Positions 1-64,000 of a stretch of DNA of 64,000 nt are shown piece by piece. Made by a program: the position numbers and the translations under genes. The stretch's first letter is position 1. The number at the start of each line of letters is the position of its first letter. The notes beneath the pieces are model-generated. The model saw only the letters and a program-made list of their open reading frames with translations, made no database searches and was not told the origin of the DNA. The DNA is from Adhaeribacter arboris (GTDB lineage: Bacteria; Bacteroidota; Bacteroidia; Cytophagales; Hymenobacteraceae). The stretch covers positions 2,852,001 to 2,916,000 of the forward strand of contig NZ_PYFT01000001.1 of NCBI RefSeq assembly GCF_003023845.1, read 5' to 3'.

Positions 1-921
1 GTTTTAACCATTACCATTACCTTGGTAGCCGCTCTGGTAACCGGGCTCCTCGCCTTTTGGGTAATCACTAAAAACTTAAATCAAATTATACAAACGGTGA
101 AGCAATTCCGGGAAGGCGACTGGCAGGCCCGGATTCCTTTCCAAGAAAAAGGCGAATTAGGTGAGTTGGCTGCTACCTTTAACGAGATGGCCGATACCTT
201 GCTCCGCAACGTGGAAGAATTAAATCGCACCGAGAAATTGCGGCGGGAATTAATCGGCAATATTTCTCATGACTTGCGTACGCCGCTAGCCGCCGTTCAT
301 GGCTACGCCGAAACCATGCTCCTGAAACAAGAAACCCTGACGGCCGCGGAACGAAACCAATACACCAGTGTCATTTTGCAGAGCAGCGAACGCTTAAAAA
401 AACTGGTTAATGCTTTATTTGAACTCTCGAAACTGGAAGCGAAAGAAGTACAGGTCCAACCCGAGCCTTTTGTCATTGCTGAGTTAATGCAGGAAGTCCT
501 CCAGGAATTTACCCTAACGGCGCAACACAAGGGCCTTCAGCTTGTCTGCACGCAGTGCAAAAATCCAGCGCGGGTATCCGCCGATATTGGTTTAATCGAA
601 AGAGTACTGCAAAATCTTTTGGATAATGCGCTTAAGTACACTCCATCCGGCGGTACGGTAATCCTGCGGCTTACCCAACAGCAACAGATGCTGGAAATAA
701 GCGTGACGGATACGGGTCCGGGGATCCCCGACACGTTACTACCCTATTTATTTGATCATTACCAGCGCTATTCGCAGGCCCCTACCGAAGGAGCGGGTTT
801 AGGCTTGGTGATTGTAAAAAAGATTTTAGAGCTGCATCAGACTCAGATTTTTGTCAGCAGTAAGTTAGGCCAGGGCACTCGTTTCTGGTTTCAATTACCT
901 TGCTACCAACCGGCCGTTTAA
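1..921 (+). CDS. Sensor histidine kinase, 3' part (5' end outside window)
   Basis: The reading frame is open from base 1, so the true start lies upstream. The visible part has the end of a hydrophobic membrane segment, then a HAMP-type linker (about residues 20-75 of the visible part), a HisKA domain with the phospho-acceptor in NISHDLRTPL, and a HATPase_c domain with N-box NLLDNALKYTP, G1 box DTGPGIPD and G2 box GAGLGLVIVKK. It is therefore a membrane-bound class I kinase that would autophosphorylate on His and pass the phosphate to a response regulator. No regulator gene is visible downstream; it may lie upstream. The signal sensed is unknown because the sensor part is not in the window. 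Confidence 0.93.
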   Translation, partial: VLTITITLVAALVTGLLAFWVITKNLNQIIQTVKQFREGDWQARIPFQEKGELGELAATFNEMADTLLRNVEELNRTEKLRRELIGNISHDLRTPLAAVHGYAETMLLKQETLTAAERNQYTSVILQSSERLKKLVNALFELSKLEAKEVQVQPEPFVIAELMQEVLQEFTLTAQHKGLQLVCTQCKNPARVSADIGLIERVLQNLLDNALKYTPSGGTVILRLTQQQQMLEISVTDTGPGIPDTLLPYLFDHYQRYSQAPTEGAGLGLVIVKKILELHQTQIFVSSKLGQGTRFWFQLPCYQPAV

Positions 922-1257
922 TTATATAGATTTTACATTTTTTAGCTATTAGTCTGGAAATTTTTAATCTCAAAGCTCGGACTATTTTTATAGCTCATCT
1001 TAACCGTTCTATTAGGCATGCTTGCCTTTCTTTTCCCCTCAGTATCTTAGGTGGTCAAACACCCAAGTAAGTTCTTCTCTTCTTGTCAAGTATTATCCTG
1101 GACTAAAATCTTACTCTACAGTAAAAAATAATCCCTACTATCCCCTTGTATTTTACTAGTATAAAAGCTTTATCCTTTCGTGACACTTTCGTGATAACTG
1201 GCTGAATAGTATGCCGTTTTTTGATTGTATCCTTCCCGTTAACTTACTTAAACTATC
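922..1257. other. Intergenic region between kinase and spondin-like gene
   Basis: AT-rich 336-bp gap. I see no convincing ORF, strong hairpin or RNA gene. It must contain the promoter of the downstream lipoprotein gene, but I cannot place a TTG/TAnnTTTG pair with confidence. Confidence 0.5.
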
Positions 1258-2571
1258 ATGAAAGAATCCCTTTATCTGAAAAAAAATTGTTATTTGGTAG
1301 CCATGGCGCTACTACCCATTCTCCTTTCGGCCTGTGAACAAGATGATGAGGGGACGCCAGTGGTAAGTCAACCCGTTACTATTACCGTAGAAAACGTATT
1401 ACACTCCCAACCGCTGGTTGAATCCGGTACCTTTCAGGGCACCGGTACGCCGGCCTTAATTTTGCCTGGTCAGTCCACTTCCTTCCAGTTTTCGGCCGCC
1501 AAAGGAGAAGCGGTCACCTTTGCTACGATGTATGGCTGGTCCAACGATTTGTTCTTTGCTCCCGTCAATCCGGGTATACCCGTCTACCAGGCCAATGGAA
1601 CCCCGATAGAAGGCGATGTCTCGGCTCAAGTTAGACTATGGGACAATGGCACGCGAATCAACCAAGCCCCAGGAGCCAGTGTCAACCATCCGGGAATAGC
1701 GGAAACTAAAAACATTGCCGAAGTGAATGGCAGTGATGCCCAAGGCAACAGTTATGTACCGGCCTCCCAACTGGTGAAAGCTACCCTTAAATACGAAGGA
1801 AATTCCGTTTTTACGCTCACTTTAGAAAATACTTCCGGCGGTACGGCTAATGAAACGCCCCTTAGTCCCGGCGTTTGGGCCGTGTCTTATATTGTGGGCG
1901 GTAACTTGCTCAATGCCGCCCCCTTGTACACGAGCGGTCAGCCTACGGCCAACGGGCTTACCAATATTGCCGAGATGGGAAATAATGCCCCATTGAACAC
2001 GTATTTAGGCACCATAACCGGCATTTTTACTCCCCTTTCGCCGGTACTGGTGGTAATTTATAATGGCATCGACAACCCGATTTATAAAGCGGGCGAACTG
2101 GATCGTGGCCAAGGGCTGAGGCCTCTGGCGCAGAAGGGGAATGCCGATACGTTGGCGGCTTATCTAACCGGTAAACCAGGCATTAAAGCCGTATATGTGT
2201 TACCTGCCCCCACTACTAAAGTTTTGCTGCCGGTGATTGGTTCGCAGGCGGGAGGCAAGGTGTCGCAAGCTATTATGGTAGCACCGGACGACCGCCTGGC
2301 AATTGCTACGATGTATGGTTTTTCGAATGACTGGTTTTTCGCTACAGCGGATAACGGTGTGGATGCCATGCAAAGAGGAGACATTTCCTCCAGTATTCAT
2401 TTGTATGATAACGGCACGGCTCTCAACCAGTTTCCCGGGGCGGGTATTACCCAGTTTAATTTAGCCGGCACTCCGCTTAAAGAAAGTCAACCTTTAGCCG
2501 CCGTTCCTAACCCCAATGACTTTACTACTTTACCAACTATCCCCAACATGATTCGGGTAGAACTTAAGTAA
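1258..2571 (+). CDS. Spondin-domain-like lipoprotein with internal duplication
   Basis: 437 residues. The N-terminus is basic, then hydrophobic, and ends in LLSACEQDDE, a lipobox with Cys26 as the likely acylated residue, so the protein is probably anchored on an outer membrane face. Two related blocks are visible: about residues 85-145 (FATMYGWSNDLFFAP ... LWDNGTRINQAPG) and about 350-400 (IATMYGFSNDWFFAT ... LYDNGTALNQFPG). This pattern fits the bacterial spondin_N-like family. The function in bacteria is unknown to me. It lies upstream of, and convergent to, a flavin reductase-like gene and an ECF sigma factor, so a link to that sigma factor is possible but not shown. Confidence 0.75.
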   Translation: MKESLYLKKNCYLVAMALLPILLSACEQDDEGTPVVSQPVTITVENVLHSQPLVESGTFQGTGTPALILPGQSTSFQFSAAKGEAVTFATMYGWSNDLFFAPVNPGIPVYQANGTPIEGDVSAQVRLWDNGTRINQAPGASVNHPGIAETKNIAEVNGSDAQGNSYVPASQLVKATLKYEGNSVFTLTLENTSGGTANETPLSPGVWAVSYIVGGNLLNAAPLYTSGQPTANGLTNIAEMGNNAPLNTYLGTITGIFTPLSPVLVVIYNGIDNPIYKAGELDRGQGLRPLAQKGNADTLAAYLTGKPGIKAVYVLPAPTTKVLLPVIGSQAGGKVSQAIMVAPDDRLAIATMYGFSNDWFFATADNGVDAMQRGDISSSIHLYDNGTALNQFPGAGITQFNLAGTPLKESQPLAAVPNPNDFTTLPTIPNMIRVELK

Positions 2572-2784
2572 CCTTTCCTTTTCTGAGAAACCTACAACAG
2601 GCATGGGACCATAAGCAGATGTCTGTTTTAGGTTTAAACCGTCTCCGGGCAAAATGAAGAAGAAGCAAGCTCCATAGGAATGTGGACCGCATTTTTCCAA
2701 CCAAGAGCCCTTTTACTTTTCAACCTACCTAACGAAAACCTACTTATCCTATTTCTTAATCTTTTTTTCTTCCATCTTGTATAA

Positions 2785-3369
2785 TTATGGCTTGGAAATA
2801 AATTCAAGGATTTGCTTCACCATCTTTTCCGCTGTGCTGGTATACTCCTCTTCATATTTTTGTAAGAGTTCTTCCCGGGAGATAATTGTCCCTTTAGCCT
2901 GTTTTTCCCATAACACCGATAAAGTGGTATAAGGCGGCAGAATCAATCCAATGGCATTAAAAAAATTGCTCAGGTTGGCAATGATATGTTGGGCCCCATC
3001 CGAATCACCTGTAATAATAATACCGCCTATTTTTCCTTCTAACCGCGAGGGTTTGCCTGCCAGTACTTCATCATGGAGTTCATCGAGCCGTTCGATTACT
3101 TTTTGAATTTCCGAAGATTGATTGTTCCACCAAATGGGAGTGGCAAAGAGGAGAATGTCCGCTGTTAACAGTTGTTCTAAAATCTGGGGCCAATCATCCC
3201 CCGAACCCATATTACTGTAAGTTCCGGGTAGAATTTGATAATTCACCAGCTTGATGATCGTACAATCAATCTTTTGCTGGCGCAAAAAACCGGCAAAGAA
3301 CTCCGATAAGACTTCGGTATTAGATAAGCCTTCCTTTTTTAAAGTTCCTAGTAAAATAATAGCCTTCAT
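2785..3369 (-). CDS. NAD(P)H-dependent FMN reductase-like flavodoxin-fold protein
   Basis: 194 residues. The N-terminus MKAIILLGTLKKEGLSNTEVL has the beta-strand plus phosphate-binding loop that grips FMN in the flavodoxin fold. The centre has ADILLFATPIWWNNQSSEIQKVIERLDE, the typical P-W segment around the flavin ring of NADPH-dependent FMN reductases, and later IIITGDSDGAQHI. The length fits the family. It probably reduces flavin or quinone-like substrates in the cytoplasm; the substrate is not deducible. It lies 56 bp downstream of the sigma factor gene on the same strand and may be co-transcribed. Confidence 0.85.
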   Translation of the reverse strand: MKAIILLGTLKKEGLSNTEVLSEFFAGFLRQQKIDCTIIKLVNYQILPGTYSNMGSGDDWPQILEQLLTADILLFATPIWWNNQSSEIQKVIERLDELHDEVLAGKPSRLEGKIGGIIITGDSDGAQHIIANLSNFFNAIGLILPPYTTLSVLWEKQAKGTIISREELLQKYEEEYTSTAEKMVKQILEFISKP

Positions 3370-3425
3370 CTGATAGGGGTGATTAATCGGTTCCTAATAA
3401 TAATACTGCCTATGCTTTACTTCTT

Positions 3426-3947
3426 TTAAATTAATTTCCGCAAGCGTTGCAGTGCCTGGCGGGCCCGAGTCTTAACCGTGCCTAAAGGAATAGAAAGCTG
3501 CTGGGCAATTTCACTTTGCGTATATCCTTCGAAATACATCAAGTAAATAATAGTTTTATGTGGGATAGCTAATTGGTCGACTACCTTTCTCAGGCCAATA
3601 TGCTCCGGCCGAAAGCCCTCATGCCCCAGCCGCTCCGCTAAGCTACTTGCCTCTTTTTTCTGGGTTTTTAGCTCTTGTAAATAGGTCCGGGAACGGGTTT
3701 TATCAATGGCTAAATGCCGGGCGATGTTGATGAGCCAAGTAAATAATCTGCCCTTGGCCTGGTCATAGAGATGAAAAGTAATCCAGATTTTAAGAAAGCA
3801 TTCCTGCAGCACATCTTCCGCCGTTGGTTCGGCCCGGACGATGCGTAAAATTATTCCGTACAGGGCGGGAGAATAAGCTTGATAGAGGGCGGTGAGAGCC
3901 GCCGAGTCTTGGGCTTGCAGGGCCTGGATTAATTCAGTCTCGGCCAT
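3426..3947 (-). CDS. ECF-type RNA polymerase sigma factor
   Basis: 173 residues from the ATG giving MAETELIQAL; a frame extending to 4022 adds an unlikely leader. Region 2 is visible (YSPALYGIILRIVRAEPTAEDVLQECFLKIW, with the DVLQ core helix) and region 4 near the C-terminus (IIYLMYFEGYTQSEIAQQLSIPLGTVKTRARQALQRLRK) forms the -35-binding helix-turn-helix. The spacing and size are typical of ECF sigma factors. No anti-sigma gene is evident beside it; the convergent spondin-like lipoprotein and the FMN-reductase-like gene are the nearest partners. Confidence 0.9.
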   Translation of the reverse strand: MAETELIQALQAQDSAALTALYQAYSPALYGIILRIVRAEPTAEDVLQECFLKIWITFHLYDQAKGRLFTWLINIARHLAIDKTRSRTYLQELKTQKKEASSLAERLGHEGFRPEHIGLRKVVDQLAIPHKTIIYLMYFEGYTQSEIAQQLSIPLGTVKTRARQALQRLRKLI

Positions 3948-4022
3948 CGGGGGTTCTGTAGCCAGTGGTTGGCAATAGGTTACCTCCCGGGTGGGTAGCA
4001 GGAGCAGGGATTCTGGAAACAA

Positions 4023-4469
4023 GGAATGGTTGGTTAAAGGATTCTACGGACAATTATTTTCACTCGTATGCGCACTCTAACAACCAAGCGGCAGATAAAC
4101 CTGTTTACTCCATCAGCAATCAGATAAACTTCTTAAATAAGTCACAATATATTTAATACGGAATAGAAAAATAAAGTTAAGTAAATAATTAAGTTTTTAT
4201 ATATTTTCTCTAACCGTACCTTTCTACGAAAATAATCGTGCGAAACTCCTTGGGGTAAATTCGGTAATCCGATTCTTCTCCCATGATTATATAAGTCCAA
4301 TAAGTACATTTATGATAGATGACTTAAATGCAATCTCCATCAGAAAAACGGCTTTTTTACGAGAAAAAATCTATTTACCTATTCCCAAGCAAGATAATGT
4401 CTCTAAATTTTTATTAATCACTTTTGAGGACTAGCTCTTATTGAATTTAATCTAATAGTATCAAATAAT
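4023..4469. other. Intergenic region downstream of broken permease
   Basis: AT-rich gap between the sigma factor start region and the 3' end of the permease gene. A 63-codon frame runs through its left part but shows no recognisable features and starts inside the sigma factor leader, so I do not call it. No clear terminator hairpin is seen. Confidence 0.4.
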
Positions 4470-5451
4470 TTATTCTGATCTCAGATTTAGTACTGGGTTG
4501 CTTAACGCGGCTTTTACCGATTGAAAAGTCATCGTTAAAACCGCTAAGGCTAAAACTAAGGCAGTTGTTATCACAAATACCGAGGGGAGAATGGGCGTTC
4601 TATACGCAAACTCTTCTAACCATTTACTCATCACATACCAGGTAATGGGGGTTGCTAGTAGCGAAGCCAATAGCACGGGCTTGATAAATTGCTTTAGTAA
4701 TTCGGCCGTAATACTCAGTACAGTGGCGCCTAATACCTTTCTAATGGCAATTTCTTTAATCCTTAGCTGAATGGTATACAAGGAAAGGCCTAGAATGCCC
4801 AAGCAAGCAATAAAGATAGCTAAGAATGAAAAATAGCTGAATATGACCCCTAATTTTGTCTCACTGGTATACATAGCGTTTAAGGTATCATCCAAAAAGG
4901 TATATTCCAGCGATTGCTTCGGGGCTAAGCTGGTAAATTTTTTAGCTACTTCTTTTAGGACCTGATCGGCATTTTTTTGGTTAAAACGCAAGTATAAATA
5001 TTGTAGCCGGTTGGGAAAATAGTGTAGCACTAAGGGCTGCACAGTTGTTTTTAGCGGGGTTATATTAAAGTTTTGGACCACGCCCACTACCTTTCCCTTT
5101 TTCAATACGGTATTAGGCTGTACCCATTGAATAGTGGTACCAATGGCTGCTTCTGATTTTTGATACCCTAGCTTTTTTACGGCTTCTTCATTGATGAGGA
5201 AACCTTCCGTTTTATCTAATGCCATTTTCTCACTAAAATCCCTGCCTGCCACAATTTTCATTTTCATGGTGCGGATAAAGTCCAGGTCAGTAAATAGCAT
5301 TTGCATCGATTGGGCTTGGCTTAGATTAGAACTACCATCGTTCACCTGGTTAATCGGAATATTGGCACTTGGAATAGAGGAGGAGGCACTTACGGAATAA
5401 ACTGAGCCATCTGCTAGTAACGAGTTTTTGAAAGTAGCCAAGCGGGTGGAA

Positions 5452-5460
5452 TCCATATCC
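5452..5460. repeat. IS1 target site duplication, left copy
   Basis: TCCATATCC immediately left of the element terminus GGTAGTGG. The same nine bases occur at the other end, at 6246-6254. Confidence 0.93.
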
Positions 5461-6245
5461 GGTAGTGGTAAAGAAAGTATGATGGGATAAAAAGAGGCAG
5501 TGAAGTGTTTAAGATGATGGAATGTTCGAAGTTCAGATCAAAATAAACTGTCCCCACTGCCAGAGCAGCAAGGTAGTAAAAAATGGCAAGAAAAAGAATG
5601 GTTCTCAGAACCTTCTATGTCGTAATTGCCAGAAGCAATTTCAGCCAATATATCGCTATAGAGGAGCGGATCCGACTACCAAGCGGTTGATACGGCGTCT
5701 TCTGGAAAGAAATAATGGTGTTCGTGACATTGAAAAGTTGCTGGAAGTGAGTAGAAAGTGTGTGCTAAGCAACTTGTGCCGACAGGGGAATGCCCTTAAG
5801 ATTCAACCAACCCAAAAGCATTATAGATCCGTACAGATCGATGAAGTCTGGAGCTTTGTCGGAAAGCGCAAGAAAGGAAAATACTGGTTGTTGTATGCTT
5901 ACTGTCCCCAAACAGATGAAGTACTGGCTTATAGTTGTGGCGGCCGAAGCGCTAAAACAGTACGCCAGCTACTCAAAAAGCTAAAAGGAGTGGAAATAGA
6001 ACAATATTGTACTGATCATTGGAAAGCGTTTGCTCAGGTAATCCCCCGACAAAGCACACGATAGGAAAAGCTTACACTAAAAACATAGAAGGCGTGAATA
6101 CTTGCATCAGAGCCAGAAACAGACGGTTCGTCAGAAAAACAACCTGCTTCTCCAAAAAGAAGGAAAACCATTTAGCAAGTCTAAACCTGATGTTTGACTA
6201 TCGCAATAGACATAAAGCCAAACATCATACTTTGTAGTCCACAAC
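5461..6245 (+). mobile_element. IS1-family insertion sequence, 785 bp
   Basis: The left end starts GGTAGTGGTAAAGAAAGTAT and the right end, read on the minus strand, starts GTTGTGGACTACAAAGTATG. The two ends share AAAGTATGATG plus several outer bases, giving imperfect terminal inverted repeats of about 23-24 bp; GGT at the tip is typical of IS1. A perfect 9-bp target duplication flanks it. It carries one transposase frame broken by a -1 shift. It sits inside, and antisense to, the permease gene. Confidence 0.93.
5522..6237 (+). CDS. IS1-family transposase, interrupted by a -1 frameshift
   Basis: The first frame (5522-6064) has a zinc-ribbon-like N-terminus (CPHC ... CRNC), an HTH-like segment and the first catalytic acidic residues in the IDEVWSF and TDHWKAF blocks. 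The rest (KHTIGKAYTKNIEGVNT, RNRRFVRKTTCFSKK, then HKAKHH) is read in the -1 frame up to 6237. The two frames overlap around a run of five C at about 6044-6049. IS1 itself uses a programmed -1 shift on an A6C heptamer, but no such heptamer is seen at this place, so a mutation or sequencing slip is equally possible. Joined, the product would be about 230 residues, as expected for the family. Confidence 0.88.
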
Positions 6246-6254
6246 TCCATATCC
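6246..6254. repeat. IS1 target site duplication, right copy
   Basis: TCCATATCC directly after the right terminus, identical to 5452-5460. Both copies encode the GATATGGA of the permease codons K-D-M-D. Confidence 0.93.
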
Positions 6255-7692
6255 TTGGGTAGCGTTAGAATAACTACATTTTCTCGGTCGAACCCGAGGT
6301 TTTTACTCTTTAAAAAATTAAGTTGATGATTGACTAAAAAGGTACCAGCAATAAGCCCCATGGACACTACAAATTGGAGAGTAACCAGGAAGAGTCTAAG
6401 GGATAGACCTTTCCTAGAATTACTAAACTTGCCTTTGAGTACTTCCGTGGGTTTAAAAGCCGATAGTATTACCGCCGGGTAAAGACCCGCCAGTATACCT
6501 ACGACTAATACTAAGCCAATCAATACGAAGGTAAGTAAGGGATTATGGACAAAATCGATCGTTAAGCTGCGCTCCGCCACGCGGTTGAATAAGGGCAAGG
6601 CCAAATAAGCCATAGCAATAGCTATAATCAAAGCTAATAGGGCAAAGAGGGTAGTCTCCGTTAAAAACTGTTGTAGCAGTTGCCTTTTCTCCGCCCCTAC
6701 TACTTTTCGGAGCCCCACTTCTTTGGCTCGGGTCAGGGAGCGGGCCGTAGACAAATTGGTAAAGTTAAAACAGGCTAGAAGTAAGACAAACAAGGCAACA
6801 CAAGCAAACGCATAGACATAGGTTATATTTCCATTCGTTCCTATTTCCCCGACCAGGTTGGAGCGTAAATGAATATCGGTAAGAGGCTGTAAATGGATGT
6901 CCTGTTTGCCATCGGCACTAGGATTGTTCAAAATGTACCGCTTCACAAAAGCAGGAAATTTGTTTTCTAAGCTGTTAGCGGCTGTGTTACTATTTAATAC
7001 TACATAACTCTGAAACATGTGAAAGGACCATAATCCGCTTAGGTCTCCCAGCGTTGCCAGGGATACCAGAGAACTAAACGCAAAATGGGAATTAGCCGGC
7101 ATTGGCCTGGCTAGAGCAGTCACTTCTACCGTAAGATTTCTGCCAAAAGAGTTGATGCTAAGGGTTTTTCCAATGGGATTCGTATGGCCAAAATACTTTT
7201 TAGCGGTTTCACTAGTTAAGATGATGCTATTAGGACGTTCCAGTGCCCGCTTCACCTCTCCCTTTTCCAAACTAATAGTAAAAACATCGAATAGAGTGGA
7301 ATCGGCATAAAGCAAATTGTTTTCAAAAAATTGTTGTTCGCCAGGAGGGCCGATCAATGCTTTTTCGTCTTTTAATAGTCGAGTGTAACTTTTAATTTCC
7401 GGGTAATCTTTTTTCATTAAGGGTGCCCAAGGAGCGGGGGTTACGGCTAAATGGGTACTACCATTACTCCCGTCCATGGCTGATGTTATCCGGTAAATAT
7501 CCTTGGCCTGTACATGAAAGCGATCATAGCTCTGCTCGTGTTGAATAAAAAGAAACATGAGAATACAGCACGCCAGACCAACCGAAAGGCCTAAAATATT
7601 AATAAGAGAAAAAACCTTGTTTTTCCACAGGGTGCGACTAGCGATTAGTAAATAGTTTTTCCACATACTTAAAGCAACTATAAGTAAATAAT

Positions 7693-8217
7693 TTAGGGTA
7701 CTATTTTCTTGAAGAATAACTTGTTCAGAGTCAAGTCATCCTTTTTTATCGGGTTAGGGAGGATGATGCCCAACCCAAAAGCAGTGGTTTCATTATCATT
7801 TTTATTAATAAAAGCACCTTCCCAGACTTCCTCTTTACCGTCGCTCATTTTCAGGGTGGCTTTAAAGTAAGCGTCTTGGATCTGAACCAAATCGGAAGTG
7901 ACCTTCCTGGAATCAGGATAGCTGAGAATAGCTCGGATATTATTTCCCGTCTCCCTTTTTAATTCTAGTCGTGTTCCTTGATTTTCATCGACGTATTGGC
8001 CTATGTAAAAGGTAGACTCGTTACTGATGACCGGAGTCGAATGGATTACTTTACTCTTTTCCTTGACAATGCCATATTTTTCTTCCCTCTTATATTTTGA
8101 TTTGCTAAAGGCATTACTAGCAAAGAAGGCCGCTTTTTCTTTGGGGCTCAAGCCTTGGCTAATGGCAGAAGAGTGGGTCAGAAGAAAAGTAATTAGCCCC
8201 AAAAAGAAGATTTTCAT
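7693..8217 (-). CDS. Small secreted protein of unknown function
   Basis: 174 residues. The N-terminus MKIFFLGLITFLLTHSSAIS is a signal peptide, with a probable cleavage after SAIS or SQG. The mature part is charged, with alternating strand-like segments (FYIGQYVD, RLELKRETG, YFKATLKM, VWEGAFI) and no cysteines, so a small periplasmic or secreted beta-rich protein is likely. I do not recognise a family. It ends 27 bp upstream of the permease start and is probably co-transcribed with that permease. Confidence 0.7.
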   Translation of the reverse strand: MKIFFLGLITFLLTHSSAISQGLSPKEKAAFFASNAFSKSKYKREEKYGIVKEKSKVIHSTPVISNESTFYIGQYVDENQGTRLELKRETGNNIRAILSYPDSRKVTSDLVQIQDAYFKATLKMSDGKEEVWEGAFINKNDNETTAFGLGIILPNPIKKDDLTLNKLFFKKIVP

Positions 8218-8335
8218 ACGCTTATTCTTAAAGGATTGAAGATATTATCGGATGTGAACAACCAGATTTTATAGATATCCTCTTTAGGAATCCCATAATT
8301 TATGCCAAATAAAACTAATTGATTATCATTGTATT

Positions 8336-8533
8336 GTGATGAATGAAGAGTCAAAGATTGTATCACTTCCGAACAAAAACTGTTCGGAAGTGATACAGAA
8401 GAAAGAAAATAATAAATTTAAAATAGAAAGGTTTGCTAAGATTAGCGATAAGAAGAAAACGATTCCTTTTACTGCAACCAGTAGTCTTTTAGCAAGAATA
8501 CCTTCAGCAGAGCGTTTTTGTCAAATGAAATAG
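8336..8533 (+). CDS. Doubtful small ORF spanning the inverted repeat
   Basis: 65 codons, lysine-rich, no recognisable domain. The perfect inverted repeat 8360-8396 lies inside its first third and would be read as part of the protein. The ORF may be accidental. I include it only because it is the only frame in the 770-bp gap between the secreted protein gene and the next CDS. Confidence 0.25.
   Translation: MMNEESKIVSLPNKNCSEVIQKKENNKFKIERFAKISDKKKTIPFTATSSLLARIPSAERFCQMK
8360..8396. repeat. Perfect 16-bp inverted repeat with 5-base loop
   Basis: GTATCACTTCCGAACA (8360-8375), loop AAAAC, TGTTCGGAAGTGATAC (8381-8396), with no mismatch. There is no T-run after either arm, so it is not a typical terminator. 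It could form a DNA cruciform or an RNA hairpin, or act as a protein-binding site. It lies about 400 bp from the probable prophage boundary. Confidence 0.9.
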
Positions 8534-8761
8534 CTCTTTTTATCTGGGACTATTTACTTGCAAAAGCCATTTTACAATGACCTATGCAGAAGGGATAAAG
8601 AGAGTTGCATGATGAAAACAAAGACATTAAATAAATTCGTGTTTGGTAGTATAACCTATCCCTAACAAAGCTCTTATTTAATAAGCTAAGTTATTGTATT
8701 AATGAAAAACGGTTATATCTATAATAAATTAGTGTCCGAAATATGTCCGAAGAAAATAAAA

Positions 8762-8790
8762 AACCCTTTTAGGAGTTACCTAAAAGGGTT
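8762..8790. terminator. Hairpin beside the attachment site
   Basis: AACCCTTTTAGG (8762-8773) pairs perfectly with CCTAAAAGGGTT (8779-8790), loop AGTTA. An A-run precedes it on the plus strand, so it would read as a stem followed by T residues for leftward transcription. Confidence 0.7.
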
Positions 8791-8794
8791 AGCT

Positions 8795-8811
8795 GTGATC
8801 CCGCTGGGGAT
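8795..8811. other. Probable prophage attachment site (tRNA 3'-end remnant)
   Basis: GTGATCCCGCTGGGGAT resembles the reverse complement of the last bases of a tRNA gene (ATCCCAGCGGGATCAC), but the rest of a tRNA is missing. Tyrosine integrases often recombine within tRNA 3' ends and leave such a piece at one prophage end. Host-type genes lie to the left and phage genes to the right. The exact core and the other copy cannot be checked because the far end is outside the window. Confidence 0.55.
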
Positions 8812-8893
8812 TGCTTTATTATTACAATAAGTTAATAATGAACAATTTAATATAAGCTGCTGACGTAAAAACTAACGTCTAAATAAGAAAACA

Positions 8894-8927
8894 CGAAAAA
8901 AGCACCCGAATATCAGGTGCTTTAAAA
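8894..8927 (-). terminator. Terminator of the leftward gene at 8993
   Basis: On the minus strand AAAGCACC pairs with GGTGCTTT around a nine-base loop and is followed by a T-run. It lies 66 bp after the stop codon of the leftward 8993 gene. Confidence 0.75.
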
Positions 8928-8992
8928 TGGGTTTCATCAATTTGGCTTTCACCAAACCAACCCTCTAAATTACGTTATTTTCCCCATAAAGG

Positions 8993-9322
8993 CTACTGCT
9001 GTCCTCTCCAAATAAGTATAAACTTAGGATTACCTATCTGGTCCAGGGCACTTTGAAAAGAAGCTAGTGGCGTAGAGAACATTTTACCCTGGTGCATGGG
9101 GTACTGATAATCCTGGTAGGCTAAACCAAAACTAGTATAATCCGCTTTGTATACCCACCTTGTTGCTTGCCAGGCTTTCACTTTTTCGGCTTCTCCCCAG
9201 AAAATTATTACTATTCCCTGGGCTTTGGCTCGGTCGCGGGCTTCTTTTAAGTCGTTCCAGGTCGCAAAGCCGGCTAGGTACAGGTCGCTGGATTCGGTGC
9301 GGCGGAGGTGGATATAGGGCAT
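8993..9322 (-). CDS. Hypothetical phage protein at the prophage left end
   Basis: 109 residues from the ATG giving MPYIHLRRTESS; a GTG 23 codons upstream (9391) would also keep the frame but overlaps the divergent promoter. The sequence is mixed alpha/beta with many aromatic residues (FATWNDL, IVIIFWGEAEKVKAWQATRWV, FILIWRGQQ). I do not recognise a domain. It is divergent from the 9464 gene and is the outermost gene of the prophage, followed by a good terminator, so it may be an independently expressed cargo gene. Confidence 0.6.
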   Translation of the reverse strand: MPYIHLRRTESSDLYLAGFATWNDLKEARDRAKAQGIVIIFWGEAEKVKAWQATRWVYKADYTSFGLAYQDYQYPMHQGKMFSTPLASFQSALDQIGNPKFILIWRGQQ

Positions 9323-9385
9323 ATCAGTATAAATACGGAATTTACTTAAATATGGAAAAATAACTGAAATTTCATGTTCATTATT

Positions 9386-9415
9386 TTGCACATTGCGTAT
9401 AAGTTAGTATATTTG
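9386..9415 (+). promoter_or_regulatory. Bacteroidota consensus promoter for rightward block
   Basis: TTG at 9386-9388, a 19-base spacer, then TATATTTG at 9408-9415. This matches the -33 TTG and -7 TAnnTTTG consensus of the Bacteroidota primary sigma factor. It would start transcription about 40 bp before the ATG at 9464. Confidence 0.8.
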
Positions 9416-9463
9416 ATACAGTTAAACAGAGCGGCGCAGCTCGATAAACTCTGCAAAAGGAAA

Positions 9464-10186
9464 ATGACAATTCAAACCACCTCCGAAAAAGTTATTTTAG
9501 TTAATCGCGATAACGAAAAAATCGTTGAAATATCGCGTCAATTTTTAAACGAAGTAAATAACCTTATATTAGGCAAACAATTTAACGGCAAAGTTTACGG
9601 TTCTGAATCCAAGGGATTATCCATTTATTTAAATGGGGAAAAGGTTTCTATAACATTAGAACAAAAACAGGTTATTTATATCTTAACTGAAACTTTGTAT
9701 CTGTACGATATCGAATTTAACGGCCAAATGCTTTCTAAAAGTGATATTGACGCTAAAATAGATAGTGGTAGTCCTTATATAATGGCATCCAGCTTTGTTA
9801 TTTTAAGTTACGCTATGGATAACGCAAAAAAAGAAATAGAAATAGAAATAATAAACGAAAACAACATGGATGCATTAACAATCCCAACCCAAGCAGAAGC
9901 GGAACAAGTTTTCGGAGAGGTTTGCGCCGGATTACTCGATCATTTTAAATCCCCTCATTTTGATTATACGGGATATGGCGTAGTAGAAGATAAAAGATTA
10001 GGTATACACTGGGCGCATACTTTAAAAAAACTAACTCCTTTGTTTGCCGTTTTGCCCAAAGAGATTGTAAATAAAATAGGCTATGTAAATATGTTTATGG
10101 TTAATAGCGGCTTAGACTATTTACCTATTTCCCAAAAGTTTCATTTTGGCCTTTTTGATGCAACCGCAAATTTTGCCAGTAAATAA
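9464..10186 (+). CDS. Hypothetical protein upstream of XRE regulator
   Basis: 240 residues, starting at ATG 9464 (MTIQTTSEKV) just after AAAAGGAAA; the open frame to 9374 runs through the promoter and is not used. The protein is acidic with no membrane segments or signal peptide. Blocks such as LILGKQFNGKVYGSESKGLS and LKKLTPLFAVLPKEIVNKIGYVN suggest an alpha/beta fold, but I do not recognise the family. It is 8 bp from the XRE gene and likely co-transcribed with it, so it may be a partner of the regulator, an anti-defence protein or part of a toxin-like pair; none of this is shown. Confidence 0.75.
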   Translation: MTIQTTSEKVILVNRDNEKIVEISRQFLNEVNNLILGKQFNGKVYGSESKGLSIYLNGEKVSITLEQKQVIYILTETLYLYDIEFNGQMLSKSDIDAKIDSGSPYIMASSFVILSYAMDNAKKEIEIEIINENNMDALTIPTQAEAEQVFGEVCAGLLDHFKSPHFDYTGYGVVEDKRLGIHWAHTLKKLTPLFAVLPKEIVNKIGYVNMFMVNSGLDYLPISQKFHFGLFDATANFASK

Positions 10187-10194
10187 AATTTTAA

Positions 10195-10422
10195 ATGAAA
10201 GGCAACATTACCGAAGAAGAATTGATTGCCGAGCGCAAACGGGTAGGTAATCTGCTCCGGCAAAAACGGGAAGAACGCGGCTACAAGCAAGAGGATTTTG
10301 CCCAGCTGACCGGCATGTCGCGTAGTACCATTTCCAAGATAGAAGCCGGTAATTGGAATTTCGGGATAGATACCCTTACCTTGTTTACTAAACATTTAGG
10401 AATTGAGAAATTAGGCAAATAA
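10195..10422 (+). CDS. XRE-family helix-turn-helix regulator
   Basis: 75 residues. The HTH_3 fold is clear in about residues 16-70: RVGNLLRQKREERGYKQEDFAQLTGMSRSTISKIEAGNWNFGIDTLTLFTKHLG, with the recognition helix in SRSTISKIEAG. It binds DNA, probably as a dimer, and lacks any other domain. It could be a lysogeny repressor or an antitoxin-type regulator of its own operon. It is the only XRE regulator seen in the window; the main phage repressor may lie past the right edge. A terminator follows 2 bp after the stop. Confidence 0.92.
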   Translation: MKGNITEEELIAERKRVGNLLRQKREERGYKQEDFAQLTGMSRSTISKIEAGNWNFGIDTLTLFTKHLGIEKLGK

Positions 10423-10423
10423 A

Positions 10424-10454
10424 AAAGCCCCTTACTCGGGGCCTTCTTTTTAGA
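10424..10454 (+). terminator. Rho-independent terminator after XRE gene
   Basis: AAAAAAGCCCC - loop TTACT - CGGGGC followed by CTTCTTTTT. The stem is GC-rich and a T-run follows directly. Confidence 0.85.
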
Positions 10455-10529
10455 TGGGAAATAGGGAAGGCAGATAATAAAGGTTGGTAATTATTTATAA
10501 TTGGATTTTATTTTAATGTAAACTTGTTG

Positions 10530-10537
10530 TAATTTTG
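10530..10537 (+). promoter_or_regulatory. Probable -7 element of hicB/hicA-like operon
   Basis: TAATTTTG matches TAnnTTTG. No clean TTG sits 19-20 bases upstream, so only the -7 element is proposed. It lies about 100 bp before the ATG at 10635. Confidence 0.5.
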
Positions 10538-10634
10538 CAACTTTTTTTCTACGTTGCTCACGTATACTAAAAAATCAAGGCCTTTAAGCCAAAAAATACG
10601 TATTTACTCTAAAAAATTTAAAAAAGGAAAAACA

Positions 10635-10847
10635 ATGATAAAACCTTCAAAAAAACTTACTGTTACTGGTATTTTAAATAACTCTGGACGAATAACTGCT
10701 TTTTTCAATGAAATGCCAGGGTTGGTGGTTCAAGGAATTTCCGAAGAAGATGTTAAAGACAAATTAATAATTCTACTCGATGCATATATTATTCGGCTTG
10801 AATCAATGAAAAACAATCTTGATATTCAAACTACTTCACTAGCATGA
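10635..10847 (+). CDS. HicB-like antitoxin-type protein
   Basis: 70 residues from ATG 10635 (preceded by AAAAAGG); a frame opening at 10554 adds an unsupported leader. The part KLTVTGILNNSGRITAFFNEMPGLVVQGISEEDVKDKLIILLDAY matches the HicB partial-RNase-H fold: a strand-loop-strand that would read A-x-F-P-G-L in relatives, then the 'G-x-T-x-E-E-A' helix (here GISEEDVKDKL). There is no C-terminal DNA-binding tail. Its stop overlaps the start of the next gene by ATGA, which fits a toxin-antitoxin pair in hicB-hicA order. Confidence 0.7.
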   Translation: MIKPSKKLTVTGILNNSGRITAFFNEMPGLVVQGISEEDVKDKLIILLDAYIIRLESMKNNLDIQTTSLA

Positions 10848-11119
10848 CCCGGAATTATTTTATAAATCATCTAATCGAACAGGAGTGTTATCCTGATGAA
10901 GAGTGCAACTCAGAAATTTCCCAGTTGTGGCATAATGCTATTAGTGGTGATGTGTGTTATGTGCCTTTAGACGAAGAACTAGAAATACCTACTTGGTGTC
11001 ATATCATATTTGAGTTAGGAGTTAATCCTCCAATCGAATTTGATTCAGACTATCATGTTTATTGTACTTTTAGAGAAGATCATTTAAAACAAGTTGTAAT
11101 TAATAAAAATAGGCAGTAA
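10844..11119 (+). CDS. HicA-like protein, catalytic His apparently replaced
   Basis: 91 residues. The segment ISQLWHNAISGDVCYVPLDEE followed by ICH-type IIFELGVNPPIEF follows the layout of HicA mRNA interferases (GSHxxWRNPxxGKxxxVPxHxE ... ICKDLGIxxP). In HicA the His of GSH is essential; here the aligned position is Gln (ISQLW) and the second His of PRHxE is Asp (PLDEE). The protein would then be an inactive HicA-fold relative, or an active protein with another chemistry. It overlaps the HicB-like gene by four bases. The homology rests on pattern reading and should be treated as tentative. Confidence 0.5.
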   Translation: MTRNYFINHLIEQECYPDEECNSEISQLWHNAISGDVCYVPLDEELEIPTWCHIIFELGVNPPIEFDSDYHVYCTFREDHLKQVVINKNRQ

Positions 11120-11138
11120 TTTATATATAGTTAATAAT

Positions 11139-11169
11139 AAAAAAAGAGGATTATAAACCCTCTTTTTTT
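11139..11169. terminator. Bidirectional terminator between convergent genes
   Basis: A-run, AAAGAGG - loop - CCTCTTT, then a T-run, so it works for both the rightward 10844 gene and the leftward 11214 gene. Confidence 0.85.
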
Positions 11170-11213
11170 ATTATAGTTTACTTTTGCGGCTAAAAGGTTA
11201 CTACGGTTATAGT

Positions 11214-11396
11214 TTACCCTAATTCTATATCCATCTTTTCTCGCTTATATTTAGTATGAGAGCAAATATGGCAAGAACAAGGTGCGCCGTGGGAACGATA
11301 CGCATAAAACTTACCTTCTGTATTTTGCAGGTTCAGTTGCTTCAGCCTTTTTTTGTATTTGCGCATCTTGATTTGATGCCGTAAGCCTTTATCCAT
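11214..11396 (-). CDS. Small basic CxxC protein, phage hypothetical
   Basis: 60 residues from the ATG giving MDKGLRHQIKMRKYKKRL; an upstream ATG at 11423 is also possible. The protein is very basic at the N-terminus and has the block SHGAPCSCHICSHTKY, with CSCHIC as a likely metal-binding knuckle. This short type recurs in Bacteroidota phages and mobile elements as a conserved hypothetical protein. It overlaps the upstream HicB-like gene by 8 bases. Confidence 0.65.
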   Translation of the reverse strand: MDKGLRHQIKMRKYKKRLKQLNLQNTEGKFYAYRSHGAPCSCHICSHTKYKREKMDIELG

Positions 11397-11598
11397 TCTT
11401 ACAATTTTTCCTGTAAGCCTCAAGCGCGGTTAAACTAATAGCTAGTTCTTTAATACACTCAGTAATAGAATTTGCAGTAATAGTTATACCAGTATATTCT
11501 TTGCCTTCAATCCAAGCAAGATATTTGTTATCTGGCAAATCATCATAACATTTAATCTGGATGTTTAACTGATGATTATGTTGTATCGTTTGTACCAT
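11389..11598 (-). CDS. Orphan HicB-like domain protein
   Basis: 69 residues. YLAWIEGKEYTGITITANSI followed by TECIKELAISLTALEAYRK follows the HicB strand-turn-helix pattern. No HicA-like neighbour is in this operon, so it may be a solitary regulator or a partner of the 10844 protein about 300 bp away. The start ATG at 11596-11598 has a downstream AAAATAATGG context without a strong Shine-Dalgarno. Confidence 0.55.
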   Translation of the reverse strand: MVQTIQHNHQLNIQIKCYDDLPDNKYLAWIEGKEYTGITITANSITECIKELAISLTALEAYRKNCKNG

Positions 11599-11626
11599 TA
11601 TTTTACTACACTATACGTTAAAATAC

Positions 11627-11791
11627 CTACCATTCCCAAAAACCCCGAAACCACCAAAAACAAAAGGATAAAGACGATATTAAAGTTATGGTAAAGCCAA
11701 TATGTGGGGCTTCATGGTGCCTGATTACACCAACTATTAACAATAGAATAAAAATAGCATAAACCGACCAATAAAATCTATAAGCCTTCAT
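11627..11791 (-). CDS. Small membrane protein, 54 residues
   Basis: MKAYRFYWSVYAIFILLLIV begins a first membrane helix (about residues 5-24); a second runs about residues 33-52 (FTITLISSLSFCFWWFRGF) and the protein ends in FWEW. The stop lies 28 bp before the HicB-like gene and the start overlaps the stop of the HNH gene as ATGA, which supports real translation. Function unknown; position in the lysis-proximal end of the operon makes a minor holin-like role possible but unproven. Confidence 0.65.
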   Translation of the reverse strand: MKAYRFYWSVYAIFILLLIVGVIRHHEAPHIGFTITLISSLSFCFWWFRGFWEW

Positions 11792-12156
11792 TTCACCATA
11801 TTATTAGTCTTTTCTTTATGGCAATCTTGGCAAAGCGTTTGAAAATTTGAGATACCACATGCGCCACCCCCATTAGAAACCGGCAGAATATGGTCTGCTT
11901 GCCAATTTGGGGTTATAACACCACAGTTGCGGCAAGCTCCTTGGTCTAATTGATAGAGTAGTTTTCTAATAATACCAGTATTCCCTTTAATAATAGCAAA
12001 TTGTATATAAGAGTTATCTCTACATTTATTTGAATACCATTTTTTTCGAGGGTTATCCAGTAAATTACCACAACCGCAGGCGCATACTCCAGATAATACG
12101 GGGAATAAATCTTCTAGATTTAAATTTTTTTGGTATCTACTATAATTATCAACCAT
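11788..12156 (-). CDS. HNH endonuclease-like protein
   Basis: 122 residues. An N-terminal CACGCG knuckle with a C-x-N-K-C partner (WYSNKCRD) is followed by the HNH core: CRNCGVITPNWQADHILPVSNGGGACGISNFQTLCQDCHKEK. The DH of ADHILPV, the N of SNFQTLC and the H of DCHKEK are the expected catalytic and metal residues, and the two CxxC pairs hold zinc. It would nick or cut DNA. It lies far from the terminase genes, so a packaging role is less obvious than for cos-proximal phage HNH proteins. Confidence 0.88.
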   Translation of the reverse strand: MVDNYSRYQKNLNLEDLFPVLSGVCACGCGNLLDNPRKKWYSNKCRDNSYIQFAIIKGNTGIIRKLLYQLDQGACRNCGVITPNWQADHILPVSNGGGACGISNFQTLCQDCHKEKTNNMVK

Positions 12157-12249
12157 TACTTAACAAGGCTATAAGTAAAATGTAGGGATAGCAACTTTTA
12201 ATCGCACTATGATAGAATGGAAATGTGAACAGTGGTTATCTTGTGCATA

Positions 12250-12864
12250 CTAAAATCGAACGATAGTTTTACCAATACTAATACCCACGAAAGGAACTGG
12301 TTTAAAGGTTTCGGTAGGTGCTATTCCGTACCCGGCGCTTAGGCTTATATTCCAGTTTTTAGGTTTAGTGTCCTTTACGTATTTAGCATTAAGGTTTTGA
12401 AATTCTTTATCCAGTTCTGCCTGAGTTAATTTAAGCTGCTTATTTTCGTTATCGTAAGATTCTAATTGAGTATCCTTCTCTAAAATAACCCCATCCTTTG
12501 TTTTAGATTCTTTCTTTAAACTGGAAATAACCTTATCCTTAGAAGCTATTACTGCTTTCCCATTATCCAGGGTAGGTACTTTAAAATACCTGTTTACAAT
12601 AACCGTATCCTGTGCTTCTGCGGCTATTCTAAGTGCCCTTTCTTCTTTTAAGCTATCCCGTATTAACTTTTCCCGAATGTCCGACTGTGCCCTATATTGG
12701 GCTTCTATCGTGCTATTATCCAGGCTTTGGTTAATAAGCTTATCGTGGTTGTCTACCCGCTTGGCGTTCTGGTTTTCATGTTGGCAGGATTTTATTAAAC
12801 CAATTAACAGGAACAGCATTAGAAATACAATGCCTATTCCAATCCATAATTTTTTATTTTTCAT
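12250..12864 (-). CDS. Membrane-anchored coiled-coil protein, possible spanin
   Basis: 204 residues starting MKNKKLWIGIGIVFLMLFLL; the start is fixed by an ATGA overlap with the upstream gene. One N-terminal membrane helix (about residues 5-26) is followed by a long charged heptad-like region (about 40-165) and a C-terminal strand-rich piece (NWNISLSAGYGIAPTETFK ... IVRF) that resembles an outer-membrane beta-hairpin ending in F. This reaches from the inner membrane across the periplasm toward the outer membrane, which is the geometry of a phage spanin. It lies near the endolysin and holin candidates. The call is inferred from layout, not from homology. Confidence 0.55.
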   Translation of the reverse strand: MKNKKLWIGIGIVFLMLFLLIGLIKSCQHENQNAKRVDNHDKLINQSLDNSTIEAQYRAQSDIREKLIRDSLKEERALRIAAEAQDTVIVNRYFKVPTLDNGKAVIASKDKVISSLKKESKTKDGVILEKDTQLESYDNENKQLKLTQAELDKEFQNLNAKYVKDTKPKNWNISLSAGYGIAPTETFKPVPFVGISIGKTIVRF

Positions 12865-13040
12865 TTCGAAATCCGACAATTAGTACAAGATAAATTCCAT
12901 CGTTCAGCTTTTTCAATACCAGGGCATCCTTTGCAATAGGGTTTAAGAAAGGAAGTATTATAACCATTAGGCTTAAATTCTTCTATAAAGGGTCGGCGCA
13001 TGAGCTTACCCATGTCTTTATTGTAGTAGCCTGGGGTCAT
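12861..13040 (-). CDS. Small Cys-rich hypothetical protein
   Basis: 59 residues from MTPGYYNKDMGKLMRRPFIE; the frame is open to 13085. Near the C-terminus KPYCKGCPGIEK and LSCTNCRISK give two CxxC knuckles, likely one zinc site. It overlaps the next upstream gene by 23 bp and the downstream gene by ATGA. Function unknown. Confidence 0.55.
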   Translation of the reverse strand: MTPGYYNKDMGKLMRRPFIEEFKPNGYNTSFLKPYCKGCPGIEKAERWNLSCTNCRISK

Positions 13041-13269
13041 CTTTATCCACGAGTATAGTCTTAGCATTGCCAACTTGCAGTTCAACTTTACAATTCTGAG
13101 TTGAGACTACGGGTGTATGAGTATTGGCAGGTGGCAAGCCAGTTAATGTGCTTATAATTCCTGCACCGGCACATATCTTACAGGTTTCATAACCAAACTT
13201 CGTTAAATTAAGTGTGCCATAATAGCCTTTCTCGCCATTACATTTAGGGCATAGTTGCCATGTATTCAT
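13018..13269 (-). CDS. Small zinc-finger protein (DnaJ-type CxxC repeats)
   Basis: 83 residues. CPKCNGEKGYYGTLNLTKFG followed by CKICAGAG follows the CxxCxGxG style of DnaJ zinc repeats. The C-terminal half is polar. Small proteins of this type are common in Bacteroidota prophages. Function unknown. Confidence 0.7.
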   Translation of the reverse strand: MNTWQLCPKCNGEKGYYGTLNLTKFGYETCKICAGAGIISTLTGLPPANTHTPVVSTQNCKVELQVGNAKTILVDKDDPRLLQ

Positions 13270-13273
13270 AATT

Positions 13274-13369
13274 TTAAGGTTTAAATATCCAATTCATTAT
13301 CGACCATAACACCGTCCAGATTGTCAGAACAGCTAAGCCCATGCCTATACATTGTAGCAGGGGTTTCAT
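13274..13369 (-). CDS. 31-residue membrane peptide
   Basis: MKPLLQCIGMGLAVLTIWTV then LWSIMNWIFKP: one hydrophobic helix flanked by Lys at both ends. The start overlaps the upstream stop as ATGA and the stop lies 4 bp before the next start, so it fits exactly in the operon. Function unknown. Confidence 0.6.
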   Translation of the reverse strand: MKPLLQCIGMGLAVLTIWTVLWSIMNWIFKP

Positions 13370-13608
13370 TTACTTTCTGGGTAATAATGTTCAACTCTCC
13401 ATTCTCCAAACTTGGACATTACTTTTATGCCATCCGGACTAGTAAAGGTTGTTCTCCATTCACTAAGTCCTGTATTGTTTTTGAAACTTTCAATGGCTTG
13501 CAATACTGCTTGTACTGTTTTATACTTTTTACCCCAATACCATCGAGAACACTTTGTACCGTCAGAAAATATTACCCGAAAGGTTACTCGGTATAAACTT
13601 TCACTCAT
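13366..13608 (-). CDS. Hypothetical phage protein
   Basis: 80 residues, basic and aromatic (KCSRWYWGKKYKTVQAVLQA, GEWRVEHYYPESK). No domain recognised. It lies between two tiny genes, both joined to it by ATGA overlaps. Confidence 0.6.
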   Translation of the reverse strand: MSESLYRVTFRVIFSDGTKCSRWYWGKKYKTVQAVLQAIESFKNNTGLSEWRTTFTSPDGIKVMSKFGEWRVEHYYPESK

Positions 13609-13652
13609 TTTTGTATTCTCCTAATAATAAGCGTAGCCACTAATAATAACAT
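13605..13652 (-). CDS. Possible 15-residue peptide gene
   Basis: MLLLVATLIIRRIQK with a stop overlapping the next start as ATGA. The same frame is open for eight more codons upstream (ending near the lipoprotein stop) but has no ATG. It looks like the end of a membrane helix, so it may be a real micro-gene or only a translational coupling leader. Confidence 0.3.
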   Translation of the reverse strand: MLLLVATLIIRRIQK

Positions 13653-13675
13653 CCAAAAAGTAGGGTAACAGGGAT

Positions 13676-14731
13676 CTATTGCAGCATCGGCAGGCGCGGC
13701 ATTACGTCCAAAAAACCGCTTTTCTCATTCCCGATATACAGGTCTTTTAACAGTACTACCCGTTTATATTTAATGTGCCGGCTGTAAATACCTACCTTAA
13801 AATATCCGGGCATTTCGGCATCGTTGTAGGCGTTCGGACCATAATACTTAAGTACTTGTTTTCCGTTAATGGCCAGGATAATTAAGCCTCCTTCCGTCTT
13901 GTATCGTGGATCTGATTCGGAGAAAGTTTTGTAACTGTGCCTTACGTACCAGGTAAAGACTACATCCTGATCTTTGGGTAAGGGAATAAGTTTAAAGTTC
14001 TTTTTACCCTCTCTGTTCGTATTAGTCGTTACTTTTTTACTATCCCAACACACCATTACGTGCAAGTAATCTCCTTCCGCAAACAGCGCAATAGGTGGAA
14101 CAAGGGGCTTTTCGCCTAGCCTCTTATCCTCGTGGTTATGCCATTGGGTTATTATATCGGGTTCTGAGTGCGCCTGCCAGTTTTCTACCGGGAATCGCAT
14201 GGTATAGCCGTAGCGAGAAATTAAGCCGGGTTCGGAATCTTTTAGTATTTCCGAACGGACAACGCCATTCTTGTTATCGTTGGCGCTTAAAACAAACCGG
14301 GCCCACTTGGCACCTCCCAATTCCACGAACTGCAAGCCCATCGGATTAGCCGTTTGCTTGCGGAAACCTCTGGGCAAAGTGGTGCTGGCAAAGTCGTGCT
14401 GCGTACTTAGATTAGCCCGCTTTTCGGGTATCTGGAATACTGGGTCGTTGGGTTTCGGCTGCTCCGGAGTAGGCTCGTTCGGAGTAATCACCTCTGGAAC
14501 CGGTACGCTTATTTCCGCTTCTTCTTGCTCAGGAGGGGTAACTACTACGGCCGTATCCGGTTGCTCTGGAGGTTCCGGTGTTACAACTGGTGGTTGGTCC
14601 GGCGTAACTACGGGAGGCGTTTCCGGTTGTTGGACTACCGGTGGATAGTACGAATGGTTATTGTTCTGCTTCTTTGGCTCACAGCTAAGCAGCAGGTTTA
14701 GGGAGAGGATTAAAAGTAATAGCCTTTTCAT
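13676..14731 (-). CDS. Lipoprotein with lyase-like jelly-roll domain
   Basis: 351 residues starting MKRLLLLILSLNLLLSCEPK; the lipobox LLSC puts the acylated Cys at residue 17. Residues about 30-110 form a Pro/Glu/Thr linker (PPVVTPEPPEQPD-like repeats). The rest resembles the concanavalin-type fold of heparin-lyase/alginate-lyase families, with a conserved RSEI segment, an internal FTWYVRHSY block and the closing GYFKVGIYSRHIKYKR. It may cleave or bind surface polysaccharide. It sits directly downstream of the endolysin, so it may change the cell surface of the host or help virion exit. A second protein with the same pattern is at 22060. Confidence 0.65.
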   Translation of the reverse strand: MKRLLLLILSLNLLLSCEPKKQNNNHSYYPPVVQQPETPPVVTPDQPPVVTPEPPEQPDTAVVVTPPEQEEAEISVPVPEVITPNEPTPEQPKPNDPVFQIPEKRANLSTQHDFASTTLPRGFRKQTANPMGLQFVELGGAKWARFVLSANDNKNGVVRSEILKDSEPGLISRYGYTMRFPVENWQAHSEPDIITQWHNHEDKRLGEKPLVPPIALFAEGDYLHVMVCWDSKKVTTNTNREGKKNFKLIPLPKDQDVVFTWYVRHSYKTFSESDPRYKTEGGLIILAINGKQVLKYYGPNAYNDAEMPGYFKVGIYSRHIKYKRVVLLKDLYIGNEKSGFLDVMPRLPMLQ

Positions 14732-14732
14732 T

Positions 14733-15068
14733 TTATAACATTTCATAATGGTTACCGTCTACAAAGCCTTTAAAGTCCCCGCCCCAACGGTTTTGCGGGT
14801 GCAAGCTTTTCCAATATTTACCCAAAGGTGCGTGCGCCGTGGAATCGGTTACATATTTACCGCCGATAAATAAGTTTAAATCGCCTGCTAGCTTATCCTG
14901 GTGTTTGCTTCTATCTGCTTTGCTTTTACCGTGCGCAATGTTCCAGGCATGTTGTTGGTCCGTGCGTAAAAGTTCGCCGGCCGTAACTTCGTATCCTTGC
15001 TCAAAAGCCCATAGAATAAGTAGGGCAAAGTTTTTTAGGAATAAAGATTGTTTTTCGCGTAAAGTCAT
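14733..15068 (-). CDS. M15-family peptidoglycan peptidase, endolysin
   Basis: 111 residues. The zinc-binding and catalytic pattern of VanY/L-alanyl-D-glutamate peptidases is visible: SKHQDKLAGDLNLF (S-x-H-x-x-x-x-A-x-D) and later WGGDFKGFVDGNHYEML, with Glu/His of NHYE as the second zinc site. The length equals the short phage endolysins of this family. It would cut peptide cross-links in peptidoglycan. It lies between two holin candidates upstream and the lyase-like lipoprotein downstream. Confidence 0.88.
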   Translation of the reverse strand: MTLREKQSLFLKNFALLILWAFEQGYEVTAGELLRTDQQHAWNIAHGKSKADRSKHQDKLAGDLNLFIGGKYVTDSTAHAPLGKYWKSLHPQNRWGGDFKGFVDGNHYEML

Positions 15069-15529
15069 ACTAATTCTCCGGCTTGATTTACTCTATATCT
15101 AGGTTTTGGTGCTTCGATTATTACATCAATCGGGCTTTTTACATCGGGAATCTTTTCAGGTGGGGTCTTCCGGTAGTTAACCGTCATTTTAGCTATAAAA
15201 GCCGCTCCTACACAGATGGAACGGACTGTTTTTAACCATTCGGCGTGTAGCCAAGCCGGGTGGAATTGTGGGTCGCTTATTTGCTCGGTAATAAAGTCCA
15301 GTAGTTCTGGGGCCGCCGCCAGAGTTAAGGCGCCATAGAAAATGCGTTTGAAGTAAGTAGGCGTAACCGACTTAAAAAGCCGCTGGTAAACCTCCCGTAT
15401 TCCCTTGCCTATTACACCATTCTGGTAATACAGGATTATACCTAAGAGGACTAGGCAAAGCCCCGCTAATCCAGCTAGTGCCCCATATAGAATGTGTTCC
15501 TTATCAATGTGGAAACCGTTTATATTCAT
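15065..15529 (-). CDS. Membrane protein, candidate holin or lysis accessory
   Basis: 154 residues. One clear helix near residues 13-32 (LYGALAGLAGLCLVLLGIIL) and two weaker hydrophobic stretches (about 63-80 and 105-120). The C-terminus is soluble and Pro/Lys-rich. Its place, overlapping the endolysin start as ATGA, fits a holin or holin partner. No family recognised. Confidence 0.55.
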   Translation of the reverse strand: MNINGFHIDKEHILYGALAGLAGLCLVLLGIILYYQNGVIGKGIREVYQRLFKSVTPTYFKRIFYGALTLAAAPELLDFITEQISDPQFHPAWLHAEWLKTVRSICVGAAFIAKMTVNYRKTPPEKIPDVKSPIDVIIEAPKPRYRVNQAGELV

Positions 15530-15888
15530 TAGTGCGTTTTAATTTTAAAGTGGTCCGCTATGTTCTGCGTAATTAAAAGGATGCGATTCATGGCCTCGCG
15601 TGGGTCAGACTTGGCCAGGGCGTCTTCTACATCGTGGACAAATTTTAACTGCTCCAGAGACATATCCCGGTTAGTTTTATTCAGTTCTTTTATTTCTAAA
15701 TCTTTGGATTTAATATCTAATTTGTGAGATTCAATCAAAGCCGTTAATTCTTTTAGCCATTCTTTGCGCTCGGCTAAATGCTCTTTATCTCTACTTTGCA
15801 CCCACTTGTATAAAACATATATGACAATCCCCATAAAGACTACTGCTGCCGTTTGTTGCAACAAATAGTCTATTCCTTTACTTTCCAT
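15529..15888 (-). CDS. Single-helix coiled-coil protein, BhlA/UviB-like holin candidate
   Basis: 119 residues: a membrane helix at about residues 11-28 (TAAVVFMGIVIYVLYKW), then a long charged coiled coil (RDKEHLAERKEWLKELTAL ...). This is the layout of BhlA/UviB-type small holin-like proteins. The start overlaps the 3' end of the PAS-domain gene by 11 bp. Confidence 0.5.
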   Translation of the reverse strand: MESKGIDYLLQQTAAVVFMGIVIYVLYKWVQSRDKEHLAERKEWLKELTALIESHKLDIKSKDLEIKELNKTNRDMSLEQLKFVHDVEDALAKSDPREAMNRILLITQNIADHFKIKTH

Positions 15889-16686
15889 CCGGTTCTTTGC
15901 GTAGTCGTACCAATAAGTTTTGTTTTATTTCGGCGGCGGCGGAAAGATTATCCCGGGTTTCTAGTTGGTTGACGCTGTTAATTACATCTTCTTCCAGTTT
16001 GTGCTGAATAAGCTTTTCCTTGGTTAAATCTTTAATGGCGGTGATGCGTACTTGCTTGCCCTGGTAGCGCACATTCTCCCCCTTACTTCTAAATAAAGCT
16101 TGCTACCGTCTTTATGCTTGCCTAAACACTCGTACTTCTCCCGGTAGTTTTGCCCCCTTAACTGCATAATCCTTTCGTAATCTTCCGGCCATATCAGTTC
16201 TTTTACATCGAGGTTTAAAAGTTCCGCTTCCGTATACCCGTAAATCTTACAAGCCTTTTGATTCGCGCTTACCATCTTGCCATCTTCTGTGCGAATGTGC
16301 CCCTCTAAAGAAATAGCCTCCATGGCTTTAAAAAGACTTATTTCTTCTTCTATTTCTTCCCGGGTCGGAATACGCAGCAGGCGCGGGTATAAATAATGCA
16401 AGACAAAAGCCGATATCGCCGTAACCAGGCCACGCATAAAAATTACTCCGCTTTTTAGGTAGAGATTCGGAAAGAAAATACTGGCCAATGTTTCTGTATT
16501 GGTAATTAAGGGTGTGCTAATAAATAACACCACGCAGACAATTACCAAGGGGAAACGCTGGATATCCCGGCGTTTGCGGAACAGGCGGTAGATGTTAAAT
16601 AAAAGCACCCCCGTACCCATCACCAGCATTAGTACGCCGGGTAGAATTAACCAGAAAAAAAGCGGCTGGAGAGGGTACATATCCAT
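15878..16686 (-). pseudogene. Membrane PAS-domain protein with one-base frameshift
   Basis: The first frame (16686 down to about 16080) has three membrane helices (about residues 9-31, 43-62, 77-98) and a PAS domain (EISLFKAMEAISLEGHIRTE, NQKACKIYGYTEAELL). The frame then changes and ends out of frame, while the second frame (to 15878) gives RYQGKQVRITAIKDLTKEK, the normal end of a PAS domain. The switch is at a run of five C on the plus strand (16078-16082); one more base restores EVRGENVRYQGKQV and a 269-residue protein. No kinase or output domain follows. The indel may be a real mutation, phase variation or a sequencing slip. Confidence 0.8.
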
Positions 16687-16713
16687 GTTTCTAGTAAAAA
16701 TTAAAAACTACCC

Positions 16714-16748
16714 GATATAGTTCTAAATTTGCGGAATATATCGCTAAA
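16714..16748. promoter_or_regulatory. Near-palindromic late-block element, copy A
   Basis: GATATAGTTCTAAATTTGCG followed by GAATATATCGCTAAA. The outer GATATA/TATATC arms and the inner TTC...GAA around AAATTT are palindromic. It lies 28 bp upstream of the PAS gene, the head of the lysis block. Two close copies are at 19226-19257 and 52595-52625. Confidence 0.7.
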
Positions 16749-16766
16749 ATAAAAGCATTTAGGGGG

Positions 16767-17375
16767 TTAATTTGAAGGTACTAAGAGTACATTAAAGGTT
16801 TCCCAAGTCGCCGTATCGCTGCTAACGCCTAGCTGTACTTCTAAAGCTATAGTTAAAGCCTGAGTAGTATCAAAACTATAGTTCGTTATCGTTATCGTCG
16901 CCGCCGTTCCACTCGGCGCTATGGTCATGGTAGCACTGGTAGTTGTGTTTATCTGGGCATTGGTAGCGTTTCGGTTAGTTAAGCGAAAACTACCCCGAAA
17001 CGCATTGCCCGTTGTTTGGGTGCGCTGCATAACCGTGGAACCATTCACCCGTAAGCGGAAGGTTTTCGTATTGGCATTATCCGTCCAGCTTAAAATAAAA
17101 TCCATCTGCAAAGTACCATTAGCCCCCATGACGTTGGCCGGAATAGTGCCGGAAAATACCGTTTGTGCCGTTGTGCCGCCAGTATAAGAAGCCGCTACGT
17201 TGTTGGCTAACACTTGCCGGGCGGTATCCTGGCTAATATTGCGTACCACCCCCGCCGAATTTTTCACGTACCATTCTCCATCCGTTTTCGGATAAATTAT
17301 ACTGTACCCACTCGCTGGCGTGGCAGGGTCTGCACTTAGTTGCTGTTTTTGCAGTAGTAAGGTTACGTCTTTCAT
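16767..17375 (-). CDS. Tail-fibre/appendage protein
   Basis: 202 residues, rich in Thr, Asn and Ala with many short strands (TFRLRVNGSTVMQRTQT, ATITITNYSFDTTQ). The N-terminus MKDVTLLLQKQQLSADPATP and YPKTDGEWYVKNSAG is the entry segment typical of phage fibre proteins. It probably forms the outer part of a trimeric receptor-binding fibre with the 17377 protein, from which it is 1 bp away. Confidence 0.65.
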   Translation of the reverse strand: MKDVTLLLQKQQLSADPATPASGYSIIYPKTDGEWYVKNSAGVVRNISQDTARQVLANNVAASYTGGTTAQTVFSGTIPANVMGANGTLQMDFILSWTDNANTKTFRLRVNGSTVMQRTQTTGNAFRGSFRLTNRNATNAQINTTTSATMTIAPSGTAATITITNYSFDTTQALTIALEVQLGVSSDTATWETFNVLLVPSN

Positions 17376-17376
17376 A

Positions 17377-18102
17377 TTATCCTTGAACGACTACCCGATA
17401 AGCGGAAGAAGCTGGTGCCGTCGCAAACGTGATGCTGACATTATTGGCATCCACCACCGCGGCGTCTACTAATACTAATTCTTTTGAACCGCCCGTTTCC
17501 CAGACTTGTACCAACACGTCCGTAGTATTCAGTGCGTGGTTGACGGTGAAGGAAGTATTCGTGCCGTTACCGATAGTGGCGGCGGCTTTCCGGGCTACTA
17601 CCGCCGTATCAACGGCGATGGTACTACCGGAAATAATAATTCCCGTACTCTGCGTATAAGAAGTCCCCTGCCCCGTTTGGATCCATACCAAGGCGGTAGT
17701 ACCCAGCGTAATGGGGGCATCCGTGGTCATTTGCCAGTTGGAATTACCCAGCGTGGTTCCTTGCGAAACAAAAACACTCGCTCCTTCTAATTCCGCGGTG
17801 GCATCGTAGTCCGTGGCTCTTGTCCAGGCACCCGTTGCCACAATATAAATCCCATTAGCGGAACCCGTGCTTTGGTTCTTAACTAATACCCTATCGCCGG
17901 CCACGAGGGAAACGCCATCTACGGTTTGGGCACCGGAAAGAGTAAGGTTCCCGGTAGAGGCCGCTTTTACGGGCTCTTTCCATTTGTAGCCCTGCACGGC
18001 GGCATCTAACTGCGCTTTGTTTACGGCCTCATCGGCGTTTACTCCATTGGCCAGTCCCGAAATTTTATTCGACCCTAATTTTAGTTCATTGGTGAGTTTC
18101 AT
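17377..18102 (-). CDS. Tail-fibre protein
   Basis: 241 residues. The block MKLTNELKLGSNKISGLANG, then NADEAVNKAQLDA, then GDRVLVKNQSTGSANGIYIV is the well-known phage fibre segment (short repeats that join trimeric shafts). The C-terminus has further short strand repeats. It belongs to the receptor-binding apparatus. Confidence 0.75.
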   Translation of the reverse strand: MKLTNELKLGSNKISGLANGVNADEAVNKAQLDAAVQGYKWKEPVKAASTGNLTLSGAQTVDGVSLVAGDRVLVKNQSTGSANGIYIVATGAWTRATDYDATAELEGASVFVSQGTTLGNSNWQMTTDAPITLGTTALVWIQTGQGTSYTQSTGIIISGSTIAVDTAVVARKAAATIGNGTNTSFTVNHALNTTDVLVQVWETGGSKELVLVDAAVVDANNVSITFATAPASSAYRVVVQG

Positions 18103-18108
18103 CTCTAA

Positions 18109-18378
18109 TTAATTAATGTAGACCGTTCCGGCCTGGTTAAAGGTATGATTGATATGGACTTCGTTTAATGACACATGAATGATTTCAGGAATTATCACTT
18201 CGCCGGTGGTGTCGGTACAGGTTACCGAGGGTCGATAACCACGGTTATGGACAATCACCCATTGCAGCGCAGTGGACTTTTGGTAGGTAGTTCCACCGCT
18301 AGAGGAAGAAGGAAAGTTAGAGCTGATGTGCAGCTTTATAGGACTAGGTGCCGGAACAATTATTTTTACTGCTTCCAT
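18109..18378 (-). CDS. Small tail-associated protein
   Basis: 89 residues, beta-rich (KIIVPAPSPIKLHISSNFPS, YRPSVTCTDTTGEVIIPEII). Similar short proteins accompany fibre genes and may cap or decorate them. No family recognised. Confidence 0.6.
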   Translation of the reverse strand: MEAVKIIVPAPSPIKLHISSNFPSSSSGGTTYQKSTALQWVIVHNRGYRPSVTCTDTTGEVIIPEIIHVSLNEVHINHTFNQAGTVYIN

Positions 18379-18379
18379 G

Positions 18380-18712
18380 CTATACCACTCGAATAGTGCC
18401 CATTACATAAGTTATAATTTCTCCCGACTGGAAAGTAAACCGGAGGTCGTAATAAAATTCACCTCGTACTAGTTGTCCTAAAGCTACTAGGCGTACTTGA
18501 TTACCTTGCACAGCTAAGCCATTGCCTACCGAAAAGGTAAATAAGACGTTTGTATCTCCTGCATTTCTTTTCACCACCATTTGAATCGTAGAGGCGATTA
18601 CCGGTAAAGGAGTATCCGCTTCGTTATAGAATTCCAGTACGGCCGCCAGTGTATCTCCTTGGTAGAGGTGAATGTCTAAATTCTCGGCACAAAGTAGGTT
18701 GAGCGTTGCCAT
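18380..18712 (-). CDS. Small tail-associated beta-sandwich protein
   Basis: 110 residues: ENLDIHLYQGDTLAAVLEFY, then RGEFYYDLRFTFQSGEIITY. The alternation of strand and turn resembles Ig-like or upper-baseplate fibre adaptors. It is 2 bp downstream of the 18715 gene. Confidence 0.6.
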   Translation of the reverse strand: MATLNLLCAENLDIHLYQGDTLAAVLEFYNEADTPLPVIASTIQMVVKRNAGDTNVLFTFSVGNGLAVQGNQVRLVALGQLVRGEFYYDLRFTFQSGEIITYVMGTIRVV

Positions 18713-18714
18713 AG

Positions 18715-19188
18715 TTAGTTGATAGTAGCTAGTATTTGTGCGTGGAGCGCTAATAAGTCGGTTTTAAAAGCTTCGTAGTGTCTGAACCGGACAATAATTT
18801 CGCCGACATAATTTTTAAGCGTGGTGCGGTTGCAGCCTAATAACTGGCTGACCTGGAGAGTAATGCCTTTTAATGCCGGTTTTTGGATCAAACCGTAAAG
18901 TTTTTCCGGTTGGAAACAAATGAGCAACAAGGCTAGAAACTCTTTTCGGTATTGGACAAGTTTCAAATCTACTTTGTATCCGTACACGTGCAATTGCTCT
19001 GGGTTGATTTGTCGAATCTGGCAATACACGTGCAGTAGTTGGGGAATGAGGCTAAAATCGGTGAGGGTTTGTTTCGGTAAGATGGTAGCGAGTTCTTCGG
19101 TAATTTTTTTATTTACCTCCGGGTATTTTGTGCGCAAGTAACTCACCACCAGGTCCGGTGCGTAGCTGTTCAATCTTAATGCTCCCAT
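18715..19188 (-). CDS. All-helical protein with HTH-like segment
   Basis: 157 residues, strongly helical and basic. KGITLQVSQLLGCNRTTLKNYVGEI looks like a helix-turn-helix (ITLQVSQLLG / CNRTTLKNY as the recognition helix). It is unlike the neighbouring beta-rich tail genes and starts just below the palindromic element at 19226-19257. It may be a DNA-binding regulator of the late genes, but this rests only on the local pattern. Confidence 0.55.
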   Translation of the reverse strand: MGALRLNSYAPDLVVSYLRTKYPEVNKKITEELATILPKQTLTDFSLIPQLLHVYCQIRQINPEQLHVYGYKVDLKLVQYRKEFLALLLICFQPEKLYGLIQKPALKGITLQVSQLLGCNRTTLKNYVGEIIVRFRHYEAFKTDLLALHAQILATIN

Positions 19189-19225
19189 AAGAGTAAAGCC
19201 ATATTCTACAAAGCAAAGTAAATAT

Positions 19226-19257
19226 AGCGATATATTCCGTAAATTTAGAACTATATC
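19226..19257. promoter_or_regulatory. Near-palindromic late-block element, copy B
   Basis: On the plus strand AGCGATATATTCCGTAAATT followed by TAGAACTATATC; on the minus strand it reads as copy A does on the plus strand. It lies 38 bp upstream of the 18715 gene start, and its TAAATTTA could serve as a -7 element there. Confidence 0.7.
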
Positions 19258-19267
19258 AGCATATTAA

Positions 19268-22063
19268 TTAACCTAATTCCCCTAACCGTTGCCAGTAAAC
19301 CCCATCAAACGTATATTCATCGGTCCATTCACATTTCATGCGGGTAGTTAAGCCTTTGCCGTAGATATTGTTCCCTTGCCCCACTACGTAGAGGTCAATC
19401 GGTTTTTCGTGTTTCACGCGGATTTTTCGACCGGTAGTGGGTGAAGGTAGTTGAATAGTGCCGTTCGCGTTAGCGGTATAAATTATCTCAAAATCGTCTT
19501 CCTGGCAGGCGTATGTCGTAATGTTTGGCTCTAGCCGACGAATATTCACGCTCTGAGAGCCTTTCATTTCAAAACCGCCTCGGACAGATAACCCAATATT
19601 ACGTCCCCCTCCCGAAGCCTCTACGATGACGCCGTAGTTAGTACCAAAGGGATTCGGCTCCTGGTTGACAAAATACCCTACGGCCCGAATCCCACTAGAA
19701 GGCGGTAAGATATTACTACCAATCCGGGCCTCGGCGTATTTACCATTGCCGAAACTTTTCCGGTTGATAATGTAGGCATCCTGATCCGAATCGTTCATCA
19801 GCCCGTAATTGTCTATTTCCCAATTGCCAATCTTACCCGATTTTGCCAGAATGGCCGCTTCAATCACGGCGTTATTCATGTAGACCAATCCGTTATCGTA
19901 CACCCGAAAAGGGGCTACTTCCCGGTTCGCGTAGGTATCCCCGGCGAAAAAACGAATGGTACTGCCTTCGCCAATCACGCCGGCGTTTACACCTTGCTCG
20001 TTACCTAAGAGAATGTTGCCGGAGGTTATCAGGTTGCCATCTACTATAGAGCTGGTACCATTATTACCAAATTTGATTTTACCTTCAATTTCTCCCGTAT
20101 CTAAATCAAAAGAAGTCAGACCATCCGCGCTTTTAATTTTACCCGTGGTAATCTCCCTCCCGGAAATGAAAGAAAAACCGTAAGTTAGCGTTAAGGGCCG
20201 GAAGTTATCAATCACCGAACCGAGTTCACCAATGGTGAAATGATAAAAAGATGGATCAGCATCGACTAGTATCGCTTTGGGATTCAGCACAATTTCCCCG
20301 GCATCGGTAGTACGACTGCATCTAGCGTAGATAAAGTAAGGAGAAGAAGGGTCTAAGCCCGTTAACTCGGCTCCCGAAATTTGCCATACCTTTACGCTAT
20401 CGGCAATGGTGAAGTGATGCAACGAGCCGGAAGTCCAGGCAAAACGGTTGGCATCGGACTGGTAGTTAGCGGCAAAGCGAATGTCCCGTAAAATGAATTG
20501 CTGCGACCTAGAACCGGTCAGTAACCCCATCGTTTCCACAAACAAGGGCTTTATTTTTTCGGTAAAATAATTCCCCTCCGGGTCGAACACTCCCCGAATA
20601 TATTCTTGGATGGATTTGTAATTAATCTTAGCCCGTTGCACGTCCGTTAATCGGTTCAGCGCAATGACCCTTTCAATCTTCTCCTGGGCGGCGTACTGCC
20701 TTACCACGGGTGCGATTGTAACGGTATCGGCTAACTCTAGCTGGTAAGCGTAAGGATCGTGTAAATCCCTAACCAGGCCGGTTATTCGAATGTTTCGATC
20801 TAAATGTAAATCCGCATCGGTAATTTTGACGTAATCGCCGAGCTTTAAACTAATCTTCTCTTTTTTAAAATGTAAAGGGTCACATTCCACCGCGTAGATG
20901 ACGCGAGGGCTGCAATTCTGGTCCAGGTAGGCTTGCGCTTTGAGGTGCAGTTCCTTTTCAGCCGCAACAATGTAGCTATCCGGCATTAGCAAGTCTACCA
21001 AAACGTACTCGTCGCCAATGGACGGACGGAGCAAAGCCGAAGGTACTTCCATCGCTTTTTCCTGCTCGTTTTTATTTAATGCAAAAACCTTGGTAGCCGC
21101 ATTATAGGTGCCTTCAAACTCATAACCCGCTAGTTGTCCTGTATTAAAAACGACTTTAAACCCTAACCCGGGTAAAAGGTGCGCGTTTACGTCAAAGTCG
21201 AGGCTGCTATCTTCAAATAACAAAGGACTTTCGGCAATATTGGTTATTGTGCCGGTGCGATGCGGATAAATATCCTCAAATATTTCGGTGTGCTCAATAA
21301 CCCCGTAGAACTCGGTATTTTCTTCCAAGTACACGCCATTTTGCACCGTTACCCCGTCCGGATGCAGGAAAGGTAGTTTTAACCGGTTGGAATAATTGCG
21401 GTAGGTGGCCGGTAAGTTTTTACTGCCGCCGTAGGCGTACAAACGGGTAACTAATTGCTTTTCCGGTACATTGTTCCGCGTAATTTTATATAAACCCTTC
21501 CCTTTACCGTACTCAAATGCCAATCCGGAAACCGCGCCCTTAGTGGCTAAATGAATAGTTTTGTTTTCAATCCAAAATTCAGTATTAAATTCTTCCGCTA
21601 ACCGGGAAAGCACCTGTAAACAGTTTTCTTTACTGAAAGTTAGGTTTTTAAATTCCGTATCGGCCACCGTTCCCATATTCCAGCCCGGACTAATGCGGTT
21701 GGCGTTACGAAGCAAGAGTTTGATAAAGGTTTCAGCGTTGCCCATAAGCGAAAAATCCGCTTCTTTCAGGGTATTATCATCACCTAACATCATGTACTGC
21801 ACCTTGGCTAAATTATAGCCTTCCGCTTCAAAGGTGCATTCATAGTGAAACTCTCGGCTATTTTCCTTTTGAACTACGGTTAATTGATTTAGGTAATGCG
21901 GTTCGTTGTAAACCAGAATGCTATCCCCAATTGTAAAGTCAAAGGCCTCGGGTAAGTCAAAAGAAAGCTGCACGACGTTAACCGACATGAGTTTTTTGGT
22001 CTGGCTTCCTACGGGCCGGACGGAAAGTAAAACGTTATTGCCGCGTACTATGTCGTAGTTCAT
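19268..22063 (-). CDS. Tail-tip / tail-associated protein, large
   Basis: 931 residues. The N-terminal part (MNYDIVRGNNVLLSVRPVGS, FHYECTFEAEGYNLAKVQ) resembles the tail-tip protein family that includes phage Tal and Bacteroidota prophage tail endopeptidases. The middle has a long strand-rich shaft and the C-terminus (IYGKGLTTRMKCEWTDEYTF) another small domain. It likely forms the hub of the tail tip. It starts at the stop of the lyase-like 22060 gene. Confidence 0.7.
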   Translation of the reverse strand: MNYDIVRGNNVLLSVRPVGSQTKKLMSVNVVQLSFDLPEAFDFTIGDSILVYNEPHYLNQLTVVQKENSREFHYECTFEAEGYNLAKVQYMMLGDDNTLKEADFSLMGNAETFIKLLLRNANRISPGWNMGTVADTEFKNLTFSKENCLQVLSRLAEEFNTEFWIENKTIHLATKGAVSGLAFEYGKGKGLYKITRNNVPEKQLVTRLYAYGGSKNLPATYRNYSNRLKLPFLHPDGVTVQNGVYLEENTEFYGVIEHTEIFEDIYPHRTGTITNIAESPLLFEDSSLDFDVNAHLLPGLGFKVVFNTGQLAGYEFEGTYNAATKVFALNKNEQEKAMEVPSALLRPSIGDEYVLVDLLMPDSYIVAAEKELHLKAQAYLDQNCSPRVIYAVECDPLHFKKEKISLKLGDYVKITDADLHLDRNIRITGLVRDLHDPYAYQLELADTVTIAPVVRQYAAQEKIERVIALNRLTDVQRAKINYKSIQEYIRGVFDPEGNYFTEKIKPLFVETMGLLTGSRSQQFILRDIRFAANYQSDANRFAWTSGSLHHFTIADSVKVWQISGAELTGLDPSSPYFIYARCSRTTDAGEIVLNPKAILVDADPSFYHFTIGELGSVIDNFRPLTLTYGFSFISGREITTGKIKSADGLTSFDLDTGEIEGKIKFGNNGTSSIVDGNLITSGNILLGNEQGVNAGVIGEGSTIRFFAGDTYANREVAPFRVYDNGLVYMNNAVIEAAILAKSGKIGNWEIDNYGLMNDSDQDAYIINRKSFGNGKYAEARIGSNILPPSSGIRAVGYFVNQEPNPFGTNYGVIVEASGGGRNIGLSVRGGFEMKGSQSVNIRRLEPNITTYACQEDDFEIIYTANANGTIQLPSPTTGRKIRVKHEKPIDLYVVGQGNNIYGKGLTTRMKCEWTDEYTFDGVYWQRLGELG

Positions 22064-22785
22064 AAGTATACAATAGCCATATCTTTGTCGGGTATTATAT
22101 CCCGAATATTCGCCGTGCCTTTACCCCAACAGATTTCATCGTAGTAGATAATAAGTTTATCCACGTTGGGCCCCCATCTCCGCTTGTACTTGCCGAACTT
22201 GGGATAATCGGCCATAATGCTATTATTATAACCGGTAGGGCCCGAGTACTTAATTATTTGGTAGAGCTTTATTACTCCCGTAACCGGGTCGGGCTTACTC
22301 ATAAAGCCGTTTACCCAGCCGTCCGAGTTGTAGGAAATATTAACGTCCCAATAAAAATCCACCCATCTATCTTTCGGTGGGGCACCTAAATCAAATAACT
22401 CCGAGCCATCCGGGTCGGTCTTGCCGAGGGTGGCTCCGTAGTTAATTTTATAGTACATTTTAGGGCCTTTGATAAAAATCCCTCGGGGAGGAGTTCGGGT
22501 ATCCCAGCCGTGTTCCTGCATACAGTAGCAGTAGTAATCCGAGACGTCTAAATCATTCGGGAAATCGCTTGATCCCATGTAAATGGAATAGGCGAATTTC
22601 CGCTTGGTAAAAAGTAGATCCGTATCGTTAATTTTAATCTCCGAACGGCCCTTATTGCCCACGGTAACGGTAGAATCGGCGCGCATTTCAAAGCGACCCG
22701 ATTTACCTCCGGGGAAACGGCTCCGAATGGAGGACACCCCAAAACCATAATCCTCGTAGACTTCCTGTTTAAAGTTGGGGTTCAA
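22060..22785 (-). CDS. Lyase-like tail protein
   Basis: 241 residues, no signal peptide. A RSRFPGGKSGRFEMRADSTV start and GRSEIKI, ..., then DKLIIYYDEICWGKGTANIR at the end follow the heparin/alginate-lyase jelly-roll pattern, like the 13676 lipoprotein but without anchor or linker. It lies between the tail-tip gene and the fibre gene, so it is probably a virion depolymerase that opens a polysaccharide capsule. Catalytic residues cannot be assigned with certainty. Confidence 0.6.
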   Translation of the reverse strand: MNPNFKQEVYEDYGFGVSSIRSRFPGGKSGRFEMRADSTVTVGNKGRSEIKINDTDLLFTKRKFAYSIYMGSSDFPNDLDVSDYYCYCMQEHGWDTRTPPRGIFIKGPKMYYKINYGATLGKTDPDGSELFDLGAPPKDRWVDFYWDVNISYNSDGWVNGFMSKPDPVTGVIKLYQIIKYSGPTGYNNSIMADYPKFGKYKRRWGPNVDKLIIYYDEICWGKGTANIRDIIPDKDMAIVYL

Positions 22786-23009
22786 CGCACCCCATCGAAG
22801 TTAGATTGGGCTATAATTTGGCTCAGATCGCGCTCGTAACCTCCCGTTGGGTTGTACTGGCATAAATTCTGATCGTGAACAGTGGCCTTATCGTTGTAGT
22901 TAGTCGCGTTTTTATCCATACAGCCCACAATTTCCGTGGGCGGCAACGTAACCCCGCCGTAGCTTAATTGATTCTGCCTATCAATAATATCTCTAATCAA
23001 TAAAGCCAT
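22782..23009 (-). CDS. Small linker protein of the tail module
   Basis: 75 residues; GCMDKNATNYNDKATVHDQN is a C-x-N-Y-N segment of a type found in repeat linkers of bacterial surface proteins. It overlaps both neighbours by four or fewer bases. The C-terminal GYERDLSQIIAQSNFDGVR may bind the following lyase-like protein. Confidence 0.6.
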   Translation of the reverse strand: MALLIRDIIDRQNQLSYGGVTLPPTEIVGCMDKNATNYNDKATVHDQNLCQYNPTGGYERDLSQIIAQSNFDGVR

Positions 23010-24632
23010 TTACCAAGTTGTCAAAACGTTGGAAGAATAAGCCGAATCCGGCAAGTTGGTACTGGAATTATCTAGTGCCCGAATTTTAGCATAGTAAGTT
23101 TGTCCAGTCGTTAAATTTCCTTTGCCTCCGCCGGTTAATGGGTAGGTGTAAGTAGTTGCTAGCTTGTTTGGGTTATTTTCGGCGGGTAAATACACTGTTG
23201 TCCAGCCGTCCACCCCGTTAAAAGAAATCTGAATCTGGTAGGTACTTGCTCCTTGTACAGCGTTCCAAACGTACTTAATACCGGAGGCGGTTTTACTGGC
23301 CGCAAAGCCCGTAGGTACGGCTAAAGAACTAACGGTAACCGTTCCTCCGGCTAATGAATCCCAGACCATTGTTTTTGTTAATTGCCGCCAACCTAGCAAA
23401 GTTGTGGCGTTGGCGGAGGTAGAGGGTGCCACGGGAGGGGCTTGCCCATAAAAACTAACGGCATACCCGGTAGCACCTTGTTCAATTTCGACTAAACCCG
23501 AACTTCCAATATTTACCGCTGCGGCGGATGCGCCAGTAGGTTTTAGGGTAGTAACCCCAGTAATGCGAATAAAAACATTAGGCCGCAAAGGATTATACTC
23601 CCAGGTTGTAATGCCGTTGGGTACACAAATAATAGTTTCCGGCGTGGTATCTATCACACTAGCTTTACTGGTAACCGTATCCCAATTAGTTACTTTTTGC
23701 AAGGTAATATCGTCTAGCACATCCGAGTTAGGCAGTTCGGCGCTTTCTATAATTCGCCGGTAACGACTTTCAGCGGCTACCCAATAAAACCGGAAACTAT
23801 GCACCTGAATCTGGTTAACAATAGGTAAGGAGGCGGGTAAATCGCCGGTAAAAAAGTTGCCATCCCAGGCTAAATCAATATCCTTATTCGCCGTTACGGT
23901 AAAGTTTAAGGTAAACGGTGCCCCTCCCAAACGATCGGCGATACTGATGGTTAAAGCCGCGTTGACCGAGGTGTTAATATTGGTAACTTCAATACTAGCG
24001 TTTACCGCAATGGTGGCAGGACCGGCGTTGGAAATATTAGTAATCGGTTGCCGGGCGGCAATATCAAAGTTAGCCGTGTTGTTGGTGTACCGGGCAGCTA
24101 GAGTGCCAGCATCGTTAAAAGTAGTCGTGTTGCGGAGGCGAAGAATCAAGCCGCCTTCGTACAATAACTGTCCTCCCTGGTAGGTATTGCCAACCGTGTA
24201 TAGAACTGGTTTACCCGAGTTGCCTTCAAAGAAGGTTTTTAAATCTTTGGACCTGATTAACTTATCACTCCCGGTCGTTGGTTCGGTATCATAAGCCGGT
24301 ACAAAAACGTTCGCCGTAATGTAATCGGCTACGGCTTTGCCCGAAACCGGGTCCGTACCGTTGGAAGTAACGGTACCTGCTACCGTACCATTTTTCCCAA
24401 CTGGTTCATAATACGTTTTACCCGCTTCCGTTAATGGATTGGGATAAGGAGCCGTTAAGGGTAATGCGGTGCCATTGCGGTAGAAACCCTGCCAAATAAC
24501 CATCGAAGGATTGCTGGCATCTCGCACCTGGATTTGCCGGGTGTCGTTAATTGGATACTTAATATTGGCATCCCAAAAGGTTATTTCATCTTCCCCAGTG
24601 CCGCCGTTAAATCGGATATCTACTTCTGCCAT
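23010..24632 (-). CDS. Tail fibre with fibronectin type III-like end
   Basis: 540 residues, Thr/Asn-rich. A short-repeat fibre shaft takes most of the protein; near the C-terminus AVQGASTYQIQISFNGVDGW and TGQTYYAKIRALDNSS mark a fibronectin type III domain. Such domains are common in phage tails and bind surface sugars. It is 2 bp from the 24634 gene. Confidence 0.7.
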   Translation of the reverse strand: MAEVDIRFNGGTGEDEITFWDANIKYPINDTRQIQVRDASNPSMVIWQGFYRNGTALPLTAPYPNPLTEAGKTYYEPVGKNGTVAGTVTSNGTDPVSGKAVADYITANVFVPAYDTEPTTGSDKLIRSKDLKTFFEGNSGKPVLYTVGNTYQGGQLLYEGGLILRLRNTTTFNDAGTLAARYTNNTANFDIAARQPITNISNAGPATIAVNASIEVTNINTSVNAALTISIADRLGGAPFTLNFTVTANKDIDLAWDGNFFTGDLPASLPIVNQIQVHSFRFYWVAAESRYRRIIESAELPNSDVLDDITLQKVTNWDTVTSKASVIDTTPETIICVPNGITTWEYNPLRPNVFIRITGVTTLKPTGASAAAVNIGSSGLVEIEQGATGYAVSFYGQAPPVAPSTSANATTLLGWRQLTKTMVWDSLAGGTVTVSSLAVPTGFAASKTASGIKYVWNAVQGASTYQIQISFNGVDGWTTVYLPAENNPNKLATTYTYPLTGGGKGNLTTGQTYYAKIRALDNSSTNLPDSAYSSNVLTTW

Positions 24633-24633
24633 A

Positions 24634-25005
24634 TTATTCAGGGGCTTCTACTTCGCCGGTTACAGGGTTAAACAAGGTGATGCCTTCTAAATGGATTAGC
24701 AGGCCGTTCAATATCATTTTCTCAATCGCCTCTCCCGAACGGGCATTATCGTAGAAATACTGCCAGTTCTCTTGCGTAGTCGCGGTAAAGGTGGTAATGG
24801 TTCCCGCCGAGCGAATCTCGCCGTGTACGTCGACTAAAACCGGGATGTATTCTACCGTGATAGTTTCTAAGTCCATGGCGATGCGCACGTCTTTAATTTG
24901 ATAGCGGGTTAAAGGTCCGGAAAAGTCGTTCACCTGGAGGTAGCGCGGCGTTTGGCCAATCTGCGCCGTAAAGTCTTTGTTATTATAGGAGAAAGTATAA
25001 AGCAT
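24634..25005 (-). CDS. Tail-module protein, unknown
   Basis: 123 residues. Beta-rich and acidic (LYTFSYNNKDFTAQIGQTPR, ITTFTATTQENWQYFYDNAR). It overlaps the 25005 gene by one base. No family recognised, but it belongs to the tail block by context. Confidence 0.6.
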   Translation of the reverse strand: MLYTFSYNNKDFTAQIGQTPRYLQVNDFSGPLTRYQIKDVRIAMDLETITVEYIPVLVDVHGEIRSAGTITTFTATTQENWQYFYDNARSGEAIEKMILNGLLIHLEGITLFNPVTGEVEAPE

Positions 25006-26573
25006 CAGCGTAGATTATTTAAAGGAGTGAGAGTAAAGCCACTACCCGAAAGCGTAGCGTGGTTCGATCCAATTAAATCCAGAATCTTATTGCCGCTATC
25101 AATTAAATTAAACAAATAATAAGCATCCAGTTTGCGGCGAATGGATTTAGAAGGATTAGCGTACAATCCGTTATTTTCCAGGGTTATTTTCTCGCCCGGT
25201 TGTAAGGTTTGTCCCGCTTTTACGTGGTAGGCTTGCACGGCGTAGCCTTTAAAAGAGTTGATTACCGTTCCCGAGAGAGGGAAGCTAATCGTATGGGTCG
25301 CATCGAGTAACAGGCCGTTCTGTATTTCGGGAAAGCCCGTTTTGACTTCCAGCCCGTTGCTCACCCGGTTGATGGCGGATTTGGTGTAATAATCTACCCA
25401 GGCAAGGGCGGCTTCCGCATCGCTAAAATTTACCAAATCGCCGTGATTCGCATTTAAGGGTGGTCCGTAAGCCGTAACGTATACCTTAATTCCGTACAGG
25501 GTAAAACTTGCCCCAACGTCGCCGCTGCCTCCTGCATTAAAAAACAAGTTGGTAGTGCGCGCTGCGGAAGAAAAAAACAGTTTTACTTTCCTGCGGGTAC
25601 CGGCTCCCACAAATAAATCTATAACGTTGCCAATCCGGACCTGAACGGTGGTATTGTTATTCTCTAAATCTAATTCAATCGTGTAGGTTCCACCGGCTAA
25701 CGTTAGAGGGCTGTTACAAATCAGGTGGGTTTGATTTTGCGCCGAAGTGGAAACGGTTTGCGTTAATGTAACCGAATTGGCCACGGTATCATACACAATC
25801 GTCGCGTTCCCCGGATTGGTAACGGTAAACTCACTCAGTCCTTTGTCTAAAGTAGGGTCTTGAATGTATTGGGGTTTGGCGTAATTAAATAACTCTACCG
25901 AATCCCAGGCTTTTTTACCACTTCTATGATTAAAGGTCCAGTATTCGATACCATGCGGGTGCAGAAATTTAGGCACTATCCCAATTTCTTTAAAAAACAA
26001 CTCGCTTTCGGTCAGGGTAATTTCCCGGTTAAAGAAAGCTAAATTGGAGTAATAGCTATCAGAATACTCCGTCTTGTTGTAGCGTTCTCCCAGGCGAATA
26101 GGGCTAGTATTAACCGCTACCGAGGTAAAAGTACCCGAACCGCCTACGGTCGCTGGGTATACTTTGCGGTTGACAATAAAGTAAGCACTCGTATTCACAT
26201 TGCAAAACAGAATCTTTTGCGCCAGGTTATTGGGTAAAGCAATAGAAGCCTGCCAGGCTCTCCTGCCCGAACTTAAAGTGCCGTAAGCGTTGCGAAGATT
26301 AAAAGATAAAGTGCTGCCCGTATATTCCAAATCCCAGCCGGTAACGGTGTTGTTGGCCGTGTCTTGTAGTTGTTTGAGGTATAACCGGCCGTTTTTTAGT
26401 ACCACCGTTACCATTAAAGTAAAGGGTTTAGTTAAATCAAAAAACGGCTCCATTCGCTCCGGTTGATTTACCAGCGGAATATTTACGTATTGGGAAGGTT
26501 TTAGATAAAGCATGTTCTCCACGTTTACCCAATCTTTTTCCGTTTGATTATCTCTTATCTGGACTGCTCGCAT
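25005..26573 (-). CDS. Tail protein with LamG-like domain
   Basis: 522 residues. WQASIALPNNLAQKILFC and NLAFFNREITLTESELFF, with the strand-rich context around about residues 80-200, resemble a concanavalin/LamG sugar-binding domain as found in phage adhesins. The C-terminal part is less regular. It probably contacts host surface glycans. Confidence 0.65.
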   Translation of the reverse strand: MRAVQIRDNQTEKDWVNVENMLYLKPSQYVNIPLVNQPERMEPFFDLTKPFTLMVTVVLKNGRLYLKQLQDTANNTVTGWDLEYTGSTLSFNLRNAYGTLSSGRRAWQASIALPNNLAQKILFCNVNTSAYFIVNRKVYPATVGGSGTFTSVAVNTSPIRLGERYNKTEYSDSYYSNLAFFNREITLTESELFFKEIGIVPKFLHPHGIEYWTFNHRSGKKAWDSVELFNYAKPQYIQDPTLDKGLSEFTVTNPGNATIVYDTVANSVTLTQTVSTSAQNQTHLICNSPLTLAGGTYTIELDLENNNTTVQVRIGNVIDLFVGAGTRRKVKLFFSSAARTTNLFFNAGGSGDVGASFTLYGIKVYVTAYGPPLNANHGDLVNFSDAEAALAWVDYYTKSAINRVSNGLEVKTGFPEIQNGLLLDATHTISFPLSGTVINSFKGYAVQAYHVKAGQTLQPGEKITLENNGLYANPSKSIRRKLDAYYLFNLIDSGNKILDLIGSNHATLSGSGFTLTPLNNLR

Positions 26574-26575
26574 CG

Positions 26576-27949
26576 CTATATTTTCCTAATGGTGAGCAGC
26601 AAAGAATTGGGTACCAGCGTTACCGTATTGATGGCACGCACGTGCATAATCTGGGTATCGGAAGTAGTGGCAATGGCCGTTTGCAAAGCCGCTACGGTGC
26701 TAGCGGTTGTCCAGTTAGCGGCAAAATTCAGCTTATATTCATAAGTGTAGTTGGTTAGCGGGATAGCCGTGGCATCGTAGTTATTCAAAGCATCCGCTAC
26801 AACCGTCGCTACTTTGCCTTTAATGGCGATACTATTGGAAGTCGTGTTTATATCTGGGTTCAGGTCCAGTTGGTAGAGCTGCTGGGCTTCGGTCGTTAAT
26901 CTGGGGTCGTTATCCCCTACCGCAATGGGAGCGGATGCCAGTAAAGGAACAACGGATAAAGTAACGCCTCCCTTACCGGTTTTACTCGCATCGGGTAGAG
27001 TGTAATTACTTCCAGTGGTGGCACCCCCGCTCCGCACCGGAATAACTGAAAGCACATCCCCGGCCAGTAAAGTCGTGGTAAATACAATCTGGTCAGAACC
27101 TGCTGCCCGTGTAAATTGGGCGTCGTATAAAATACGAGGAACTAAGGCATTGTAAATAATTACTTTGTCTACCTGCGGGTAGCCCGTTGGCAAGGCAAAA
27201 GAATTCGTATTGGTGTACACTAAATCCGCAATCCTAGCCCCTGTTCCCCCACTACCACCGCTATTGGTGCCGATATAATCCAGCACTTCCTGGCTTAAAT
27301 GGGTGAGTAGTACCGCCCCGGCGCTTAAGCCATTGGTAACGGTAGATATATTCTGAATCGCCAAAGCTACGCCTTGGAACTGGTCAGAAATATACTTTTG
27401 GCTAAGGGTTTTATCGGTATTTTGTCCGGGCGCGTTTAATACATCAGCTCTTGGCAAGGCACCCGTTACCCGGCTGTCATTACCCTGCATCACGGTGCCT
27501 GAAGCAGTACCAAAATCTTTATTAAAAGCGGTGCCTTTGTTGGTTATTGCGGGTTCTGCCCCAATATCTCCCGGCGAAAGCGGGTCGTTGCCGTCTTTGG
27601 AGTGCGTACCTGCATGCCAAGGCATTTCCAGATTGCCGGTTAAAGCTTCCGGGTGGAAAGTATTATTGCCAACCGATATACTTAATATCCCTTTGCCTAT
27701 TTCTTCCCCTAAGTCCGCCATTAACTCGTAGACGAGTTTCATGTTAGGTACGTCGGTAGTCGACTCAGATAATACCCCCTTAACGGAAGATTTAGGCAGG
27801 TAATCGCCTATTGCCGTTTCGGTCGCGAAACTATCTTTAATATCAGCGGCCCATTCCTGAAAGGTTCCCCCGTTAATAGCAGCCATGCCGTTAGGAGCAA
27901 ATTTAACGGCCCACTTCGCGATAAATTCGGCTTTCGTTAACTTGCTCAT
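26576..27949 (-). CDS. Tail fibre / receptor-binding protein
   Basis: 457 residues, with the N-terminal anchor MSKLTKAEFIAKWAVKFAPN, a Gly/Asn/Ser-rich shaft, and PQVDKVIIYNALVPRILYDA late in the protein. The arrangement of repeats is typical of trimeric fibres. It overlaps the 27946 gene as ATGA. No specific receptor can be predicted. Confidence 0.65.
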   Translation of the reverse strand: MSKLTKAEFIAKWAVKFAPNGMAAINGGTFQEWAADIKDSFATETAIGDYLPKSSVKGVLSESTTDVPNMKLVYELMADLGEEIGKGILSISVGNNTFHPEALTGNLEMPWHAGTHSKDGNDPLSPGDIGAEPAITNKGTAFNKDFGTASGTVMQGNDSRVTGALPRADVLNAPGQNTDKTLSQKYISDQFQGVALAIQNISTVTNGLSAGAVLLTHLSQEVLDYIGTNSGGSGGTGARIADLVYTNTNSFALPTGYPQVDKVIIYNALVPRILYDAQFTRAAGSDQIVFTTTLLAGDVLSVIPVRSGGATTGSNYTLPDASKTGKGGVTLSVVPLLASAPIAVGDNDPRLTTEAQQLYQLDLNPDINTTSNSIAIKGKVATVVADALNNYDATAIPLTNYTYEYKLNFAANWTTASTVAALQTAIATTSDTQIMHVRAINTVTLVPNSLLLTIRKI

Positions 27950-28521
27950 AAGGTTTGAATGTTAAGGCCGAATGCAAAATCGGAGGTTATCTGTAAAGCC
28001 CCTCCTGCGGGTACAGTGGCTATCGTTTGCCCTAAAGCGTTTTTGATGGTTACCGGCAAACCAGGTCCGCCTGTCTCGGGCACGTTGATTTCGATTTCGT
28101 TCGAAACCACTAATTGTAAGTCAAATAGTACAATCACCTGGGGCACGTTGCGTAAACGGCGGCTGGTTTTCTCCCAATTACCCGAATCCACGTAGCGGAC
28201 ACTGTACTCGGTGGAATGGTCAATTATCTTCCATACCTGCCAACCGGGAGCGGCAATGGCTTCAATAAAGGCTTTGCGTTTATTCTTAAACTCGGTATCC
28301 GTAGCAGCCAGAAAGCCGCATTTCAGCGTTACTTCCTTGTCCTCAAAAGTGGGATGGGCTAAATCAACCTCGGTACCGTTTTCTTCCGGCCAGGAGTAGG
28401 TAAGCGAATCTTTGCGTTTGGGTAACGAAAGAAAATCTTTGCTCCCATCCCGCACAAAAACGCCGTAGGTATCAAATATATCGAGGTTGTTTAGAAAATA
28501 TCTTCCGGATGCAGCAGCCAT
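27946..28521 (-). CDS. Distal tail (Dit-like) protein
   Basis: 191 residues. TYGVFVRDGSKDFLSLPKRK and TEVDLAHPTFEDKEVTLKCG followed by FIEAIAAPGWQVWKIIDHST form the N-terminal ring-forming domain of Dit-type hub proteins, with a C-terminal galectin-like part (VVSNEIEINVPETGGPG). Dit sits at the tail tip below the tube and anchors fibres. It lies downstream of the tape-measure gene, though the accessory island separates the two. Confidence 0.7.
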   Translation of the reverse strand: MAAASGRYFLNNLDIFDTYGVFVRDGSKDFLSLPKRKDSLTYSWPEENGTEVDLAHPTFEDKEVTLKCGFLAATDTEFKNKRKAFIEAIAAPGWQVWKIIDHSTEYSVRYVDSGNWEKTSRRLRNVPQVIVLFDLQLVVSNEIEINVPETGGPGLPVTIKNALGQTIATVPAGGALQITSDFAFGLNIQTL

Positions 28522-28586
28522 AAGTCGCCTTTAGTGGCATAACTTAAAACTAGTCCAAAAGCGGGGTATTCGTCCGGGAAAGACAT
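28491..28586 (-). CDS. Possible 31-residue ORF upstream of Dit gene
   Basis: MSFPDEYPAFGLVLSYATKG then DLWLLHPEDIF, overlapping the Dit start by 31 bp. It resembles a compact translated peptide but has no strong ribosome site. It may be a leader peptide or chance. Confidence 0.3.
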   Translation of the reverse strand: MSFPDEYPAFGLVLSYATKGDLWLLHPEDIF

Positions 28587-28623
28587 GCCCAAACGGTAAG
28601 AGGCAGAAGAAAAATTAAAAAGT

Positions 28624-28653
28624 AAAGCCCGGATAGTAGTCCGGGCTTTTTTT
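28624..28653. terminator. Strong terminator between island and tail genes
   Basis: AAAGCCCGGA - loop TAGTAG - TCCGGGCTTTTTTT on the plus strand; on the minus strand the stem is followed by CTTTACTTTTT. It closes the small leftward unit 28655-29153 and shields the tail genes. Confidence 0.85.
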
Positions 28654-28654
28654 G

Positions 28655-28846
28655 TTACCGATTTACTTGCGGAATATTTTGGTAAACCTTCTCCACTACT
28701 TCTCCAAAGGTTTTATCATCCCAAAATAGCATCCCAATCAAACTTAATGGTATTTGCACTACCAGCACAAACAAGCACATAGCTAAGGAGGTCAGGCACA
28801 TAAAGGCGAAGGTGGCGAGTATTTTAAGCTTTGTCAAAACTTTCAA
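28655..28846 (-). CDS. Small membrane protein
   Basis: 63 residues with a Lys-rich start and one or two membrane segments (LATFAFMCLTSLAMCLFVLV, then QIPLSLIGMLFW). It overlaps the 28824 gene by 23 bp and ends at the terminator. Function unknown; such moron-type membrane proteins often block superinfection. Confidence 0.65.
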   Translation of the reverse strand: MKVLTKLKILATFAFMCLTSLAMCLFVLVVQIPLSLIGMLFWDDKTFGEVVEKVYQNIPQVNR

Positions 28847-29153
28847 TTTTCTCTTTTATAACATCCAAGAAATCGGCTAATGCTCCTTGAAAATGCCAGG
28901 ATTTTATAAAATCATCATAGTTGTATATCCTTCCTGTATCAGTATTATTTTCACCACCTGTAAGTAAATTATAAACTTCAGTATTTTTTTTAATATAAAA
29001 ATTTGCTTTATTTAATAAAGAATCCACATCTCTTTCCCCTGAAGCTCTTATTTGTTTATTTTTACCTTTTTCATATTTGTAGTAGGCAGTTGAATATTCG
29101 CTGTATATAGCATCTAAATTTTTATACAACTCCTGCCATTGTTCTTTAGTCAT
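28824..29153 (-). CDS. Hypothetical helical protein
   Basis: 109 residues, Lys/Glu-rich and helical (EQWQELYKNLDAIYSEYSTA, LADFLDVIKEKIESFDKA). AT-rich compared with the tail genes on both sides, which suggests later insertion as a moron. It is divergent from the RNA unit at 29240. Confidence 0.6.
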   Translation of the reverse strand: MTKEQWQELYKNLDAIYSEYSTAYYKYEKGKNKQIRASGERDVDSLLNKANFYIKKNTEVYNLLTGGENNTDTGRIYNYDDFIKSWHFQGALADFLDVIKEKIESFDKA

Positions 29154-29239
29154 ACAATTTCTTTTTTAGGTGAATCTCAAAGATAGAAGTATCCTCTAAT
29201 AATAGAAGGAATAGAAAAATAAAATAGTTGCAACAGTCT

Positions 29240-29270
29240 TTGCAAGTTTGCGTATAATTATATATCTTTA
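29240..29270 (+). promoter_or_regulatory. Promoter of the RNA unit
   Basis: TTG at 29240-29242, a 20-base spacer and TATCTTTA at 29263-29270 match the Bacteroidota -33/-7 consensus. Transcription would start near 29276, exactly where the tRNA-like RNA begins. Confidence 0.7.
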
Positions 29271-29276
29271 CTTTAT

Positions 29277-29399
29277 AATCAGGTGGCAGAAACTGGAAGA
29301 TGCGCACGTACTCAATAAGGCAACGGCAGGTGAGAGATGTATTCGAGTAGCTAACGATTACAGTACCGAAGTTTGTAGGTTCGATTCCTACCCTGATTA
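29277..29399 (+). ncRNA. tRNA-like RNA with greatly enlarged anticodon region
   Basis: Acceptor strand AATCAGG (29277-29283) pairs with CCTGATT (29392-29398); D-arm GCA/TGC with GG in the loop; T-arm GTAGG-TTCGATT-CCTAC (29375-29391). The D-arm (TGGCAGAAACTGGAAGATGC) looks like that of a class II tRNA-Leu. Between the D-arm and T-arm there are about 71 bases instead of 25-45, with no normal anticodon stem; GTACT and AGTAC (near 29308-29312 and 29361-29365) can pair around a large loop. It may be a decoy, a processed structural RNA or a tRNA broken by insertion. Confidence 0.7.
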
Positions 29400-29400
29400 C

Positions 29401-29562
29401 GATTCTTTGCGACTTTTCTAAAGGTCAACAGGTTTTACGAGTTACTACCTGGCCCCGGAGAGAACAGAAGAACACTAACCTTATGTCGCATTGAAGGTTA
29501 GTGCCAGCCACAGGCGCTTAGCGAGTTTGAGGGAAAGCTGAGTCGTGGTAACCCTTAATTTT
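29401..29562 (+). ncRNA. Structured RNA with hairpin and pseudoknot
   Basis: CACTAACCTT (29473-29482) pairs perfectly with AAGGTTAGTG (29494-29503). The 11-base loop contains GTCGCA (29485-29490), which is complementary to TGCGAC at 29408-29413 upstream, so a pseudoknot can form. GCGCT-T-AGCG and AGGG...CCCT make smaller hairpins further on. No ORF fits. It lies in one transcript between the tRNA-like RNA and tRNA-Thr. Confidence 0.55.
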
Positions 29563-29635
29563 GCCTCTTTAGCTCAGTTGGTAGAGCAGCTCATTCGTAA
29601 TGAGCAGGTCGCTGGTTCAAGTCCAGTAGGAGGCT
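29563..29635 (+). tRNA. tRNA-Thr (anticodon CGT)
   Basis: 73 bases. Acceptor GCCTCTT/AGGAGGC, D-arm GCTC...GAGC with GG loop, anticodon stem GCTCA/TGAGC with loop TTCGTAA (anticodon CGT, reading ACG), T-arm GCTGG-TTCAAGT-CCAGT. The discriminator base is T and CCA is not encoded. It is a canonical phage-borne tRNA inside the RNA unit. Confidence 0.93.
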
Positions 29636-29795
29636 CAACCCCAAGACGATGAATATGTCACAGATGGCCCGATAGAAGCGCAAGCGAGGGAATCGGCACT
29701 AGTAGCAAGTGAGGATGCACAAGGCAAGAGTGGTTATACCCGAAAGGGAGCCCGCTACAGCTTTTGTCCATGGCACTTACGGCCGTAAGCGTGAA

Positions 29796-29826
29796 CCGGA
29801 ACCGCGTCAGTGTTCCGGATTTTTTA
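29796..29826 (+). terminator. Terminator of the RNA unit
   Basis: CCGGAAC (29796-29802) pairs with GTTCCGG (29812-29818), followed by ATTTTTTA. It ends the RNA transcript nine bases before the next start codon. The 160 bases between the tRNA-Thr and this hairpin have no clear ORF and contain several GC-rich short palindromes such as TTACGGCCGTAA. Confidence 0.75.
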
Positions 29827-29834
29827 CCTCGCCT

Positions 29835-30038
29835 ATGACAGAATTAAACTTGGAAAGCTTATCTTCCTTCCTGGCAAGTAACGAAGAAAAACGTAACCAG
29901 ATACCTACTGGCCGGCAGATAGAAGAAGAATCAGGTTTACCGCAAGGGTATTTGAATAAGATTCTGAAAGGGGAATTAAAATTAACTGAGGCTAGAAAAG
30001 CTAAACTATTACCTGTTTTGAAGAAATATAGATTTTAA
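29835..30038 (+). CDS. Small HTH-like protein
   Basis: 67 residues from ATG 29835; the frame is open upstream through the RNA unit but this part is not coding. PTGRQIEEESGLPQGYLNKILKGELK looks like a short helix-turn-helix (RQIEEESGLPQGYLNKILKG). It could be a small regulator of the accessory island. Strong spacing after the terminator suggests its own start signals. Confidence 0.55.
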   Translation: MTELNLESLSSFLASNEEKRNQIPTGRQIEEESGLPQGYLNKILKGELKLTEARKAKLLPVLKKYRF

Positions 30039-30042
30039 TTCT

Positions 30043-30339
30043 ATGAATATTACTTTTGAATATAAAATAAAGGACAAAAGAGTTATTTATATGTCATGTG
30101 ATTTTGATTATAGAATAAATTTGCTTGACAAAATAACATTCTATGAAATACTGGATGGTTATGAAAAGCATTTGAAAGGCATTGGAGATGAACCAGACAT
30201 TAAGCAAGAATTAAAAAGTCTTTACGCATATAATATAAGGAGGGATACAGTATTCATTGTCGCTGAAACATCAATAAAATTAAAAACAGGCCGTTACAAT
30301 GAGGGCGGTATGAATGTTAGAATTGCAATGTTTTCCTAA
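30043..30339 (+). CDS. Hypothetical protein of the accessory island
   Basis: 98 residues, AT-rich, Lys/Ile-rich. FEYKIKDKRVIYMSCDFDYR and the C-terminal GRYNEGGMNVRIAMFS are strand-rich. No domain recognised. It lies 5 bp after the 29835 gene. Confidence 0.6.
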   Translation: MNITFEYKIKDKRVIYMSCDFDYRINLLDKITFYEILDGYEKHLKGIGDEPDIKQELKSLYAYNIRRDTVFIVAETSIKLKTGRYNEGGMNVRIAMFS

Positions 30340-30383
30340 CCCATTTTAACGCCCTCTCTCTTAACACCAGTAACAAATAATAT

Positions 30384-30617
30384 ATGGAAGATCAGCAAAT
30401 AGTAAATTATAACTATAAAAAAGGCGTAAGGACTATAAGACCTGCTAATAAGTTGGTTCAAAATTGGTTGTTTAATGATAACGAAGAGGAAGAGGCTGTT
30501 TTAGCTAATTATTTAGGCGTTGTGGCAGAAAAGAACGGTTTATCTGCAAATGTTTTATCGCATTTATTCCCGGCCATATTACGGATGCTTAAAAGTAATT
30601 CTGAATGGGCGAGGTAA
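30384..30617 (+). CDS. Hypothetical protein of the accessory island
   Basis: 77 residues, polar, without cysteines or a membrane helix (VRTIRPANKLVQNWLFND, LSHLFPAILRMLKSNSEWAR). It belongs to the string of small rightward genes; an anti-defence role is a guess from position. Confidence 0.6.
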   Translation: MEDQQIVNYNYKKGVRTIRPANKLVQNWLFNDNEEEEAVLANYLGVVAEKNGLSANVLSHLFPAILRMLKSNSEWAR

Positions 30618-30636
30618 CACCAGTAACTAAAAAGAT

Positions 30637-30885
30637 ATGGAAGAAGAATTAATTACAGATGAATGGCTAAAAGCGCATGGTTGGGAAGCGCGCACTCTTT
30701 TTTATCAGGTGGGTGGCGGCGAAGATGAGGATGATTTGACTTATTTTGAAAAAAATGGGAAAGCTTTAACTAACTGGTATACCAAACGAGGTTACCATAT
30801 TGCTAATGAATCCGACTTAACTTACCAAGATGGATTCCCGGAGAATGAAATTGTTGTTTATGCAGCAGATTTACTAAATATCTAA
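30637..30885 (+). CDS. Acidic hypothetical protein
   Basis: 82 residues, acidic, no Cys (EELITDEWLKAHGWEARTLF, YHIANESDLTYQDGFPE). DNA-mimic-like acidity is seen but not conclusive. Small acidic phage proteins often inhibit host DNA-binding enzymes. Confidence 0.6.
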   Translation: MEEELITDEWLKAHGWEARTLFYQVGGGEDEDDLTYFEKNGKALTNWYTKRGYHIANESDLTYQDGFPENEIVVYAADLLNI

Positions 30886-30910
30886 CACCAGTGGTAAAAT
30901 AATAAAGGAT

Positions 30911-31117
30911 ATGCCCGAATACATCATTACCGCTATCAAAGATGAAGAAACTAAGTATTACTGTGCCTTTGATTTAATGGTAAAGCCAAACGTATTGCAA
31001 ACTACCCCACATCTGGATAGCGCCTTTGAGTTTAAGAGCCTGGAGAAAGCGGAAGGGTGGAAAGACTGGCTAGAGAAGAAGTTTCCAGAGTTTAGTTATA
31101 AAATAGAACCTAAGTAA
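30911..31117 (+). CDS. Hypothetical small protein
   Basis: 68 residues (ITAIKDEETKYYCAFDLMVK, KAEGWKDWLEKKFPEFSYK). It ends one base before the next gene starts. No domain recognised. Confidence 0.6.
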   Translation: MPEYIITAIKDEETKYYCAFDLMVKPNVLQTTPHLDSAFEFKSLEKAEGWKDWLEKKFPEFSYKIEPK

Positions 31118-31118
31118 G

Positions 31119-31379
31119 ATGGAAGAGAATAACGAATTAAAGCCTTATTATAAATTTGGCAAATACAATGACCCAGTTGAAAAGCTAAAAAAAGCACGGC
31201 GCGAATGGATTGAACGTTATGGACCTAATTCTTACAAGGAAAATAAAGAACCTAATTTTCAAGAAATCCTAAAAGCTAAACGCGAATATTACGGTGATAC
31301 AGAAGCTGCTATTGAATTTGCGGCAGAAGAGTATGCCAGGCAGTTAATAGAATTTGAAAACAATAGATTTCTCCGGTAA
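31119..31379 (+). CDS. Hypothetical small helical protein
   Basis: 86 residues, Lys/Glu-rich (ELKPYYKFGKYNDPVEKLKK, ILKAKREYYGDTEAAIEFA). It may be an amphipathic-helix binding protein. Unrecognised. Confidence 0.6.
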   Translation: MEENNELKPYYKFGKYNDPVEKLKKARREWIERYGPNSYKENKEPNFQEILKAKREYYGDTEAAIEFAAEEYARQLIEFENNRFLR

Positions 31380-31422
31380 CAAAAACAACTTAACCAGTAT
31401 ATAGTATTTAAACCCATCCGGT

Positions 31423-32010
31423 ATGCGCTCAACTATCTACCTACTCGCTTTACTATTACTATTTGCCTGTACACCTAACGCCTCAGAGGAATTGGTACAG
31501 CCCCGTATTTCTATAAATTCTAACGCGGTTTATGATAGTGTCGTTTACGAAAACCGGCCTTTAGGTATAACCCTAGAATACCGGCGAATTGCCGATACCA
31601 CTTTTACGGACCCGATTACGCAAGAAATAGTGCCCGGAATAAGCTACACCGTTCTTGTTTACGATAGCTTGCAGATAAAATCCCCCTGGGAAGGAGAGGT
31701 ACGATTAGTTAGCATTAAAAGGCCATCTAGTAAGCCGGCTTTAAATTTAAGTTCTAAGAACGCTCCGGATAACGTGTACTTTGTACGCAAAGATAAGACT
31801 AATCCCGAATGGTCTTACTTATTCTATTACAAACGTGTTCCTACGGGTACCTACGCGCCCATGGTATGCCGGTTTGTAATCGGGAAATATGCCTCTGACC
31901 CGGACAATCGGTACGCCAACATCGCTAATTGGGATGCTAGTACCGTTAACGTTTTACGTAGAAACGGGAATACTTCTATCTTTCACATTATAAACCCATA
32001 CGCGGAATAA
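31423..32010 (+). CDS. Phage lipoprotein of the accessory island
   Basis: 195 residues. MRSTIYLLALLLLFACTPN is a lipoprotein signal with Cys16 as the acylated residue. The mature part is beta-rich (GITLEYRRIADTTFTDPITQ, NVYFVRKDKTNPEWSYLFYY). Phage lipoproteins at the outer face often act in superinfection exclusion; this is inference from type. Its stop overlaps the next start by one base. Confidence 0.7.
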   Translation: MRSTIYLLALLLLFACTPNASEELVQPRISINSNAVYDSVVYENRPLGITLEYRRIADTTFTDPITQEIVPGISYTVLVYDSLQIKSPWEGEVRLVSIKRPSSKPALNLSSKNAPDNVYFVRKDKTNPEWSYLFYYKRVPTGTYAPMVCRFVIGKYASDPDNRYANIANWDASTVNVLRRNGNTSIFHIINPYAE

Positions 32011-32285
32011 TGGATAACTTACCTGTTATGGAATTCAATAGATTCTTAACTGCTCCCGGCACCTTTAAAGATATGTGTGCCCTAATTGAAGAGGCACAAA
32101 TCTTAGAAGTAGACGGAAAGTTTGCCACCGCCCAGCAAATATTTAATTACTCTCCTACGGGTGAATTGTACCGAATACAGGAATGGTATCTAATGGCCTT
32201 AACCGTATTAGGCAAAGTCACGCAAGAAGAAATTGACCGTTTCCTGGCTCAATCATTATTTAAAGATTTTACGTCTAATGGATAA
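32010..32285 (+). CDS. Hypothetical protein of the accessory island
   Basis: 91 residues (LPVMEFNRFLTAPGTFKDMC, YLMALTVLGKVTQEEIDRFL). All helical. No family recognised. Confidence 0.6.
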   Translation: MDNLPVMEFNRFLTAPGTFKDMCALIEEAQILEVDGKFATAQQIFNYSPTGELYRIQEWYLMALTVLGKVTQEEIDRFLAQSLFKDFTSNG

Positions 32286-32373
32286 CTTTCACTGGTACGA
32301 CATACCCGGCTTTATACTGGCCATTATTGTGCTGGCGTATTTTGTCCGGGCATTTATACAAAGCAGAAAATAA
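32278..32373 (+). CDS. 31-residue membrane peptide
   Basis: MDNFHWYDIPGFILAIIVLA then YFVRAFIQSRK: a single membrane helix with a basic tail. It overlaps the 32010 gene by 8 bp and ends one base before the next start codon, so it is translated in the same unit. Unknown function. Confidence 0.6.
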   Translation: MDNFHWYDIPGFILAIIVLAYFVRAFIQSRK

Positions 32374-32374
32374 G

Positions 32375-32632
32375 ATGAAAGTAGCATTTTATATCGACGG
32401 TAGTTTTATGAATTACAACGAACCATTAAAATTAACTACTGAATGGGAACTACCCTTTTTACCCCGCAAAGGTGAATACATGGAGGGTATTGATAAATTA
32501 TTTAAAGGTAAACTACCCGAAGTTATTCTCGGACAAAGGTGGTATGTCATGCATGTAGATTGGGAGTGGCACGAAGAAACAAACTTTCTAATTCCGGAAA
32601 TTTACATCCAGCATGTAGAAGCGGATAGGTAA
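32375..32632 (+). CDS. Hypothetical protein of the accessory island
   Basis: 85 residues from ATG 32375 (MKVAFYIDGSFMNYNEPLK); the frame is open to 32327 but overlaps the membrane peptide. FYIDGSF at the start and RWYVMHVDWEWHEETNF near the end give an alpha/beta look. Unrecognised. Confidence 0.6.
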   Translation: MKVAFYIDGSFMNYNEPLKLTTEWELPFLPRKGEYMEGIDKLFKGKLPEVILGQRWYVMHVDWEWHEETNFLIPEIYIQHVEADR

Positions 32633-32650
32633 CAATTAAGACTAATAACC

Positions 32651-33010
32651 ATGACTACTTATAAAATGGAAGATTTAGACCCGGAAGAAGCACATCTAAT
32701 GATGCTGACCGGGTTAACACTAGCCGAAAACTACCAGCATTTTCAGAAAACAAAGCAAATGACGGAAGCGGCTATTTCTAAAGCGTTGAGTAAAATTAGC
32801 AAAGATGATCCTACTAAAGAAGAACTGGAAAGTTGCGATAGAACCTTACGGCAAATCATCGCCAAGCATCAGGAGTTTTTAAAACGAAATAACGCCACTA
32901 TGGATTGGCGGGTATCGGATAAGATTTACCAGGAATATGAAAGCTGGGTATATTTCCAAATCAACCTGCTAACGCCTTTGCTGGATGAAATTAAGGAAAG
33001 GTTAAAGTAA
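32651..33010 (+). CDS. Hypothetical helical protein, end of island
   Basis: 119 residues, charged helices throughout (EAHLMMLTGLTLAENYQHFQ, KDDPTKEELESCDRTLRQII). Its last codons overlap the start of the second tRNA-like RNA by two bases. Confidence 0.6.
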   Translation: MTTYKMEDLDPEEAHLMMLTGLTLAENYQHFQKTKQMTEAAISKALSKISKDDPTKEELESCDRTLRQIIAKHQEFLKRNNATMDWRVSDKIYQEYESWVYFQINLLTPLLDEIKERLK

Positions 33011-33090
33011 CGGTTGTACCTCACCGGTAGAGGACCATACGCCCCTGGGGCCGCGCCTGGTAGCAGCAGGTTCAATTCCTGCCACTGTTG
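33009..33090 (+). ncRNA. Second tRNA-like RNA, degenerate anticodon arm
   Basis: T-arm GCAGG-TTCAATT-CCTGC (33066-33082) and D-arm CCTC/GAGG with GG in the loop are good. AACGGTT (33009-33015) pairs with CACTGTT (33083-33089) at six of seven positions. The middle (33034-33065) does not form a normal anticodon stem; instead GCCCC/GGGGC pair and ACCA/TGGT lie outside them. It is not a functional standard tRNA. Confidence 0.6.
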
Positions 33091-33113
33091 TTTAACCTTT
33101 TCCTGCCTCTAAT

Positions 33114-33143
33114 CTCCAGCCTTTTTAGTTTGGAGCTTTTTTT
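33114..33143 (+). terminator. Weak terminator after second tRNA-like RNA
   Basis: CTCCA - loop - TGGAG followed by CTTTTTTTG. The stem is only five base pairs but the T-run is good. Confidence 0.5.
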
Positions 33144-33157
33144 GTTTATTTAGGGGT

Positions 33158-33496
33158 ATGAGAAAATTGATACTACTAGCCCTTATTCCACTTTTAATTT
33201 CCTGTGTAGAAGAAAAAAAGAAATACACCGCATTTGATAGAAGTTATTACAAAGAAGAATTGCGCAATAACTTCTTAGATGCCGGCATGGAAGTAGATAT
33301 TGCTATAAACGGCGATTCAAGTGAAAACCTACAAATTTCTAATATTCTTTTTAACGATGTTTGGGATAGGAAATTTGAAACTCAAGGATTATATAAAAAG
33401 TGGTTTGGAATGGGATTTGAAAAAATAACTATTATTGATGGTCATTTTAGGTATAAAAAAGAACACGATGCCTTAAGTGAGTATATGCCAGAATAA
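33158..33496 (+). CDS. Phage lipoprotein, small
   Basis: 112 residues. MRKLILLALIPLLISCVEEK has a lipobox with Cys16. The mature part is charged (SYYKEELRNNFLDAGMEVDI, WFGMGFEKITIIDGHFRYKK). It is the second lipoprotein of the island and convergent with the tape-measure gene; a shared terminator separates them. Confidence 0.7.
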   Translation: MRKLILLALIPLLISCVEEKKKYTAFDRSYYKEELRNNFLDAGMEVDIAINGDSSENLQISNILFNDVWDRKFETQGLYKKWFGMGFEKITIIDGHFRYKKEHDALSEYMPE

Positions 33497-33497
33497 A

Positions 33498-33530
33498 AAG
33501 AAGCCTCCCGATGTGGGAGACCTCTTTTTA
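33498..33530. terminator. Bidirectional terminator between lipoprotein and tape measure
   Basis: AAAAAGAAGCCTCCC - loop GATGT - GGGAGACCTCTTTTT. The stem is followed by T-runs on both strands. It overlaps the last bases of the tape-measure gene. Confidence 0.85.
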
Positions 33531-36500
33531 TCCGCGGCCAGGTCTGCCGGTATATCCATTGGAGCGTAATTGATCTTGTTCTGTAATTCCAGTTCCGGCT
33601 TTCATCTTACCATCCATAGACTTAAGATATTCTACGGCAAGGGGTAGTACTTTTGTGGCCTCAGAACTTATTCGGGTATATTCCGCTATTTGCCCTAGCT
33701 TTTCATCCATTTGAGAGAAAACGGCATTGGTAGGCTGCGTAACTTGCGTATTATTGGCAAGAGCCTCGGTTACTTTCGCGGCATCAAAAGTAAATCCATC
33801 GCTAAATTTAGAAGCTAAAGTTTCTAAAATTTGGTTACCTTTTACCGTTTCAAAATTAAGGGTTGTTAAGTCTAGTTTATCTCCTAAACCGGCAACTAGT
33901 CCTTTACTCCATTCATAGAAATCACCCGATTTACCCTGTACCTCGGAAGGGATTAAACCAGTTCCATCTGATTGCGGTAGGTCCGGATTACCAGCCAAAA
34001 TAGCTACCAACGCACGCACATCTTTGAGAACTTCCAATTGTTCGAGTTGAATAATTCTTTGAGCACCCCATTGGGAGGCTAAAAGTTGTCCTGTTTCCTC
34101 AGTGAGCTCCCGGCGAATCGCACCTTTCAAAGTATTAGCATCATCGGAACCCGTAGCTTTACTAAAGTCTAAGCCTGCTATTTTTTGCAGTTCATCAAAC
34201 TGTTTACCCGCATTGGTAATGATGGATTGATACATTTCCCGGAGTTTTTCTATTTCTCCCTCGTCTAAGCTACCCCCACTCTCGGAATCTAAAGCCAACT
34301 GGTCGTAAAACGCTTTTAGCGGCGCCTCCAAAGCTTGCATCTTTAAGGATTGAATGATGGCGGTCTTCATCATCTCCTCAAAACTTTGGGCAAAGTCGGC
34401 CGCCGAACGTAAGCCATTCTTAAAACCATCGGCCAAAGAATCAACAATTGCTGAAAAAGTGGTACCAGTTACGGTTTCCTGCACCTTGGCGCGGTACTGG
34501 TCTAATTGGTCTTGTAAATCCTCATAGTTACCCAATAACTCCCGCAATTCTTCTACGTTGCCTTTTAAACGGCCAGAGGACATTTGTGTGTATAAGTCCT
34601 CAATAGCCGCCCGGTTAGCGGCGATTACTTCATCAATTGTTTTTAATTGGCTTTCCAGTTGTTCCACTCCGGGGTTAACGGTAACCGGATTGCCGTTAAT
34701 ATCCCGTCCGGAGTTAGTGCCTCTGTCTGGTCTACCCTGATCGCCCCCAATGGTATCGTTTAATTTTTTAAGGGCCGCTTGGTACTTAACAATTCCTCGT
34801 TCGGCATTAATGAATAACTCTACCCCGTTAATTTTATCAATCGTGGCCAGCATATCCGATTGAATTAAAGACAACTGACGGCGATAAGCAGCTATCTTTT
34901 CTACTCCTAACGCTTTTTCAATCTGCCGGGCACCGTTTTCTAATAAGCGGTTCATTTCGGCAATAGCATCCTTGGCTCGTTTCAGGCTTTTTTCCTGCCT
35001 TTCCTGGTAAGCTGCTTGCCTTTCTGCACTTTTATCCATCATTTCGGTAAAGGTGGTCATCAGTCCAATACCTCCCGAAATAATAGCAAATGGATCTCCC
35101 GTAGAAGCTCCCTGAAAAATTTGCGCGGCACTCGCTGCTAAGTCAGCTACGGTATTAATGGCCTTGCCTGCTTTCTGGTCAAACTTACTGATCAAATCCC
35201 CGGCTTCTTTCAAATTACCAGCAATCTTTCCGGTATAATCCCCAATTTTAGCAAAGTTCTCAGCTTGAATATTAGCTAACTGGTCATTTACCCGAGCCAA
35301 GTTTTCCGTTTGTTTGGCGTACTCAGCAGTAGAAAGTTTTTGAGTTTTTAAGGTTTCCTCAATTAAACGCTTTTGTTCTTGTAGTTCTTTTTTATAAGAC
35401 TTATCAACCCCCACTTTTACGCGGAACTCTAATTTCCCTAACGTTTCTTCTAACTCTTTTCGTAACTCTGGGGCGATATCTTCATTCGCTTTTAAGGCTG
35501 TTTTGATAGCATTGATCTGCGCTTTGGCTTGTTGGTCGGTGTACCGGATAATGTCTTGATTGAGCTTCTTATAAAGGGCAGTTCGCTGGAAATACTCATC
35601 TTTCGTTGCATCAATGGCCGCCTGTTTGTTTTTGTTCAGTTGGGCGATTTGATTATCAACATTCTGCCCGGGGCTGTTATCCCGGATGGCCTGCGCTTTT
35701 TTGGCGTACTGTTCATTAATCGCCTGGACTTTTTGGGCATAGGAAATGGTTTCCTGATAAGCCGCAATAAAGTCCTGCTTGCGTAGTTCCTTTTGGGAAT
35801 TATAGTACTCCTTAGCTTGCTCCTTTAAAGCTTTATACCTATCCTGCACATCTGCATCATTCGAAGTGGTGTCTATTTTAGCGATTTCATTTTGCAGATA
35901 CTCGCCATAATTAGCCAATCCGTTTAAATCACTTTGATAACGTTTATCAGCTTCCGTTTTGGTGGTTTGGGTTTTAAACTCTTCATAATCCACAAAAATT
36001 TGCTTTTGCCGTTCGGTTTCAATTTTTAGTTTTTCAGTATCTTGACGGTAACGTAAATCACTGATTACCTGGTCCCGTAGTTCTTCCAGACCTTCGGTTT
36101 TAATTTTTATCTTATTCTTCGGGTCGCGGTTAAATTGAGCAATGTCGGTGGCTAAATTTTTAAATTCATTCCGGATGTTCTGCACCTCACCATCTTCGGG
36201 CGTCATGTTTTTGGTGGCGTACTTATTTTTGAGGTTATCCAGCTTTTGCATCATATCCTCATATCTTTTTAAATAATCGTTGGTCGTTCCGCTGCCTTTT
36301 TTCTTTTTATCCGGGTCGTATTGTTCTATTAGCTTTTCTACCGCTACTAATTTCTTCCGTAATTCGCCTATTTTCTTATCACCCGGGGCTAAACTATTGA
36401 TTCGAGCTTCTAAACCATTCTTAAGTGCATCTAGATCTTGTTTGTTAGCCGCTAAATCAAGCAGTTTTTGGTAGTTCGTTTCGACATCCGAAAGCAGTTT

Positions 36501-39491
36501 GCCAAACTCTGCATTACCGCTCCGCCGTAATACTTCTAATTGAGCCGTATATTCATCTACCTGTTTCTGGAATCTTTTACGCTCTGTCGGGTCGTTCGTG
36601 TCTTGCAAACTTTGTTGCGAGATAGCTAATCTTTCTTCTGCTTCGGCGATACTTAAATTACCCGCGGCAATTCTTTGCTTCTTTTCTGCCTCTAAATTCT
36701 GTTTTTTTAAGGCATCCAGCACATTTCTTGCCGCTACTAATTCTTCCCCGGCTTGTTTAGCCATTCTTTCGGACCGGCCACCATCGTTAATAGTAATGGA
36801 TGTTTTCGCTTCCTGATAAGCTTTGGAAAGTTCCGCTACCTTCTTTTTCTGATCTTCAATAGTTTTATTTCTTTGGTCAGCCGATTGTTTTTCAATATTG
36901 CCGATTTGGTCCATGGCCCTTTTCGTCAGGGCTCCAATTACCTGATCATTCGCTCCCTGTGGATTGAATAATCGCGTAAAAAAGCCGGATACTGATTTTT
37001 TCGCGTTATCCCAGGTAACACTCATGCGGTTGGTTTTATCCGCTAAAGTATCTACCTCGACCCCGGCTTCTCCCATTTCCCGACGCATGATCCGGCCTAC
37101 GGCTTCGGCCATGGTACCGCCTTTTTTCATTTCTTCCCGGACGGTTTTTTGGGAAATACCTAAGTTATCAATGATCCGAAGGGATTCTTTACCCAAACCC
37201 TCTACAATATCATTAGTAAGTTTATCAACGGATTCTCCCGTTTCTTTAGCGCGCTCACTTGCAAAAAGTAAGTACGTACCCATATCTTTCAATGGGATTT
37301 TAAGGTTATTAGCCTTTACCGTTAACCGTTCCAGGTCAAAATCACTAATAAAGCCTTTGGTTTCTTCCCGTAACTTTTGCAGGTAGGAGGCATCGCCAAT
37401 TTTAGCAAAGGCCCGGTCAATTCCAGAAGCTTTTACCGCTACATCAAACAACTCCCTTGATAATTGTACTGCTGAATCTATTAAACCCACTAAGCCCAAA
37501 GCCCCAGCAACATTGCCTAGTACCGATTTAAACCGGCTTAATCCACTGATATTTTTATCAATGGCATTACCAAATTCGTCAAATCCAGCCTTGCCTTTAT
37601 TTTTAGTTCTTTCGATTATACCTTCCGTATCTTGTAATTTGCGGTTGTACTTGGTAATGAGTTCAGGGTTGGTTGCCTCTGCTATTGCTTTTCGATAAAG
37701 CTGAGCTAGTTTTTCCAACTTCTGCAAGTAGCCCATCTGCTCCTTCATTGGACGTCCCATTGCATCAAACCCATCTTTACCAACATTCTTGATGGCTTGC
37801 ATTTCCTTGGTTACTCGACTCATTTCACCAACATACTTTTTAATCGTAGCTGGATCTGTGGCTTTTTTGACGATGGCGTCATAAGATTGCCACTCTATTT
37901 CCAACTGCTGAATAGATTTTCGAAACTGTTGGCCACCCTGTTCGCTTTTATTAAAACCATCAATGGTACTGGTACCTTCCAGAATGGCTTTCACCCGAGT
38001 GATACTTTGCTCAATCTCAGCTATGTCTTTCTGAAAACTACCTCCTACTTCCGGATCAAGCTTGGCGCTTTGGGGTAAATTTTGGTAAACAGCCTTGAGT
38101 TTAATCAGGCTTTTAGTTTGCTCCTCTATTAATTCTTTCCCGGCTTTTTGGAATTCATTATTATTCCTTAGCTCTGTACTCGTTTTTACCAGGGCCGTAA
38201 CTAATGCATTCTCCTCATCTTCCAGTTTAGCTAAAGCCGAGGCGTACGCATTAGCATCAATGGCGCCCTCTTTAAAATCGGTTTCAATTTTAATTTTAGA
38301 ATTTTCAACGGTTCCAAGTTCACGCTGGATTTGTAACAACTCGCGGTAATCATTTTTAACCTTGGAAATTCCCGTAGTGTTAATGTTATCGCCAATCTTA
38401 CCAGTTTGGACAATTAGTTCATCAACTACTTTTTTAGCCTCCTCAATTTGCTTGGTTAAAACGAAGGCATGAGGGGTGTCTTTTTGGGCATCGGTTAACT
38501 GACTGTAAGACAACCGTAAACTTTCTAACCGGGCCTGAGCTTCGGGTAGGTTGCCTAAATTTAAACTAGGAGTAGTGGTTAATGCTTTGTTGATAGCAAT
38601 AATCTTTTCTTCTACCCGGTCCATATCGGCTAAGAGTTGATCTCCCTTACCGGCTGCCATATCGGTATCTGACAACTTTTCTAAAGCGGCCTCTAACTCC
38701 CGGAATTTCTGCTTTTCTTTTTCCAGATCACCCAGGGTAAAAACCGGCATGGAACCTGCTGCCTGCTTTAGCTCGTTTATATCGGTAGTCAGTTGATTGA
38801 CATTCGTAGTAGCTAAGCGGGTATTGAGTTCGATTTGCGGAAAGTTTTGCAGGCTTAACAAACCTTGGTGTAAACGGGCCAACTCATTCACGGCACCGTC
38901 TATATCTTCCTTCATTTTGCCGCCGATTTCGGGCAATACTTTATCGGTAGCCGATAGTTTATCGTAAGCCGCATTCAAAGCTTCAATCTTCTCCCGACGC
39001 TCTTGCATAGCTTGGGTAGCCGCTTTTTGCACCGCTTCGTTCTGCTGCAAGGCTTGTGCTTCCCGGGCCAGTGCGGCACTCAAATCAGCTTCCAACGCGT
39101 TTAAACGGGTTAGTTCTTCCCGGTACGCCTGGGCACTGATGGTCTTGGCCTGGTAATCAGCACCCAATTGCACCTTATCGAGATTAACACGTTGAATCTG
39201 CGCATTTAAATCCTCAAAGGCCCGGATAGCCGCTTGTACTTCCTGGTTTACTCCCGAAAAAGCCCCGGTTGTATTTTTACCGATATTGCGGTAGGCATCG
39301 GCTACTCCTTCCAAGGCTTTTTCGTTGGCCTGGATTTGTTTAATCACCTTCCCAAATTCACCCGTAACGGTATCGCCCATATCTTCGGCGCCGTCTACCA
39401 TTTTCTTCAAATCCTCGGCGTATTTATCTAGGTTAATACCCGCTTCGAAAAACAGCCCTTCGCCTCCACTTACATTTACTGCATCTGCCAT
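33528..39491 (-). CDS. Tail tape measure protein
   Basis: 1987 residues, by far the longest gene. The protein is mostly heptad-like helix (DKTNRMSVTWDNAKKSVSG, LEKEKQKFRELEAALEKLSD and many similar) with membrane-seeking segments near residues 660-700 (FKSVLGNVAGALGLVGLIDS) and 1500-1540, typical of tape measure proteins that set tail length and help eject DNA. By the usual rule of about 1.5 Angstrom per residue in the helix it would give a tail of roughly 300 nm or less. It follows the tail assembly chaperones by two bases. Confidence 0.93.
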   Translation of the reverse strand: MADAVNVSGGEGLFFEAGINLDKYAEDLKKMVDGAEDMGDTVTGEFGKVIKQIQANEKALEGVADAYRNIGKNTTGAFSGVNQEVQAAIRAFEDLNAQIQRVNLDKVQLGADYQAKTISAQAYREELTRLNALEADLSAALAREAQALQQNEAVQKAATQAMQERREKIEALNAAYDKLSATDKVLPEIGGKMKEDIDGAVNELARLHQGLLSLQNFPQIELNTRLATTNVNQLTTDINELKQAAGSMPVFTLGDLEKEKQKFRELEAALEKLSDTDMAAGKGDQLLADMDRVEEKIIAINKALTTTPSLNLGNLPEAQARLESLRLSYSQLTDAQKDTPHAFVLTKQIEEAKKVVDELIVQTGKIGDNINTTGISKVKNDYRELLQIQRELGTVENSKIKIETDFKEGAIDANAYASALAKLEDEENALVTALVKTSTELRNNNEFQKAGKELIEEQTKSLIKLKAVYQNLPQSAKLDPEVGGSFQKDIAEIEQSITRVKAILEGTSTIDGFNKSEQGGQQFRKSIQQLEIEWQSYDAIVKKATDPATIKKYVGEMSRVTKEMQAIKNVGKDGFDAMGRPMKEQMGYLQKLEKLAQLYRKAIAEATNPELITKYNRKLQDTEGIIERTKNKGKAGFDEFGNAIDKNISGLSRFKSVLGNVAGALGLVGLIDSAVQLSRELFDVAVKASGIDRAFAKIGDASYLQKLREETKGFISDFDLERLTVKANNLKIPLKDMGTYLLFASERAKETGESVDKLTNDIVEGLGKESLRIIDNLGISQKTVREEMKKGGTMAEAVGRIMRREMGEAGVEVDTLADKTNRMSVTWDNAKKSVSGFFTRLFNPQGANDQVIGALTKRAMDQIGNIEKQSADQRNKTIEDQKKKVAELSKAYQEAKTSITINDGGRSERMAKQAGEELVAARNVLDALKKQNLEAEKKQRIAAGNLSIAEAEERLAISQQSLQDTNDPTERKRFQKQVDEYTAQLEVLRRSGNAEFGKLLSDVETNYQKLLDLAANKQDLDALKNGLEARINSLAPGDKKIGELRKKLVAVEKLIEQYDPDKKKKGSGTTNDYLKRYEDMMQKLDNLKNKYATKNMTPEDGEVQNIRNEFKNLATDIAQFNRDPKNKIKIKTEGLEELRDQVISDLRYRQDTEKLKIETERQKQIFVDYEEFKTQTTKTEADKRYQSDLNGLANYGEYLQNEIAKIDTTSNDADVQDRYKALKEQAKEYYNSQKELRKQDFIAAYQETISYAQKVQAINEQYAKKAQAIRDNSPGQNVDNQIAQLNKNKQAAIDATKDEYFQRTALYKKLNQDIIRYTDQQAKAQINAIKTALKANEDIAPELRKELEETLGKLEFRVKVGVDKSYKKELQEQKRLIEETLKTQKLSTAEYAKQTENLARVNDQLANIQAENFAKIGDYTGKIAGNLKEAGDLISKFDQKAGKAINTVADLAASAAQIFQGASTGDPFAIISGGIGLMTTFTEMMDKSAERQAAYQERQEKSLKRAKDAIAEMNRLLENGARQIEKALGVEKIAAYRRQLSLIQSDMLATIDKINGVELFINAERGIVKYQAALKKLNDTIGGDQGRPDRGTNSGRDINGNPVTVNPGVEQLESQLKTIDEVIAANRAAIEDLYTQMSSGRLKGNVEELRELLGNYEDLQDQLDQYRAKVQETVTGTTFSAIVDSLADGFKNGLRSAADFAQSFEEMMKTAIIQSLKMQALEAPLKAFYDQLALDSESGGSLDEGEIEKLREMYQSIITNAGKQFDELQKIAGLDFSKATGSDDANTLKGAIRRELTEETGQLLASQWGAQRIIQLEQLEVLKDVRALVAILAGNPDLPQSDGTGLIPSEVQGKSGDFYEWSKGLVAGLGDKLDLTTLNFETVKGNQILETLASKFSDGFTFDAAKVTEALANNTQVTQPTNAVFSQMDEKLGQIAEYTRISSEATKVLPLAVEYLKSMDGKMKAGTGITEQDQLRSNGYTGRPGRG

Positions 39492-39493
39492 AA

Positions 39494-40221
39494 CTAAATA
39501 CCTAAAAGCTTATCTATTTCTGCTAAATTATCGTCCGTTATTTCAATCTTTTCTGGAGCACTCTTCTCTTCTTTGGTTTTATAATCCGGAATAGAAGCTA
39601 AATCCATGACTAAGTTAGCCCAGGACATGCCCCATAGTACTTTTTCCCGGGATTCTCTAAAGTACTTGCGATAGCTGCCGATTAACTGCCAGGGATTGTT
39701 GAAGGGGCTATTATCTCCTCCTTCGCTGGGCTCGTCCTTGTCAGAATCTCCGCTCCTCTTACCAAGACGATACAGGTTAAAAAATCCGATTGCCCTACCT
39801 GCACCTGCATCCGGATATGCGCTAGTATCACGCTCAAATGTTTTAAAGAAAAGTGATAGCGGATAGTCTGTAAAAGTTCTTCCTCCGGTTCCTCTGCGTT
39901 GTTCTGAATGCCAATCGCGGCCATGCGAATAAACTTGTCCATGTGTTCGGCACTCGCTTTGGTTAAGCACTCGGCCATGTTACCCGTCAGCATATCTGGC
40001 GGTAACTGAATAGCTAAAGCCGAATACCGGTACATATTCCCCGGACTAATGGGCTTTATCGTATATCTACGATTTAGTGGCTTGCGGCGAATAAAGCAGT
40101 ATACTTTCTCATACCACGTTTTCGGATCCACGGCGATCTTCACTACCAATGGTTTTTCCGTCAGGGTGTCTACTGCTTCGGTGAGTACTATTTTAGGGTC
40201 AAAAGGACTGGTTTCTTGCAT
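39494..40221 (-). CDS. Tail assembly chaperone, frameshift fusion (gpGT-like)
   Basis: The frame starting at 40221 shifts -1 at T_TTT_TTA (39784-39778) into the frame that ends at 39494. The fused product is about 242 residues: 148 residues of the first frame, then NLYRLGKRSGDSDKDEPSEG and a helical C-terminal part ending DNLAEIDKLLGI. In lambda and many siphophages gpG and gpGT are made this way and bind the tape measure. The extra ATG at 39970 of the second frame does not begin a separate gene. Confidence 0.88.
39682..40221 (-). CDS. Tail assembly chaperone, short form (gpG-like)
   Basis: 179 residues without frameshift. VLTEAVDTLTEKPLVVKIAV and NMAECLTKASAEHMDKFIRM are typical of this helix-rich tail chaperone type located just upstream of tape measure. 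The C-terminal end after residue 148 overlaps the second frame. Confidence 0.85.
   Translation of the reverse strand: MQETSPFDPKIVLTEAVDTLTEKPLVVKIAVDPKTWYEKVYCFIRRKPLNRRYTIKPISPGNMYRYSALAIQLPPDMLTGNMAECLTKASAEHMDKFIRMAAIGIQNNAEEPEEELLQTIRYHFSLKHLSVILAHIRMQVQVGQSDFLTCIVLVRGAEILTRTSPAKEEIIAPSTIPGS
39778..39784 (-). promoter_or_regulatory. Programmed -1 frameshift heptamer T_TTT_TTA
   Basis: In the chaperone frame the codons are GAT TTT TTA; the heptamer T TTT TTA has the X XXY YYZ form and is the same as the HIV gag-pol site. After slippage reading continues AAC CTG TAT. The phase was checked against both frames. I could not define a strong downstream stem-loop. Confidence 0.85.
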
Positions 40222-40222
40222 A

Positions 40223-40516
40223 TTAAACCTCTATAAAACGTAATAAAGGCCCGTAACTTTTTTTTGCAGAACGGGGATGTACATAAACGTAATCTTTGCC
40301 ATATAAACTCTTGGTATCTTCCCCGACGGATAAGAAGGCCTTAGGGCATTCAGTTAAATACCGTTTATAATCTTCTACTGCATCCTCAGATTCTCCGATA
40401 GCTTGACAAAATGTTTGGGCTAATTCCGATAGATCTTCGGCACAGGCGATTTCTTTATATTCAATTTGCCGGCAATCTTCACCGGGATTTTGGTACCCTT
40501 TTACAAGTGCGTACAT
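40223..40516 (-). CDS. Hypothetical tail-region protein
   Basis: 97 residues (EDLSELAQTFCQAIGESEDA, FLSVGEDTKSLYGKDYVYVH). It lies one base before the chaperone start and after the terminator at 40526. Possibly another tail chaperone or a tail completion protein; no family recognised. Confidence 0.6.
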   Translation of the reverse strand: MYALVKGYQNPGEDCRQIEYKEIACAEDLSELAQTFCQAIGESEDAVEDYKRYLTECPKAFLSVGEDTKSLYGKDYVYVHPRSAKKSYGPLLRFIEV

Positions 40517-40525
40517 AGTTTTAGA

Positions 40526-40569
40526 AATTAAAAAAGGCTCCGTACTACAGGAGCAGGAGCCTTTTAATT
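40526..40569. terminator. Bidirectional terminator between tail tube and chaperone genes
   Basis: AATTAAAAAAGGCTCC (40526-40541) pairs with GGAGCCTTTTAATT (40556-40569) around a loop. It acts in both directions. It may lower chaperone and tape-measure expression relative to tube and capsid proteins. Confidence 0.85.
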
Positions 40570-40583
40570 AAAGGTTGAACAGT

Positions 40584-40748
40584 TTAAGAATTTTTAGGTT
40601 TCTCCGTTTCTTTCACTTCGGTTGCACGTTCGGCGGCAACTTCCCACTTTCCCACTCGTTCGGATACTTCTAAAATTTGCCCCTTTTCGGCGGTTTTAAT
40701 TACTCCCCCATCACTGATAGAGGTAGAATCTTTTACTTTAATTTTCAT
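40584..40748 (-). CDS. Small tail-region protein, 54 residues
   Basis: MKIKVKDSTSISDGGVIKTA then EKGQILEVSERVGKWEVAAE and an acidic tail. The N-terminal beta part (VIKTAEKGQILEVSE) may be a small head-tail or tube-associated protein. It starts 12 bp after the tail tube gene. Confidence 0.65.
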   Translation of the reverse strand: MKIKVKDSTSISDGGVIKTAEKGQILEVSERVGKWEVAAERATEVKETEKPKNS

Positions 40749-40760
40749 ACTCGCTAAACT

Positions 40761-41267
40761 TTAAGATAAATAACCCCGAACAATAGGAGATACACCGGCT
40801 TTATCCGGAATCAGGATGGTACCCACAAAGTCAATCTGACCGGCATCGCTTTTGTTGATGTTAATGTTCAGGCGTGGTACTACTTGTACTTTCGCCATGG
40901 CCCAGAAGTGATTCGCTTTGTCCTCAATGCGGACGGAGTAAATAACCGGTTGTAAGTTTTCGGGCGAGTTCCAAACTTTCGCCGCCCCGGTACCTACTAT
41001 CGTACCACCAAAAGCCGCTTGTAGGGCTTCGGGTGCCGTGTTGTAGGTAGACCAGTTTACCCGCTTGGCGCCGGGTGTGTCCTGGGAGATAATAGCGGTA
41101 TCGGATTCTTCGATAAAGATTTCCGATTTGGTGCCTTCTTCCGAGGTAATGGAAACCGAATCAGGCTTGGTATAGCCAAACTTTTCGGTTAACGTGGTAG
41201 ACATACCTCCGTCACCGGCTGGTGTGCCTAATAAAATTTTTGCCATTCCAAAGGTATATTCTGCCAT
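40761..41267 (-). CDS. Major tail tube protein
   Basis: 168 residues. Contains APEALQAAFGGTIVGTGAAK and ENLQPVIYSVRIEDKANHFW, the ring-forming beta barrel pattern of siphophage tail tubes. It lies between the tail terminator-like gene and the chaperones, the usual order. A shorter homologue is encoded at 45567. Confidence 0.8.
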   Translation of the reverse strand: MAEYTFGMAKILLGTPAGDGGMSTTLTEKFGYTKPDSVSITSEEGTKSEIFIEESDTAIISQDTPGAKRVNWSTYNTAPEALQAAFGGTIVGTGAAKVWNSPENLQPVIYSVRIEDKANHFWAMAKVQVVPRLNININKSDAGQIDFVGTILIPDKAGVSPIVRGYLS

Positions 41268-41271
41268 GGTT

Positions 41272-41688
41272 TTAGTTACTGTTTAAGTTGAGTGAATGAA
41301 ATCGTATTCTAAAATTTAAATAATGTTGGTTAATGCCTGGTTCTTCGTATTGATTCTGTTGTTCCAGGAAAAAAGTATAACTGCCATCCGGTGCCCAGAA
41401 CTCTTTTAAACCGGGCCTTAATAAAGCGGCAAACTGTTTTAAGCGAATGCCATTAGGTAAAGAATTATCGTGGTTCAGGTTCAAAGCGTACACGTTGACG
41501 TTTAACACGCCTTTTTGCACCTGCTCTTCGTTCAGAGCCAGGGAATTTATCACCACATCTTCCGCAGTAGAATTGAGCGGCCTTTTACCGTCCGGATAAA
41601 TCTGCCCGGTTGGTTTAGTTGGCCCTACCAAGATTGTTTGCAAGCGTTGGTAGAGAATATCTACTACTTCGTATAAGGTGTATCCCAT
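41272..41688 (-). CDS. Tail terminator-like protein
   Basis: 138 residues: TLYEVVDILYQRLQTILVGP, DVVINSLALNEEQVQKGVLN. The helix-then-strand pattern and the place between gp10-like and tail-tube genes fit a tail terminator (gpU-like). Recognised mainly by order. Confidence 0.6.
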   Translation of the reverse strand: MGYTLYEVVDILYQRLQTILVGPTKPTGQIYPDGKRPLNSTAEDVVINSLALNEEQVQKGVLNVNVYALNLNHDNSLPNGIRLKQFAALLRPGLKEFWAPDGSYTFFLEQQNQYEEPGINQHYLNFRIRFHSLNLNSN

Positions 41689-42134
41689 TACCTAATTTTC
41701 GCTCCTATGGCCTGAATAGCTTCCTGTAGTTGCGTTTCTGCCGTTAAGGAACTACCCGTTAAAACATCTTTTCCTTTGCTCTCTACACTAGCGGCGTACT
41801 CCATACCGGCTACTACAATTAGCACATAACCGGCTGAATGCCTAGCGGCTAGTTCTTCGGCTAAAGCCTGACCTCTGGCCATACCCGTGGCCCTGTCTGT
41901 TCCCTTGTCCGCAGCCTGAAAGTTGTTTTCTACTATTTGACCGTCTTTTAATATCAGAAAGCCGATAGAAGAGCGTAGATTCCCGGTAATGTCGTTGTAC
42001 TCGCCAAACTCGCGAGCATTGCGAACGAACTCTAAACCGATTAACTGCAAGCGAGAAAACACTGCGTTGTGCAAGCCTTCTAAGCGTTTTTCCAGCATCC
42101 GGTTGATACTGGCTTGATTGAATTGGGCTTTCAT
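41688..42134 (-). CDS. HK97 gp10-like tail completion protein
   Basis: 148 residues: MLEKRLEGLHNAVFSRLQLI, ITGNLRSSIGFLILKDGQIV and ELAARHSAGYVLIVVAGMEY match the HK97_gp10 family (an N-terminal helix followed by a beta-meander with the TGNLRSS motif). It joins the tail to the neck. Confidence 0.75.
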   Translation of the reverse strand: MKAQFNQASINRMLEKRLEGLHNAVFSRLQLIGLEFVRNAREFGEYNDITGNLRSSIGFLILKDGQIVENNFQAADKGTDRATGMARGQALAEELAARHSAGYVLIVVAGMEYAASVESKGKDVLTGSSLTAETQLQEAIQAIGAKIR

Positions 42135-42469
42135 ATCCAGAACCGATTGTGAAAAAAGCCGCGTTCGTACCGCTTCACCTGACCAGAGACTACCAGATAA
42201 TTCCCTTGCTTTATTTCTACTTTGGTGCCCGTTGTAATATCCACCGTGCCACTGGGCAAAAACACCGTAAAGGCAAAATCTATCCGCTCTCCGTCCGTTG
42301 TGGTAACTATTTTAGCCCCACTCCCCGCATCGTTGGTTTCGGCTCTACAATCCAGTATTTGAGGGTTATTAACCCGCGTAGGCTGGATAATGCGGCCGTT
42401 CGCATCTTTTTGGGCTTCCGGATAATACCCTGCATCGAAATAAAGCTGGTGCGGGTATTGGCTTACCAT
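42131..42469 (-). CDS. Head-tail joining protein (stopper-like)
   Basis: 112 residues: ILDCRAETNDAGSGAKIVTT, GERIDFAFTVFLPSGTVDIT and NYLVVSGQVKRYERGFF follow the beta-barrel pattern of head-closure proteins. Overlaps the gp10-like gene as ATGA. Confidence 0.65.
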   Translation of the reverse strand: MVSQYPHQLYFDAGYYPEAQKDANGRIIQPTRVNNPQILDCRAETNDAGSGAKIVTTTDGERIDFAFTVFLPSGTVDITTGTKVEIKQGNYLVVSGQVKRYERGFFHNRFWI

Positions 42470-42813
42470 AAGTGCGAAATATTGCGGATAGTTGGTTTTG
42501 GCTTTTCTACAGGCCTTAGCTCTAATGGAATCAAGTCCATTCGATTTGTTTTAAGGCCTAGAAGAACAATGTTGCTGTTAATTGCGGCCTCTCTTGACTT
42601 AAGGTCAAAGCCTCCCTGTTGGACGCTTTCGGTATTTCTTAATCCCAACAAAACGTAAATAGTCGCCACATCCATTTTCAACTCATCCTCATCGGAATAA
42701 GGTGTTATTGGATTTAACTTTACCTCTTTCCTGTTTAAAGCACTATATAAGAGCTCATCTGTAGCAGATAAAGAAACCCGGGCTTGCAGTTCTTTTTTGT
42801 TGGTATTGGTCAT
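42463..42813 (-). CDS. Head-tail connector (adaptor-like) protein
   Basis: 116 residues, mostly helical (ATDELLYSALNRKEVKLNPI, EDELKMDVATIYVLLGLRNT). The position directly after the major capsid gene fits the gp6-type adaptor that docks on the portal. Confidence 0.55.
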   Translation of the reverse strand: MTNTNKKELQARVSLSATDELLYSALNRKEVKLNPITPYSDEDELKMDVATIYVLLGLRNTESVQQGGFDLKSREAAINSNIVLLGLKTNRMDLIPLELRPVEKPKPTIRNISHLW

Positions 42814-43946
42814 TAAGCCGCCACGTTAGTTTTTAACACGTAGATGTTATCCGCTGCCTCAATACCTGGGAAAGCGTTTAATTCAATCTCGGTATATTCT
42901 CTCCAGGGATCGTCATCGCGCCATTTCTTGATTAAAGCGCGGTCGTACTTGGCATAGGTTTTACCTGCTACCGGCGCGGCTTCTTCAATCACGTAGGCAT
43001 TGTGTACCGTGCCTAAACGACCGGCCGGCATAAACACCACGTTATTAGCTTCAAAAGGACGTTGGTATTTAATCGGAGCAGCTTTATCGGCTTGGGTAGC
43101 GATGCTTTCAATACCGATTACCTGATCTAGTAAGTTAATAGTAGGTAAGCGGTTAGCACCTAGAAATTCATTTACCCGATCTAAGGTTACCACAAACTTG
43201 GCGTTAGAGCCTGGGTTATTATAGCCTGAGATATAAGCTTTTAAAGCGGCGTTTTGGGATAATTGGAACCATTTGGCGTTATCCATCCAAATAGAATCAA
43301 ATACTAATCCTTTTGTATTGGAAGCCGATTGAACGACGTTTCGGATATCTTGAATCGGATCAGAAGTTGCATCACTCCACACTTTTACTACGGGTAGTAA
43401 GTGTGAAGCCATATCGTCGGGCTGTAACAACGGAATAGTACCGAAAACTGCGCCGTCCGGGTTATTGAGTACACTTACATCGATTGTGAGGGTAGAAATA
43501 CCCTGCAAAAACATGTAATCCAATCGAAGATCCGTAGACAAAGAAACTTCCTGCACATCGTTTTGCAACAAACGGGCAATTTCATCTTCTAACTCTACTC
43601 CTGACATGTAATTGCGGAGGTTCTGTATAGCACGGTAATCGTCCTGATCCATGGCGAATTTCTCTTTCATGGTCGGTATTTTACCGCTTACAAAAGAGAT
43701 TCCGGGCCGGGAACGTAATGGAGCCGGTGAATTTTTATCTACAATAGAAGCAGCGGCCGGATTACGGCTTTTGCCTACTACGGTTTCAAAGCTTAATTCT
43801 CCTTTTTTCACTCCCCACGTTAAGTATTTGCGCCACAGGGTACGGCCAAATAAAGCTACCTGGGAGTTGTCGATATAGGCTTGCATATCGGCTCCCACGT
43901 GCATATTGGGAATTAATTCTTGGTATATACTGGTTGCTCTTGACAT
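42813..43946 (-). CDS. Major capsid protein (gpE-like family)
   Basis: 377 residues. The N-terminal arm (NMHVGADMQAYIDNSQVALF), the P-domain part and the closing segment KKWRDDDPWREYTEIELNAF followed by PGIEAADNIYVLKT match the Phage_cap_E family, which has the HK97 fold. No cleavage site is obvious; a separate scaffold gene lies upstream. Confidence 0.85.
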   Translation of the reverse strand: MSRATSIYQELIPNMHVGADMQAYIDNSQVALFGRTLWRKYLTWGVKKGELSFETVVGKSRNPAAASIVDKNSPAPLRSRPGISFVSGKIPTMKEKFAMDQDDYRAIQNLRNYMSGVELEDEIARLLQNDVQEVSLSTDLRLDYMFLQGISTLTIDVSVLNNPDGAVFGTIPLLQPDDMASHLLPVVKVWSDATSDPIQDIRNVVQSASNTKGLVFDSIWMDNAKWFQLSQNAALKAYISGYNNPGSNAKFVVTLDRVNEFLGANRLPTINLLDQVIGIESIATQADKAAPIKYQRPFEANNVVFMPAGRLGTVHNAYVIEEAAPVAGKTYAKYDRALIKKWRDDDPWREYTEIELNAFPGIEAADNIYVLKTNVAA

Positions 43947-43949
43947 TTC

Positions 43950-44549
43950 TTAGAGTGATTGAGAGTAAATAATGCGCGGCAAAGCAGCTTCTAATTCAGG
44001 GGAATAAGGCACCCGCTTGGCGTACAGAGGATTGTTCGGATTCGCTATTACTACAGTAATACTTTCTCCGTCTCTTACAATTTTATCCGCGTAGTTAACG
44101 CTGTTCACACCCCCAAAGGAAGAGTTAGATGCGCCAGTGGTAGAGGAAGCAAAAACCAGTTCACCCGCGTTCACTGCGCCAATAGTGGTGCCTACGGTAA
44201 CAACATCGTAATCCGCATTGGTTTTGTCGATTGCAGTAATGGGATAAGCTTTATTACCGGGTTTAGCGGCAAAGTTTTGTCCGATTGCAAGAGGGCTGTT
44301 TTTATTTACTTTATAGGTGGTTGCCGAACCGCCTGCCGTTTCTACTACAGTGCCTACTACCAAAGGCTTAGCCAGTCGGGTAGTTTCGTTAGCGATCATC
44401 GGGCAACCGGCTGGAATGACATAACCATCGGGCAAGCCGGTACGGTCTAAGCCGAACCCACCTTGCACCGCACTCATTTGACCGCCGTTACGCTGCCAAA
44501 CGGGAATGTCGTTCAGGGTCTTTTTGGTATAATTATATCCTAATCCCAT
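43950..44549 (-). CDS. Head decoration / fibre-like structural protein
   Basis: 199 residues with a VGTVVETAGGSATTYKVNKN and DVVTVGTTIGAVNAGELVFA beta-pattern. It lies between scaffold and capsid and resembles the lambda gpD-type or head-fibre proteins that stabilise capsids. Not certain. Confidence 0.55.
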   Translation of the reverse strand: MGLGYNYTKKTLNDIPVWQRNGGQMSAVQGGFGLDRTGLPDGYVIPAGCPMIANETTRLAKPLVVGTVVETAGGSATTYKVNKNSPLAIGQNFAAKPGNKAYPITAIDKTNADYDVVTVGTTIGAVNAGELVFASSTTGASNSSFGGVNSVNYADKIVRDGESITVVIANPNNPLYAKRVPYSPELEAALPRIIYSQSL

Positions 44550-44551
44550 TT

Positions 44552-45187
44552 TTAAACTTGTTTAGTTTCTTTTTCTCTTTCAATTAGCCGTTTCATCGCC
44601 GGGCTAACTTTGTTATCGGCGGTTGATATACCCGTTCCTCGCGGCGGCGGGCCTCCGTTCGCGCTACTATTGGCAGCTTCTTGTTTAAAGGCGGTATAAT
44701 CAGCTTCAATCTCAGCAGCAACGGTTTCCAGTTCTTCTTCCGTTTTAGGCAAGCGACCTTTGTAAAACAAGGCCGGAATGTCTTTTAAGCGGGTAGATAG
44801 TTTTTGCTGGATAGTAGTTTGTGCCTTTTCGGTTTCAAGTGCTTCCATCTTTTGAGCGAAAGGCTTAAACCAATCAGGCATTTCTGCCGGAGGTTGTTGC
44901 TGTTGATTTTGCTGATTGAATTGCTGATTTTCGGAGTTGTTGTTTTGTGCCTGCTTTTTCTTATCGTTTACCGCTTTATCATCGGCTTTCTGCATAGTTA
45001 AAAATGCACCGTCCGGATGTAAACCGTTAAAGAAATCTAATTGGGCATCAATGACACCATCTTCGGCTTCGTCAACAATGGTAGGGGCAACTTTAGCCGC
45101 AAATGCGTCTAACGTTTTGTTGGCTAAGGCAATCGTTTTAAAGCGTTCTTTAAACCGAGCCTTAATGCGTTCTTCTGATACAGCCAT
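44552..45187 (-). CDS. Capsid scaffold protein
   Basis: 211 residues, strongly charged and helical with a Gln/Asn-rich linker (QNNNSENQQFNQQNQQQQPP, about residues 80-100) followed by DWFKPFAQKMEALETEKAQ. This is the layout of phage scaffold proteins (DUF4355-like). It precedes the decoration and capsid genes. Confidence 0.75.
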   Translation of the reverse strand: MAVSEERIKARFKERFKTIALANKTLDAFAAKVAPTIVDEAEDGVIDAQLDFFNGLHPDGAFLTMQKADDKAVNDKKKQAQNNNSENQQFNQQNQQQQPPAEMPDWFKPFAQKMEALETEKAQTTIQQKLSTRLKDIPALFYKGRLPKTEEELETVAAEIEADYTAFKQEAANSSANGGPPPRGTGISTADNKVSPAMKRLIEREKETKQV

Positions 45188-45310
45188 TTGTTTTTAAGTC
45201 GTCAAACTTGAGAACTTAAAAATATCTTTATGGGTGCATATTCTAGCTAAGACCAGTGAGGTAAGAGATGCCTGTTTGAGATTAGGCACACAATAAATTG
45301 GAAAGGGCAC

Positions 45311-45349
45311 AAAAAAGCCGGTAGAGGTGAGTTTCTACCGGCTAAAAAT
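45311..45349 (-). terminator. Terminator after small membrane gene
   Basis: AGCCGGTAGA pairs with TCTACCGGCT. On the minus strand the stem ends in a run of T. It separates the 45365 gene from the capsid-scaffold genes, whose own promoter must lie in the 45188-45310 gap. Confidence 0.85.
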
Positions 45350-45364
45350 AGGAACAAAGAAGAA

Positions 45365-45553
45365 TTAATTGAAAAAGTTAACTGCCAAAGATATTGCCGT
45401 AAACGTTCCTCCTAACAAACTGGAAGCGGCTAAAATAACAAACTTCGTTTCCTGGCCTAGCTGACCTTCTGCCGCTTTCCGGGAAAAATAAACGCAAGCG
45501 GTAAGGCTTACCACAATAATACCAACGCAGAGTGCAACTATTGCATAACTCAT
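45365..45553 (-). CDS. Small two-helix membrane protein, moron-like
   Basis: 62 residues: MSYAIVALCVGIIVVSLTAC and FVILAASSLLGGTFTAISLA, with a charged turn (EGQLGQETK). Its promoter has a TATATTCG element only three bases before the ATG and a terminator follows, so it is an independent unit. Function unknown; expression from a lysogen is likely. Confidence 0.75.
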   Translation of the reverse strand: MSYAIVALCVGIIVVSLTACVYFSRKAAEGQLGQETKFVILAASSLLGGTFTAISLAVNFFN

Positions 45554-45574
45554 ACCCGAATATACGTTAATTTT
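45551..45574 (-). promoter_or_regulatory. Leaderless promoter, copy 1 (45365 gene)
   Basis: On the minus strand AAAATTAACGTATATTCGGG directly before TATG. The TATATTCG (45557-45564) lies three bases before the start codon at 45553, so transcription would begin at or next to the start codon. Confidence 0.7.
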
Positions 45575-46043
45575 GATTAGGTAAAACCGTATCAGAGAAA
45601 CCCATATAACCAGCAGAAGGAGAATAATTTGGTTTACCCTCTATCAGAAATTTGGCACCTACTCCCTGTTCGATAACGGGAAGAAAGTATTGTTTATGTT
45701 CCGGTTCAAATTCAATACCTTTCAAAATTTCGGGTTGATTTAAATTCCTAAAAGTTATTTTAGTTTCCTCAATAGAATACACTTCCCAGGCGTTATCAGG
45801 ATAATCTTGTTTAACTGGTTCTGGGGCTATCCAATTACCATCTACCACACTACCGCCAAAAGCTGCCTGCAAAGTTTCAGGAGTAAAATCCGCTGTTTCA
45901 AAATTAAAGCGAGCATTACCACTCAAGGAGGAAACAGGACGGTTATTCCCACTAGATAAATCAACGGTATTGGAAGCATCCAAATCTATTTCTTTACCGT
46001 CTTCCAGGATTATTTTCTTTAGAGCAAAATGTTTAGTTCCCAT
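45567..46043 (-). CDS. Tail tube-like paralogue in moron position
   Basis: 158 residues. FTPETLQAAFGGSVVDGNWI and PVKQDYPDNAWEVYSIEETK resemble APEALQAAFGGTIVGTGAAK and the following block of the major tail tube protein (40761). It has its own leaderless promoter and overlaps no neighbour in the head operon. It may be an alternative tube subunit, a decoy or a tail protein moved from another phage. Confidence 0.6.
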   Translation of the reverse strand: MGTKHFALKKIILEDGKEIDLDASNTVDLSSGNNRPVSSLSGNARFNFETADFTPETLQAAFGGSVVDGNWIAPEPVKQDYPDNAWEVYSIEETKITFRNLNQPEILKGIEFEPEHKQYFLPVIEQGVGAKFLIEGKPNYSPSAGYMGFSDTVLPNQN

Positions 46044-46064
46044 ACGCGAATATACGTTAATTTT
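46041..46064 (-). promoter_or_regulatory. Leaderless promoter, copy 2 (45567 gene)
   Basis: AAAATTAACGTATATTCGCG directly before TATG, nearly identical to the 45551-45574 copy. TATATTCG (46047-46054) and a three-base gap precede ATG 46043. Confidence 0.7.
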
Positions 46065-46097
46065 CTAAAACCTGCTTCATTAATCGCGGGTTATTCG

Positions 46098-46111
46098 TAT
46101 ATTTAAGTATG
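46098..46111 (+). promoter_or_regulatory. Leaderless promoter, copy 3 (46109 gene)
   Basis: TATATTTA at 46098-46105, then AGT and ATG at 46109. This points the opposite way and is divergent from copy 2, 50 bp away. Confidence 0.65.
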
Positions 46112-46534
46112 GTAACAACTGAATCAAATATAAATATTATTCTACCTGTGCCCCGTTTTTATAAAAAAGACGGTTTCTATTTAGATAAAATGACACCGGA
46201 ACAAGCAGAGGTATTTATGAGGAATGCAGAGGAGATAAATTACCTGAATAATCAACAAATACTACGTGATTGTTTTGAACAAGTAATGCAATTAACGTGT
46301 CGAAAACCCAATATGCCTTCTGATAATCTACGGGCTTCTGTCCTTCTTTGTCAGCAGTATATAAAAGATTTGCAAAAAGGAATTAAAAAACATTCTAATC
46401 CCTATAAGCATAAACTGGAATTAAATGATAAATTACACCAACTTCGATTGAGTTACCTAACTGACTTTAGAAATCGAATGCACATTACCATGCAAACGCT
46501 TGCCTATAGGGAGAAAGTTGGTAAGCATATTTAA
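46109..46534 (+). CDS. Hypothetical rightward protein inside the head operon
   Basis: 141 residues, mostly helical (QAEVFMRNAEEINYLNNQQI, HKLELNDKLHQLRLSYLTDF). It is the only rightward gene in the head-packaging region and ends directly at the stop of the Mu F-like gene. No domain recognised. The opposite orientation and leaderless promoter suggest a lysogenic or moron gene. Confidence 0.65.
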   Translation: MVTTESNINIILPVPRFYKKDGFYLDKMTPEQAEVFMRNAEEINYLNNQQILRDCFEQVMQLTCRKPNMPSDNLRASVLLCQQYIKDLQKGIKKHSNPYKHKLELNDKLHQLRLSYLTDFRNRMHITMQTLAYREKVGKHI

Positions 46535-47569
46535 TTATTCCGACTTAACAAATCGCTTATTTTCTACCATCCAGTTAGGTAATTGTTTCCAGCCTTCCAT
46601 CTTCTCCCGGTTTTCAGCTACATACGCTTTAAAAGCGGGAGAAACATCTTTTATTCTACCTTCAAACTTAAACTTATCTGCTTCTCCAACTAATAAAGCA
46701 TCCTCGTACTTATCGTACTGTTCTTTAGAGGCAAGAACTGGAATTTTATAACAAATACAGTTGGGATGCCAATGTACCCAATCAAAATCTACGGGATAAA
46801 CACCCGCTAAATTATCGCAAATATCGTAAGCAGGATGATTTCGGGAAAGTTTAATTTCGTAGCCTAATACAAACTTAGTATTCTTCCATTGTTCCCCATC
46901 AGCGGCCCGGTATGCGGCATTAGTTTCCGTTCGAGATAATCTCAAAGCGTTTTTGTAGGAACTTTTATAAATTCCGACACCAGGCTTATACAATTTCGCC
47001 GGCTTACTTAATACCAATTTGCCTTTGGCGTTCCGTAGCCGCCGAAACAATCTATCCGGTTCTTTTAAGAATCGTTTGGCTTCCTGGGCCATCTTGGCGG
47101 CACTCTGCCCTTCGGATAAGCCGACAAATAAGGTTTGTTCAATTTCCGCTTGCAGTTGGTTAGTCAGGTTCCAAACCCTATCCGATAAGGTGAGCCTACG
47201 CGTTTTGCGAGCGATAAAATTTGAAAAGGCTTGTTGGTTGCGGAAGGCTTGCTTTACGGGTTCTGCTACGGTACCGTACTTCTGTTCCAAAAGGGCTAGA
47301 TTCTTGGCAGTAGACAGGTTAAACTCTCCTTGGATGCCATTTACCAGGGTAATCATTAATTGCTGCTGGAAGGCGGTTAAAATGCGAGTAATGGCACTAT
47401 TTAAAGCCGGGTAATCGGTAATGCGGAAGGTAGTATTGGTGATGGTGATACCTGTAGAGGCCCGGAATACTTCATCTAGCACCGCGTAGTACAAGACCTG
47501 TACCTGCTTTTGCTGGGAGGCGAGGTTTTGCAGGTGTTGAGCTTCGTATTCGCGGTTAATATCTGGCAT
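46535..47569 (-). CDS. Mu gpF-like minor head protein
   Basis: 344 residues. LSRTETNAAYRAADGEQWKN and LSRNHPAYDICDNLAGVYPV and WVHWHPNCICYKIPVLASKE match the Mu F-like head morphogenesis domain. The first two thirds are helical. It lies downstream of portal, as in SPP1-like phages, where such proteins are carried inside the head. Confidence 0.8.
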   Translation of the reverse strand: MPDINREYEAQHLQNLASQQKQVQVLYYAVLDEVFRASTGITITNTTFRITDYPALNSAITRILTAFQQQLMITLVNGIQGEFNLSTAKNLALLEQKYGTVAEPVKQAFRNQQAFSNFIARKTRRLTLSDRVWNLTNQLQAEIEQTLFVGLSEGQSAAKMAQEAKRFLKEPDRLFRRLRNAKGKLVLSKPAKLYKPGVGIYKSSYKNALRLSRTETNAAYRAADGEQWKNTKFVLGYEIKLSRNHPAYDICDNLAGVYPVDFDWVHWHPNCICYKIPVLASKEQYDKYEDALLVGEADKFKFEGRIKDVSPAFKAYVAENREKMEGWKQLPNWMVENKRFVKSE

Positions 47570-47766
47570 TAGTTAACTTTTTCAAACTTCTGATAAGGAT
47601 ATTTAAGAGTGTACCAGTCCCGATGTTCACAGTAGGTGCATTTATGTTCCCACTTAGGAGGATTGCTTAATAATATGGGCATATCTGTTTGCTGCATAGT
47701 ACCGATTTTGCATACTTCACAAACATTCTCCACTAATAATACTTTAACTTCTGCAACTCTTTCCAT
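47569..47766 (-). CDS. Small zinc-ribbon protein
   Basis: 65 residues from MERVAEVKVLLVENVCEVCK; a further ATG at 47793 is possible. CEVCKIG and CTYCEHRDWY give a four-Cys site. Its stop overlaps the 46535 start. Unknown function. Confidence 0.65.
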   Translation of the reverse strand: MERVAEVKVLLVENVCEVCKIGTMQQTDMPILLSNPPKWEHKCTYCEHRDWYTLKYPYQKFEKVN

Positions 47767-47770
47767 TATT

Positions 47771-47992
47771 TTATCTTCTACAAAAAGGCACAAACATAAA
47801 CACTTTACACTTCTTACAATAAAAACCTGCCTGCATTATCATTTCTCCTTTACACTGGATAGACTGCATATCGGCTAGTAATTCTTCTCCGGTTTTACCT
47901 ACAAAGTAACAGGCAGAAGGACGGAAGATGTATTTAGGCTGGTTAGGGTTGTTCACTTTAAAAATTCTTCCCAAGTTTTTGCTTGTCCCCAA
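47771..47992 (-). CDS. Small Cys-containing protein
   Basis: 73 residues (PNQPKYIFRPSACYFVGKTG, FYCKKCKVFMFVPFCRR). It overlaps the 47953 gene by 40 bp in another frame. Probably another zinc-ribbon type protein. Unknown function. Confidence 0.5.
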   Translation of the reverse strand: MGTSKNLGRIFKVNNPNQPKYIFRPSACYFVGKTGEELLADMQSIQCKGEMIMQAGFYCKKCKVFMFVPFCRR

Positions 47993-48225
47993 ATCTTAGA
48001 CATTATTAATACCATCGCTTCATAAGGAACATTTATAATACGATACTGATTATTACCAAAAAACACTTCGGTATGCTCTGGCAAAGGTTCATTATCCTTC
48101 ATATAAGGGCTTATACTGGTTACACTTCTTAAGTCAATCTGACCAGTTTCCCAGATAAGTTGCTCATCACGGCCTAGCTTATCGGCTAATTCATCATTGT
48201 AGAGTACTTCCGCTTGTAGTATCAC
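47953..48225 (-). CDS. Hypothetical phage protein
   Basis: 90 residues (LYNDELADKLGRDEQLIWET, EVFFGNNQYRIINVPYEAMV). It overlaps the 48222 gene as ATGA. Conserved-looking but unrecognised. Confidence 0.6.
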   Translation of the reverse strand: MILQAEVLYNDELADKLGRDEQLIWETGQIDLRSVTSISPYMKDNEPLPEHTEVFFGNNQYRIINVPYEAMVLIMSKIWGQAKTWEEFLK

Positions 48226-48491
48226 AGCAATTCCAAAGCTTTAAAACCATGATGTTTAAAAGGATTATGTCCAACCGCCATAATTGGAGGAGGGCGGTGC
48301 CCCATCGTGGCCAGCCAGATTTCGCCTGTGCGATTGATTTCAGCTAGTTCTTCCGGCGTTGGTTTCCAACAAGAAACGATAAAGGGAATTTCTTCACCAT
48401 CCTTGCTGATTGCAACGGGCATATCGTCGGTGTTGGGATTGTCACCGGCACCAAGATTTAAATTAGATTCTTTAAAGGGAACAGGCTTCAT
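48222..48491 (-). CDS. Hypothetical phage protein with His-rich C-terminus
   Basis: 89 residues (IPFIVSCWKPTPEELAEINR, GHRPPPIMAVGHNPFKHHGF). The central part resembles a family of small phage-associated proteins of unknown role (W-x-P-T-x-E-E-L-A-E). Between portal and minor head genes. Confidence 0.6.
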   Translation of the reverse strand: MKPVPFKESNLNLGAGDNPNTDDMPVAISKDGEEIPFIVSCWKPTPEELAEINRTGEIWLATMGHRPPPIMAVGHNPFKHHGFKALELL

Positions 48492-48589
48492 AATTTAATT
48501 TTTCTCAATTTCCTTAACAACATTCTACCTACTATTTGCAGGGTTAACCGCCATCCAAAGCAGGTTAGCAGGTAATCAATATTCCACAT
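48488..48589 (-). CDS. 33-residue basic protein
   Basis: MWNIDYLLTCFGWRLTLQIV then GRMLLRKLRKIKL. The start overlaps the 48589 stop as TAATG and the stop overlaps the 48491 start as ATGA, so it is coupled on both sides. Half hydrophobic, half basic. Unknown. Confidence 0.6.
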   Translation of the reverse strand: MWNIDYLLTCFGWRLTLQIVGRMLLRKLRKIKL

Positions 48590-48801
48590 TATTTTATCTT
48601 AGCTGCCAATTCTTCAATGATAGCCTTCCGTAAAAACTTGCGGTCGTTGCCAATCTTGATAAATGGAATTTCGGCAACCCAGGCGCCATCTTCTAAGGGT
48701 TGTACATAATCCAGAGCGATTTGCTCCATGCGTTTGGACATCTTTTGTCCTTTAGTCGGGTCGCTGCTGTATACAACGGTACCGGTAGTTACATTTGCCA
48801 T
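48589..48801 (-). CDS. Hypothetical protein after portal
   Basis: 70 residues (YSSDPTKGQKMSKRMEQIAL, DRKFLRKAIIEELAAKIK). It lies 5 bp after the portal stop. Could be a small head-packaging accessory; not recognised. Confidence 0.6.
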   Translation of the reverse strand: MANVTTGTVVYSSDPTKGQKMSKRMEQIALDYVQPLEDGAWVAEIPFIKIGNDRKFLRKAIIEELAAKIK

Positions 48802-48806
48802 AAATT

Positions 48807-50186
48807 TTAAATAGTTAAGGTTACTTTATCTTCAGTTTCTTCGCCTTGTAGTTGGGAATATTCCGTATCCGCATCTTTCACCAAAGGATTCTGACTAACG
48901 GCGGTTTTTTGGCTCATAATAGCTTTACCCCCCGTGGCCAGGTTGAGCATGTTTAATACATCTTCAAACGAATCAGGTAATGGATTACCAAACTCAATGC
49001 CTACTTTCAGGTTTTTGGCTTGTTGAGCAATAGTGGGATTGGTGTCCACAAATGTGGTTATAAAAGCTTTGATAATATTGATTTCTCGGTCTATCATCTC
49101 TTCGAACAACTCGTGTTTGCGCATGGCTTTGAGTAAAGCCTGGAAGAAAAGCAGCTCCATCGCCTTGCCGGAAGTAGTACCGATAGTAGCCATCTTCTCG
49201 AGGGAAATATCGGGCGTATCGGTAAAAAACTGGATATCTTCTTTCAGATTTTCCCGCTCTTGTTTTACCATTTCTACGGCCATTTGAGGAGTGAGGTAGG
49301 AAGCATCGGCACCCGGTCCATCTAATTCCACCACCCGCCCTACTTCGTCTTTCCCTGGCAAGGATTGTACGATTCCTTTTAGTATCAGAATAGGATCGGC
49401 GCTGTAGTCATTCACGTCCGCCCGCCGGGAACCTAAGTACTCGTACCGTTCAATTAGCGGCTGCACATCCGCCCATTCGGTCTGAGCTTGCTTGTAGTAG
49501 GATGCCGGAATTTTACCGATCGGATTGGCTTTGGTTTCTACCTCCCATCCATCGTCTTTTTTGGTGCAGTAGATAATGTTTTTTGCCTGGTAAACATCAA
49601 AATGCTCTACCTCCTTTTCCCCTTCCATCACGAGGTATCCCCGGCCAAAAGCTTGCAGGGCGCCATAACTGTCAAAAAGGGTATAAAGAGTGTCCCCTAG
49701 CGATTTGGCCAGGAGCATAGACCGGACTTTTACTACGCCGGGCTTGCTTTTATTTTCATCCGTCAGAGGATCTTCGGTTTGGGGAAAGAAAAGCCGGGCT
49801 ACTTCGGTTTCAGAGAATAAGGTCCGGGCCAGTTCCCGGTTACGGGCATTTTGCCGCATATCTTTCCAGAGGTCAGTTAAGTAACCAAATACCTCATCGG
49901 TGCCTTCTGATTGCTGTACCAACTGCACGGGTTTACCGAATAAAAAGGCAACGGCGAGTTCCACAATCTTTTTCTGATAAGGGACGGGAAGTTTCCATTG
50001 CTTGACATTCTCGGTGGCGCCATCCGCTTTTTTGATAATCTTATCTTGGCGTTTCATTACCTGGTGTTCTGCAATTTGATATTGCTTCAAACTGTCCTCG
50101 ACTACCTTTTCGCGGGTGACAAAACCACTCCGAAGGGAATCAATATTTTTTGCTTCAAGCAGTTCCTGAAATTTTTCTGGTGTCAT
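48807..50186 (-). CDS. Portal protein (SPP1 gp6-like)
   Basis: 459 residues from the ATG giving MTPEKFQELLEAKNIDSLRS; the frame opens further up to 50246 inside terminase. LPVPYQKKIVELAVAFLFGK, the central FDSYGALQAFGRGYLV and SLEKMATIGTTSGKAMELLF are the wing, stem and crown parts of Phage_prot_Gp6-type portals. It forms the dodecameric DNA entry ring. Confidence 0.88.
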   Translation of the reverse strand: MTPEKFQELLEAKNIDSLRSGFVTREKVVEDSLKQYQIAEHQVMKRQDKIIKKADGATENVKQWKLPVPYQKKIVELAVAFLFGKPVQLVQQSEGTDEVFGYLTDLWKDMRQNARNRELARTLFSETEVARLFFPQTEDPLTDENKSKPGVVKVRSMLLAKSLGDTLYTLFDSYGALQAFGRGYLVMEGEKEVEHFDVYQAKNIIYCTKKDDGWEVETKANPIGKIPASYYKQAQTEWADVQPLIERYEYLGSRRADVNDYSADPILILKGIVQSLPGKDEVGRVVELDGPGADASYLTPQMAVEMVKQERENLKEDIQFFTDTPDISLEKMATIGTTSGKAMELLFFQALLKAMRKHELFEEMIDREINIIKAFITTFVDTNPTIAQQAKNLKVGIEFGNPLPDSFEDVLNMLNLATGGKAIMSQKTAVSQNPLVKDADTEYSQLQGEETEDKVTLTI

Positions 50187-50193
50187 ATACCTG

Positions 50194-51675
50194 TTAATAA
50201 AATCCGTAATCACCTTTAGAAGTACCCGACTGGACTCCCTTACCAAAATCTTCTACCATGCCTGTTAAGCCATCTTCCGCATCATCGTGGGCATTTTTAC
50301 CCGTAGCAGAATAACTGGTAACATGCTTGTAGAAAGCAGGCCATTTTCTATCCCATCCTTCGGGCATGTGTATTAGGTTAGTAACATCAGCGGAACGGGT
50401 AAAGATGCGCACTTCTTTGTTGAGGGATTGATGAAACCAGCTAATACGGGTTTTTGTGTTACCCATTATTCTTAGCTGAGATTCTACGTTCCGGGCAAAT
50501 CCTCTACCCCCATTATTGCTTTCAATTTTGGCAACAGCTACCGCGTGTTTCGTTAGCTGAATAGCAGTTTGGGGTTCGGTTGTTTCCATGGGTGCTTGCG
50601 TATAAAACACGTCCGTTACATAAATACCGGTTTCTGTTTCATCGTAGACAATAGAGCAAAGGTAATCCGAACCGGTGTCGGCGGTATCCACGTAAGCCTT
50701 GCGAGTTTTGCGCTTACTGATAGGAATGATGGTGTAGGTTTTAAAGTCGGAGTACAGTAAACCTTCTTTGGGTTGCGGGTTTTGTAAATACTGCCGGCCA
50801 AACACCAACGGATTACGAACCTGCATAATTTTGAGCTCTTCCAGACTGTGTTTGAAAGGCCATAGAGCAACTTCCTGCCCTTGTTCATCTTCCTGAATAC
50901 AAGGAAGACTTAATACATCCCATACTCCCGGCTCATTCTCCATCAGATAGCCGCATAAGTCGCGTTCGTGGAGGCGCTGCATAATAATGATGATGGGAGT
51001 ATTGCGAGAGTTTACCCGGTTAGAAATAGTAGAATCAAAACGTTGGTTTACCCGCTCCCGGATAGTTTCTGAATCGGCATCTTCGGGTTTTATGGGGTCG
51101 TCAATAATGAGGGCTCCACCGAAACCTTGTTTTTGTTCAATATCAGTTAGAAAATCACTTAATTCTTTTTCTTCGCTTTCTTCATCTACTATTCCCGCTC
51201 CAAAACCTGTTACCTGGCTAGCAGCAGCAGTAGCATAAACTCCACCCCCCTTAGTTGTGTACCATTTTTTCTTTGAATTTGATTCGTGTTTAATCTGTAC
51301 ATAGGGAAACATTTCTTGATAATATTCCTGTTGTACCAAATCCCGTACTGTTTCGGAGTTGTCCAAGGCTAAATCATCTGAGTAGGAAAGATGAATGAAT
51401 TTAGCACTGGGATTTAAAGCCAAACCATTGGCAATAAAAGATTTTACGGCTAGTTCCGTTTTGCCATAACGCGGGGCAATGTTTATGATTAAGCGTTTTA
51501 TTTCACCGCGAAGCACCGCATCTAGTTTTTGCGTAATCAATTCATGATGTTCACCAATTACATATTTGCGGTTATATTGCTGATAAAAGAAATAGCGAGT
51601 AAAAAATAAAGACGAATCCAAACTCATAATTTGGGTCATTTTTTTTTCAGCCGGATCTATTTCAATTATAGTCAT
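50194..51675 (-). CDS. Terminase large subunit
   Basis: 493 residues starting MTIIEIDPAEKKMTQIMSLD; the earlier frame to 51795 overlaps the small subunit. ATPase: Walker A-like APRYGKTELAVK, Walker B-like GGALIIDDP, coupling RLHERDL. Nuclease domain: the first acidic residue in KAYVDTADTGSDYL and others near KIESNNGGRG and KNAHDDAEDGL. It pumps and cuts DNA during packaging. It overlaps the small subunit by 14 bp. Confidence 0.92.
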   Translation of the reverse strand: MTIIEIDPAEKKMTQIMSLDSSLFFTRYFFYQQYNRKYVIGEHHELITQKLDAVLRGEIKRLIINIAPRYGKTELAVKSFIANGLALNPSAKFIHLSYSDDLALDNSETVRDLVQQEYYQEMFPYVQIKHESNSKKKWYTTKGGGVYATAAASQVTGFGAGIVDEESEEKELSDFLTDIEQKQGFGGALIIDDPIKPEDADSETIRERVNQRFDSTISNRVNSRNTPIIIIMQRLHERDLCGYLMENEPGVWDVLSLPCIQEDEQGQEVALWPFKHSLEELKIMQVRNPLVFGRQYLQNPQPKEGLLYSDFKTYTIIPISKRKTRKAYVDTADTGSDYLCSIVYDETETGIYVTDVFYTQAPMETTEPQTAIQLTKHAVAVAKIESNNGGRGFARNVESQLRIMGNTKTRISWFHQSLNKEVRIFTRSADVTNLIHMPEGWDRKWPAFYKHVTSYSATGKNAHDDAEDGLTGMVEDFGKGVQSGTSKGDYGFY

Positions 51676-52450
51676 TAATATTTTTTTGTATTGCTTTGTA
51701 ATATGCTTGTATTTCTTGCTCTGATAGTTTTGAAATATCAAAATTAATGTTTTGATTAATGTTAGTAGATTCGGTTTTCTCCACAAACAAACCATGTATT
51801 TTAGCCATATCCCTTAAGGCGGTATCAGCAGGATACAATTCAACGGTCGTACCAAACTGCCCAGGCTTAATTGCTTTAATGCGGCCTTTCTCTTTTGCTT
51901 GAACCAACTTTACCATGTTTAATTCTGCTACTTGTTTTTTTATGGGTGGTCCAGGAACTAGACGTATTGCTAATGGCTCTCTTTCAAGCTGCATTTGCAA
52001 CCGTAAGATTTTAAGCTTGCGGGTTTGTTGCTGGCTTAAATGACTTTTCAAAGCTTCATCTATTAGTTCGGCTCGTTTGGCAAATTCTTCTTCAAATGCA
52101 ACCTCCTCTTCTAATTCGTAAATAATTTCAATTAGCGGCTTTTCTACCTGGGCAGGCTCTTCTACTTCTACAATATCATAGAACTCATTTATATCTGATT
52201 TAGCAATATCGGATATTAGTTTTTTGGTTTCTGGAGCACCTAAACTTAACTCTTCTAATCGAACCTTTATAGCGTTTAGAATATGAGGTTTTCTGAGGTT
52301 TTCATACCCGATTTCAGTAGCTGATCTTTCGCTATATTTGGCAACTCGAGCGGCGCGTGTAGCATTAAAATCAACACAATACTCTTCCACGAACCGCTGT
52401 TCCTTGCCTGTCAATTTTTTCTGCTCGTTGGCTGATTCTTCTGCCATCAT
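51662..52450 (-). CDS. Terminase small subunit
   Basis: 262 residues (MMAEESANEQKKLTGKEQRF). FVEEYCVDFNATRAARVAKY followed by SATEIGYENLRKPHILNAIK is the Terminase_2 DNA-binding helix-turn-helix domain. The C-terminus NINFDISKLSEQEIQAYYKA is an oligomerisation or large-subunit contact. Longer than most, with an inserted Glu-rich region. ATGA overlap with the upstream 44-residue gene supports the first ATG. Confidence 0.9.
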   Translation of the reverse strand: MMAEESANEQKKLTGKEQRFVEEYCVDFNATRAARVAKYSERSATEIGYENLRKPHILNAIKVRLEELSLGAPETKKLISDIAKSDINEFYDIVEVEEPAQVEKPLIEIIYELEEEVAFEEEFAKRAELIDEALKSHLSQQQTRKLKILRLQMQLEREPLAIRLVPGPPIKKQVAELNMVKLVQAKEKGRIKAIKPGQFGTTVELYPADTALRDMAKIHGLFVEKTESTNINQNINFDISKLSEQEIQAYYKAIQKNINDYN

Positions 52451-52581
52451 TTAATCTCAGTCAGTTCCTTATCCAATATTTCGACTATATCCGAGTACTT
52501 GACATTGTATCCTACAACATAACCTACCAAGAAACCGGAGGAGGTCAGAAGTAAGCCGAGAATGGATAAGAATACTATCAT
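52447..52581 (-). CDS. 44-residue membrane protein at head of terminase operon
   Basis: MIVFLSILGLLLTSSGFLVG forms one membrane helix, then YVVGYNVKYSDIVEILDKEL. Starts just below copy C of the palindromic element and overlaps the terminase small-subunit start as ATGA. It may be the first gene of the late transcript. Confidence 0.65.
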   Translation of the reverse strand: MIVFLSILGLLLTSSGFLVGYVVGYNVKYSDIVEILDKELTEIK

Positions 52582-52594
52582 AAAAAATGTATAC

Positions 52595-52625
52595 GATATA
52601 GTTCTAAAATTACGGAATAAATATA
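52595..52625. promoter_or_regulatory. Near-palindromic late-block element, copy C
   Basis: GATATAGTTCTAAAATTACG followed by GAATAAATATA, 14 bp upstream of the 52581 start codon. It agrees with copy A over the whole core GATATAGTTCTAAA...CGGAAT. Confidence 0.7.
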
Positions 52626-52654
52626 CCTATTATTTTGTATTTTCCTATAAATAT

Positions 52655-52879
52655 TTAGGAATTAGGTTTCCAATCACCATCGGCATCTAAATGGGGTGGT
52701 GGCCAGCCGTGTTTTCTCACCATCAACATGCGCATAAATCTTAACCAAAATCGAAAAATCTCATGCACGATCCGGAGAATGCCATTTACTGCGAAATAAG
52801 CAAAACCATTTAAAAGGATGGTCATTCCTAGAAAAGGGAAAAAGCCACTGAAGGCGATTTCTAATATCTTATTTATCAT
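52655..52879 (-). CDS. Small membrane protein, phage-conserved type
   Basis: 74 residues: FSGFFPFLGMTILLNGFAYF and FAVNGILRIVHEIFRFWLRF, ending HGWPPPHLDADGDWKPNS. This membrane protein with its WPPPHLDADGD tail recurs in Bacteroidota prophages near the terminase. Function unknown. It overlaps the 30-residue gene by 11 bp. Confidence 0.65.
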   Translation of the reverse strand: MINKILEIAFSGFFPFLGMTILLNGFAYFAVNGILRIVHEIFRFWLRFMRMLMVRKHGWPPPHLDADGDWKPNS

Positions 52880-52961
52880 TTTCTTGCTGGTTTAACTGTT
52901 TTTCTCTTAGCTGTTCTGCCCACTGTTCAAACTCTTGGCGGGTGCGACCGGATAAGTTCAT
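52869..52961 (-). CDS. 30-residue charged peptide
   Basis: MNLSGRTRQEFEQWAEQLRE then KQLNQQENDK, an amphipathic helix. It overlaps both neighbours (11 and 4 bp). Unknown function. Confidence 0.55.
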   Translation of the reverse strand: MNLSGRTRQEFEQWAEQLREKQLNQQENDK

Positions 52962-53314
52962 ACTTTGGCGTTAATAAAATACTGAATAAACTTTATGCTA
53001 TGTTTTTTGCATAAAAAGAAACTTGAAGTAGAAATATTAAACAAATAAATCCCTTCTTCTTGAAGAATAAAAAACCAATGGCAGTTACAAGACCATGTTT
53101 CTGATTTTAGTTTTTGAATTGTCGGTGTAGCAATTTTATATTCTAGATGTAAAATATCTTCTTCTGAAACCTCGCTATCTGTAAGGGTAAAAGCATCAAC
53201 ATTATAAGCTAAAAAGTTTTGGTGCCTTTGTCCTACCAAAAAAATATAGTGTCCACCAACAATAGGCTGGTCAAATAAACTTAGTTGGCAGGTTTTTGTA
53301 AGGGAAAGTTTCAT
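52958..53314 (-). CDS. Hypothetical early-region protein
   Basis: 118 residues. LTKTCQLSLFDQPIVGGHYI, then SETWSCNCHWFFILQEEGIY. AT-rich. It carries ATGA overlaps on both sides. No domain recognised. Confidence 0.6.
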   Translation of the reverse strand: MKLSLTKTCQLSLFDQPIVGGHYIFLVGQRHQNFLAYNVDAFTLTDSEVSEEDILHLEYKIATPTIQKLKSETWSCNCHWFFILQEEGIYLFNISTSSFFLCKKHSIKFIQYFINAKV

Positions 53315-54066
53315 GCTTTCTCGGTGTTAGTTGTTTCCTCTGCCTTGTTTAGGTGGTGGCGCAATAATCCTTTTTCAAGATATTCGGGAATTAATTCAGG
53401 TCTTTTTATTCTGTCAGTGGCAATAGGAACCCAACCATCGATTTTTATAATATCATCAGGCTCCGATTTAAAAAACATTTCGTACTCGGTAGTTTCTTCT
53501 GTTGGGGCTACAGGACGGGCGAGTAAGCCAGCTTTGTAACATTCGCGCTTGCATTCATCAACTTCTTCATTGGAAAGTAAATGGCTTTTAGGGTAAGGCG
53601 TAGGCTTGCAATTCTTCTTTGCCATCTGCTCGGCTTGTTCTTCGGTTAATGGTTCTATCTGTTCTTGTGATAGCCTAGCAGGTGTAGAATAATTCATACT
53701 GATTAATTTGTTAAGGGCTACCTCTGCCATAAAATAGGCTTGCTTATGAAGTCGTTCTTTGTTAAATTGTATATGTTTGATATAGTGATTGCCAAAGCCT
53801 TCCTTTAAAGCTTCCTCGTATTCAGATTGGGAAAATTCTGTATCTTCCAAAGCTAAGTATCTCCCTTCTTCCATATCTCCACCAGCCATTTCAGCTTTCA
53901 TACCGGCAATTATTTCAATTCCAAGGTCAAACTTCTGTTCTTCGGTTAATGGAGTGGCTTGTGCTAGATAATTCAATACTTCTTTAGCTAATTCAGTCCA
54001 AGTTTCTGCGTTGCTATTGCATAGTATATGACCTATGTCTTTTAGTTTTTCTTTTTCTGTTTTCAT
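53311..54066 (-). CDS. Hypothetical early-region protein, helical
   Basis: 251 residues, acidic and helical (TWTELAKEVLNYLAQATPLT, QAYFMAEVALNKLISMNYST, PEYLEKGLLRHHLNKAEETT). Probably a cytoplasmic early protein. No domain recognised. Confidence 0.6.
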   Translation of the reverse strand: MKTEKEKLKDIGHILCNSNAETWTELAKEVLNYLAQATPLTEEQKFDLGIEIIAGMKAEMAGGDMEEGRYLALEDTEFSQSEYEEALKEGFGNHYIKHIQFNKERLHKQAYFMAEVALNKLISMNYSTPARLSQEQIEPLTEEQAEQMAKKNCKPTPYPKSHLLSNEEVDECKRECYKAGLLARPVAPTEETTEYEMFFKSEPDDIIKIDGWVPIATDRIKRPELIPEYLEKGLLRHHLNKAEETTNTEKA

Positions 54067-54068
54067 AT

Positions 54069-54305
54069 CTAATCAAATATATTGTTGACAATAGCGACTA
54101 AATTGCATCCAATGTAAAAGGCTTCTTGCGCACAAGTAGTCTGAACATAATAAGCCTGTTCTTTACCTTTTCGGTGCGTTCGTCTAAACTTGTAAGCATT
54201 TCTTTTTAGATAATCCTGGATTTTAACTTGGTGCTCCGTTTCAGTAATCATAAATGAAACTTCGTTGGTTGGTATGGCGGCTGGTTTAGGCTTTTCTGTT
54301 TTCAT
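54069..54305 (-). CDS. Hypothetical early protein after hairpin element
   Basis: 78 residues from MKTEKPKPAAIPTNEVSFMI; a frame open to 54380 runs through the repeat element and is not coding. Basic middle (KRNAYKFRRTHRKGKEQAYY), then QTTCAQEAFYIGCNLVAIV. May bind nucleic acid. The hairpin element lies nine bases before the ATG. Confidence 0.6.
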   Translation of the reverse strand: MKTEKPKPAAIPTNEVSFMITETEHQVKIQDYLKRNAYKFRRTHRKGKEQAYYVQTTCAQEAFYIGCNLVAIVNNIFD

Positions 54306-54313
54306 TTTCTTTT

Positions 54314-54378
54314 GGGTTAGGGATAGGAGTGAAAATGCGGAGCATTGCAACGGATAGCCCGGCCGCAAGGCAACCCCC
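54314..54378. repeat. Dispersed hairpin element, copy 1
   Basis: On the plus strand GGGTTAGGGATAGGAGTG ... AGCCCGGCCGCAAGGCAACC. The end arms GGGTT/AACCC can close a stem; the interior has GC-rich palindromes. It sits in the 5' leader of the 54069 gene. Similar copies are at 59910-59978 and 60334-60393. Confidence 0.7.
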
Positions 54379-54383
54379 AAATT

Positions 54384-54707
54384 CTATTTGACATATTTAG
54401 TGGCTTCTACTATTCCGGCTCTAAGAGCATCAGGCCGGGTGGTCTGGTCTTCGCCGTAGCAAAAGCTACTTCTTCCATTATTGATAAACTTCACTTTGCT
54501 TATCCATTTGTCTTTTTGCGGGTCTGGAGCTACATGAATGCCGATGGTATCCAGCCAGTCTACTATAGCAGCTAATTGAAAAGATTGTGATAATTCTTTA
54601 AACTGGTTTATTTGGGTACAAGAAAACTTATAATGGAAATACCATTGGTCAAACCTTTCCCATACGGGAGAAGCGGCGAAGATTTCGAGAAATTGGGGAT
54701 GGGTCAT
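54384..54707 (-). CDS. Hypothetical early protein
   Basis: 107 residues from MTHPQFLEIFAASPVWERFD; upstream in-frame sequence to 54794 overlaps the next gene. RFDQWYFHYKFSCTQINQFK, then PDPQKDKWISKVKFINNGRS. No recognised domain; may be DNA-related given neighbours. Confidence 0.6.
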   Translation of the reverse strand: MTHPQFLEIFAASPVWERFDQWYFHYKFSCTQINQFKELSQSFQLAAIVDWLDTIGIHVAPDPQKDKWISKVKFINNGRSSFCYGEDQTTRPDALRAGIVEATKYVK

Positions 54708-54711
54708 GGGT

Positions 54712-54912
54712 TTATCTTTTACAAATTTCGGTAACTCTATCTGGTGGAACCTGTTTGAGCAAAGCGTTAAATATTTTGTGTTGTAAAACTTCAATTCCTC
54801 CGGCTAAGGCATTGTTAGTGTTTCCTAATTCTTCTAAATGTTGCGTTAAAGCGGTTAGCATGGTAACCATCTCCAAAGCATCCCTATCTTCCATTTCAAT
54901 CTTAATTTTCAT
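54712..54912 (-). CDS. Small hypothetical protein
   Basis: 66 residues, helical (MKIKIEMEDRDALEMVTMLT, EELGNTNNALAGGIEVLQHK). It ends five bases before the next start. Unknown function. Confidence 0.6.
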   Translation of the reverse strand: MKIKIEMEDRDALEMVTMLTALTQHLEELGNTNNALAGGIEVLQHKIFNALLKQVPPDRVTEICKR

Positions 54913-54962
54913 AGCTTCTTTAATAATCTATTTTTCTTCTACTTCTAAGGCTACTATTCATC

Positions 54963-55241
54963 TTAGCGGCGGGTAATTACTTCTAAGGCCTCTTCCCAGG
55001 AGTTAACCCGGTAAATGGGTGCCCGGTCGCCTACTTCTTGCCAAAACTCTTTTTCTTTCGGGGTAAGCTGGGCCTTGGTGTCTACTTTTATTTCCATAAA
55101 AAACCAGGTTCTCCGGTACGCTACCACAATATCGACAAAGCCTTTCAGTTGGGATACTACTTTCACGTAGGCGCCGATTTGCCGGAGCTTGCGGACTATT
55201 TCGGCTTGGTTTTTATCAACTTTAGCGGCAGTACGGAGCAT
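54963..55241 (-). CDS. VRR-NUC domain nuclease
   Basis: 92 residues. QLKGFVDIVVAYRRTWFFME then IKVDTKAQLTPKEKEFWQEV shows the VRR-NUC/PD-(D/E)XK core: D of VDIV, E-x-K of MEIK, and the Q-x-x-T-x-x-E-x-x-F following helix. Stand-alone VRR-NUC proteins are frequent in phages and act as Holliday-junction or structure-specific nucleases. Confidence 0.85.
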   Translation of the reverse strand: MLRTAAKVDKNQAEIVRKLRQIGAYVKVVSQLKGFVDIVVAYRRTWFFMEIKVDTKAQLTPKEKEFWQEVGDRAPIYRVNSWEEALEVITRR

Positions 55242-55244
55242 GGG

Positions 55245-55649
55245 TTAATCAAAATAACAAGTACTACGGAGTCGTGTATTCTCGGCAATTAATTTATCTC
55301 TAGCCTCAAAAAGCCCATCTAGCCTTTGATTTAATTTGCTTATTTGATTTTGCTGCTGTTGGTACATTTGTTCGCGATGCACTTGTAGTTGATTTTTCTT
55401 TCTTTCAGATTTAGTAAGACCTTTTTCAATTCTAGCTTGGGATAATTGAATCTTAAGTAGTTTGTTTTCATCTTCCAATTCGGCAATAGTGCTTTTAAGG
55501 GTTCCATTCTCAAAGGCTAAGCTCTTGGTAGTTCTTTTTTGTAGGTCGTATTTCTCAAACCATTTATATTCCTGTTCTTTAGCTTTATTAAGTTGCCTTA
55601 AAATGGACTGATATTCTTCTTCTTGTTGTTTTAATTCTTCTGGTGGCAT
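55245..55649 (-). CDS. Coiled-coil protein
   Basis: 134 residues, nearly all heptad-like (LKQQEEEYQSILRQLNKAKE, KSLAFENGTLKSTIAELEDE, QLHVHREQMYQQQQ-type). It may bridge the nuclease proteins on both sides or bind DNA-protein complexes. Only three bases separate it from the VRR-NUC gene. Confidence 0.65.
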   Translation of the reverse strand: MPPEELKQQEEEYQSILRQLNKAKEQEYKWFEKYDLQKRTTKSLAFENGTLKSTIAELEDENKLLKIQLSQARIEKGLTKSERKKNQLQVHREQMYQQQQNQISKLNQRLDGLFEARDKLIAENTRLRSTCYFD

Positions 55650-55682
55650 ATTAATTATCGTTAACTGCTTTCTTCTCTGCTC

Positions 55683-55781
55683 CTACCCGGAAAGCTCCGG
55701 GGAAAGTTTTATAGCTTCTTTTGCGGCCCGGTATGTATCGTATGCCAGGGTGGGATTAAAAAGTAATGTATTGCTTATCAT
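55683..55781 (-). CDS. Possible 32-residue ORF
   Basis: MISNTLLFNPTLAYDTYRAA then KEAIKLSPELSG. Overlaps the end of the upstream nuclease gene by 26 bp. No clear ribosome site. Filler between two genes; low confidence. Confidence 0.3.
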   Translation of the reverse strand: MISNTLLFNPTLAYDTYRAAKEAIKLSPELSG

Positions 55782-56250
55782 AAATTAAATCTAAAACACC
55801 TTTTATGTGCATGCGCCGAAGTGCAGTGTAAAGCATTTTTCTTTCTTCTGTCAGGTTAGCCTCAAATTGGTTTTTTGGCAGAAACATATTACCGCCCCGA
55901 TGATTAAAACAGTTGTGTACTAGCCGACATTTGCCCTCTTGATTCACGTAGATTAATCCCCACTTTTCGGGCAGTTCTTCTTTCTTGATTAATCCATCCG
56001 GGCAACAATACAGGCGATAATTACCCATGCCGATAGATGGATTTTTGCGAAAAGATTTATTTTTATCGCATAAAAAGTCATTGCGACTTATTTTGCATTC
56101 GATTAGTATGCTGGCTTCGTGGCGAAAGCCTAAGACATCCGGACATTCATTGCTTAGCGATCGGAGTTCTTTGAAAGCGAATCCGGTTCTTTTTAGAAGC
56201 CACTTGTAAGCCAGTTCTACAATTTGATTATGTGTAAATTCAGTTTTCAT
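55756..56250 (-). CDS. PD-(D/E)XK-like nuclease
   Basis: 164 residues. NECPDVLGFRHEASILIECK followed by ISRNDFLCDKNKSFR is the D...ExK active site (Asp of PDVLGF, Glu and Lys of ECK). The remaining part (YRLYCCPDGLIKKEELPEKW, KWGLIYVNQEGKCRLV) is typical of related phage nuclease-like proteins. It may repair or degrade DNA. Confidence 0.75.
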   Translation of the reverse strand: MKTEFTHNQIVELAYKWLLKRTGFAFKELRSLSNECPDVLGFRHEASILIECKISRNDFLCDKNKSFRKNPSIGMGNYRLYCCPDGLIKKEELPEKWGLIYVNQEGKCRLVHNCFNHRGGNMFLPKNQFEANLTEERKMLYTALRRMHIKGVLDLIYDKQYITF

Positions 56251-56260
56251 ATCTAAGGGA

Positions 56261-56473
56261 CTAGTATTTATCTATCCAGTTGCTATCTATCCAATTGGGA
56301 TAGTTATTTAATTTTACCATCACGCCACTTTCACAGCCTCCATAATTTAGCTTGAGACCTTGAATAGTATGGGTCTTACCGTCCAGTTGACGACCCCATC
56401 CGGAAACGGTTACTTGTTGGCCTATTTGTAAGTCGCAAACAACTTTGACGTGTTTTTCTAATTGAAATTCCAT
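56261..56473 (-). CDS. Small beta-rich hypothetical protein
   Basis: 70 residues from MEFQLEKHVKVVCDLQIGQQ; a GTG at 56527 would extend it. VTVSGWGRQLDGKTHTIQGL and GCESGVMVKLNNYPNWIDSN resemble a small SH3- or OB-like fold. Unknown function. Confidence 0.55.
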   Translation of the reverse strand: MEFQLEKHVKVVCDLQIGQQVTVSGWGRQLDGKTHTIQGLKLNYGGCESGVMVKLNNYPNWIDSNWIDKY

Positions 56474-56507
56474 AAGGGACTTGTATTTAAAAGGGTAGGA
56501 AGGAAAA

Positions 56508-56711
56508 TTATTTACTAAATGATTCACAATACAGGTTTATCAAATTATCTAAACGTTGTCGTTCGGTTTGCTTACAGTAGAGTTCTGCTTTCAATACTGC
56601 CGCTTCACTGGATTCTTTCTTCGTCCGGGCAATCATTTCTTCTAAATTGTTTATTTGCTTTTCGGCATTAGAGAAATACAGGTAAATGGTATCTAAAAAT
56701 TCACGGTTCAT
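56508..56711 (-). CDS. Small coiled-coil protein
   Basis: 67 residues, helical (FLDTIYLYFSNAEKQINNLE, EMIARTKKESSEAAVLKAEL). ATGA overlap with the 56708 gene. Unknown function. Confidence 0.6.
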   Translation of the reverse strand: MNREFLDTIYLYFSNAEKQINNLEEMIARTKKESSEAAVLKAELYCKQTERQRLDNLINLYCESFSK

Positions 56712-57412
56712 GAGGCTTTATTAGTTTGTTCTGGTTGAAGGCGACTGGCTAAATATTGTTTCCGGTATTCCTGATAAGCAGAATCCTTGCTAACTTCGTC
56801 CTTTATTCCCTCGGTATAGCCGGAAAACTGCTTCAAGAATTCAATGTACTTTTGCACTCCTTCCAGTTCCTCTTCGGTGTACTTAAAGTTTTTTTCGGAA
56901 TCTTTGTAGGCATTAGCGCGTTGCAAGGCTTGTTCCTCCACTACCGAATCACGTTCGCCTTTAATGTAAGCATCCATCCAACCGTGAATCGTCATGGCAT
57001 CAAAAGTGCCGTATAACTTGCCGAACTTACCCGTAACCCCCTCCCGTAGCACGTAAGCGATTTCATCAAATTTCAAGTACCAATACCGGGTAATAATCTC
57101 ATTACTCAATAAGGCAGTTTGAAAGCTGCTCAAGCGTTTTTCTTGGGCTAGATTCAACTGATTATTGTAGAAAGAAAGTAGTCGGGTTAAGGCTTCGCTT
57201 AAATCTTCCGGTGATTCTTTGCGGATTTTACTTAGCTGCGGCGTGGTTAAAGCACCAGGAACAGATAAAACCATTTGTTGCCGAATGAAAGTTACTTGCG
57301 CTAATTTGTTAGCCGGATTACTCGGATCACTTTGCAGCAAGCATTCGAGCAATGGCGACTGCTTCCTCAGTATCAAGCCGGCTTCGTTGGTTTTGGTTAG
57401 TTCGGTTTTCAT
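56708..57412 (-). CDS. Hypothetical replication-region protein
   Basis: 234 residues, helical (LTRLLSFYNNQLNLAQEKRL, SNEIITRYWYLKFDEIAYVL, TFDAMTIHGWMDAYIKGERD). In Bacteroidota phages and plasmids a protein of this type lies after replication genes. It overlaps the upstream gene by 86 bp in another frame. Confidence 0.6.
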   Translation of the reverse strand: MKTELTKTNEAGLILRKQSPLLECLLQSDPSNPANKLAQVTFIRQQMVLSVPGALTTPQLSKIRKESPEDLSEALTRLLSFYNNQLNLAQEKRLSSFQTALLSNEIITRYWYLKFDEIAYVLREGVTGKFGKLYGTFDAMTIHGWMDAYIKGERDSVVEEQALQRANAYKDSEKNFKYTEEELEGVQKYIEFLKQFSGYTEGIKDEVSKDSAYQEYRKQYLASRLQPEQTNKAS

Positions 57413-57677
57413 ATGAATTTTGAAAGGTTACTTTGTTTACTTCCGGTGTTTCTTCTGTCCAGCGCTGCTGGTTGATGTAGGTTTTAAAATGCGGCCATTG
57501 GGGCACAAATTCGCGCGGGTTTACTTCCCGCATGCGTTCTCGCCACTGGATTTGTTTTTCAATCGCCCCTAGAATCAGGCGCGGCAAATCGGGCAACTGG
57601 TTTTTAAACTTTTTTTGCAGATTAAGCCATTCTACTTCCTCACCCCGCTTGGTACCGGGGTAGACTTTTCGCGCCAT
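57327..57677 (-). CDS. Hypothetical replication-region protein
   Basis: 116 residues, basic (VYPGTKRGEEVEWLNLQKKF, ILGAIEKQIQWRERMREVNP). Long overlaps at both ends (46 and 86 bp). The last part ENRTNQNQRSRLDTEEAVAI is read over the start of the next gene, so both reading frames seem used. It may be the C-terminal part of a split replication initiator. Confidence 0.55.
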   Translation of the reverse strand: MARKVYPGTKRGEEVEWLNLQKKFKNQLPDLPRLILGAIEKQIQWRERMREVNPREFVPQWPHFKTYINQQRWTEETPEVNKVTFQNSYENRTNQNQRSRLDTEEAVAIARMLAAK

Positions 57678-58306
57678 ATCGAAGATTTCGCGCGCCCCCC
57701 AGTTTGCGAAGCTGGTTTTTTTGGTTTTAACGCTTCCGAATTTTCACTTTTCGCACTTTCACCGTTTTGGTTCTTTTCCAAAAGAACAGTATCTGTAGTG
57801 GTCTTTGTAGTAATCTCTGTAGTAGTCTTTGTTAAAGAATCTGCCTTTTCTGCTGGTTCCAACCTTCCTTTTTGTCCGGATTCATTCTGCTCTTTGGTCA
57901 GGTTGGAATCTTCCCTTTGGTCAGATTCAATACTACTGTTTGGTAAGATTCCAGTTTCTAACAACTTTTGAAATTCCGCGGCAAATACAGTTGGTATAAT
58001 CCGGTAATGCAGAGTTGGGCTACCGTTAAATTTTTTTACGGCTGTTTCTACTCCTTTTCCCGTTAGATTTTTGATAAGCAACCGAATTTGTTTTTCGGTC
58101 AACCTGGTTTCTTGGTACCATTCCAGATAGGTCTTAGCAATCCAACCCCCTTCTAATTTACCTTTATCCGACCAGTAAAGCAGTTTCGACAAAAAAATTC
58201 CGCCGCAAATACTGCCGCTAAAATCAATCAATAGCGGATCCATCGCAATAATGTCCGTATTGCCCGTATGCTGCTTAATCAGATTAAAAACTTGCTTTAA
58301 ATTCAT
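57632..58306 (-). CDS. Replication initiator-like winged-helix protein
   Basis: 224 residues from the ATG giving MNLKQVFNLIKQHTGNTDII; a TTG three codons upstream is unlikely. GGIFLSKLLYWSDKGKLEGG and WIAKTYLEWYQETRLTEKQI and KFNGSPTLHYRIIPTVFAAE are the winged helix found in phage replication proteins O/DnaD-type (DNA binding). A low-complexity Thr/Glu/Lys region (TKTTTEITTKTTTDTVLLEK) follows and carries a basic tail. Confidence 0.75.
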   Translation of the reverse strand: MNLKQVFNLIKQHTGNTDIIAMDPLLIDFSGSICGGIFLSKLLYWSDKGKLEGGWIAKTYLEWYQETRLTEKQIRLLIKNLTGKGVETAVKKFNGSPTLHYRIIPTVFAAEFQKLLETGILPNSSIESDQREDSNLTKEQNESGQKGRLEPAEKADSLTKTTTEITTKTTTDTVLLEKNQNGESAKSENSEALKPKKPASQTGGRAKSSIWREKSTPVPSGVRK

Positions 58307-58316
58307 TTGTACCAAG

Positions 58317-58347
58317 TTTAAAAAAGGGGAGACACTAACGCGGTCTC
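58317..58347 (-). terminator. Terminator between methyltransferase and replication units
   Basis: GGAGAC (58327-58332) pairs with GTCTCC (58342-58347); on the minus strand it is followed by CCTTTTTT. It would stop transcription from the methyltransferase operon before the replication gene. Confidence 0.7.
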
Positions 58348-58481
58348 CGGTTCACGCCTCTTTAGATTATGCTCTCTGGACTTTATGAGGTAAGCCCGGA
58401 TAACCCTAAGCATTTGGGCCGAACGGCACTCGCACTTACACCTGTGTTCGGTTTTCCTTATCGTGTAAGCAGTGCTATATT

Positions 58482-59234
58482 TTACAACCTCCCTCCTGTG
58501 TATTCCTCTCCCGATTTTTCTAATTGCATAATGGCTTTAAATATTTCGTAGGCTATTCGCGGGTCGATTGCGTTCCCATAGGCGGCGAGTTGAGCCACTG
58601 CGTCGGATATCCCATGAGGAAACCCGAAAACTGCGGGTTGGCCCACCCTTTCTTCAAATTGTAGAAAAGCATTGCCTTGTGAATCCAATGGATATTCCGG
58701 CCGTGTCTCTTCAATGCTGCTTCGCGGGTTGTTATGTAATACCCTCTTCCGTCTTTGTGCATTGGAGTAGGCAATGAGCCATACCCTTTTTCTTTGGTGA
58801 AAGGCTCCGATGGCACTTGCAGGGATAATAAGAGGCGGCCAGCAGGTGTAGTTTGCATCTTCCAAATTGCTGATTTTTGTATCCAGCACCCCATTAAGAA
58901 TGCTTCCGGTAACATTCTCGTTGATAACCCAATTAGGCCTAGTCTCTTTAACAATGCAATACATTTCCGGCCAGAGGTAGCGTATATCGGCTTCACCTTT
59001 CTTTTTGCCGGAAACTGAATGGGGTTGGCAGGGATCGCCTCCACTGATAATATCGACGTAGGGAAGATTTGAAGCTGTTCGTATATCGGTAAATTGGATT
59101 GCATCTGGAAAATGTCTTTTTGATTGTTTGTTACAGAACTCGTCTATTTCTACTGTCCAACTGGTAGGAATCCCAGCCCAGGCAGCAGCTAAAGGAAAAC
59201 CGGCAATTCCATTAAATAAGGCGCCATGAGTCAT
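58482..59234 (-). CDS. C5 cytosine DNA methyltransferase, phage-type
   Basis: 250 residues. Motif I ALFNGIAGFPLAAAWAG, motif IV GGDPCQPHSVSGKKKG (the catalytic Cys of PCQ), motif VI ENVTG, motif VIII HQRKRVWLIAY and motif X YGNAIDP with the final helix are in order. PCQPHS replaces the usual PCQPFS. The target recognition domain is very short, so the protein is one of the small phage enzymes. It methylates C5 of cytosine, probably against host restriction. No restriction gene is adjacent. Confidence 0.9.
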   Translation of the reverse strand: MTHGALFNGIAGFPLAAAWAGIPTSWTVEIDEFCNKQSKRHFPDAIQFTDIRTASNLPYVDIISGGDPCQPHSVSGKKKGEADIRYLWPEMYCIVKETRPNWVINENVTGSILNGVLDTKISNLEDANYTCWPPLIIPASAIGAFHQRKRVWLIAYSNAQRRKRVLHNNPRSSIEETRPEYPLDSQGNAFLQFEERVGQPAVFGFPHGISDAVAQLAAYGNAIDPRIAYEIFKAIMQLEKSGEEYTGGRL

Positions 59235-59398
59235 AATCTACTTCCCCGATATTTTTCCACTTCTGTTTCTTTCTCGGGTAGTTTCGAATCTTGCCCTGCT
59301 TTCCAGATTTGCCAGAGCCAGCCTGCTACTACCGGGCGAACACTCGGTGATACTTGGTCCGTTACTTTTTTAAATAAGGCTTCTAATTCAGGTTTCAT
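59231..59398 (-). CDS. 55-residue hypothetical protein
   Basis: MKPELEALFKKVTDQVSPSV, RPVVAGWLWQIWKAGQDSKL. ATGA overlap with the methyltransferase start. Possibly a partner of that enzyme. Unrecognised. Confidence 0.6.
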   Translation of the reverse strand: MKPELEALFKKVTDQVSPSVRPVVAGWLWQIWKAGQDSKLPEKETEVEKYRGSRL

Positions 59399-59437
59399 GC
59401 GGCACGGTTATATTGTTGTTTTAACTTTCTTTGATAA

Positions 59438-59680
59438 TCAAGCTATGTTCATTTTAGAAGCAAAGATTATCGCATCCGGCACTTTCACTTTATCCGGGTT
59501 CTCGGCTTGCCAGTAGAGCATCCTTTCGGCTACTTGATGCGCCTGGGCAGCTTTTAAAAACTGTTCCCGGGTAGCATTCGGACTTTGAAGCACACTCCGG
59601 GCCCAATCTAAAATAGTTTTCGGCGCGTACGTATCGGCGGCTCGCAGGGTAAAGGTGGGTTCGTCTGGATAGAGGTTCAT
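59438..59680 (-). CDS. Hypothetical early protein
   Basis: 80 residues (TFTLRAADTYAPKTILDWAR, FLKAAQAHQVAERMLYWQAE). A small protein of this type occurs in many Bacteroidota prophages. Unknown function. Confidence 0.65.
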   Translation of the reverse strand: MNLYPDEPTFTLRAADTYAPKTILDWARSVLQSPNATREQFLKAAQAHQVAERMLYWQAENPDKVKVPDAIIFASKMNIA

Positions 59681-59686
59681 AAAAGA

Positions 59687-59893
59687 TTAAAAAAAGATTT
59701 GGTTTCCACAATTAAGACACACATTGCCATCTTCAGAATAGAATTGTTGATACAGACAAACTTTACATTCAATTTGCTGTTCATCTTCTATATCTTCATC
59801 TTCGAAGTCTTGCCAACTTTCGTAATCGTTTTCTTCTTCCATCATTTTAAAGTTTTCGGGGTGGATTAAATCGGGATAGAATGCTTCTAACAT
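59687..59893 (-). CDS. Acidic zinc-ribbon protein
   Basis: 68 residues from MLEAFYPDLIHPENFKMMEE; the frame to 59968 runs through the hairpin element and is not coding. Very acidic centre (WQDFEDEDIEDEQQIE), then CKVCLYQQFYSEDGNVCLNC, a four-Cys ribbon. Possibly DNA mimic-like or RNA polymerase-binding; not known. Confidence 0.65.
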   Translation of the reverse strand: MLEAFYPDLIHPENFKMMEEENDYESWQDFEDEDIEDEQQIECKVCLYQQFYSEDGNVCLNCGNQIFF

Positions 59894-59909
59894 CTTAATA
59901 TTATTTTTA

Positions 59910-59978
59910 GGGCGATAGCCGGGCTTTACACTACAAGTCCTCACTTTGTTCCGGGCTTTTCGTTGCAATCCCTATCGC
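59910..59978. repeat. Dispersed hairpin element, copy 3
   Basis: GCGATAG (59912-59918) pairs with CTATCGC (59972-59978), a perfect seven-base stem. The minus strand reads GCGATAGGGATTGCAACGAA, then AGCCCGG twice. It lies directly upstream of the 59687 gene start and downstream of the 59984 gene. Confidence 0.75.
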
Positions 59979-59983
59979 AAATG

Positions 59984-60325
59984 CTACTTAATTCCTTTTA
60001 AAGCATATTCTAATGCTTCATCAAAACCACAACTACCGTTATAGTATTGAAGAATATAATTAATGCTTTCATCAGGGTTTAAAATTGCTTGAAAGATATC
60101 ATCTCCGTGTGATGAAGTATTCTCTATAATCAAGTATAACTTTCCTTTGACTATACAAAATTCTTCATCAAATTCATCTCTTAATTGTTCTAAAGGTGAA
60201 TCATAATAATTCTCTATTATCTTACCTCTTTCTTTTAAAAGATTTTCAGCATATTGATTTAAGGTTTAACCTTCGATTGGTTTTATTTCCTTGATTTTAC
60301 CAATCATTGTAACTGTTTCACTCAT
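59984..60325 (-). pseudogene. Phage gene with in-frame stop codon
   Basis: One frame runs 114 codons from ATG 60325 (MSETVTMIGKIKEIKPIEG) to TAG 59984, interrupted only by TAA at 60266-60268 after codon 19. The continuation (LNQYAENLLKERGKIIENYY, FEEFCIVKGKLYLII-like, DEALEYALKGIK) looks fully coding. CAA to TAA would explain it. No good start codon follows in frame. It may be a nonsense mutation or need suppression. Confidence 0.7.
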
Positions 60326-60333
60326 TTTCTTTT

Positions 60334-60393
60334 GCGTTAGGGATGGGAGAGCGCACGCAGTAAGCCGGACAGCCCGGCCGTTAGGCAACGCCC
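60334..60393. repeat. Dispersed hairpin element, copy 2
   Basis: Plus strand GCGTTAGGGATGGGAGAG ... AGCCCGGCCGTTAGGCAACG. The end arms GCGTT/AACGC pair; copy 1 has GGGTT/AACCC at the same place (compensated). It lies nine bases before the ATG of the interrupted 59984 gene and covers the stop of the 60381 gene. Confidence 0.75.
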
Positions 60394-60731
60394 AAATACT
60401 TTTGTTTCTTCAAAGATTCTTTTCCTATTAATTCAAAGTAAGCTCTTTCATCATGTAACTTTATGATTTCCATGTTCCGGGCGTAGTCTAAAAACAAAGG
60501 CCGTTTTAAGTGATTCTGCCAGTCGGAATTACATTGCCGGCAATGCTCTACCAAATTCCAAGCTTCGTTTTGATACTGCTTGTACTGCCCTTGCGATAGT
60601 AGATGTGAGTTCGTTAAAATAGCATCTGATCGGCCACACCCGGAACAAAACCCCGTTCGTTCTAAGCTCGCGTACATCTTGCGCTGTTGGTACAAGGACC
60701 GGGCTTTCTTCTTACTTACCTTGCGCAACAT
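60381..60731 (-). CDS. HNH/NinG-like zinc nuclease
   Basis: 116 residues. CSGCGRSDAILTNSHLLSQG and HCRQCNSDWQNHLKRP are a CxxC...CxxC zinc site around an NSHLLSQ catalytic block, like the recombination/HNH proteins of phages (NinG or DUF968 type). It overlaps the annealing-like gene by 20 bp, as in many phage recombination pairs. Confidence 0.65.
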   Translation of the reverse strand: MLRKVSKKKARSLYQQRKMYASLERTGFCSGCGRSDAILTNSHLLSQGQYKQYQNEAWNLVEHCRQCNSDWQNHLKRPLFLDYARNMEIIKLHDERAYFELIGKESLKKQKYLGVA

Positions 60732-61671
60732 TTGAAGAGCTTAGAATACTTTGATAATGTTTCTTTTGATTCTCAAATTCCGCGTGTTTAGTAAAGCTGT
60801 GAATCAATTTTAATTGCGCCGGAACGACTGCTTTATCGTACTTCACTTTGTTCATTAATTCGATAAGTTCCGTCCGCTCTGCCTCCGAAATAGCTGGGCC
60901 ACCGCGTTCTTCTTCCTCTCTATTTACAATTACTTTTTTAAGTTTAGCAATAGCCTGGTCTGCTCTTTCCACATCTAATTTGTTAATGTTTAAAAGCATT
61001 TTGGTTTTCTCCTGCCGAGTGATTACCGGATTGTTAAGCAATCGAATTATCTCTTCTTTTTGCCTTTGAGTAGCGTATTTCTTAGAAGCAGTTTGCGGCT
61101 GTTCTTCGCCTTCTGACGTACTTTCTGGCTGTGTAGATGGTTGTACAGGTGGAGTTATAGGGACTTGTTTTGGCGGGTCTACAGCACCCGTTCCGGGTTC
61201 GTTTTGAAAATCCATTTCTTCGCTCGGAGTGGGTTCATATCCGGCGGCCCGGATAATCCAGGCTAAAAGATTGCGGTAAGCCTTGCCAATTGCCCGGGTT
61301 TGACACATTGAGGCTATGGCGTACTCCTGAAAGAACTTTTTACCCTGCTCCTTATTAGAACACATGGCAAAGCCGGCCCCTACTATCTGCTGCGTGCGTA
61401 AATTGAACAGCTTAACGTTGCATTTATACTTAATTTCGCCCTCAATACTGATATTGATAGGTTCTTCTGCAATGGGGACTATACCTAATCTGGAACCGGC
61501 GTATTGCCACCCTTCCACGTTTACAAACTCTTTGCCCTGAATATTTTGATATAGCTTATTTTCTTTGATAAACTTGGCTAAATCAGTTGCTAAATGCAGC
61601 GTTTCATCTGATTTAGATATATCATAGCTATCTACTTTAGGCTTTTTTGCGGGAGTATTTTCAGTTGCCAT
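60712..61671 (-). CDS. Putative phage recombination (annealing-type) protein
   Basis: 319 residues. GKEFVNVEGWQYAGSRLGIV and FFQEYAIASMCQTRAIGKAY and LAWIIRAAGYEPTPSEEMDF are the conserved blocks of a phage family that occurs next to recombination genes. The C-terminal part after residue 165 is low complexity and ends in a helical domain. The single-strand annealing role is inferred from neighbours and family context; it is not shown by motifs alone. Confidence 0.6.
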   Translation of the reverse strand: MATENTPAKKPKVDSYDISKSDETLHLATDLAKFIKENKLYQNIQGKEFVNVEGWQYAGSRLGIVPIAEEPINISIEGEIKYKCNVKLFNLRTQQIVGAGFAMCSNKEQGKKFFQEYAIASMCQTRAIGKAYRNLLAWIIRAAGYEPTPSEEMDFQNEPGTGAVDPPKQVPITPPVQPSTQPESTSEGEEQPQTASKKYATQRQKEEIIRLLNNPVITRQEKTKMLLNINKLDVERADQAIAKLKKVIVNREEEERGGPAISEAERTELIELMNKVKYDKAVVPAQLKLIHSFTKHAEFENQKKHYQSILSSSNVAQGK

Positions 61672-62099
61672 TAGTATCTTTGAATGTGGGATTGAGTATT
61701 AAGACGATGTAATAAATTATTTTGGTCAGTTGCTTCGGAAAATACCTCGTGGTACATCATTTCGGTAATAGATTGAAAGCCTTTTGCTAAGTGCTTTTCG
61801 TTTCTCCATAATCGAAATAAAAAACTATTATGGCTATTCGATAAATCAACTACCCCTCTGCTTCCGGACTTTAAAGAGGCTCTAATAAGAATGTGCGGCG
61901 TAATCATCTTATAATAGAAATCTCCTCTTTTAAAGTACAAAGGCCAGGCAGTTTGCGATCTGAATTGTAGGTTTTCAAAATCGTTTTCCGTTAACTTTTT
62001 CAGGATCTTTTTAGAAGGTAATTGCTTAAACCCCGACCGGATAAAGGCAACTAAATTCCTGAAAGTCATTAGTGGCGTATGTATTTGTGGCGCTTTCAT
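61671..62099 (-). CDS. Hypothetical early protein
   Basis: 142 residues, basic and aromatic (SGFKQLPSKKILKKLTENDF, RFSAWPLYFKRGDFYYKM-type). May bind nucleic acid. One-base overlap with the 60712 gene. Unrecognised. Confidence 0.6.
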   Translation of the reverse strand: MKAPQIHTPLMTFRNLVAFIRSGFKQLPSKKILKKLTENDFENLQFRSQTAWPLYFKRGDFYYKMITPHILIRASLKSGSRGVVDLSNSHNSFLFRLWRNEKHLAKGFQSITEMMYHEVFSEATDQNNLLHRLNTQSHIQRY

Positions 62100-62296
62100 A
62101 CCGTTGCTACTTCAGGTTTTCTATTTTCTAACCACTCCGTAATATCCTGTACTTTGCCGTTAGGATGGATTTCTAACAAGGTGTTAAACCCGGCCATTAT
62201 GGCTAATTGAACAGCTGCTAAGCGGGTCTTTCTGCAAGGATTTGCGGTTACCCGTATTACCTTGCCGCCTACTTTATCTCTATAGGTTATAAGCAT
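62096..62296 (-). CDS. Small hypothetical protein
   Basis: 66 residues from MLITYRDKVGGKVIRVTANP. The rest is CRKTRLAAVQLAIMAGFNTL and IHPNGKVQDITEWLENRK. It could be a small RNA- or DNA-binding protein. Frame opens to 62347 but overlaps the 62301 gene. Confidence 0.6.
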   Translation of the reverse strand: MLITYRDKVGGKVIRVTANPCRKTRLAAVQLAIMAGFNTLLEIHPNGKVQDITEWLENRKPEVATV

Positions 62297-62300
62297 GGCC

Positions 62301-62447
62301 TTATCTATTATAATAACCCATGTAGTAATTAGCACGCTTACCAACAAAGCACATTGTCTTTTTGTAAGCTTCTTCTGTAATCAAACCATCATTAAAATTG
62401 GCAATGGCTTTATTGGCAATTCGGGAAAGTATTGATTTTATTTCCAT
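62301..62447 (-). CDS. 48-residue hypothetical protein
   Basis: MEIKSILSRIANKAIANFND, GLITEEAYKKTMCFVGKRAN. Continuous with small genes on either side. Unknown function. Confidence 0.55.
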   Translation of the reverse strand: MEIKSILSRIANKAIANFNDGLITEEAYKKTMCFVGKRANYYMGYYNR

Positions 62448-62518
62448 GATTTCCGTACTTTTTGAATGTTAGAAACTATCTGGTTAATGCGGGCTAGGGC
62501 GGTATCTATCGGACTCAT
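62438..62518 (-). CDS. 26-residue peptide gene
   Basis: MSPIDTALARINQIVSNIQK then VRKSWK. It starts with an ATGA overlap to the YopX-like gene and overlaps the next start. Probably translated by coupling. Unknown. Confidence 0.45.
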   Translation of the reverse strand: MSPIDTALARINQIVSNIQKVRKSWK

Positions 62519-62949
62519 TTTATTAAATGTTTATGTTCGTAGATATTACCTATAATAAGATTCTCTAACAGGCTCTTGTCATTTAGTCCAAACACACTAT
62601 AGTCTGAATTTTCCGCTATGACCTCGAAACCAAAACCAGCTACTTCGAAAAACCATTTTACCACACAGTCTACTATTTCTAGGTGTGTTTCAAAACCTAC
62701 CATTGTACAAGCAACTATATCACCTTCGTAAATTTCATTGCCTTTAGAATCTTTTAGTCCGGTATATTGATTTAAAATAAACCGATTAGGATGCATAGAT
62801 TCATGTATAAAGGCATTTATTGTTCTCATGGAAACTGAACCTGTAGTATCAATATAAACATCTTCTAATTTGCCTTTATAGGCCTCGTATGTTGGTTCAA
62901 AAAACTTATTGTTTTCTGTATCCCAAACTCTGAATTTTATCTCTCTCAT
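62515..62949 (-). CDS. YopX-family protein
   Basis: 144 residues. MREIKFRVWDTENNKFFEPT, QYTGLKDSKGNEIYEGDIVA and IIGNIYEHKHLI are the three blocks of the YopX family (beta-fold, common in phages of Gram-positive bacteria and Bacteroidota). Function unknown. ATGA overlap with its upstream neighbour. Confidence 0.9.
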   Translation of the reverse strand: MREIKFRVWDTENNKFFEPTYEAYKGKLEDVYIDTTGSVSMRTINAFIHESMHPNRFILNQYTGLKDSKGNEIYEGDIVACTMVGFETHLEIVDCVVKWFFEVAGFGFEVIAENSDYSVFGLNDKSLLENLIIGNIYEHKHLIK

Positions 62950-63242
62950 AGCTTTATTTGCTTACATTTAAAACACTCTAATAAAAGCCCATGAATCAAT
63001 GCTAAGTTGTAAGAGAAGTTCCAGGTTGGTATCTCTTCCCAGGTGGTTACATCGGGATAATTTGACTGAAAAAAGGCATCTAAATCTTTTTCTACAATCG
63101 TTAATATCTGCTGCTTTTTGCGCCGGAAGAGTAGCATTTTCACGTCTTGGCGGCGTAAGTCAACTTGTTTCGTTTTTAATCTTTGTTGGTGGTTGGGAGG
63201 GGCAGCAAACTTGTTGCGGCGTGGGTTTTTAATAGTTGGCAT
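62946..63242 (-). CDS. Hypothetical basic early protein
   Basis: 98 residues; the first 40 are very basic (MPTIKNPRRNKFAAPPNHQQ, RLKTKQVDLRRQDVKMLLFR). The rest is acidic-aromatic (FQSNYPDVTTWEEIPTWNFS). Probably DNA-binding. No domain recognised. Confidence 0.6.
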   Translation of the reverse strand: MPTIKNPRRNKFAAPPNHQQRLKTKQVDLRRQDVKMLLFRRKKQQILTIVEKDLDAFFQSNYPDVTTWEEIPTWNFSYNLALIHGLLLECFKCKQIKL

Positions 63243-63290
63243 GGTTTTAGAATTAATTGATGAAACAGTTAGATTGTAAAAGGTCTGGTG

Positions 63291-63524
63291 TTAATCCTTC
63301 AATTGTTGGATGTCCGGATTAGTATAATTTCGCTGGATATAAGAAATAAATTCCCTAGTTTCTATTCGCTTCTCTCTCGTACCAAAATTGATCACTTTGA
63401 TATGGCGAGGGTCCTTCGTAGATAGCTTCCCGTACTTCCTTATTGTTTGTTGGTCCACGTTTAATAAGTCAGCAACTTGTTCTACCGTCAGGGCGAATTT
63501 GTCGGGTAGTTGAATCGTAATCAT
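63291..63524 (-). CDS. Small MerR/excisionase-like DNA-binding protein
   Basis: 77 residues. ALTVEQVADLLNVDQQTIRK followed by YGKLSTKDPRHIKVINFGTR is a winged helix-turn-helix of the excisionase type (EVADLLNVxxxTIRK). It could be an excisionase or regulator. It overlaps the 63521 gene as ATGA. Confidence 0.75.
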   Translation of the reverse strand: MITIQLPDKFALTVEQVADLLNVDQQTIRKYGKLSTKDPRHIKVINFGTREKRIETREFISYIQRNYTNPDIQQLKD

Positions 63525-63856
63525 AATTGAATGTGATAGTTGAATTTTTTTGGATGCGTAAAAAGATTGCCTTTGAAAGTAGCTTTGTTGTGTACAAAGA
63601 ACTCATTCAAGTCGAAGCAATACGTAATTTCAACTAAGCCTTCACATAATTCCAGTTTCTCCTCAAAAGTGGAATTTTGATAAAAGGTGTAATCTTCCAG
63701 GTTAAGCCAACCGTACCGGTACAACTCGGGAAGCCATAAACAAGCTAAATCTAAATAATCTGGATCGCCTACGCTTGCCAAGCGGTACACATCGCCGGTA
63801 AAGATTTGGCGGCCTTTCGGGTCGAGGTAGCCGGGAATAATTTGCGGTTCTAACAT
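63521..63856 (-). CDS. YopX-like protein
   Basis: 111 residues. PGYLDPKGRQIFTGDVYRLA resembles the central motif of YopX (LKDSKGNEIYEGDIV) and FDLNEFFVHNKATFKG fits the end. Likely a divergent member of the same fold. Unknown role. Confidence 0.55.
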   Translation of the reverse strand: MLEPQIIPGYLDPKGRQIFTGDVYRLASVGDPDYLDLACLWLPELYRYGWLNLEDYTFYQNSTFEEKLELCEGLVEITYCFDLNEFFVHNKATFKGNLFTHPKKFNYHIQL

Positions 63857-63858
63857 GA

Positions 63859-64000
63859 TTATTCAGTTAATAAAGGTTCAAATTGATATGGTTTAAGCAG
63901 GATGTTTCCTAAGAAAGTGCAGCTAGAATTGAATAATCGTGGCGGTAAAATGACTTCATCCTCTTTGTATTTTCTTTCCAGAAAGTTTTTTTGTACAGTT
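63859..64000 (-). CDS. Partial CDS at the window edge
   Basis: The frame is open from base 64000 to the TAA at 63859-63861 and gives FLERKYKEDEVILPPRLFNS ... NILLKPYQFEPLLTE. Its start lies beyond the window. It continues the early operon. Nothing is recognised in the visible 46 codons. Confidence 0.6.
   Translation of the reverse strand, partial: TVQKNFLERKYKEDEVILPPRLFNSSCTFLGNILLKPYQFEPLLTE

Follow-up and report, generated by a model that had tools for sequence, protein, structure and literature searches.

The tRNA frame has been used by engineers as a carrier of foreign RNA: in the scaffold developed for stable RNA expression in E. coli, the acceptor, T and D arms are kept and the anticodon stem-loop is converted into an insertion region (PMC3753655). 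The phage RNAs described below resemble this scaffold in the retained acceptor stem, D arm and T arm and in the exchange of the anticodon stem-loop for other RNA; the scaffold relies on host recognition and processing, and the same may hold for the phage RNAs. The scaffold is, however, a laboratory construct, while the phage elements are natural and present in many copies, and their inserts, unlike those of the scaffold, are conserved and often take the place of the variable loop too. The tmRNA (RF00023) also has tRNA-like ends and a long insertion where the anticodon arm would be, but this is a single conserved insertion with a tag reading frame and pseudoknots, and a proper D stem is missing, whereas the phage RNAs have the D stem and short, unrelated inserts; no match to the tmRNA model was given by ARAGORN or Rfam at 29277-29399. 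With tRNA-Leu the phage RNAs share a D arm of the GGCGGAANTGG type, U8/A14/A15/U48, G18G19, the T loop TTCGANT, a 7-bp acceptor and mostly A73, and they differ from it in having no canonical anticodon arm. Bacterial Y RNAs (YrlA) are non-coding RNAs mimicking tRNA and equipped with a module of their own; there the tRNA mimic makes up one internal module rather than a frame built from the two ends of the RNA, and no Rfam match to YrlA was found in the window, i.e. in the whole 64,000-nt stretch of Adhaeribacter arboris DNA that was analysed. GOLLD (RF02032) and ROOL are phage RNAs often located near tRNA genes (PMC12286853). They are much larger, have their own fold and no tRNA frame, and since neither matched the window in cmscan, at the gathering score or at E<=5, a likeness in kind, beyond the similar setting pointed out in the first-pass annotation, was not borne out.

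RNA unit of the prophage

The region is prophage-like, with terminase, portal, tape-measure and tail genes, all on the minus strand. Between the tail protein and the tape measure these late genes are broken by a plus-strand module (29239 to about 33496), which is a moron-like cargo region, and the RNA unit forms its opening part. The unit consists, in this order, of a promoter-like sequence, a tRNA-like RNA, a 163-nt spacer, tRNA-Thr(CGU), a trailer and a terminator (Table 1). The module also contains small ORFs, of which the tested ones had no family match, and a possible lipoprotein is encoded at 31423-32010.

Table 1. Features of the RNA unit (positions within the window)
Feature	Position	Strand	Remarks
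Promoter-like sequence TTTG-N20-TATCTTTA	29239-29270	+	Bacteroidota -33/-7 type; placement only
tRNA-framed RNA	29277-29399	+	acceptor, D arm, T arm; 0 matches in 40 shuffled windows
71-nt insert replacing anticodon arm and variable loop	29304-29374	+	presumed payload; ends in U48
Spacer RNA	29400-29562	+	hairpin 29473-29503 (10 bp); possible 6-bp pseudoknot 29408-29413/29485-29490
tRNA-Thr, anticodon CGU	29563-29636	+	ARAGORN; Rfam 67.9 bits
Trailer RNA, tRNA-Thr to terminator	29637-29795	+	sequence
Intrinsic terminator CCGGAAC-CGCGTCAGT-GTTCCGG-A-T6	29796-29825	+	hairpin shared with second unit

The halves of the promoter-like sequence (TTTG at 29239-29242, TATCTTTA at 29263-29270) are placed so that a transcript would begin close to the 5' terminus of this RNA element. 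Since the pattern occurs five times across the window against 4.6 expected, which is the chance level, it is placement and not statistics that speaks for a promoter here, and the consensus promoter of the first-pass annotation is reduced to a well-placed candidate. The other components which had been read from the sequence fared better: the tRNA-Thr was recovered, the terminator has a 7-bp stem (29796-29802/29812-29818) followed by A and T6, and the spacer hairpin is a perfect one of 10 bp (29473-29482/29494-29503). The pseudoknot proposed together with this hairpin does not rise above chance: its 6-bp complementarity is true but equalled in 10% of shuffles. The claim that no credible coding frame is present also holds among the listed ORFs, as the unit is overlapped only by a 57-aa ORF with a TTG start, a 53-aa GTG ORF on the minus strand (29146-29307) and a GTG extension of the downstream gene.

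Homologues of the spacer part 29401-29562 were not found in INPHARED or in the genomes of the genus, so this part, earlier named as the seed for covarying homologues, carries no covariation support. The whole unit matched nothing but tRNAs in INPHARED. A DNA search of the genus did not find it in any of the seven further genomes and returned cellular tRNA-Thr and one more unit-specific match in the bacterium's own genome; a synteny search via the tail protein led to the same prophage only.

That further match (G000:C1:2527879-2527919, about 353 kb from the first unit) belongs to a second unit composed of tRNA-Met(CAU), a spacer, a 155-nt tRNA-like RNA (L013:2655-2809) and a terminator, near which a phage repressor-like gene, an HNH endonuclease and a phage-type dNMP phosphatase are located. 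The 23-nt terminator hairpin is identical in both units, its 9-nt loop included. Outside the frame and the terminator the two units have no sequence in common: the inserts differ, the order of parts is another one and the spacers show no relationship. In 204 genomes of the family no further copy of the perfect hairpin was seen. The hairpin was also considered as a mark of the RNA family and rejected, because no perfect copy with a T-run was seen beyond the two units (and the same prophage in IMG/VR), other matches to the terminator pattern being without the extended stem and T-run.

tRNA-framed RNA and its insert

The arms 29276-29283 and 29392-29399 are complementary at 8/8 positions; seven of the eight closing pairs make up the acceptor (29277-29283/29392-29398), U29276:A29399 is the eighth, and A29399 is the discriminator. 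They enclose a D arm of tRNA-Leu type (GCAGAAACTGGAAGATGC, 29286-29303) and the T arm GTAGG-TTCGATT-CCTAC (29375-29391). U8, A14, A15, G18G19 and U48, the bases which hold the tRNA elbow together, are all kept. The D and T arms are separated by 71 nt, compared with about 20-45 in a tRNA, and no 5/7/5 anticodon arm is present within 29304-29374. From the canonical tRNA the element thus has the acceptor, D and T stems and the core bases and lacks the 5-bp/7-nt anticodon arm; with the phage tRNA-framed RNAs it shares the paired frame, a D-to-T gap of at least 36 nt and the missing anticodon arm.

When a frame detector was applied (7-bp acceptor, U8, D arm with GG, T arm), exactly two matches appeared in the window, this element and the tRNA-Thr, and nothing in 40 dinucleotide shuffles of the window (5.1 Mb, both strands), although the same detector gave one chance match (gap 123 nt) in coding DNA of an unrelated contig. 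The tRNA-like RNA noticed in the first-pass annotation is thereby upheld. ARAGORN reports no tRNA at this place, and the Rfam tRNA model reaches 20.1 bits (gathering 29) over the 3' half only (29341-29399).

The insert has no relative in IMG/VR, INPHARED or the sampled genomes, which is true of many single members of the family as well, and it folds no better than its shuffles (z +1.1); its role as a payload is hence proposed by analogy. Fourteen nucleotides of it (TACTCAATAAGGCA, 29309-29322) are the complement of a stretch (57103-57116) in the mRNA of ORF 56708-57412, a phage ORF on the minus strand. The match, with P = 0.024 when either strand is allowed, may be taken as a weak lead.

Family of tRNA-framed RNAs in phage contigs

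A search of IMG/VR with a pattern of D arm, gap of 52-110 nt and T loop, in which the 5' strand of the acceptor is fixed at no more than its last two bases, returned 18 contigs, 17 of them besides the prophage itself. In sequences chosen by D arm and T loop, 96.7% of pair cells were formed against 79.6 +/- 1.4% after shuffling, 9 of 15 frame pairs were changed on both sides, and on each of the measures none of 500 shuffles equalled the observed value. Many members have the acceptor AGTCAGG/CCTGACT in common. Scanning for AGTCAGGTGGCGGAATKGG gave at least 120 stretches. Among the matches listed from all scans, 186 distinct inserts (at least 36 nt) are found in 117 loci; they sort into 139 groups without mutual relationship, set in a frame that hardly varies. 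A single locus may hold up to eight elements (L065, a 9.8-kb contig). U48, the base that pairs with A15, is retained in 165 of the 186 inserts and in the window. A contiguous 5/7/5 anticodon arm is present in 4 of 160 long-insert elements versus 166 of 257 of normal length. There is no motif common to the 186 inserts and no partner protein common to the family contigs was found.

Compared with the family consensus, the window element has G2:C71 of the acceptor replaced by A:U, and in the T stem A:U by G:C and C:G by U:A, all of them compensated changes; its frame is more diverged than that of most members. Its AATCAGG acceptor was met in one other member, L288, which has a different insert. 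A control scan with the 5' half of the window element alone (AATCAGGTGGCNGAANNNGG) hit 26 other contigs, 25 of which have no tRNA-like frame at that place, the remaining one being L288, an apparent member. On the grounds of its frame, the window element may be regarded as a diverged member of the tRNA-framed family, residing in a temperate phage. The proposal of a new class of phage RNA made in a tRNA-containing transcript thus survives for the element 29277-29399, which has covarying relatives, and gains no such support from 29401-29562.

Several records of the family are 100-290 kb long, which is the size of large phages. No member was found in named phages, where the matches were tRNAs or a huge-phage ORF with no element. 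Rfam contains no family of such tRNA-framed RNAs, a few members scoring there as weak tRNAs, and no description of the class was found in the open-access literature, the scope searched, so that an account elsewhere is possible; it apparently represents a large, undescribed phage RNA family. One phage contig with tRNA-framed RNAs, L063, also encodes GOLLD (11836-12243), freshwater-1 RNA (3348-3409) and tmRNA (13561-13958), which indicates that several odd phage RNAs travel together.

Several inserts recur, nearly identical, across different contigs and contexts. The core of the best-covered one, GYGTGCCATTGGGGNAGNRCCAAGAAAGTTAC, was searched without any frame, and all 24 distinct places (24/24) proved to be inside a tRNA-like frame, between D side and T arm, with the reservation that two begin at a contig end within the insert, leaving only the T side visible. 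The D arm around this insert is aberrant in L231 and L249, and in L228 the insert sits in a different acceptor (AGTGGTA/TGCCGCT) that is still fully paired. One pair of the insert covaries, from C-G to U-A in 4 of 20 sequences; most core pairs could not vary because the search pattern fixed most of the core. Taken together, the inserts form slightly more stable folds than their shuffles do (mean z -0.68, s.e. 0.10, n=120). Antisense action was considered for the inserts as a class and rejected, as complementarity to 16S/23S rRNA, the own contig or tRNAs is not enriched. An extra T-arm-like hairpin occurs in 9 of 186 inserts against 0.4 expected, which suggests that some inserts may have arisen by tRNA gene fusion. 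In some elements with the AGTCAGG acceptor (L063:1555-1644, L091 on the minus strand at 1456, L148, L151 and L159) the D arm is aberrant and another T-arm-like stretch lies within; these are perhaps fused tRNA genes.

tRNA-Leu-like sequences were also seen in cellular genomes of genus g3, of the same bacterial family. In L199, L200, L209, L215 and other g3 genomes (around locus position 1501) there is a conserved RNA of 117-128 nt with the acceptor TGTAGTG/CGCTACA, GCCCTCCTATCTCGGGGGTGAAG, a variable hairpin and a T arm, which has no normal anticodon arm and is reported neither by ARAGORN (two loci tried) nor by Rfam; its CCCTCCTNTCTCGGGGGTG part has a relative in the phage contig L176. A second sequence, of 148-157 nt (GTGGCGAAACTGGTAGACGC ... 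TACTTCGC ... T arm), is present in L198, L203, L205 and L226, and its acceptor is poorly paired.

Proposed function and alternative explanations

Judged from its sequence, 29277-29399 probably encodes a tRNA-framed RNA in which a frame of tRNA-Leu type carries an unrelated insert instead of the anticodon arm and variable loop, that is, a natural scaffold with a payload. The frame itself is well supported, and a function may be deduced from it. One short transcript, from about 29275 to 29825, would be processed by the tRNA-maturation enzymes of the host, with cuts at both the tRNA-like RNA and tRNA-Thr, the frame attracting RNase P, 3' processing and CCA addition. The frame would provide defined, protected ends and an elbow which can be gripped by tRNA enzymes. 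The RNA, because it has no anticodon arm, is unable to decode. The insert would be the functional payload, displayed in the position of the missing anticodon arm, and its likeliest target would be a host protein or RNA. In the family such a role is suggested by the conservation of individual inserts across phages; for the window insert it is presumed. Transcription, processing, stability and payload function all belong to the conditional part of this scheme. The scaffold reading is backed by the covariation of the frame, the diversity of inserts and the position of the GYGTGCCATTGGGGNAGNRCCAAGAAAGTTAC core in frames at 24/24 places, and by the second prophage of the same genome, where the same parts and terminator occur with another insert.

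The main rival is a decoy or sponge, in which the frame is the active part and anticodon-less tRNA copies occupy or mislead tRNA-acting enzymes (defence nucleases, synthetases, maturation enzymes), and the insert does no more than remove the anticodon. It would account for a frame that is nearly constant in sequence although compensated changes are allowed, and for the D arm and mostly A73 of tRNA-Leu type, as bacterial LeuRS needs little of the anticodon; several elements also sit in tRNA-rich phages. Filler inserts would not, however, stay nearly identical across contigs and contexts, and the frame differs in the window and in L013, with one copy in each, which makes the decoy unlikely, if still to be reckoned with. 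A functionless, decayed tRNA-Leu gene with an accidental insertion is rather improbable. The element is single-copy in the phage and adjoined by a normal tRNA, and its insert is without relatives or unusual folding, as would be expected after decay, but the stems and core bases of the frame have all been preserved, the changes relative to the family are compensated, a second independent unit of the same layout exists in the same genome, and more than 100 relatives are intact. Nor is it probable, and here the doubt is stronger, that the frame is only a processing mark (tRNA punctuation) which cuts the transcript and frees spacer RNAs or neighbouring mRNAs, with the tRNA-like piece as waste. ORFs do end just upstream of family elements in 45% of cases and start just downstream in 30%, versus 18% and 16% at random positions, and in ten cases the stop codon of the upstream ORF overlaps the first bases of the element, yet the conserved inserts would be left unexplained and the window has no same-strand coding gene upstream of the unit.

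The two remaining explanations have very little in their favour. That the 550-nt unit is one large structured RNA akin to GOLLD or ROOL, from which the tRNAs are cut out, is suggested by the prophage setting near tRNAs, by the perfect spacer hairpin and by the GOLLD gene on a relative's contig (L063). Besides the missing Rfam matches, it is made highly improbable by the 552-nt unit folding as a whole no better than shuffles (z +0.9) and by the second unit, which keeps only the tRNA, the tRNA-like RNA and the terminator, reordered and with unrelated spacers. Least credible of all is a tRNA-Leu gene with a short intron, removed to give a normal tRNA: the D and T arms are those of tRNA-Leu and the insert lies at the anticodon-arm place, but across the class a rejoinable 5-bp anticodon stem is possible in 40 of 160 inserts against 38.9 in shuffles, the inserts have no common motif, and Rfam gives no self-splicing or other intron match.

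Significance

On balance, and with slightly more reserve than for the single locus, phages, among them large environmental phages and a pair of prophages in one bacterium, more likely than not carry an undescribed class of non-coding RNA in which one anticodon-less tRNA frame displays considerably more than a hundred unrelated payloads, with conservation demonstrated for some. It would be a natural scaffold and perhaps a platform for stabilising regulatory or counter-defence RNAs. If this is right, the tRNA scaffold was in use by phages long before it was taken up by engineers, and annotation tools miss the class because they look for an anticodon. The conserved payloads, e.g. the GYGTGCCATTGGGG...CCAAGAAAGTTAC core, offer concrete pull-down baits, and the prophage unit is a compact example, present in one copy, in a bacterium whose genome is nearly complete. 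The phage non-coding RNAs would gain a large class whose payloads can be tested, and some of the structured 'empty' DNA that surrounds tRNA genes in phages would be explained.
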